Shown here: in pieces, positions 1 through 32,098 of the stretch | Numbering within the stretch: position 1 is the first letter of the stretch | How the letters are laid out: each line of letters starts with the position of its first letter | Assembly: GCA_002084525.1 (NCBI GenBank) | Contig: NBLH01000024.1 | Coordinates: 1-32,098 of the forward strand | Source: Bacteroidetes bacterium 4572_117 | GTDB taxonomy: Bacteria; Bacteroidota; Bacteroidia; Bacteroidales; NBLH01 | Length of the DNA: 32,098 bases | Direction of reading: 5' to 3' | Notes under the pieces: generated by a model | Seen by the model: only the letters and a program-made list of their open reading frames with translations | Databases searched by the model: none | What the model was told of the DNA's origin: nothing | Translations under genes and position numbers: made by a program

Positions 1-172
1 AAAGTCTGGTACGTTTTTGGATTAATCTCTGTTTTGGTGGGTTGATTATTATTTAAGATTAAATAAATTGAACCCACAAATTAAATTAATTAAACTAATT
101 GTTAAATTTATTGTAATTTTACATTTTAATACTCTAGTAAGAAAAGTATTGTTTAACTCAAAAGCCAAAAAT

Positions 173-1072
173 ATGGATTCATTATTAAAAGTTATTAAAA
201 TTTTGGTATTTGTCGTTTTTGCAGTAGGTTTTATTTCCTGTGATGATAGCGGAAATAATTCCGAAGATATTTTTGACGACAATATTGATCAAGGATTTAT
301 TAAAGAAGTTGAAAGTCAAACTTATTATCTTATCCCGTCGCCCGAAGGTTTATTTAGTTTTATTAGAGATGGCGACCTAAAATATGTGAAAGATATATTG
401 AACCCAACGGATAATATGGATAAATATATTGATACCCGCGCAAAAGAATTGAACTTTGGTATATATTCAGCTGATTTGGCCTATGTATCATCTTTTAACA
501 AGTATCAGGAGTCAGTAGATTATTTAAATACCGTACGTACCCTTAGTGATGAAATTGGTATTTCAGCGGTATTTGATGAAAACCTGATTGGAAGGATAGA
601 TAATATTATTGATGATCAGGACTCTCTTTTAAAGGTTACAAGCGACTCCTATTTCAGTATTGTAAGATATTTAGAAAGCAGCAATAGAAAAAAATCTTTG
701 GCATTAATTGTTACAGGAGGGTGGATTGAAAGTATATTTGTTGTTACCAATTTGGTGGATACATACAAAGAGGGAAGCGATGTTGTTCAGTTGTTAGCGG
801 ATCAAAAATTAGTTGTTTCCAATTTAATGTCATATCTTGATCAAAATAAATCTGACGACAATATTCAACGAACTATTAATGATCTCAAGAATTTGCAGAA
901 AATTTATGAAAACCTCGGAACTGAAGAAACTGATGAAAGTAAATTGGAAACTGTTGATTCCAATAAAATAGTGGTTGGTGGTTCGTCTAGAATAATTATG
1001 ACTTCAGAACAGTTTTTTGCCCTAAAATTAGAAATTGGTAAAGTAAGAAACAAGATTACAAAAAATAATTAG
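173..1072 (+). CDS. Putative lipoprotein of unknown function
   Basis: ORF 68..1072. Internal ATG at 173 gives MDSLLKVIKILVFVVFAVGFISC-DD, a hydrophobic signal plus lipobox-like Cys. No family recognised. Confidence 0.6.
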   Translation: MDSLLKVIKILVFVVFAVGFISCDDSGNNSEDIFDDNIDQGFIKEVESQTYYLIPSPEGLFSFIRDGDLKYVKDILNPTDNMDKYIDTRAKELNFGIYSADLAYVSSFNKYQESVDYLNTVRTLSDEIGISAVFDENLIGRIDNIIDDQDSLLKVTSDSYFSIVRYLESSNRKKSLALIVTGGWIESIFVVTNLVDTYKEGSDVVQLLADQKLVVSNLMSYLDQNKSDDNIQRTINDLKNLQKIYENLGTEETDESKLETVDSNKIVVGGSSRIIMTSEQFFALKLEIGKVRNKITKNN

Positions 1073-1181
1073 TTTTAAAATTAGATAGACATGAAACAAG
1101 CATGATTAAACATTCAAGGCAATGATTATTTTACATCATGCGGTATCATGTGGCAAACAAAAACATTTAAAAAATAAACAC

Positions 1182-1586
1182 ATGAAAATATTAAAATTTC
1201 AATTTATAGTGCTTATACTTTTTTTGTCGACAACAATTTTTGCTCAATCACTTGATTGCCCATCAAACTTAAAAATGCGACACCCTTCTCCGCCTTTTGG
1301 ATTTAATGACTTATCTAAAAGTGCTCAGTGCCTTACTGGTAAGAAATATGAGTTTCTGCTGCCTTTGACAAAGGGCAAAGACTATCGTATTTCTTTTTTT
1401 GCAAGCCCCGTTTTTAATAATAATATCCAATTTAGGATTATTGATGTAAATTCAGGGAAAAAAGTTTTTGATTTACCAGGAGAATCTGAGGCCAACAATA
1501 AGGGTGAATGTGTTTTAAAAGCGTATTTTGACAATAAATTAAACAAATTGGTACACCCATATTTTGATTTTTTTCCTCATTTATAA
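1182..1586 (+). CDS. Small secreted hypothetical protein
   Basis: ATG at 1182 gives MKILKFQFIVLILFLSTTIFAQS, a typical Sec signal peptide ending in AQ. Confidence 0.5.
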   Translation: MKILKFQFIVLILFLSTTIFAQSLDCPSNLKMRHPSPPFGFNDLSKSAQCLTGKKYEFLLPLTKGKDYRISFFASPVFNNNIQFRIIDVNSGKKVFDLPGESEANNKGECVLKAYFDNKLNKLVHPYFDFFPHL

Positions 1587-1667
1587 TGGCTAGTACAAAA
1601 TCAGCGTGGTTATTATTTCTTAAAAGTATCGATACCATAGCGTAGCTTCGCTACAAACAAAAAATAG

Positions 1668-1710
1668 GAACGCTGATAACACTGATTTAACGGATCCACA
1701 CTGATTTTTA
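1668..1710. repeat. Short degenerate GAT-phased repeat
   Basis: cgctGATaacactGATttaacgGATccacactGATtttta; GAT at 1675, 1684, 1693 and 1703 (9/9/10-nt spacing). Confidence 0.4.
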
Positions 1711-2003
1711 TTTAGCTTAAAACACACGAATACTAATCCAAAGTTTCACAACATAATAATATATAGCTTTCCTTTTTTTATTTTTATGGTTATTCTATTT
1801 GCAAACTATTAATTGGTCATTAGTCGCCAGTGTTAAATTATAACGCAAGGAATTTAATTGAGGGTACTGTAGCTACTTTATACTGAAAACGGGTTGAAAT
1901 TAGACTTTTAACAAGCTATATGTTGCTGAATATCAATTTAATAAGCAATTTAGCAAATCAACAATTTAACCATTTATAGTATAGTTTTGTGGTACAATAA
2001 CAA

Positions 2004-3104
2004 CTAAGACATTTTAACAAATTTATTGAAAATAGCAAATGCTACCAAACTAGCAGTGTTTCTTGTTTCAGTTTTAGCTAATAAATTTGCCCTATGGTTA
2101 TCAACTGTACGGCTGCTTATGAATAGGTTTTCAGCTATTTCGCTATTTGTGAACCCTTGGCAAATTAGTTTTAGTATTTGTAATTCTCTTTTAGTTAATT
2201 TAATTCTGTTTTTAATTCTATCTGATTCGCTGTTGCTATCAAATGACATTAACTGCCTTACATTTATAATTTGTTCGGCAATATCTTCTTTTTCTAAAGA
2301 AATAAGGTATTTAATAACTTCATCTAGTTCTACCGCACCTACTCCAGCCTGTTTTTGTTTTGTGTGAACGTTATTGCTTGTTATGTCAACAATACTCCCA
2401 ATAATTGATTTTTTATTGTCAAACATTATTGATTTACCAAATAATTCAAGAAATAAAGCTTTTTTATTTCCACTAATGATAGATACTTTCAGCTGAATTG
2501 AATCATGAATACCTTTCAAACACATGCACAATTCATTAATTATACTTTCTTTATCCCCAAGAAAAATATCCTTGAGTTTTGTCCTGTTTAATTCAAATTT
2601 TGAGTAACCTATAATTTGTAAAAGTTTATTATTTACCAATATAAATTTGTTATCTTGATATATGTAGACTCCAACCAAAGGATTGTTTATAAGTGCCTTA
2701 AATTTGGTTTCGCCTGATAATCTGATTTTTTGGTTTTTTTCGAGCCTTTTAACCACGGTCAATACCAGCTCATCAAGTTCAAAAGGTTTAGTCAGATAAT
2801 CGTCCACCCCCATTCTAAGCCCTGTCCTAAAATCTTCGGGTTGTGCTCTTGCAGTTAAAAAAATAAATGGTATACCAGATGTTGCCGGTATTTGCTCAAG
2901 TGACCTAAATACCTCATATCCATCAAGTTTAGGCATTTCAATATCGCAAATTATTAAATCGGGCGTATGTTGTAATGCCATTTGAATTCCTTCGGCACCA
3001 TCTTTTGCAGCCAAAGTAATATATCCTTCCATTGATAAAAATTCTACAACTTCTTCGAGTAAGGGTTCGAAGTCGTCAATAATTAGTATTCTAGGTTTTT
3101 GCAT
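2004..3104 (-). CDS. Response regulator: receiver - PAS - LuxR/NarL-type HTH
   Basis: Receiver with intact ILIIDD, IICDIEMP and DDYLTKP; PAS-like middle; C-terminal LTKRELQILKLICQGFTNSEIAENLFISSRTVDNHRANLLAKT HTH. Confidence 0.88.
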   Translation of the reverse strand: MQKPRILIIDDFEPLLEEVVEFLSMEGYITLAAKDGAEGIQMALQHTPDLIICDIEMPKLDGYEVFRSLEQIPATSGIPFIFLTARAQPEDFRTGLRMGVDDYLTKPFELDELVLTVVKRLEKNQKIRLSGETKFKALINNPLVGVYIYQDNKFILVNNKLLQIIGYSKFELNRTKLKDIFLGDKESIINELCMCLKGIHDSIQLKVSIISGNKKALFLELFGKSIMFDNKKSIIGSIVDITSNNVHTKQKQAGVGAVELDEVIKYLISLEKEDIAEQIINVRQLMSFDSNSESDRIKNRIKLTKRELQILKLICQGFTNSEIAENLFISSRTVDNHRANLLAKTETRNTASLVAFAIFNKFVKMS

Positions 3105-3110
3105 GCAAAT

Positions 3111-4190
3111 TTATTTTAAAGTAAATATAACCGATGCCGAAAAAAATTCATTTACAACGCTTTTAATTATCAGTTTTGCACCAAACAATTTTGCAATTAA
3201 GTCAATAATAGCAAGTCCCAAGCCCAAGCCCTGTTGTTCTTTTTCTGCTCGATCAAACTGTATAAATCCCCCAATATCAGCAATTTGTTTCTCTGAAATT
3301 CCAGATCCGTTATTGTATACAGTTAATATGTGTTTTTTATTTTTTGTTTCTGAATGTATTTTAATTTTATTACCTGTAATTGAAAATTTAATAGCATTAT
3401 CCAGTAATTCGTCAATAATTTTCGCAAAATAATCTTTTTCTATTTTAATGTTTTCATCCTTGATATCCAATTCGATATCTTTTTGTCTATAGGCCTTGTT
3501 GATTTTAGCTTTTACAACTTTTTGAATAATTTTTTCTGTGCAAATATACTGAACATTTTGTTTTTCCTCTATTTTTGTTGGATCACTTACCAAAAGGCTT
3601 AAGTTAGAAAAAATTGTATAGTTTTCAACAAATCGTTGTAAGCGTTTACCGCTTTCATATATGTAACCAGCAATTTCGGTCAATTCTTCTCTGGATATGT
3701 CGGGGATTTTATCTCTTAAATAATCAGAAAAGCCTAAAATGCCATTTAGCGGCGTTTTAAGCTCATGAGGCAAAAAATGGCTGATATTGGCACGTAAAGC
3801 CTCAATTTTATCTTGATACCTCCCTACTTTTTCTAATTTATTTTTAACAGATATTATTAAATTATCCGGACTAAGTGGTTTTGTAAGGTAATCATCCGCC
3901 CCAAGATTCATCCCATACCTTATATCCTTGGTCTCTGCCTTTGCCGAAAGAAAAATTAATGGAATATCTTCGGTTGCGGGAAATTTTTTTAATTCTTTAA
4001 ACATCTGATAACCATCCATGACTGGCATTAATATGTCTGAAATAATTAAATCTGGTAAATTATTCTTAGCACTATTAATTCCTTCAAGCCCATTAATTGC
4101 TTCAAACACTTCGTAATTTTCCATTCTCAGAATATCACATACCTCTTCTTTTACTTCTGCAGTATCTTCAACTACTAATATTTTTTTCAT
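3111..4190 (-). CDS. Receiver - histidine kinase hybrid protein
   Basis: Receiver ILVVED / IISDILMP / DDYLTKP; H-box FLPHELKTPLNGILGF; N-box ELLDNAIKFS; G2 GLGLGLAII. Confidence 0.88.
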   Translation of the reverse strand: MKKILVVEDTAEVKEEVCDILRMENYEVFEAINGLEGINSAKNNLPDLIISDILMPVMDGYQMFKELKKFPATEDIPLIFLSAKAETKDIRYGMNLGADDYLTKPLSPDNLIISVKNKLEKVGRYQDKIEALRANISHFLPHELKTPLNGILGFSDYLRDKIPDISREELTEIAGYIYESGKRLQRFVENYTIFSNLSLLVSDPTKIEEKQNVQYICTEKIIQKVVKAKINKAYRQKDIELDIKDENIKIEKDYFAKIIDELLDNAIKFSITGNKIKIHSETKNKKHILTVYNNGSGISEKQIADIGGFIQFDRAEKEQQGLGLGLAIIDLIAKLFGAKLIIKSVVNEFFSASVIFTLK

Positions 4191-4264
4191 AATTTTTCCT
4201 TTTGTAAATATACAAAAAAATTATTGATCTCATAATTTTACTGTATCCAAACTTAATTCTCCCT

Positions 4265-6214
4265 CTATTGCCTAGTGTTATTCAGTGGTAATTTTACAAT
4301 AAACTTTGTACCTTTTCCTAAATTTGTTTCCATTAATATTTCGCCATTATGCAGTTTAATATTCCGTTTTACAATTGATAAACCCAGACCCGTACCTTGT
4401 ATTGTTTCTACATTTTCACCTCTAAAAAAATCATCGTAAATTAATGTAATTTCATTCTTCTTGATCCCTATTCCCTTATCAATAATTTCAACTACGGTGA
4501 CTCCATTTGTACATTGGCATACAACATTAACCTGTATTGCCTTAGGTGAGAATTTTATAGCATTTGTTAACAAATTTGTAAATATATTTTTCCCTCTATC
4601 CGGATCAATAAATATTTCACAATTTTTTTGTTTGCTTGAAACTGAAATAGTATGTGTATTATCTGTAAAATGGCAAACGTCATCAATAATTGGTTTAATA
4701 AAATCAATAAAATTTAGTTTGCGGGGTTTAATTTTTATTTTTATGGTATCTATTTTCTCCACATGTAATATTTCTTCTAAAAGCCGTGTCATATGTTTAA
4801 CCTGATGTTCAATTTTAAGTAGCTTTTGACCTTTTTGTTCTTCACTAAGCTTATTATTATATTTTTTTAAAAACCCTGCTGCAAAGCTTATTGCCGTTAA
4901 AGGTGTGCGGAATTCATGTGATGCCATTGCCACAAAGCGGGATTTTAAAATACCTAATTCCTTTTCTTTTTCTAAAGCCTTTTTCAATTCTTTTGTTCTG
5001 TCATCAACTTTTTTTTCAAGTATAGTTTTATGCCTCTCAATCCTTGTAACATCCTGTGCAACAAGCACTATCCCATTTATGTTTCCGTAATAATTGTTTC
5101 TGGTAGTAGTGCTAATAAGCATTATTAGCTGTTCACCTTTATTGTTTGATAAATTACATTTGTAGTTTGTCAAACAATGTCCCGAAAAGGAATCATTAAT
5201 AGCCCTACCAATTTCGTCTTTGTATTTTTCCGGTATAAGTAGTTCAATAAAATTTTTCCCTATAACTTCTCTTTTTGTATATAAAAATAATTCATCTGAG
5301 GCCATATTCCATTCATTAATTTTGCCAGATTTATCTATACCTATTACCGGTACATTTACTGTATCAATAAGGTTTCGTAGCTCCATGGCAATATGTAAAA
5401 GTTTTAGTTCTGCTTTTTTCTGATGGGTTATATTTTCAACCGTACCTTCAAATACCACATCCATATTTTCATTTACTGATTTTTTTGCTGATTCACGTAT
5501 AAATATTTGTCTTTTATTTTTTGTAAACCATTTGCCCTCTAAGCCCTTTACATAACCATCCCTATCTAAATTTGAAATATATCTCTCCCTTGTGGCTTTA
5601 TCAACATATAAATCGACAGCTTGAATAGAGTTGCTTAATTCTTTTAACGATGAATAACCAAGCATTTTATATAATGCCGGGTTTGCTGATAATATTTCGC
5701 CTGTGGCACTAGTTCGATAAATTCCTACAAGCGAGTTTTCAAATAATTCATGATAATTTTTTTCTGATTTTTTAACAATAGCCTCTTTTTTTTGTAAGTT
5801 TTTCCCTAGATTTTTTTCTTCAAAAACTTTTTCTATAACAAATTGCAACTTTCTAAAATCAATAGGTGTAACAAAAAAGCCATCAATTCCAATATCAATA
5901 GCATCTAACAAGTTTTGCCTATTGAAATGGTCTCCCGTTATATAAACTTTTGACCCATTTTTCTTATCAATTTTTTCAATCATTTCTAACCCTCCCATTA
6001 CAGGCATTTCAAGGCCTGTTATTATAATATCGGGTTTATGTTCAAAAAATAAGTCGAGCCCTTCTCTTCCATTTTCTGCAATATACAAATGGTTTATTTT
6101 TTTTTGTAAAAATGTTTTAACAGACAAACTTATTGAATTGTCATTAGCTACATAAAGTACTGAAACTTCAAAACTATTTTTTTGTATACGCTGTTCTGTG
6201 TTATTCTGATTCAT
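4265..6214 (-). CDS. PAS-domain histidine kinase with degenerate N-terminal receiver
   Basis: H-box MASHEFRTPLTAI, N-box LLTNAIKFSP and GTGLGLSIV are intact; two PAS-like segments; receiver-like N-terminus lacks the Asp and Lys sites. Confidence 0.88.
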   Translation of the reverse strand: MNQNNTEQRIQKNSFEVSVLYVANDNSISLSVKTFLQKKINHLYIAENGREGLDLFFEHKPDIIITGLEMPVMGGLEMIEKIDKKNGSKVYITGDHFNRQNLLDAIDIGIDGFFVTPIDFRKLQFVIEKVFEEKNLGKNLQKKEAIVKKSEKNYHELFENSLVGIYRTSATGEILSANPALYKMLGYSSLKELSNSIQAVDLYVDKATRERYISNLDRDGYVKGLEGKWFTKNKRQIFIRESAKKSVNENMDVVFEGTVENITHQKKAELKLLHIAMELRNLIDTVNVPVIGIDKSGKINEWNMASDELFLYTKREVIGKNFIELLIPEKYKDEIGRAINDSFSGHCLTNYKCNLSNNKGEQLIMLISTTTRNNYYGNINGIVLVAQDVTRIERHKTILEKKVDDRTKELKKALEKEKELGILKSRFVAMASHEFRTPLTAISFAAGFLKKYNNKLSEEQKGQKLLKIEHQVKHMTRLLEEILHVEKIDTIKIKIKPRKLNFIDFIKPIIDDVCHFTDNTHTISVSSKQKNCEIFIDPDRGKNIFTNLLTNAIKFSPKAIQVNVVCQCTNGVTVVEIIDKGIGIKKNEITLIYDDFFRGENVETIQGTGLGLSIVKRNIKLHNGEILMETNLGKGTKFIVKLPLNNTRQ

Positions 6215-6363
6215 TTTAATTTTATGATTTTATAGTAATCCACTTTTTAAATTGTATGAGGCAAATTTTCATTTATAAAGGTTATGATATAAGCTTTTCA
6301 ATAAAAATAAACAAGGCCCTATTATTTTGATTGTATGTTTGTTGTATTCATTATGCCTCTATG

Positions 6364-6371
6364 CAAATTTA
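6364..6371 (-). promoter_or_regulatory. Predicted -7 element of the block A operon promoter
   Basis: Minus strand TAAATTTG (matches TAnnTTTG), 38 nt after the start of the proximal TGGGTGTTTTTACTAA site and 74 nt after the distal site. Confidence 0.5.
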
Positions 6372-6429
6372 AATTTTGGATACATATAATTTATTAGTAA
6401 AAACACCCATAATCTTTGCTAGTAATAAT

Positions 6430-6445
6430 TAGGTGGTTTTACCTG
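6430..6445. promoter_or_regulatory. Palindromic operator (distal), block A operon
   Basis: Minus strand CAGGTAAAACCACCTA followed by ATTATTA; same 16-bp frame as TAGGTnnnnnnACCTA. Confidence 0.6.
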
Positions 6446-6470
6446 TTCTGCAGGAATATAAAGACAACTT

Positions 6471-6605
6471 TAAGTACCCAGACAAAATTAATTGTATATT
6501 TATTTTTACGCAACTTGCATATTGTAAGATATTTGCACCAGTGCGTAAACATTAAATAGCACTTAGTGCTTATTATGAGGTTAAGTACTTGGGGGTAATA
6601 AACTT
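6471..6605 (+). repeat. Dispersed intergenic repeat, copy 1
   Basis: taagtacccagacaaaattaattgtatatttatttttacgcaacttgcatattgtaagatatttgcaccagtgcgtaa...agcacttagtgctta is near-identical to 24419..24523. Downstream TAATAAACTT is also shared, after a ~23-nt indel. Confidence 0.85.
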
Positions 6606-6744
6606 AAAAAATTCAGCTATTTATATTTTTGTTATTTGTTGATATTAAGAGTTTTGCAATTTTTGATATTCGTTTTTTGACTTACAGTGTACTAATTATT
6701 TGTTTTCATAAGCAAAAGTGCAGTAGTCATAAATTCCTATTGTA

Positions 6745-6910
6745 CTAGTGTCAAGTCATGTATGAGATTTCGGGTAAACCGATGTTATTTTTGGAATTTT
6801 GAGAAACTAAAAAAAGTAAGCATAGCCATAGCTACGAGAGTTTTTTTAGTAAAGCAAAAAACAAAAAGAGCAAGGTTCAGCCCGCAAGGTCATGCTTGAC
6901 TTGACACTAG
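6745..6910. mobile_element. MITE-like element with 12-bp terminal inverted repeats
   Basis: CTAGTGTCAAGT (6745..6756) / ACTTGACACTAG (6899..6910); internal inverted repeat ACTAAAAAAA (6806..6815) / TTTTTTTAGT (6841..6850). No transposase. Confidence 0.5.
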
Positions 6911-7008
6911 AATGACAAATTTTCACTTTTGACTGTCATTATGCGTGTTTTTATAATTTGGCATAAATAATGCAAATAAGTTTTGTGAAAAATTAAAATA
7001 GAATTAGA

Positions 7009-7596
7009 ATGGGAATTGAAGAAATAAAATCACACATTGAGTTACTTGACAAAATAAAAAAACATGAAAACTCATATTTGTTGTTATATAAATCAGGGAC
7101 AGAAAACAGTGATTGTGCATACAGGAATTTAATTACTGCATCTAATAAAATAAAGGAATCAAATATTTTTGTTGCAGATGTTTCTAAGGTTAAAGATATC
7201 CACCAAGTATATAATATCAGTTCAGCACCTTCATTACTTGAATTTAATAACGATTTATACAAAAATGTGATAAAAGGTTGTCAGGACGAAAAATATTATT
7301 CTGCTCTATTTGAAAATGCAATTTATGTTGCACAGGCAAAAAAAGACGGCAAAAAACAAAAGGCAGTAACCGTTTATTCAACCCCTACCTGTTCATGGTG
7401 TAATACAATAAAAGCTTATTTGAAAAAGAACAATATAAGGTTTAGGGAAGTTGATGTTTCAAAAGACCAAAAAGCAGCAGAAGCAATGGTGAAAAAAAGT
7501 GGTCAACAAGGTGTGCCACAAACTGAAATAAATGGACAAATAATTGTAGGCTTTGATAAAGCGAAAATCAATCAAATGTTAGAAATAAAAGGATAA
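7009..7596 (+). CDS. Thioredoxin-like / glutaredoxin-domain fusion protein
   Basis: C-terminal VTVYSTPTCSWCNTIKAYLKKNNIRFREVDVSKD...GQQGVPQTEINGQIIVGFD (glutaredoxin/NrdH-like CxxC); N-terminal thioredoxin-fold-like segment without CxxC. Confidence 0.8.
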   Translation: MGIEEIKSHIELLDKIKKHENSYLLLYKSGTENSDCAYRNLITASNKIKESNIFVADVSKVKDIHQVYNISSAPSLLEFNNDLYKNVIKGCQDEKYYSALFENAIYVAQAKKDGKKQKAVTVYSTPTCSWCNTIKAYLKKNNIRFREVDVSKDQKAAEAMVKKSGQQGVPQTEINGQIIVGFDKAKINQMLEIKG

Positions 7597-7646
7597 ATTT
7601 AAATAATAAAGAATTTAAAAGTTGAATTATTAATAAAATAAATAAA

Positions 7647-7934
7647 ATGAAAGAATTACAACCGGTTAATCAAAATGTATTACTTGACATTACTGAAGAT
7701 AAAGCAGAACAAACAACAGCAGCAGGAATTATTATTCCAGATTCAGCAAAAGAAAAAAACAAGTTTGCTAAAGTAATAGCAATTAGTAGTATTGAAAATG
7801 CAGAAATTTCAGTTGGTGATAATGTTCTTTATAAAGAATTTTCAGGAACAGAAATTAAATTTGAAAACAAAGAGTACTTACTAATTCCATACGATGGGAT
7901 TATGGCTAAAATTGCTGAAACTGACAATATTTAA
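7647..7934 (+). CDS. groES: GroES-family co-chaperonin-like protein (10 kDa)
   Basis: LQPVNQNVLLDITEDKAEQTTAAGIIIPDSAKEK...VGDNVLYKEFSGTEIKFENKEYLLIPYDGIMAKI has Cpn10 layout. No groEL follows. Confidence 0.75.
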   Translation: MKELQPVNQNVLLDITEDKAEQTTAAGIIIPDSAKEKNKFAKVIAISSIENAEISVGDNVLYKEFSGTEIKFENKEYLLIPYDGIMAKIAETDNI

Positions 7935-7946
7935 TTTTTTGTTATA

Positions 7947-8111
7947 ATTAATGAGCCTAGTCTAAAAAGAGTGAAAAAGGACAATCTTAAAATCAGAATT
8001 TACCCCTAACCTTAAAGGGTGTCCTGATTTTCAGCGACTTTGCCCTTTAGGGTTGGGGTAATAAGTTGCTAAAAATCTTGTGTTGAGGCTTTTTAGACTG
8101 GACTCATTAAT
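7947..8111. mobile_element. MITE-like long inverted-repeat element
   Basis: 23-bp ends ATTAATGAGCCTAGTCTAAAAAG (7947..7969) / CTTTTTAGACTGGACTCATTAAT (8089..8111), 2 mismatches; inner inverted repeat TTACCCCTAACCTTAAAGGG (8000..8019) / CCCTTTAGGGTTGGGGTAA (8043..8061). Confidence 0.6.
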
Positions 8112-8273
8112 ATTTTCTATCTAGCTTTGTTTTGCAGGCCATTACTTTAAACTCACTGGTGTGCGATGTAAAACAGATGCTAATGAAAAAACTATTGCTG
8201 GTTGTAGGGATACTAAGGAACTGTATCGAAATAAATTGACTATTTAAGCTTATTCTCTTGCCCTTGTAACTTC

Positions 8274-8318
8274 CTCGAAAAAGTCCTCAAATAGTACACT
8301 ATTAGAGAATTTTTCGAG
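8274..8318. repeat. Long near-perfect hairpin upstream of metF
   Basis: CTCGAAAAA..CTCAAATAGT-AC-ACTATTAGAG..TTTTTCGAG. Confidence 0.6.
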
Positions 8319-8437
8319 TTGTTAAAGAACAAAATAATTTCGCTTTAATTAGTCAATTTATTAATTAATTTTGGCTGGGTATTTATTGTTACTTAGGCTA
8401 ATTTTTTTAATTAAAACCGACACATAAAAGACAAATT

Positions 8438-9400
8438 ATGCCAAAACGAGTAGTTGACCACATAATGGAATCAAAGAAAACTTTGTTTTCATTTGAAATA
8501 TTGCCTCCATTAAAAGGTAAGGATATTAATTTGATTTACGATGTGATAGATCCTTTAATGGAATTTAAACCGAAGTACTTAAACATAACATATCATAGAG
8601 AAGAGGTTGTATATAAGAGACATAAGTCAGGCCTACTTGAACGGAAAACAGTACATAAGCGACCCGGGACAGTTGCAATTGCTGCTGCTATTAAATATAA
8701 ATATCGCAATGTAAATGTAGTACCTCATATAATTTGTGGGGGCTTTACAAAAGAAGAGACAGAAAATGCTTTAATTGACCTGCACTTTTTGGGGATAAGG
8801 AATTTATTGGTTTTAAGGGGCGATGCTTTATCTGCAGATAAAGATTTTAAACCGGAAATTGATGGACATTCCAATGCTTTGGATTTGGTAGAGCAAATCG
8901 GAAACCTGAACAAGGGCAGATATTTAGATGAAGAATTGGAAAATACAACCAAAATGGATTTTTCTTATGGGATTGCCGGATACCCTGAAAAACATTTTGA
9001 AGCACCCAATATTCAATCTGACTTATATTATTTGAAAAAGAAAGTAGAAGCAGGGGCAGAATATATTGTAACACAGATGTTTTATGATAATCAAAAATAT
9101 TTTGATTTTGTTGATCTTTGCCGTAAAAATGGAATTAATGTGCCAATTATGCCCGGGATAAAACCAATTTCTATTGCACGCCACCTTAACATATTACCTT
9201 CAATTTTCAATATTGATATACCTGAAGCGCTCGCAATTGAAGTACGAAAATGCAAAACAAATAAAGATGTGAGGCAAGTTGGTGTTGAATGGGCTATTGA
9301 GCAGTCAAAAGAGCTGATTAAACACAATGTGCCATCAGTACATTATTATACCATGGGTAAAGCAGATAACATATTCAATATAGCTAAAGCGGTGTTTTAG
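8438..9400 (+). CDS. metF: Methylenetetrahydrofolate reductase
   Basis: FSFEILPPLKGKDI, VVPHIICGGFTKEE, LVLRGDAL, AGYPEKHFEAPN, AGAEYIVTQMFYDNQKYFDF, MPGIKPIS. Confidence 0.92.
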   Translation: MPKRVVDHIMESKKTLFSFEILPPLKGKDINLIYDVIDPLMEFKPKYLNITYHREEVVYKRHKSGLLERKTVHKRPGTVAIAAAIKYKYRNVNVVPHIICGGFTKEETENALIDLHFLGIRNLLVLRGDALSADKDFKPEIDGHSNALDLVEQIGNLNKGRYLDEELENTTKMDFSYGIAGYPEKHFEAPNIQSDLYYLKKKVEAGAEYIVTQMFYDNQKYFDFVDLCRKNGINVPIMPGIKPISIARHLNILPSIFNIDIPEALAIEVRKCKTNKDVRQVGVEWAIEQSKELIKHNVPSVHYYTMGKADNIFNIAKAVF

Positions 9401-11748
9401 TTTTTCAAGTCATCAATTATTTTTTGCAGGGCAATTATTTTTTGTTCAAGTGCTTTTTGTTCCGTAATATTTATACCAATATTAATAATTTTGTATGGTT
9501 TTCCTTCGTTATCTTTTATTGGCACATAAATTTCGGATATCCACAAATTCCCATAATTTGTTTGGGTTTTGAATAACCTTTTCCGGGTAAGCCCTTTTCT
9601 TAAATCATTCCAGAATTTTTTGAAAGCTTCGGGGTCTTCTTTTGATTCTATGGCAAATTCGCTTTGATTCTTCCCAATCATCATGCTTTCTTTTAAGCCT
9701 GCATCACGTAGATTTGTGTCCTTAATTTCTAAAATGGTTCCATTCATATCATACCAAACCACAGAGCCAATTTTTATTAAAGCATTAATAACTGCCTCGG
9801 TTTCAATATCTTTCAATGTTGCCTCTTCTTGTGTTTTTTGAAGTTCAATTAAGTTTTCTTGCAAATCCTGTTCTCTTTGTTGAATTTTTTCTGATTGGAC
9901 CTGGTATTTTTTAAGTAATTCTTTTTGTTTTAAGTTTTTGTCTGCAATAGATATGGATGATGCAATCCTTTCACCTATATTTTTCAAAAAATCAATTTCA
10001 AATTCTGCAAAGGCATGGAGCGATGCTATTTCAATTACCCCAAAAGTTTCAGACTCAAACATTAATGGGAGTAATAATAAACCATGAGGTTCATGTCCGC
10101 CAAGCCCAGATGATATAAAAGCGTAGTTATCGGGTAAATTTGTTAATTCAATAAGTTCTTTTTCTTGAAAACATCTGCCTACAAGGCTTTCACCAATTTC
10201 TATTTTTGTATCAAGTGCTTTTCTACGATTATATGCAAATGTTGTGCGCATTTCCAAAAATGGTTTTTCAGGATTCTCGTCATTTAGTAAAAAAATTGCT
10301 CCCTGTTCTGCTTTCAAATAATTTACAACTTTACTAATAATATTAAAAAGATATTCATCCAGGTCATCGGTACTCTTTCTAAGTACTTCGCCAAGTTCTG
10401 TAATACCATTTTGGACCCAATTTATTTTTTTTCGTTCCAAGTTCCTTATATCTTCCTGTTCTTGTGCTATTTGCAAATTATTTTTCATTTCAATCAAGGC
10501 ATTTCCGAGAACATCTTGGCTACCTAGGGCTTTGTAATCTGTTGTAAAATCGCCTTGCCCTATTTTTTTTGCAAAGTTTGCTGTTTCGTTTAAAGTTGAC
10601 ATAAGCTTGTTTAACGACCTTGCCATTTCAGCCAGCTCATCATTCGAATGTGCCCTTACTTTTTTCGAGAAATTAATAATCCCCCTGTCCAAATCTTTCA
10701 AGATTGAGGTTGACTGCTTCAAGGAGAGGGTTATTCTTTGGGTAAAAATTAAAGTTATTAACGAAAAGCTCATTAAACCAATGAAGCCGATTAATAATGA
10801 ATAATTGAAATTTGTAACTACTTCTTCCTCAATTTTTTTTGTGGGTGCAACCAAACAAATTGACCATGGCGTATTTGTGTTGCCCACCATAATTGGTGCA
10901 AAAGAAACATAACTTGAGTATGAAGTGCTGTCTTCAAAGGTGAATGAAAACCCTTTTCCTTCCTTGACCTTTTTCATTACTTCATGCTTTGCAAATCCGG
11001 GGAATACACTAATTAAACTATCCCCTGCATTTTTTTCCTCCGGGAAAGATATAATTGTACCATTATTTGCAATTAAAAAAGTGTAGCTGTTATCAAAGGG
11101 CCTGATTCTATCTGTAATTTCCTGGAAACGGGCTAATGTAATATCAATTCCTGCAATTCCTATAAAATCATCATCTTTCATTATTGGTACCGCAACACTT
11201 GTTTCAAGAATGGAATCTCCTCCTTCTTCAGGCGAATAAACATAAAAGTATGGATTTGTTATAAGTTCTTTTTTCGATATTTTTGCGTTGTAATAAGTAC
11301 TACCGAAAACGTCGCCATCAGTATCAACAGTATCAACTATAAAATTTAGGTTGCCAGACTCTTGAACTGTGGCAGTCCTTTGCCGCCCGTAAGGTAATGT
11401 ATATGAGCGATCTATATATTGTAACTCCCATGACATCCATACAGATAAATATTCAGGGTGGCCATTGAGTACATTGCCTAGTATATTCTGGTAGACTGGC
11501 TCTCTTACCTTATTTGAAATCTGGTTATAACCCTTAAAAGCCAAAGAAAGGGTTTGGGCAACCCTCAAATCTTGTTCAAGTGTAGATTTAACCGATTGGG
11601 CCGCCTGTTCTGCATATGAATCTGCCAGATGTTTTGCATCACGTAAAGAAGCATTGCGATATCCAAAAATTATATAGCCCAGAACGCTGGTAAATAAAAT
11701 AAATGACGATAAAAAGACAAATAAAAATATTTTTGCACGAATCTTCAT
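9397..11748 (-). CDS. Membrane sensor protein (Cache - HAMP - GAF - PAS) without recognisable kinase or other output domain
   Basis: N-terminal TM, Cache-like extracellular region, second TM, HAMP-like, GAF-like (LGEVLRKSTDDLDEYLFNIISKVVNYLKAEQGAIFLL), terminal PAS ending ITEQKALEQKIIALQKIIDDLKN. Confidence 0.75.
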   Translation of the reverse strand: MKIRAKIFLFVFLSSFILFTSVLGYIIFGYRNASLRDAKHLADSYAEQAAQSVKSTLEQDLRVAQTLSLAFKGYNQISNKVREPVYQNILGNVLNGHPEYLSVWMSWELQYIDRSYTLPYGRQRTATVQESGNLNFIVDTVDTDGDVFGSTYYNAKISKKELITNPYFYVYSPEEGGDSILETSVAVPIMKDDDFIGIAGIDITLARFQEITDRIRPFDNSYTFLIANNGTIISFPEEKNAGDSLISVFPGFAKHEVMKKVKEGKGFSFTFEDSTSYSSYVSFAPIMVGNTNTPWSICLVAPTKKIEEEVVTNFNYSLLIGFIGLMSFSLITLIFTQRITLSLKQSTSILKDLDRGIINFSKKVRAHSNDELAEMARSLNKLMSTLNETANFAKKIGQGDFTTDYKALGSQDVLGNALIEMKNNLQIAQEQEDIRNLERKKINWVQNGITELGEVLRKSTDDLDEYLFNIISKVVNYLKAEQGAIFLLNDENPEKPFLEMRTTFAYNRRKALDTKIEIGESLVGRCFQEKELIELTNLPDNYAFISSGLGGHEPHGLLLLPLMFESETFGVIEIASLHAFAEFEIDFLKNIGERIASSISIADKNLKQKELLKKYQVQSEKIQQREQDLQENLIELQKTQEEATLKDIETEAVINALIKIGSVVWYDMNGTILEIKDTNLRDAGLKESMMIGKNQSEFAIESKEDPEAFKKFWNDLRKGLTRKRLFKTQTNYGNLWISEIYVPIKDNEGKPYKIINIGINITEQKALEQKIIALQKIIDDLKN

Positions 11749-11824
11749 TATAACATTTCGTTAATTAAACATGATATTGTCCAACTTATTATTGATAAAC
11801 AAAGAATTTGCCAAGAAGCATTTT

Positions 11825-12946
11825 CTAACCAATAATTGATACTTCTTTAGCATTTTTAGCAGGTTTATAGCTTTGGTCGCGCAAAAATGGAATAAAGCCT
11901 GCATCTACAATTGCTTTTTGAATTCCCTCTGCATCAAATTGTTGTGTTGCCCCTGCAACTGAAACAACATTTTCTTCAATCATTATTGAACCAAAATCAT
12001 TAGCGCCTGCGTGAAGGCACATTTTTGCCGTTTCTTCACCAACTGTTAACCACGATGCTTGTATATTCTTAATATTTGGCAGCATAATCCTGCTTATGGC
12101 TATTGTTCTAATATATTCTTCTGATTTTATGGTATTCACAATACCATCCTCTGTATTAAGTTGTGTGCCTTCATCCATAAATGGCCAAGGGATAAATGAT
12201 ATAAAACCATAGGCATTGTTCTCTTTTTCGTCTTGAACCTCCCGTACACGTATTAAATGCTCAATTCTTTCTTTTTTTGTTTCAATATGCCCAAACATCA
12301 TGGTTGCCGATGTAATAATATTTAATTTGTGGGCTTCGCGCATAACATCAAGCCATTGATTTGCACTACATTTCCCACGGGAAACTATTTTACGTACCCG
12401 GTCAACCAAAATTTCGGCACCCGCACCCGGCAAGCTGTCTAAACCCGCTTCAATAAGCTTTTCTAAAACATGTTTGTTCGATTTTTTTTCAATACGTGCA
12501 ATATGGGCAATTTCTGCCGGGCCTAAAGCATGGAGTTTTAAATCGGGATAAATAGATTTTAATTCACTAAATAACTTTGTATAAAAGCTTAAACCTAATT
12601 TTGGGTGCAAGCCGCCTTGTAATAATAATTGGTCGCCGTTAAATTTGCGCAATACTTCAATTTTTTCTTTATACTCTTCAATACTTGTAATGTATACATC
12701 GGGTGCACCCGGACGACGATAAAAGTTGCAAAATTTACATTGCGCAACGCACACATTTGTAATATTTACGTTCCTATCTATTATCCAGCCAACCTTATTG
12801 CTGTTTTGGCCGTGTATTTTTAGTTTAATTTCATTTGCTAGGTACATTAAATCAGAAACGGGTGCTTTTTCGTATAGGTACACCCCCTCTTCAATGCTTA
12901 AAAAATTTAAATCAAGTGCCTTTTTATAAATATCGTTGTAAATCAT
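11825..12946 (-). CDS. mqnC: Cyclic dehypoxanthinyl futalosine synthase (radical SAM, menaquinone biosynthesis)
   Basis: NVTNVCVAQCKFCNFYRRPGAPDVY (CxxxCxxC), QGGLHPKL, AGLDSLPGAGAEILVDRVR, MREAHKLNIITSATMMFGHIET, FISFIPWPF. Confidence 0.85.
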   Translation of the reverse strand: MIYNDIYKKALDLNFLSIEEGVYLYEKAPVSDLMYLANEIKLKIHGQNSNKVGWIIDRNVNITNVCVAQCKFCNFYRRPGAPDVYITSIEEYKEKIEVLRKFNGDQLLLQGGLHPKLGLSFYTKLFSELKSIYPDLKLHALGPAEIAHIARIEKKSNKHVLEKLIEAGLDSLPGAGAEILVDRVRKIVSRGKCSANQWLDVMREAHKLNIITSATMMFGHIETKKERIEHLIRVREVQDEKENNAYGFISFIPWPFMDEGTQLNTEDGIVNTIKSEEYIRTIAISRIMLPNIKNIQASWLTVGEETAKMCLHAGANDFGSIMIEENVVSVAGATQQFDAEGIQKAIVDAGFIPFLRDQSYKPAKNAKEVSIIG

Positions 12947-13195
12947 TTGTTTTTTGTAATTATTCGAAATTGGGCAATTAGTAACTGTTATTTATCTGTT
13001 TGCAATATTAATCGACAAACTTACATAATTTTTTTCCGCAATTTATTTTATATTGTTCAAAAATTTAGATAAAAGGCTTTTATTTGATATTTTCGCTGTT
13101 TGTTATTTAACAGGACAAAAAGCCCAAGTTTAAAACAACATTGTTATTTTAAACATTTGCAATACTAAATTATAAAATAATTAAACTATAAAAAA

Positions 13196-14629
13196 ATGTC
13201 AATAAATATAAATAAAAGGGTTTCGGTAAAAGAAAATGAAGCATTACTGATATTAACTGACTCACCCGACAAAATTGAAGGGTTTCAATTAGCTGATAAT
13301 GAACTGAATTATGTGAAAAGAGCATACGAAAAAAAAGAAAAGTTAATTCCAGTAAATCAATATAACAGATGGGTTTTTATTCAGTTTTTACCAACAAAAG
13401 ATAATAAAAACGAAAACAGGGAAGAACTTAGGAGATTGGCAGTAAAGTTAAAACCTTATTTAAATACGAACAAAATTGAAGAAATTCAGATTGTTGGGAC
13501 AACAAATAATAAACAACTGCAACTTGATTATGCTGAAGGGCTTGCTTTAAGCCATTACCAGTTTTTAAAATATTTTGAAAAAAAAGAGGAGAAAAAGAAT
13601 TCCTTAAAATCAATTTACATAGTAAATAACGATTTAAAAACAGGGGAAATAAATGAGTTATCGGTTATAATAGAGTCTGTTTATGGCGCACGCACATTGG
13701 TTAACGAGCCATTGTCTTTTTTAGATACAGAACAAATGGTTATTGAGGTAAAGAACCTTAGTAAACAGTCGGGTTTTAAGCTTGAAGTTCTTGAAAAAAG
13801 ACAAATCGAAAGCTTAAAAATGGGTGGTTTACTTGCTGTAAATCAAGGCAGTAAAATCCCGCCAAGGTTTATGATATTAAGTTGGGAACCTGAAAACGCA
13901 GAAAATAAAAAACCTATTGTACTTGTAGGCAAAGGTATAGTTTATGATACAGGTGGATATAGCCTAAAACCTACCGCCAACAGTATGGATCAAATGAAAT
14001 CTGACATGGGTGGGGCAGCCACAGTAGCTGCAACATTAGCGGCCATATCAAAAGCAAAACTACCTGTGAAAGTAATTGGCTTAATTCCTGTTACCGACAA
14101 TGCTATTGGCCCCAATGCATATGTACCTGGCGATGTAATAACTATGCACAATGGTAAAACAGTTGAAGTTTTAAATACTGATGCTGAAGGTAGGTTAATT
14201 TTGGCAGATGCCTTAAGCTATGCAAAAAAATACGAGCCGGAATTGGTATTTGATTTGGCTACCTTAACCGGTGCCGCTGCTTATGCAATTGGCTATTATG
14301 GCATTGTTGCAATGGGTACGGCAAATGAAAAAATATTTGGGAAATTAACAAATAGTGGCGAAAGCACTTGTGAACGAATTGTAAGGTTTCCTTTTTGGGA
14401 CGATTATAAAGAATTGTTGAAGTCGAATATTGCAGATTTGAAAAATATTGGCGGAAGGGTTGCAGGTGCAATCACAGCAGGTAAGTTCCTTGAGTACTTT
14501 ACTGATTATCAGTGGATACACCTTGATATTGCAGGCCCTTCGTACGTAGAAAAAGACATTCATTATTTAACCACAGGAGGAACAGGGGCAGGGACACGCT
14601 TGTTGTTTGATTTTCTGAAAAATTATTAA
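13196..14629 (+). CDS. pepA: Leucyl aminopeptidase (peptidase family M17)
   Basis: VGKGIVYDTGGYSLKP, MKSDMGGAATV, and signature NTDAEGRLILADAL. Confidence 0.9.
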   Translation: MSININKRVSVKENEALLILTDSPDKIEGFQLADNELNYVKRAYEKKEKLIPVNQYNRWVFIQFLPTKDNKNENREELRRLAVKLKPYLNTNKIEEIQIVGTTNNKQLQLDYAEGLALSHYQFLKYFEKKEEKKNSLKSIYIVNNDLKTGEINELSVIIESVYGARTLVNEPLSFLDTEQMVIEVKNLSKQSGFKLEVLEKRQIESLKMGGLLAVNQGSKIPPRFMILSWEPENAENKKPIVLVGKGIVYDTGGYSLKPTANSMDQMKSDMGGAATVAATLAAISKAKLPVKVIGLIPVTDNAIGPNAYVPGDVITMHNGKTVEVLNTDAEGRLILADALSYAKKYEPELVFDLATLTGAAAYAIGYYGIVAMGTANEKIFGKLTNSGESTCERIVRFPFWDDYKELLKSNIADLKNIGGRVAGAITAGKFLEYFTDYQWIHLDIAGPSYVEKDIHYLTTGGTGAGTRLLFDFLKNY

Positions 14630-14796
14630 TTGCGAAAAACAAATAAGCTCCAGTGCTTTTTAATATGTAAACCCTGAGTAGTATATGTAATTGATATTCT
14701 TTCAAATATCAAATTTGAATTTACAATTAATTTTTAACAAATGCTTAATAAAGATTTTTGGCTATCTGGCCATTAAAAACACTAAAAAACAAACAG

Positions 14797-15864
14797 ATGA
14801 AACAAATAAAAGAGGAGAAAAAATTAAGGATTGGGATTAGCCATGGCGATATTAACGGCATTAGTTACGAGATAATTATAAAAACTTTAATGGACAACCG
14901 GTTATTCGAACTATTTACACCTATAATGTATGGTTCATCTAAAATAGTTGCATATCACCGCAAGGCGTTAAACATAACAAATTTCAGCATGAATAATATA
15001 AAAACCCCGGCAGATGCAAATCCAAAAAGGGCAAATATTATTAATTGCATTGATGAAAATACAAGGGTCGAATTGGGGAAATCGACACAAATGGCAGGCG
15101 AGGCTTCGTTCAGGTCGCTTGAAAGGGCTGTTGAAGATATAAAAAAAGGCGAAGTTGATATTTTAATCACTGCACCAATTAATAAACATAATATCCAGGT
15201 AAAAGGATTTGATTTTCCGGGGCATACAGAGTATTTAAAAACCAAGTTTGACGCAAGTGATGTTTTGATGTTAATGGTTAGCGAAAATTTTAGGGTAGGG
15301 GTTGTTACAGGCCATATTCCTTTAAAAAACGTATCGGAAGCTGTAACTAAAGAGGCAATACTTTCTAAATTGCGCATATTAAATAAATCATTAATAGAAG
15401 ATTTTGCCATTACAAACCCCAAAATTGCTGTACTAGGTCTTAATCCTCATGCCGGGGACAATGGACTGATTGGAAGCGAAGAGCAAAACATTATCCGTCC
15501 CGCAATTGATGTGGCTAGAAAGGAGAACATTATGGCGCTGGGGCCTTATCCTGCTGATGGTTTATTTGGTTCTGATGATTATCAAAAATTTGACGCAATT
15601 TTGGCAATGTATCACGATCAGGGTTTGGCGCCGTTTAAATCGCTGGTTTTTTCAAAAGGTGTAAATTATACAGCCGGGCTTCCATTTGTAAGAACTTCGC
15701 CGGCACATGGTACGGCTTATGATTTGGCAGGTAAAAACAAAGCTACACCGGAATCTTTCAGGCAGGCACTCTATCTAGCCATAGATATACACAAAAACAG
15801 ACAGAGATACAAAGAGCTGACTGCGAGTAAGTTAAAAAAACAGAATGTACAAAAAACATCTTGA
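14797..15864 (+). CDS. pdxA: 4-hydroxythreonine-4-phosphate dehydrogenase
   Basis: IGISHGDINGISYEIIIKTL, ITAPINKHNIQVKGFDFPGHTEYL, VTGHIPLKNV, LGLNPHAGDNGLIGSEE, AMYHDQGLAPFKSL, FVRTSPAHGTAYDLAGK. ATG at 14797 preferred over the ORF start at 14758. Confidence 0.9.
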   Translation: MKQIKEEKKLRIGISHGDINGISYEIIIKTLMDNRLFELFTPIMYGSSKIVAYHRKALNITNFSMNNIKTPADANPKRANIINCIDENTRVELGKSTQMAGEASFRSLERAVEDIKKGEVDILITAPINKHNIQVKGFDFPGHTEYLKTKFDASDVLMLMVSENFRVGVVTGHIPLKNVSEAVTKEAILSKLRILNKSLIEDFAITNPKIAVLGLNPHAGDNGLIGSEEQNIIRPAIDVARKENIMALGPYPADGLFGSDDYQKFDAILAMYHDQGLAPFKSLVFSKGVNYTAGLPFVRTSPAHGTAYDLAGKNKATPESFRQALYLAIDIHKNRQRYKELTASKLKKQNVQKTS

Positions 15865-16038
15865 GGGGGTAGCGTAGTCACATAAAAACATGGAATAAAT
15901 TTAGTCTGTGTTATTTTGCAGCTTAGAGTTTTTTTGCGGCAATAATTATGTTGGTTAAAAATTAATTAATAATATTTGCAAAATGTTTTTTTATCTTAAA
16001 TATTTATTTACTTTTGCAGTCCGAAATTAAACATTTCA

Positions 16039-16112
16039 GGGCCCATAGCTCAGCTGGTTAGAGCACCTGACTCATAATCAGGGGGTCCATGGTTCAAGCC
16101 CATGTGGGCCCA
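16039..16112 (+). tRNA. tRNA with CAU anticodon (tRNA-Met, or lysidine-modified tRNA-Ile2)
   Basis: 7-bp acceptor GGGCCCA/TGGGCCC, AGCTCAGCTGGTTAGAGC D-arm, CCTGACTCATAATCAGG anticodon arm, CATGGTTCAAGCCCATG T-arm; discriminator A, CCA not encoded. Confidence 0.93.
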
Positions 16113-16267
16113 CTTAAAAAGCTACCATCAGCAAGAATAGTGATCCCGGTAAAACCCTTATATTCAGACATCCTGACTTATCGTAAACTGAATTGTCTTA
16201 TTTTTTTCTACTTTCATTAAAATCATATTTTATATGATATTGTTTATTTGAAAGCTAAATAGTTTGG

Positions 16268-18511
16268 CTATTTTCTGTTATATTTAATTTCATTTATCTG
16301 TTTGGCAATGAGTTCAGCTTTTTTTAACTGCTTTTCTTGTGTGTAAAAATAATTTAAAGCGTGCAAATAGTCTAAATTACCGGGGCTTATACTTATAGCT
16401 TTTTTAAGTGCATTTTCAGCTTTGGTTTTTTTGCCTGTTTTATGATAAAGCAAACCCAGGTTATAATAAATTCTTGACATATTGGGGTTTATTTCTGCTG
16501 CTTTCAACAAATATTTAATTGCTTCATTGAACTTGTTTTTCTCGCTTTTTATCAATCCCAAATAGTAGTAGCCTTCATAACCAGACTCACCTGTATTAAT
16601 TAAGCTAAGTAGCACACTCTCGGCTTTATCAATTTGCTTTATTTGGCTATAAAGGATGGCAAGGTTAATGTATGCCGGAATAAAGAATTTGTCAATTCTT
16701 ATTGCTTCCTTATACTCCTTAACGGCACGGTTGTATTGTTTTAGGTTTTGATATAAATTACCAGAATTGTGCCGGCTACCTGCAAAATCAGATGAATGAT
16801 TCAAATAAGCTATATATTCAGCCAAAGCATCATTATATGGTTTTTCATAGTCCTTACCAACTTGCACATTTGGGATTTCCAATAATTTTTGTGATGCTTC
16901 AATTCGGATTGATTTTATGGAATCAAGCAAAAGCCCTTTTATTTTGTCGATATAATACTCCCGATTGGGATGAAAATAGTTGCTAATTGCAGTATACCGT
17001 ATCATAGGATTATTGTTATTGAGTTCATTTTCAATAACTTTTGAATTTTGTTCCGCCTGATAATTAGATAGATAGGATATAGCAATAGATTTAACCATAT
17101 TAGAACTTGAATCATTTTGAACTAATTTAGATAATTGTCTATCAACACCCGGCTCAAATTTCTCAGCAGCTGCAAATACAGTCCCATAATGCAATGGCGG
17201 TTCGTGTTTGTACCAATCTTTAATATGTTTTTCAGCCCATTCAGGTTTTTCGTCGCTATGGCAACCTTTACAAGCATTTGGTGTGCCAATCGTCCTTGTT
17301 AAGTCAGGTCTGGGAATCCGTATACTGTGGTCTCGCCTAAAATCGACCCCCATAAATTTAGCCCCTGTCATGTGGCAATCAACACATTGTGTACCATTAC
17401 CAATTTCGTAAACCCCATTATTTGACAACAAGCCTTTCATTTTATCCCCTTTATGGAAATGGTGGCCGTAACTGGCATATTTTTCTTCCGTATGGCATTG
17501 ATAACACACCCCATTACCATCTTTCTTAAGTTTTAAACCATGTATATCATGACAATCGGCACAACGGACATGCTCGTTATGCATTTTGCTTTGCGTGAAG
17601 GAGGCAAAAACATAATCCTCTTCTAAAATCTGGCCATCAATATGAAAATATGGTGCTTTTCCCAGTTGCGGAATAAACTGATCCATATATGAATTGCCGG
17701 TATGTTTGTTATCTCCCAAACCACTTCTGCGGGAATGGCAATATGCACATTGATCCAACATTTCTTCGGTATTTAAATTCTTTTGTTTTACAAAAAAACC
17801 AGAATTTGCAATTTCAGGCCTGTCTTCTTCAACAATTGTTGCCCATTCGTTATGTATCGAAGCCGGCCCGTGGCAAGCCTCACAACTAACGTTTATTTCT
17901 GAATAAGTGCTGTTAAATTCGTGTGTTTCAGGGTTATAGCCTTTATGGTAATTTGTTGTATGGCACTCTACACACATGCCGTTCCAGTTCTGGCCATTAT
18001 TTGTCCAGTATAACCAGTCGTCATGTTTTATTTCCAAATCTTCATATACTGTTTCGCCCATGTGGTACCATGAGTTTGTTTGTACATCCCAAGCAATTGG
18101 CAGTAATTGAAACCTTCCTTTGTCAAAAGCGATTACGTATTGTTGTAATGGTCTAACGCCAAAAGTATATGCGATTTCATATTCTTCAGGCTTACCTTCA
18201 GGGCCTTGTGTATAAACATAAAATTTGTTGCCTTTTTTATAGAATTTACTGGTAAAACCTTTAAAAGCATGTGTGGTATTATTAAAATCGGCAACAACTG
18301 ATTTTGCATTAGCTGTATCCATGGCTAATTGATGATCAGACCCCACCCAATCATCAAATTCTTTTTTATGGCATTCTACGCATGTTTTACTTCCTACAAA
18401 AGTTGGTTTTGTATGGCTAAGTTGCTTTTTTTTATTAAGGCTACATTTGATTAGCGAGATAAAAAAAAATATCAATAAAATACTGCCTATAATGCTTATG
18501 GTGGGTTTCAT
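16268..18511 (-). CDS. Multiheme (8 CXXCH) c-type cytochrome with C-terminal TPR repeats, probable lipoprotein or exported
   Basis: CVECH, CVECH, CEACH, CAYCH, CADCH, CYQCH, CVDCH, CKGCH; C-terminal TPRs such as AYINLAILYSQIKQIDKAESVL and SRIYYNLGLLYHKTGKKTKAENALKKAISI. Confidence 0.88.
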   Translation of the reverse strand: MKPTISIIGSILLIFFFISLIKCSLNKKKQLSHTKPTFVGSKTCVECHKKEFDDWVGSDHQLAMDTANAKSVVADFNNTTHAFKGFTSKFYKKGNKFYVYTQGPEGKPEEYEIAYTFGVRPLQQYVIAFDKGRFQLLPIAWDVQTNSWYHMGETVYEDLEIKHDDWLYWTNNGQNWNGMCVECHTTNYHKGYNPETHEFNSTYSEINVSCEACHGPASIHNEWATIVEEDRPEIANSGFFVKQKNLNTEEMLDQCAYCHSRRSGLGDNKHTGNSYMDQFIPQLGKAPYFHIDGQILEEDYVFASFTQSKMHNEHVRCADCHDIHGLKLKKDGNGVCYQCHTEEKYASYGHHFHKGDKMKGLLSNNGVYEIGNGTQCVDCHMTGAKFMGVDFRRDHSIRIPRPDLTRTIGTPNACKGCHSDEKPEWAEKHIKDWYKHEPPLHYGTVFAAAEKFEPGVDRQLSKLVQNDSSSNMVKSIAISYLSNYQAEQNSKVIENELNNNNPMIRYTAISNYFHPNREYYIDKIKGLLLDSIKSIRIEASQKLLEIPNVQVGKDYEKPYNDALAEYIAYLNHSSDFAGSRHNSGNLYQNLKQYNRAVKEYKEAIRIDKFFIPAYINLAILYSQIKQIDKAESVLLSLINTGESGYEGYYYLGLIKSEKNKFNEAIKYLLKAAEINPNMSRIYYNLGLLYHKTGKKTKAENALKKAISISPGNLDYLHALNYFYTQEKQLKKAELIAKQINEIKYNRK

Positions 18512-18702
18512 TTTATTTTTGTAAGATTAAATTGATATTTATACTTATGAAAGCCCCTATTTTAGATATATCATGTGCATCTGACATAATTTTTATAACT
18601 TGATTAAAATTTATTGTCAAGCTTTTTAGCAAAATGCTGTTTTTTTTGGGTGGCAAAAATAATCAAAATTTTTGACAATGAATATCTGCACATCCACACA
18701 AT

Positions 18703-18718
18703 TAGGTGTTTTTACCTA
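18703..18718. promoter_or_regulatory. Palindromic operator upstream of the block B kinase
   Basis: TAGGTGTTTTTACCTA; TACCTTTG (-7-like) at 18733..18740. Confidence 0.5.
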
Positions 18719-19089
18719 TAATTTTTCGAGTTTACCTTTGCAAATTTACACGTATAGGTGATAGGCTGTAGTTAATAGGATAATAGCATAAGATATTCCC
18801 TAAAATTGATTTATCAATACCGCGACTGCATGAGTCGTTTTAGTTAAAAACTTTTATTTTACCATCATAAATGTGTAGTACAGAGCTTGCCGAGGTAAAT
18901 GGGTTATAATTTTTGAGAAGTCAGATAAAGCAATTTTTATAGTTTTTCTTGATAAGTTTAGTATAATTCGGACATGATAAAACCATAGTAAATATTTTTA
19001 GATATACAGAAAATCTTGTAAAACGTCATTAATTTACCTAAATTAGTCCGTTTTTTAGTATCGGTTAAGCAAGATTGAGGGTTAAAATA

Positions 19090-22000
19090 ATGAGCAAAGA
19101 AGACACAAATACATCAACAATTGGTGACATCCTTGTAGTTGAAGATACATTTTCGCATCGTGAACTTATATCTGAAATATTAGGAAGTGAAGGTTATACG
19201 GTAAGACAGGCGGTTGATAGCGAATCTGCCCTACAAATAATTAAGGCAAAACAACCTGATTTGGTACTTCTGGATATTAATTTGCCTGACGTTGACGGAA
19301 TAAGTTTTTGCAGCCACCTAAAATCGAATTCTGAAACAAAAGATTTCCCTGTCATTTTCATAAGCGCACAAACCGATACAAATATGAAAGTAAAAGCTTT
19401 AGAAGCTGGTGGTGTAGATTATGTTACAAAACCAATAAAATCTTCAGAGCTTCTTGCTAGGATAACCACTCACCTAAACATATACAAATTGCAACTGCAA
19501 TTAAAAACAGCGCAGCAAACTTTAGAAAAATCAGAGGCAAAATATGTTGACTTATACAACAATGCCCCCGATATGTTTTTATCTATTAACCCGGAATCGT
19601 TCAAGATAATTGATTGCAATAAAACTCTCTTAACCGATTTGGGTTATTCAAGGGATGAATTAATAGGAAAAAGTGTTTTTGATTTTTACACACTCGAAAC
19701 AGCCAAATTTGCAAAAGAAAAATTATTCCCCCAACTTAAAAAAACTGGAAGTATCGTTGGCGAAGAACTTCAGGTAAAAAAAAAAAATGGAACCATAATA
19801 GATGTCCTTCTAAATAGTTCTGCGGTATATGATGAAGATAATAAAATTAGATATAGCCGTTCTGTTTGGCGTGAAATTACTAAACGTAAAAAGGCAGAAA
19901 AAAGCTTAGCTCAAACTTCAGAAATAATTAATCTGAGTTCTATGGTTGTTTTTTTATGGGAAAACAAAGACAACTGGTCAGTTAAGCATGTTAGCGATAA
20001 TGTAAGTAAAATATTTGGATATACACACAAAGATTTTTCAAGTGATAAAATTTATTATTCCGATATAATTCACCCAGATGATATAAAAAGGGTGAAAGCT
20101 GAAGTAGTTGAAGCAAGCAACAACCCACAGATAAATAAATTTGAACAAAGCCCATACAGGATAATTACAAAAAATGGCGAAATTAAATGGATTGAGGATA
20201 AAACTGTAATTATCAGAGATAATGTTGGGCAAATAACACATTACCAAGGTATTATCCAAGACATTACCGATAGGATAAAAAAAGAAGAAACAATAGGGAA
20301 ATTATCTACAGCCATTAATCAAAGCCCTATAACAATTGTAATAACGGATACACAGGGAAATATTGAATTTGTGAACCCCAAATTTACTGAAACCTCAGGC
20401 TACACATTAAAAGAGGCCATTGGTAAAAACCCTAGAATGCTAAAATCCGGTATTCAAACCGACGATGTTTATAAAAACCTATGGGGAACTGTTACAAAAG
20501 GAGGCGTTTGGCGAGGCGAGTTCAAAAATAAAAGAAAAGACGGAACCCTATATTACGAAAATGCAGCTATTGGGCCCGTAAAAAATCAGAAAGGCGAAAT
20601 AACTCATTTTATTGCATTAAAGGAGGATATTACCGAACAGAAAGAAATGCAACAAAAATTAAAACTGAAATCTCAACAAATTGAAAATATTTTTAATAAT
20701 GTAAAAGATGTTATTTACTCTTTAGATGTAGAAAAAGAAGGTGTCTTGCAAATCGCACCATCATGTAAAGATATTTTTGGTTATTCGCAAAATGAATTTT
20801 ACAAAAACCCTGGTTTATTGGTGGATATTATCCATCCTGATGACCAAAAATTTGCAAAACTTTCTAAAGAGAATTTTACTAATAATGATGTTTTAAATTT
20901 GAAATATAGGATAATTAAGCCAGATAAACAAATTAGGTGGGTTAACAGTAAAATAACACCAAGGTTTAATAGTTCTGGAAATTTAACCAGGCTCGATGCT
21001 TCAGTTTCTGATATAACAGCTAGCGAAGTGCTTCAAACATCACTTAAGCAAGCTTTTAATTTCAATAACAAAATAATTAAAACATCAGGGATAGGGGTAC
21101 TTATGTACAAACAAAGCGGGCAATGCCTTTCTGCCAACAATAATATCGTAAAAATTATTAACACTACAAAGGAGCAACTGCTAGCATTAAATTTTAAAGA
21201 AGTTCCTGCATGGAAAGAATCTGGTTTGATAAAAGATGCCAAGAAATGCCTTGAAACAAATAATGAAATAAAAAATGTTATACAAATAAAAAATGAAGAT
21301 ACAGGCGAAATATGGCTTGACACACATTTTAGTACATACGAGGTAAGCAATGAGCCCCATTTTTTATTATTGGTTAGGGATATTAGCAAAATTAAGTTTG
21401 CAGAAAAAGAAATTCAGCAAAAAGCAATAGAACTACGAAATTTGATACAAACAGTTAGCACCCCTATTTTTAATATGGATATTGAGGGGAAAATTCAAGG
21501 GTGGAATAAAGCTGCAAAAAAGATAACGGGGTATTTAAAAGCAGAAGTCGAAAATAAACATTTTGCAAATATACTTTTTGTTGGTGATGAAAAACAAACT
21601 GTACATAACATAATAAAAGATGCAATAAATGGGCATGAAATCTCTAACCGCGAATTAATGATTAAAACAAAACGTGGCAAGCTTATTAAAATAATGCTTA
21701 ACATAAACGTACACAGAGATATTAATGGCAAAGTTATAGGTGTAATATGTACAGGACAAGATATTACTGAATTGGTAAACTACAGAAAAAAACTTGAAAA
21801 GAAAGTTAAAAAAAGAACAGAAAAATTAAAAAAGGCATTAAAAGCAGAACAAGAGCTTAGCGAGCTGAAATCCAGGTTTGTATCCATGGCTTCGCATGAA
21901 TTTAGGACACCATTGGCAGCTATTGGTTTTGCAGCTGGTTTTGTGAAAAAATATTGGAACAGGTTAGATGAGGAAAAACGGGATAAAAAACTAATTAAAA

Positions 22001-22536
22001 TTGAAAACCAAGTTTACCGTATGACAAATATGCTTGATGATGTACTGACCATTGGAAAATCAGAAGCAGGCCAACTAAAATATAAGCCTGAAATTATCGG
22101 TTTTGAGGAGTTTATTAATCCTTTGATGGAAGAGGTTGGCAACGTAACAAATAACACACATGAAATAAGGTTTCAGAATATTTGCAAACTTGAAAAAATA
22201 TTTATTGATGAAAAATTAGCAAGGAATATTTATATCAACCTACTTTCAAATGCAATTAAATTCTCACCTGAAAAAAAATATATCGAATTTACATGCAACA
22301 GCAAAAATGATTTGCTGGTTTTTACTATTAGGGATTTTGGAATTGGGATCAATAAAAAAGATCTATCAGATATTTTTACACCATTTCATAGAGGTGAAAA
22401 TGTTGAAACTATTCAAGGTACAGGTTTGGGATTGGCCATTGTAAAGGAATCAGTTGAACTAATGAAAGGCAAAATTGAAGTTGAAAGCAAACCAGGTGAA
22501 GGAACAACTTTTACAGTAACTTTACCAAAAACATAA
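19090..22536 (+). CDS. Receiver - multiple PAS - histidine kinase
   Basis: Receiver DILVVEDT / LVLLDINLPDVDG / VDYVTKP intact; about five PAS segments; H-box MASHEFRTPLAAI; N-box LLSNAIKFSP; GTGLGLAIV. ATG at 19090 preferred over TTG at 19075. Confidence 0.9.
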   Translation: MSKEDTNTSTIGDILVVEDTFSHRELISEILGSEGYTVRQAVDSESALQIIKAKQPDLVLLDINLPDVDGISFCSHLKSNSETKDFPVIFISAQTDTNMKVKALEAGGVDYVTKPIKSSELLARITTHLNIYKLQLQLKTAQQTLEKSEAKYVDLYNNAPDMFLSINPESFKIIDCNKTLLTDLGYSRDELIGKSVFDFYTLETAKFAKEKLFPQLKKTGSIVGEELQVKKKNGTIIDVLLNSSAVYDEDNKIRYSRSVWREITKRKKAEKSLAQTSEIINLSSMVVFLWENKDNWSVKHVSDNVSKIFGYTHKDFSSDKIYYSDIIHPDDIKRVKAEVVEASNNPQINKFEQSPYRIITKNGEIKWIEDKTVIIRDNVGQITHYQGIIQDITDRIKKEETIGKLSTAINQSPITIVITDTQGNIEFVNPKFTETSGYTLKEAIGKNPRMLKSGIQTDDVYKNLWGTVTKGGVWRGEFKNKRKDGTLYYENAAIGPVKNQKGEITHFIALKEDITEQKEMQQKLKLKSQQIENIFNNVKDVIYSLDVEKEGVLQIAPSCKDIFGYSQNEFYKNPGLLVDIIHPDDQKFAKLSKENFTNNDVLNLKYRIIKPDKQIRWVNSKITPRFNSSGNLTRLDASVSDITASEVLQTSLKQAFNFNNKIIKTSGIGVLMYKQSGQCLSANNNIVKIINTTKEQLLALNFKEVPAWKESGLIKDAKKCLETNNEIKNVIQIKNEDTGEIWLDTHFSTYEVSNEPHFLLLVRDISKIKFAEKEIQQKAIELRNLIQTVSTPIFNMDIEGKIQGWNKAAKKITGYLKAEVENKHFANILFVGDEKQTVHNIIKDAINGHEISNRELMIKTKRGKLIKIMLNINVHRDINGKVIGVICTGQDITELVNYRKKLEKKVKKRTEKLKKALKAEQELSELKSRFVSMASHEFRTPLAAIGFAAGFVKKYWNRLDEEKRDKKLIKIENQVYRMTNMLDDVLTIGKSEAGQLKYKPEIIGFEEFINPLMEEVGNVTNNTHEIRFQNICKLEKIFIDEKLARNIYINLLSNAIKFSPEKKYIEFTCNSKNDLLVFTIRDFGIGINKKDLSDIFTPFHRGENVETIQGTGLGLAIVKESVELMKGKIEVESKPGEGTTFTVTLPKT

Positions 22537-22713
22537 AAGAGTGTAGTTCAGGGTAACAATTGTTAACATTCACTACCTGTCCCAGTTTTTATCTGGATAA
22601 ATGATTACATGTTAACCAATTACTAATAACATATGATGAAAGATTTAAAAAGGAGGTATTACTGCAAACTTATTAATTGATTCAAACCTGCTAGGTTTAA
22701 TTTGACTTCACAA

Positions 22714-22729
22714 TAGGTATATATACCTA
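22714..22729. promoter_or_regulatory. Palindromic operator (distal), perfect 16-bp palindrome
   Basis: TAGGTATATATACCTA. Confidence 0.65.
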
Positions 22730-22789
22730 ATTGCCTATTAAATCCTATTTATGGGTTTTATTGCTCTTATTTTACACCCTACAATAAGC

Positions 22790-22797
22790 TAATTTCG
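22790..22797 (+). promoter_or_regulatory. Predicted -7 element
   Basis: TAATTTCG (one mismatch to TAnnTTTG), 76 nt after distal palindrome start and 38 nt after TGGGTTTT at 22752. Confidence 0.4.
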
Positions 22798-22919
22798 AGA
22801 CTATGTATTCAATTATTGTACCGACAACTCAGTATAGGTGTTCTCGTTGGACACAAAAACCTCATAACGATAAAATATTTAAATAGTTGTGCGGGAAATA
22901 TGATACAAAAAGTAATGAA

Positions 22920-23978
22920 ATGAAAAAAATATTAGTTGTAGAAGATACTCAGGTCATTCGTGAGGAGATATGTGACATTCTTCAAATGGAAAATTTTGAG
23001 GTTTCAATGGCCTCAAATGGATATGAGGGGCTGATACAGACAAAAAACATGAAACCCGATTTAATTATATCAGATATAATGATGCCTGTACTTGATGGTT
23101 ATCAGTTTGTTAGGGAGATTAAGAAATCGCCTAACACAGAAAACATCCCAATTATTTTTTTGTCGGCAAAAGCTCAAAAAACAGATATTCGCAAAGGCAT
23201 GAACCGTGGTGTTGAAGATTATATCACAAAACCGATACATCCTACCGACTTGCTTACAGCTGTTAATATGAGTTTAGAAAAACAGTCAAAATTAGATAAG
23301 AAAATTGAAGAGTTAAGAATTAAACCAATAAAATTTTTGCCAAAAGAGCTTATTAAATCACTTAATATTATAGTAGGTTTTTCTCAAAACATTAAAATGG
23401 CAAAAACGACTATTCCTGATGATGAAATAGCATTACTAATTAATAGTATCTACGATAATGGGGAGAAAATAAATAGCATGATTAATGATTATTTAATTTA
23501 TCTAAACCTGATTACAAAAATTTCTAATCCAAACAATAAAAATATTAGTTTAAAATCATATTCTGATGTAGATTGCTTATATTTTATTGAAAGCGCAATA
23601 TTATCAAGTGCAAATGAAAAAGGAAGGAGGAGTGATGTAATGTTTAATGCGTTAGGGGTAAAAATGAAATTTAATGAATTTTATTTCAAAAAAATAATTG
23701 AAGAGATGCTGAGCTGCGTAATTTTATGCACATTTCCTGGCGATGAGATAAAGGTTTGGTCAAAAAATGAAAAAAACTATTATCTGTTGTTTGTTGATGG
23801 GGCAGGACAGCCACCTTCAAGAAAAAAAGTAGATAATACCAGCGTGGAACTGGTGAATGATACTTTTAATCGCTCTATTGAAATACTTAAATTAATCTCG
23901 AAAGTATATTCAGGTAAATTTGAATACAATAAAAATAATAAAGAAAACTTAAGTTTTACATATTACTTTGAATTATAG
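22920..23978 (+). CDS. Receiver - degenerate histidine kinase (pseudokinase)
   Basis: Intact receiver (ILVVED, IISDIMMP, EDYITKP); kinase region collinear with 3111..4190 but H-box reads FLPKELIKSLNIIVGF and N, G1, G2 boxes are not recognisable. ATG at 22920 preferred. Confidence 0.8.
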   Translation: MKKILVVEDTQVIREEICDILQMENFEVSMASNGYEGLIQTKNMKPDLIISDIMMPVLDGYQFVREIKKSPNTENIPIIFLSAKAQKTDIRKGMNRGVEDYITKPIHPTDLLTAVNMSLEKQSKLDKKIEELRIKPIKFLPKELIKSLNIIVGFSQNIKMAKTTIPDDEIALLINSIYDNGEKINSMINDYLIYLNLITKISNPNNKNISLKSYSDVDCLYFIESAILSSANEKGRRSDVMFNALGVKMKFNEFYFKKIIEEMLSCVILCTFPGDEIKVWSKNEKNYYLLFVDGAGQPPSRKKVDNTSVELVNDTFNRSIEILKLISKVYSGKFEYNKNNKENLSFTYYFEL

Positions 23979-23998
23979 TTTTACCATCTAAATAATAC

Positions 23999-24142
23999 TT
24001 GTCCATAATGTCGGCAAATAAGCATCAATGGTGCGATTATTATTAACACAACATCAATCATTGTGCTGTAAATGAGCGAATTACTATTGCGCCAATAGTT
24101 CAGGATAAAAATATTTTCAAAAGACATTGACTTTATGGACAA
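23999..24142. repeat. Inverted-repeat-bounded intergenic element
   Basis: TTGTCCATAA (23999..24008) / TTATGGACAA (24133..24142), perfect 10 bp. Confidence 0.4.
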
Positions 24143-24161
24143 ACTCGAAATAGTCATTAAT

Positions 24162-24177
24162 TAGGAAAAAACACCTA
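24162..24177. promoter_or_regulatory. Palindromic operator (distal)
   Basis: TAGGAAAAAACACCTA; proximal TAGGTTTTATAACCCT at 24199. Confidence 0.5.
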
Positions 24178-24236
24178 ATAAAAAAACATCTAACAATATA
24201 GGTTTTATAACCCTAAATATTAAACAACCTACAGGC

Positions 24237-24244
24237 TAATTTTG
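24237..24244 (+). promoter_or_regulatory. Predicted -7 element
   Basis: TAATTTTG, 38 nt after proximal site start and 75 nt after distal site start. Confidence 0.45.
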
Positions 24245-24418
24245 CGATATAGATATTAATAATAACAAATATGAACTTATTGGAATAAATAAAAATGATT
24301 ATGGTTATTATTTGCAAATGACAAAAAAATCTAACAAAAAAGTGTTGAATAGCAGTATTTTGTTAATTTCTGTTATTGAATTAACGATATAGCTATTTAA
24401 TGGGGAACTATTCAAAGA

Positions 24419-24531
24419 TAAGTACCCAGACAAAATTAATTGGATATTTACTTTTACGCAACTTGCATATTGTAAGATATTTGCACCAGTGCGTAAGCAA
24501 CATTAAATAGCACCTAGTGCTTAATAAACTT
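24419..24531 (+). repeat. Dispersed intergenic repeat, copy 2
   Basis: Near-identical to 6471..6605; a few substitutions, 3-nt insertion, and lacks a ~23-nt segment. Confidence 0.85.
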
Positions 24532-24576
24532 TGATAGCAGCTTTTTTGTTTTAGTATCTTTTAACTTGTTAAATAA

Positions 24577-24984
24577 ATGAAAAAAGTACTTATAATAATA
24601 GGTCAAAGACAGTTTCGTAACGAATTAGTGTCTTTTATATCATTTGAAGGTTATGAAGTAATTTCAGCAAAGGATGGTGTCGAAGGTTTACAAAAGGCAC
24701 TTCAATTTAAACCTGATATAATTGTTTCTAATATAAAAATGTCCCGTTTAAATGGATATGATTTGTTACGCACTTTAAAACAAATAAAGATTACACGTGA
24801 AATACCTTTTATATTTTTAAGCGCAAAAAATCAAGCCAGCGATGTGCGAAATGCCCTTTTGCTTGGTGCCGATGATTATCTTATTAAGCCATTAAACCCT
24901 AGCTGCATTGTTCATTCAATACGTCTTGTCCTTATAAAACAAAAAAAACGTACCCAACAATTTTCAATAGAAGAGTTTAATTAA
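24577..24984 (+). CDS. Stand-alone degenerate receiver (pseudo-receiver)
   Basis: Collinear with the receiver of 2004..3104 (ALQFKPDIIVSNIKMSRLNGYDLLRTLKQ...IPFIFLSAK...GADDYLIKP), but Asp site is Asn and acidic pocket reads IIIGQ. Confidence 0.82.
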   Translation: MKKVLIIIGQRQFRNELVSFISFEGYEVISAKDGVEGLQKALQFKPDIIVSNIKMSRLNGYDLLRTLKQIKITREIPFIFLSAKNQASDVRNALLLGADDYLIKPLNPSCIVHSIRLVLIKQKKRTQQFSIEEFN

Positions 24985-25207
24985 TTAATTTTTTATATTT
25001 TTAGGGCATATCCCTCAATGTCTCATTAAATTTTTGCAATTTCCTAGTAATTAGAAATAAATATTGTAACGATAAAGTGCAGGCAATTAGCATCTTAACT
25101 GCAATATTGTTGTGTTTTTTTGCGTAACATTATTTTTGTTGATAAAGATTAAAAGTTTGATAAAGATTGTCAACCAATCCTGTACAATCAATTTTCTAGC
25201 TTGTCTA

Positions 25208-25260
25208 GATTAGGTCGTCAGGGCAATCAGTTTTAAACCCGATTGCCCTGATTAGGTCGT
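25208..25260. repeat. Hairpin flanked by 11-bp direct repeats
   Basis: GATTAGGTCGT (25208..25218 and 25250..25260) bracketing CAGGGCAATC (25219..25228) / GATTGCCCTG (25241..25250). Confidence 0.7.
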
Positions 25261-25330
25261 TAATTTATGATTATAGATCTGAAATTAACAGGGTGTTGAT
25301 CCTTCTTATACTAACATAATTTGAATAAAA

Positions 25331-27844
25331 ATGGATAAAGCGAAGCTTACAGACCTAAATATTGTTGTTGGGGATAAAATTATACACTCCAAAACCGACA
25401 TAAAAAAATATCGGTATGCTAGTATCGTGTTATTTTTTTTATTATTGCTATTATATCCTTTTTTGTCAGCAACCACACGAACAGGTTCATATGAATTTAA
25501 TGCTATCCTCCAATCAATAGGCCCACTGTTTGCCATTATTGTTGGCCTTGCCTTTTTGGGCAAGTCAAGCTGGAATGGAGATCGTAATTTGTTGTTTCTG
25601 GGGCTTGCCTATTTTTTTTGCGGGCTAATAGAATTTGCACATGGCTCATTTTCATTTATTTCACTCTTGTATCAAACAAAAATACCAATACATATTATCC
25701 TGAAAATTGTAGAGGCAACAGAAATAATGCCAGAACTTTTTTTGCTAACCTTAATTGCTTTATCTCTCTTAGCCCACAAATTTTTCCGAAAAACAAGAAT
25801 ACCTAAAATCGAAATATTGCTTTTTGCCAGTGTAACGTTCACCCTTGTTTTAATAATGATAATAATTTCATACAATATACAATACAAGCAGATGGTAAAT
25901 TATGAAAGGGGTGTTTCACACCCGATTAATTTCTTGTTTGCTTTAGTTTTTTTGATAGTTGCACTTTTATACCTGTTTTTATATTACAAGGACAAAGAAA
26001 TGTTAAAATGGTGGATATTTTTATCCCTTACAATTCTTATGATATCCCAGATTTATATTTCTGTTTCTAAATTTCAATTTGATGCTTTGTTTGAAGTTGG
26101 CTTGATTTTAAAAGTTATAGGATATTTGGTAATGTTGTGGGGGGTATTTCTTTACATGATTATTAGGCTAAGACAAATGGATAAAGCTGACGCTAAGCTT
26201 ATTGAACAAAAAGGCAAGCTGCAGGAGGCTGTGTCAAAACAAACAGTTGAGTTAAAGAATAAAAACAAAGTGCTACAAGATCAAATATTACTAAAAGATG
26301 AGTTAAACCAATCCTTAAAAATAGAAGGTGTTGATCTTAAAAAATCAGAAGAGCATTTTAGGGAATTATTTGAGAATTCAATAATTGGTATGTACCAAAC
26401 AAGAGCTGATGGTGAAATTATAACTGCAAATATAGCACTCTGCAAATTGTTGGGTTTTGGTTCATTTTCTGAATTGAAAAACTATAATTATAAAACTCAC
26501 GATTTTCTGAATACTGGTGAACATGAAAAATTTATTAAGCTAATCAATGAAAAAGGGTTTGTTGCAGGTTTTGAAACACAATGGTTATCAAAAAATAAAA
26601 AAATCATATATGTTAGGGAAAGTGCAAAGAGAAAAATTTTGAGAAACAATGAAATAATATTTGAAGGTACTGTTGAAGACATCACAATTCAAAAACTTGC
26701 AGAAAAACAAAGAAAACGAACAGCGAAAGAACTGAAAAATATTATTGAAACAGTAAACGTACCCATATTTGGTATAAATAAAAATAAGGAAATAAAAATC
26801 TGGAATTTATCAACTGAAGAAACCACAGGCTATTTGAAAAATGAAGTGGTTGGAAAAGCTTTAACAGATAATAAAATACGGGGAATTTTTGGGGATGAAA
26901 TAATTAATATGACAAATAAAGCCATTCTAGGTGAAGAAATATCAGATTTTGAGTCTTTTCTTAATCCTAAAACCGGAAATGCTTTAAGATTTTTGTTGAA
27001 CGTAACAATTCAGTTTAATAATTTAGATAATGTAACAGATGTTATATTTATTGCCCACAATATCACTATACTCGATATGTACAAAAATGTGCTGGAGAAA
27101 AAAGTCGAAGAAAGGACTCATGAATTAAAAATAGCCCTTAATAAAGAAAAAGAGTTGAGGGAATTAAAGTCAAGATTTGTTACTATGGCATCGCATGAGT
27201 TCCGGACCCCTTTGGCTGCTATAAGTTTTGCTGCGGGTTTTATGCAGAAATATTGGGATCGTTTAAATAAAGATAAAAGAGAAGAAAAACTATTAAAAAT
27301 AGAAGAACAGGTAAGCCATATGATTTTTTTGCTCGACAATGTTCTAACTATAGGGGAAGCAGAGGCTGGAAAAGCAAAAATTAGTTGCGAGTATTTTAAT
27401 TTCCATGAATTTTTCGACCCCATAATTGAAGAAATATGCAATGCTACTTCAAATACCCACGAAATTAGATATGTAAACACTGCTGCCGATTGTAAAATTT
27501 ATATCGACAAAAATATGGGGCGCAATATTTTTATAAACTTATTAACTAATGCCATTAAATTCTCACCAGGGGCTAATTTTGTAAATCTTGAATCAAAAAA
27601 ATTAAATAATTATACCGTAATAGATATTATTGATTTTGGTATTGGAATTTCTGAGGCTGAAACAGATAATGTTTTTTTGCCTTTTCACCGGGCAAAAAAT
27701 GTTAAAACAATACAGGGTACAGGCCTGGGCCTTGCAATTGTACACGAATTAGTAGAACAACATAAAGGGAGAATTACTGTAAAAAGTATCGTAGGGAAAG
27801 GTACAAGGTTTACTGTAATGCTCCCCTTTCCTAAAAACAAATAA
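25331..27844 (+). CDS. Multi-TM (MASE-like) sensor - PAS - PAS - histidine kinase
   Basis: About 7 hydrophobic segments in residues ~25-285; PAS region KSEEHFRELFENSIIGMYQTRADGEIITAN; H-box MASHEFRTPLAAI; N-box LLTNAIKFSP; GTGLGLAIV. Confidence 0.87.
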   Translation: MDKAKLTDLNIVVGDKIIHSKTDIKKYRYASIVLFFLLLLLYPFLSATTRTGSYEFNAILQSIGPLFAIIVGLAFLGKSSWNGDRNLLFLGLAYFFCGLIEFAHGSFSFISLLYQTKIPIHIILKIVEATEIMPELFLLTLIALSLLAHKFFRKTRIPKIEILLFASVTFTLVLIMIIISYNIQYKQMVNYERGVSHPINFLFALVFLIVALLYLFLYYKDKEMLKWWIFLSLTILMISQIYISVSKFQFDALFEVGLILKVIGYLVMLWGVFLYMIIRLRQMDKADAKLIEQKGKLQEAVSKQTVELKNKNKVLQDQILLKDELNQSLKIEGVDLKKSEEHFRELFENSIIGMYQTRADGEIITANIALCKLLGFGSFSELKNYNYKTHDFLNTGEHEKFIKLINEKGFVAGFETQWLSKNKKIIYVRESAKRKILRNNEIIFEGTVEDITIQKLAEKQRKRTAKELKNIIETVNVPIFGINKNKEIKIWNLSTEETTGYLKNEVVGKALTDNKIRGIFGDEIINMTNKAILGEEISDFESFLNPKTGNALRFLLNVTIQFNNLDNVTDVIFIAHNITILDMYKNVLEKKVEERTHELKIALNKEKELRELKSRFVTMASHEFRTPLAAISFAAGFMQKYWDRLNKDKREEKLLKIEEQVSHMIFLLDNVLTIGEAEAGKAKISCEYFNFHEFFDPIIEEICNATSNTHEIRYVNTAADCKIYIDKNMGRNIFINLLTNAIKFSPGANFVNLESKKLNNYTVIDIIDFGIGISEAETDNVFLPFHRAKNVKTIQGTGLGLAIVHELVEQHKGRITVKSIVGKGTRFTVMLPFPKNK

Positions 27845-28045
27845 ACTTTTAATAACACCATAGTGGGTTTACACTGAAAATCATCTTGCTAGCACTCACA
27901 AAAATGGGAGTAGGACTTAAGTTTTAATCATAAATAAATAGGTGTTTTTTACAGGGTCTAATAAATACCAATTTAATTACTGGATCCTTATAATTCTGCA
28001 AGAACTGTTGCTTTTAAAATTACGGTAATTCTAAGTTTTTAATGA

Positions 28046-28061
28046 TAGGTGTTAACACCTA
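28046..28061. promoter_or_regulatory. Palindromic operator (distal), perfect 16-bp palindrome, LruC operon
   Basis: TAGGTGTTAACACCTA; proximal TAGGTTTTTG at 28084. Confidence 0.7.
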
Positions 28062-28121
28062 ATTATTATGCCTTATTAAATTATAGGTTTTTGCCCCCCG
28101 AATAACACCTTTCCTTTACTA

Positions 28122-28129
28122 TACTTTTG
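28122..28129 (+). promoter_or_regulatory. Predicted -7 element of LruC operon
   Basis: TACTTTTG, exactly 38 nt after proximal site and 76 nt after distal site. Confidence 0.5.
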
Positions 28130-28299
28130 TAGATTAATACTTCGTTATATTTTTGCCGCGAATGCACGAATAAAAAGGTAACGGACTAACAATCAGTAAT
28201 ATATACAATCATCTGGCGGCGTCCTAATCTGCTGATTATCAGCCCATTTCAAAAATGCACCGAACTATTGGTAGATACAAAGCCAGAAAAAATATAGCT

Positions 28300-30410
28300 A
28301 TGGAAAAAATAAATAAAATAATTGAAAGAAAGCAGTTTAGTATTATCTGGATTTTAGCATTTTTGCTAGTGTTTATGTTTAATTCATGCAACAAAAATAA
28401 GGCAGACCCTGAACCCGATCAGCAAGAAAGTAAACTTGATGACATAGTTGTTAGTTCTGATTTTAACTGGGAAACTTCATCTGAAGTAAACTTTGCGATT
28501 AAGGTTTTAGACGGTGAAGATAAACCTGTAGTAGGTGTGTATATTGAAGTATACGATAGGGCTTTATATTTAGAAGAAATAACCGAAACCTCAGGGATTA
28601 TTGATAGCGAAGCCAAAATAATTTTTAAAGGTAGCACAGATAATAAAGGTGAACTTAAAACAAATTTTTCTGTAGCAACTAACTTAGACACAATATTTAT
28701 TTGCCCTAAATACCTTGGCGTTGAGCGAATGGCTAAACTAATTGTTGGCAAAAACTTAAGTTATACTTTTGGTGGTATACAAAATATAGTAACTGGTAGG
28801 GTTACGAAACAGCTAAAATCAATTTCGGCAGACCTCACCCTTGGCACGTGGGATGCCCAAGGGGTGCCTAATTACCTAGAAGTTGAATCTGATGTTTTTG
28901 ATGATGAATTTTTAGCTGACGTAAACGCTTCATTGCCCGAAAGCGACCCTTTGCCTGAAACACATCCACAATACTTGGCAAACGGTAATGAAACAAACTT
29001 AAATTTAGACGAAGATGCTGAACTATGGGTAACCTTTATTCACGAAGGAGCCAGATGGAAAAACGTACTTGGTTATTATTCATACCCAACCGATAACCCA
29101 CCTGCAACAGCAGACGATATTACCAATAAAACAATTATTTTCCCCAATGTTTCTTATTTAAACGGTGGGGGTGGGCTTCATTCGGGCAACAAGGTGCAGT
29201 TTAAATACTACGATACCGAACTTGGTGAATTTGTAAACACATTCCCTTCCGGTACAACAGTTGGTTGGTTTTTAGTTGGCATGGGCTGGGCAGGCGAAAT
29301 TGTTGATGGCATTTACACACATTATTCTGATGCCAATTTTAATAATGAAAGTAATACAGAGTTACAACAACATACTGTTTTATTAAAAGATGATGAAAAG
29401 GAATTGTTGCTTTTGGGTTTTGAAGATATTAGAAGAGATGTAGGAAGTTGCGATCAAGATTTTAACGATACCGTTTTTTATGCCACAACAGCTCCATATA
29501 CAGCAATCATAACTGATGATATAGAAGAAGTTGATACGCCGCAAGATGCTGATGGCGACGGTGTTACAGACCAATTCGATGATTATCCTGAAAATCCGGA
29601 TTTGGCTTATGATAATTATTATCCTGAACAGGGCAGTTTTAATACCTTGGTTTTTGAAGATTTGTGGCCACACAAAGGCGACTATGATTTTAATGACTTG
29701 GTTGTTGATTACAATTTTAATCAAATAACTAATGCCGATAATTTAATAGCTCGTGTTGATGGTACACTGGTTGTTAAGGCAATTGGTGCTGGTTTTCATA
29801 ATGGCTTTGGAATTGAGTTACCTATATTGCCGGTAGCTATAAATTCAGTTACAGGAAATAGCATTATAAAATCTTATATAACCACAGTTGCTAACGGGAC
29901 AGAAACAGGGCTAGACAATGCGGTTATTATTATTTTTGACGATGCTTTCAATATTTTGCCCCATCCGGGTGGTGGCGATTTTGTCAATACAACTACCGGG
30001 GCACAAAATGTAACGCCAAACGAAATAAATGTCAGTTTTGATTTTACAAACCTAGTTTCAATGTCTGATATGGGTACACCTCCATACAACCCATTTTTAA
30101 TAGCGAATATGGATAAGGGGAAAGAAGTCCATCTTGCTAATTACCCACCTACAAGTTTAGTCGATGTTAACTTATTAGGTACCGGGACGACACCTCTAAC
30201 TCAACAAACGGAAAATATTATTTAATAGAAAATAATTTGCCATGGGCGCTAAATATATGTGAAACTTTTGATTACCCTGCTGAGAAAAAGCAGATAGATA
30301 ATGTATATACATATTTTATAGAATGGGCTGAGAGCAGTAGCTCATCATACGTTGATTGGTATAAGGATATATCAGGATTTAGAAATTCAACAAATATATA
30401 TTCGCACTAA
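28300..30410 (+). CDS. LruC-domain lipoprotein, interrupted by an apparent 1-nt frameshift near 30184
   Basis: Lipobox FMFNSC; GFEDIRRDVGSCDQDFNDTVFY; GDGVTDQFDDYPENP; FEDLWPHKGDYDFNDLVVDYNF. The ORF ends at 30225, but the C-terminus continues in another frame as DDTSNSTNGKYYLIENNLPWALNICETFDYPAEKKQI...WYKDISGFRNSTNIYSH to TAA at 30408..30410. Confidence 0.8.
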
Positions 30411-30490
30411 GTAAAGTAAAACACGTAAAAAAAACAGGAGAAATTTTCTATTAGTAGAAAGAGCATTGTTAACTAAAAAGGAAAAAGGTC

Positions 30491-30880
30491 ATGGGAAAAA
30501 ATATTTTGGTAGTGGATGATACACTTATGATGAGAAAACTGATTAAAAGGTTTTTAGGACAGTTTTATGATATAAAATTAGAAGAAAATGGTCTTGAGGC
30601 TATACTAAGCATGCAAAATGGATATATACCGGATTTAATCATTTCGGATATCCAAATGCCTAAGCTTGACGGGTTTGGATTTATTGAACAGGTGAAAGCA
30701 ACGGGGTTTTTAAAAGGCATACCTGTAATTATGCTTTCGAGTATTGATGACAGCCAGGTGAGGCTTAAATTTTTAAAACTTGGTGTTACCGATTATTTAA
30801 TAAAGCCTTTTAACCCCGAAGAACTTGTGATAAAAGTAAACAATATTTTTGAAAGGATGCAGGAACAAGTTTCTAGCTAA
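30491..30880 (+). CDS. CheY-like single-domain response regulator
   Basis: NILVVDDT, LIISDIQMPKLDG, IPVIMLSS, DYLIKPF; all catalytic residues present. Confidence 0.9.
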   Translation: MGKNILVVDDTLMMRKLIKRFLGQFYDIKLEENGLEAILSMQNGYIPDLIISDIQMPKLDGFGFIEQVKATGFLKGIPVIMLSSIDDSQVRLKFLKLGVTDYLIKPFNPEELVIKVNNIFERMQEQVSS

Positions 30881-31961
30881 ATACCTCATAAATAGTTTTT
30901 TATTGACATTAAACAATGTGTTGGGAGCAATTTATAAATCAGTAATAACATGGAGTGGGATAGATTATTTTGAACATTTCCATAAATGTAATACCCCATC
31001 AAGCTGCATTTGTTTTTTGCTTCTTGAAAAACATGATATAAGCATTATTAAACTGGCATTAAAAAAAGGTATTGACGATGTATATATTGTCCCTTTTAGT
31101 GCTGATGCAGTATATAAAAGGGTTATGTTTCTTTCAGAAATAAAAACGAATGGCACAACAAAAAAATCAAAAAAATCAAAGAAATCAAAGAAAAAAACAG
31201 AAAATAAATACAAACTTCAAACATCAAAAAGAATTTTTGATATAGTTGTTGCTTCTTCTGTGTTATTGATATTAAGTCCTTTGCTATTAGTTGTTTTGTT
31301 GCTTATCAGGCTTGAATCAAAAGGCAATGTTTTTTATGTATCGAAAAGGGTAGGCAGCGGGTATAAAATATTTGATTTTTATAAGCTGCGGTCAATGCAT
31401 CAAGGTGCCGATACAAAACTGAAGGATATGAAAACTAGCAATCAATATGCCTTAGAAGTTAAAGAAGAGACTACTGACGAAGAATGCCCTGAATGTAAAA
31501 GGCTTGGCCACTTATGTTCACCAATATTATACATTGATGGACATGAGGTATGCGAAAATCATTATCTTAAAATGAAGAAAAGCAGCAACGAGTCAACATT
31601 TGTTAAGTTTTCAAATAATCCAAGAATAACAAAAATTGGGAAATTCATTCGTAACACAAGTATTGATGAGCTTCCTCAATTAATAAATGTATTAAAAGGC
31701 GATATGTCAATTGTTGGGAATCGCCCTTTACCTTTATATGAAGCTGAGTTATTGACCACTGATGATTGGAGCGAACGATTTTTAGCACCAGCCGGGCTTA
31801 CAGGGCTGTGGCAGGTTGAAAAACGCGGGAGATCAGGAAGCATGTCGGCAGAAGAGCGCAAACAGCTCGATAACACATATGCCGGAAAATTTTCATTGCT
31901 TTATGACATGAAACTAATTTTCCAAACAATACCCGCGCTTTTTCAATCTGATTCAGTATAA
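30849..31961 (+). CDS. Exopolysaccharide-type sugar transferase (undecaprenyl-phosphate sugar phosphotransferase family) with degenerate receiver-like N-terminus
   Basis: KRIFDIVVASSVLLILSPLLLVVLLLIRLESKGNVFYVSKRVG, FYKLRSM, IGKFIRNTSIDELPQLINVLKGDMSIVGNRPLP, APAGLTGLWQV. Start overlaps the upstream regulator by 32 nt; exact start uncertain. Confidence 0.88.
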   Translation: MKGCRNKFLAKYLINSFLLTLNNVLGAIYKSVITWSGIDYFEHFHKCNTPSSCICFLLLEKHDISIIKLALKKGIDDVYIVPFSADAVYKRVMFLSEIKTNGTTKKSKKSKKSKKKTENKYKLQTSKRIFDIVVASSVLLILSPLLLVVLLLIRLESKGNVFYVSKRVGSGYKIFDFYKLRSMHQGADTKLKDMKTSNQYALEVKEETTDEECPECKRLGHLCSPILYIDGHEVCENHYLKMKKSSNESTFVKFSNNPRITKIGKFIRNTSIDELPQLINVLKGDMSIVGNRPLPLYEAELLTTDDWSERFLAPAGLTGLWQVEKRGRSGSMSAEERKQLDNTYAGKFSLLYDMKLIFQTIPALFQSDSV

Positions 31962-32029
31962 AAAAATATTTGATTATTGAAATTTAAAAAACTGAAAAGG
32001 GTGTAGTTGCTATTTAATGTTATTATTTA

Positions 32030-32037
32030 TATCTTTG
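32030..32037 (+). promoter_or_regulatory. Bacteroidetes-type -7 promoter element for a gene running off the window
   Basis: TATCTTTG with TTG at 32007..32009 upstream; ATG at 32067 (MSAKLINISD...) truncated by window end. Confidence 0.35.
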
Positions 32038-32098
32038 CATATCATTAACTAATTGATATGTAGACTATGTCAGCAAAATTAATTAACATTTCGGACAA

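Follow-up and report, generated by a model that had tools for sequence, protein, structure and literature searches.

A Rec-HK homologue with an intact receiver and a degenerate, apparently non-catalytic kinase half in a Bacteroidales draft genome

What does a receiver do when the kinase half fused to it has lost its catalytic residues? This question is raised by a gene at 22920..23978 (plus strand) of a 32,098-nucleotide contig of Bacteroidetes bacterium 4572_117; the whole of this stretch is called the window here, and its source genome is a fragmented draft, 59.7% complete. The gene encodes a protein of 352 aa (MKKILVVEDT...FLPKELIKSLNIIVGF...IIEEMLSCVILCT...), which consists of a receiver (REC, aa 1-120), a linker helix, a degenerate DHp domain (aa ~137-203) and a degenerate CA domain (aa ~204-352). 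This REC-DHp-CA order is the architecture of Leptospira LvrB. An earlier note, made from the sequence alone, had reported an open frame of 363 aa. The long frame is there, but this length counts from a TTG at 22887, and the start shared by the family, the ATG at 22920, gives 352 aa. Pfam detected the receiver (PF00072, E 6e-29) but no HATPase_c, and HisKA stayed below the threshold (13.4 bits vs a cut-off of 26.9). No PAS match was found, and the N-terminus is occupied by the receiver instead. The protein and the 3111-4190 product of the same window align over their full lengths (39% identity, E 6e-76). The two genes are thus collinear as had been claimed, with the refinement that 3111..4190 sits on the minus strand. 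A Bacteroidota-type promoter consensus was not found directly upstream of 22920, and a scan of the genome collection with the protein as query returned no confirmed relative.

Alignment with the paralogue and a motif table revealed what the kinase half has lost. Lys142 (AAA, 23343..23345) is located where the phospho-accepting His is expected, and the paralogue has His at this site, which confirms the substitution noticed earlier. The N box is lost (IIEEMLSCVILCT vs IIDELLDNAIKFS, 23697..23735). In total, the protein has lost its H, N, G1, F and G2 boxes as well as the Thr at H+4; that G1, F and G2 disappeared along with the N box refines the earlier note. We gathered a REC-DHp-CA family set of about 40 members from the order and class and defined as conserved those positions that are at least 80% conserved among its 28 intact members. 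The tail keeps 5/10 of these positions in DHp and 3/18 in CA. Identity of the kinase part to the nearest intact congener copy is 29% for the window protein vs 54% for its intact paralogue, and the two paralogues share 31% identity in DHp and 38% in the linker helix. Judged from these motifs, with Lys142, the lost boxes and no HATPase_c match, the kinase half is dead.

The receiver half is different. Its domain (22929..23267) retains the acidic pair ED, the phospho-Asp D52, Ser82 and Lys104, as well as 28/30 of the family-conserved positions, in agreement with the earlier statement that the receiver is intact. Receiver identity with the intact congener copy is 66% for the window protein and 70% for the window's intact paralogue. 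In the receiver tree, the terminal branch of the window protein is 0.22, and those of intact relatives are 0.25 and 0.18; synonymous sites were saturated in the branch dN/dS analysis of this domain. The receiver diverges no faster than those of active relatives. By these figures, the receiver and the kinase half are under sharply different constraint.

Is the dead tail maintained or decaying? A family HMM built from intact members alone scored the tail at E 2e-25, and 200 shuffles reached about 1e-3 at best. None of the other five frames of the tail region matches this HMM, and these frames are full of stops; a frameshift origin of the tail was therefore rejected. There are no stops or frameshifts in 22920-23978. 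In simulations that let the kinase part decay neutrally until it reached the observed identity, 10-15 stops arose on average and 0/2000 runs remained open, which supports the earlier view that the frame is maintained and not decayed. In a branch codon model fitted with several starts, the tail differed from the background omega (2dlnL 11.2), indicating relaxed constraint, and also from omega = 1 (2dlnL 8.4; 4.0 in a three-taxon version). Because synonymous sites are saturated, these figures are only supporting. They suggest that selection on the tail is relaxed yet still purifying. On the dN/dS check proposed in the earlier note, relaxation is found, and neutrality is disfavoured, although more weakly. 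The stops, frameshifts and neutral pattern of a pseudogene were not seen in 22920-23978, with the same saturation applying to the last of these. In the AlphaFold2 model of the product (mean pLDDT 84), the receiver is followed by a long linker helix, which breaks near Pro136, and then come a DHp hairpin and a CA sheet. Foldseek against the PDB placed LvrB closest, followed by HK853 complexes, and the pseudokinase DivL at rank 23. The DHp-CA fold probably persists in the dead tail, and in these models the tail looks like a genuine protein domain without catalysis.

The gene directly upstream (19075..22536, plus strand) encodes a multi-PAS sensor histidine kinase with intact HisKA and HATPase domains. 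Downstream, 24577..24984 (plus strand) encodes a stand-alone degenerate receiver, which has lost the acidic pocket and the phospho-Asp but kept the Lys; IIGQR and VSNIKM stand in place of the lost motifs. This receiver groups weakly with LuxR-type regulators in the receiver tree. From this it seems that the cassette's output regulator has degenerated too, with 24577-24984 probably being what is left of a truncated REC-PAS-LuxR regulator. An intact cassette of kinase, Rec-HK and REC-PAS-LuxR regulator persists on the same contig at 2004-6214. It comprises, all on the minus strand, a REC-PAS-HisKA-HATPase kinase (4265..6214) upstream of the Rec-HK, the Rec-HK paralogue itself (3111..4190) and a REC-PAS-LuxR response regulator (2004..3104). 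The 3111-4190 product passes Pfam for receiver, HisKA and HATPase_c; its G1 box is not the textbook one: it reads NNGSG, the Asp being replaced by Asn, which holds for about 12/37 family members. Elsewhere in the window, a single-domain receiver (30491-30880) overlaps a gene for a PF02397 sugar (phosphoglycosyl) transferase (30849-31961). This pair is comparable to EpsW-EpsZ, in which the receiver activates a PF02397-like sugar transferase (PMC12802240).

Congeners show what else can follow the same sensor kinase. In G001, an intact Rec-HK and then an intact REC-PAS-LuxR regulator come after the orthologue of 19075-22536 (50% over 896 aa). This Rec-HK carries FLPHELRTPLNGI and, on a second contig, ELLSNAIKF and GLGLGL; the G001 cassette spans the two contigs and was joined by inference. 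In G002 and G006, each orthologue of the kinase precedes a receiver gene without a kinase tail. G003-G005 have no close orthologue of the kinase. Thus, at the four loci behind the orthologous multi-PAS kinase (window, G001, G002 and G006), the receiver is intact in 4/4 and the kinase tail in 1/4. G006 also has a REC-HisKA-HATPase gene in two adjacent frames (L035:7753-8887, minus strand; 8285-8887 and 7753-8268), which from the sequence would be either a frameshift or an assembly error.

G001 contains a second, degenerate REC-DHp gene (L033:4708-5769, minus strand), in which His is replaced by Ser, DHp is truncated, CA is deleted and the receiver is damaged. A lone degenerate receiver comes next after it, in parallel with 22920-24984 of the window. 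The tree pairs the window protein with this degenerate copy (94/95 with 40 rows, 70/82 with 14 rows; both branches are long) and joins the intact copies of the window and of G001 to each other. Gene order would instead put the window protein beside the intact copy of G001, and this pairing was not rejected (p-AU 0.146). Tree and gene order therefore point to different G001 genes as the orthologue of 22920-23978. Had window 1122-1586 been homologous to the gene next to the degenerate cassette of G001, the second cassette copies could have been placed as positional orthologues, but this homology was not supported (E 0.23). The roughly 20-kb inverted spacing of the two cassettes in both genomes was set aside as evidence, since the intervening genes are not shared. 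The earlier note had counted orthologues with intact kinase motifs against its own reading, and by position such a gene exists, namely the intact Rec-HK behind the orthologous kinase of G001. An intact positional counterpart would place the kinase loss in the lineage of the window; it does not make 22920-23978 active.

A second Rec-pseudokinase was found in G037 (L025; L119:6393-7475, minus strand). Like the window protein, it has an intact REC, Lys in place of His, none of the ATP boxes and a predicted fold that persists (mean pLDDT 81), and it also follows a multi-PAS kinase; a NarL/LuxR regulator lies two genes further on. Unlike these shared features, its origin is separate. A single clade of the two pseudokinases was rejected (p-AU 0.0035), so the box-less His-to-Lys end state arose at least twice. 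The family also includes eight Rec-HK homologues without the phospho-His (D, Q, R, E or S there) that keep the N, G1 and G2 boxes. All eight have Glu at H+4, and an intact G397 member adjoins them in the tree. They are found at L050, L052, L023, L065, L067, L070, L071 and L074 (genomes G235, G287, G026, G104, G349, G139, G375 and G312; families f21 and f99). The reverse case is seen at L115 (G026:C130), where the kinase boxes are intact and the fused receiver lacks the phospho-Asp, the acidic pair and the Lys.

The structural mechanism of Rec-controlled kinases has become available only recently, with LvrB (PMC13269768). The upstream kinase LvrA phosphorylates the LvrB receiver, a coiled coil then forms in the linker helix, and CA is freed for autophosphorylation; once autophosphorylated, LvrB phosphorylates LvrC (PMC13269768, PMC5863495). 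The window protein resembles LvrB in its REC-linker helix-DHp-CA order, its similar length, the position of its gene downstream of a sensor kinase and its best structural match, and the window's intact cassette shares the LvrA-LvrB-LvrC order of parts. An acidic pair, a phospho-Asp, Thr/Ser and Lys, as in the LvrB receiver, are all present, and a helical linker, DHp hairpin and CA fold are predicted (AlphaFold2, Foldseek). In contrast to LvrB, which has a phospho-His and autophosphorylates, the window protein has Lys and lacks the N, G1, F and G2 boxes. The first LvrB-type step, receiver phosphorylation, may still be possible in the dead copy, while the second, autophosphorylation, would not be. 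The window protein is also comparable to receivers of the CheY, DivK and Spo0F type, which are intact and as output neither catalyse a reaction nor bind DNA. At the same position, G002 and G006 have exactly such single-domain response regulators, their bare receivers, but the window protein, unlike this type, keeps a translated and predicted-folded tail of about 220 aa.

We lean towards the reading that 22920-23978 encodes a Rec-HK whose catalysis-dead tail and normally constrained receiver make it a non-catalytic, phosphorylation-switched receiver fed by 19075-22536. Gene order suggests that this kinase would phosphorylate Asp52. The adjacent kinase, in addition to the 3111..4190 paralogue, would be the natural partner. 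The tail would no longer relay the signal as phosphate; it could be kept for folding, dimerisation or docking and would be at most a dimerisation or docking module. The relay from kinase through Rec-HK to LuxR regulator would thus be cut at the 22920 locus, with the intact copy remaining at 2004-6214. Read with the fewest assumptions, the sequences would describe a phosphorylated receiver that has no catalytic output and in this resembles the bare receivers of G002 and G006. As a phosphate sink, a role put forward in the earlier note, the protein would draw phosphate from a shared kinase and have no output itself; its receiver residues are intact, and gene order would point to the partner. Against the non-catalytic receiver, the degenerate 24577-24984 receiver fits a general decay of the cassette, tree and gene order disagree over the congener orthologue, and the selection test is weak, with synonymous sites saturated.

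The same degenerate neighbour brings in slow decay, a possible but rather unlikely account in which the copy became redundant after duplication of the cassette, its receiver lingers, and its role-less tail is headed for loss as in G002 and G006. The intact cassette at 2004-6214, the bare receivers of these two congeners and the visibly decaying second copy of G001, with its damaged receiver and missing CA domain, are all consistent with it. It fits poorly with a receiver that evolves no faster than those of active relatives, and with a tail that, at about 29% identity, is open and predicted to be fold-like, although no frame stays open under neutral drift to that level. We consider a DivL-like role improbable, in which the dead DHp-CA would signal by contact after binding another kinase or a phosphorylated regulator. 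DivL of Caulobacter shows that a dead histidine kinase core can read a phosphorylated regulator (PMC5361649). It shares with the window protein the histidine kinase fold (predicted here to persist without catalysis, with DivL among the PDB matches), the replaced phospho-His (Tyr in DivL, Lys here) and the expected lack of kinase activity. However, DivL is a tested DivK~P sensor with PAS sensor domains and no receiver, and its phospho-specific binding needs the PAS domain (PMC5361649); the window protein, known from sequence, has a receiver and no PAS, and its DHp is just 31% identical to that of the paralogue. This low identity, together with that in the linker helix, also argues against mixed dimers with the intact 3111-4190 Rec-HK that would block or tune its kinase. 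The paralogues do share a contig, and the DHp hairpin persists in the AlphaFold2 model, but such a dominant partner, as suggested in the earlier note, seems still more doubtful: a receiver-only role is favoured over it because G002 and G006 keep at this place a receiver without any dimerisation domain. Finally, the draft state of the genome might invite the suspicion that an assembly error or frameshift poses as motif loss, which is highly improbable given the uninterrupted frame, the unlike alternative frames, the in-frame alignment of all secondary-structure elements and the independent G037 case.

Few pseudo-histidine kinases have been characterised, although about 1% of histidine kinases do not have the His (PMC5361649). 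Neither Rec-HKs nor pseudo-histidine kinases are new as such; the new part is a pseudokinase of the Rec-HK type, of which no report was found in the open-licence literature searched. A wider proposal, which we put forward only tentatively, is that Rec-pseudokinases form a recurrent functional output class, in which receiver phosphorylation would switch a non-catalytic DHp-CA, by an LvrB-type linker-helix mechanism, into binding a partner. Such a class is conceivable but doubtful. It would have at least two origins, both with Lys for His and with every box lost, and next to it stands a separate clade in which the His alone is missing. Within a single genus of this family, orthologues of one sensor kinase are followed by an intact Rec-HK, by a dead one and, twice, by a bare receiver. 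With such a set one can test directly how much a kinase tail is worth to its receiver and what remains after catalysis is lost, and 22920-23978 is a useful case of a kinase turning into something else.
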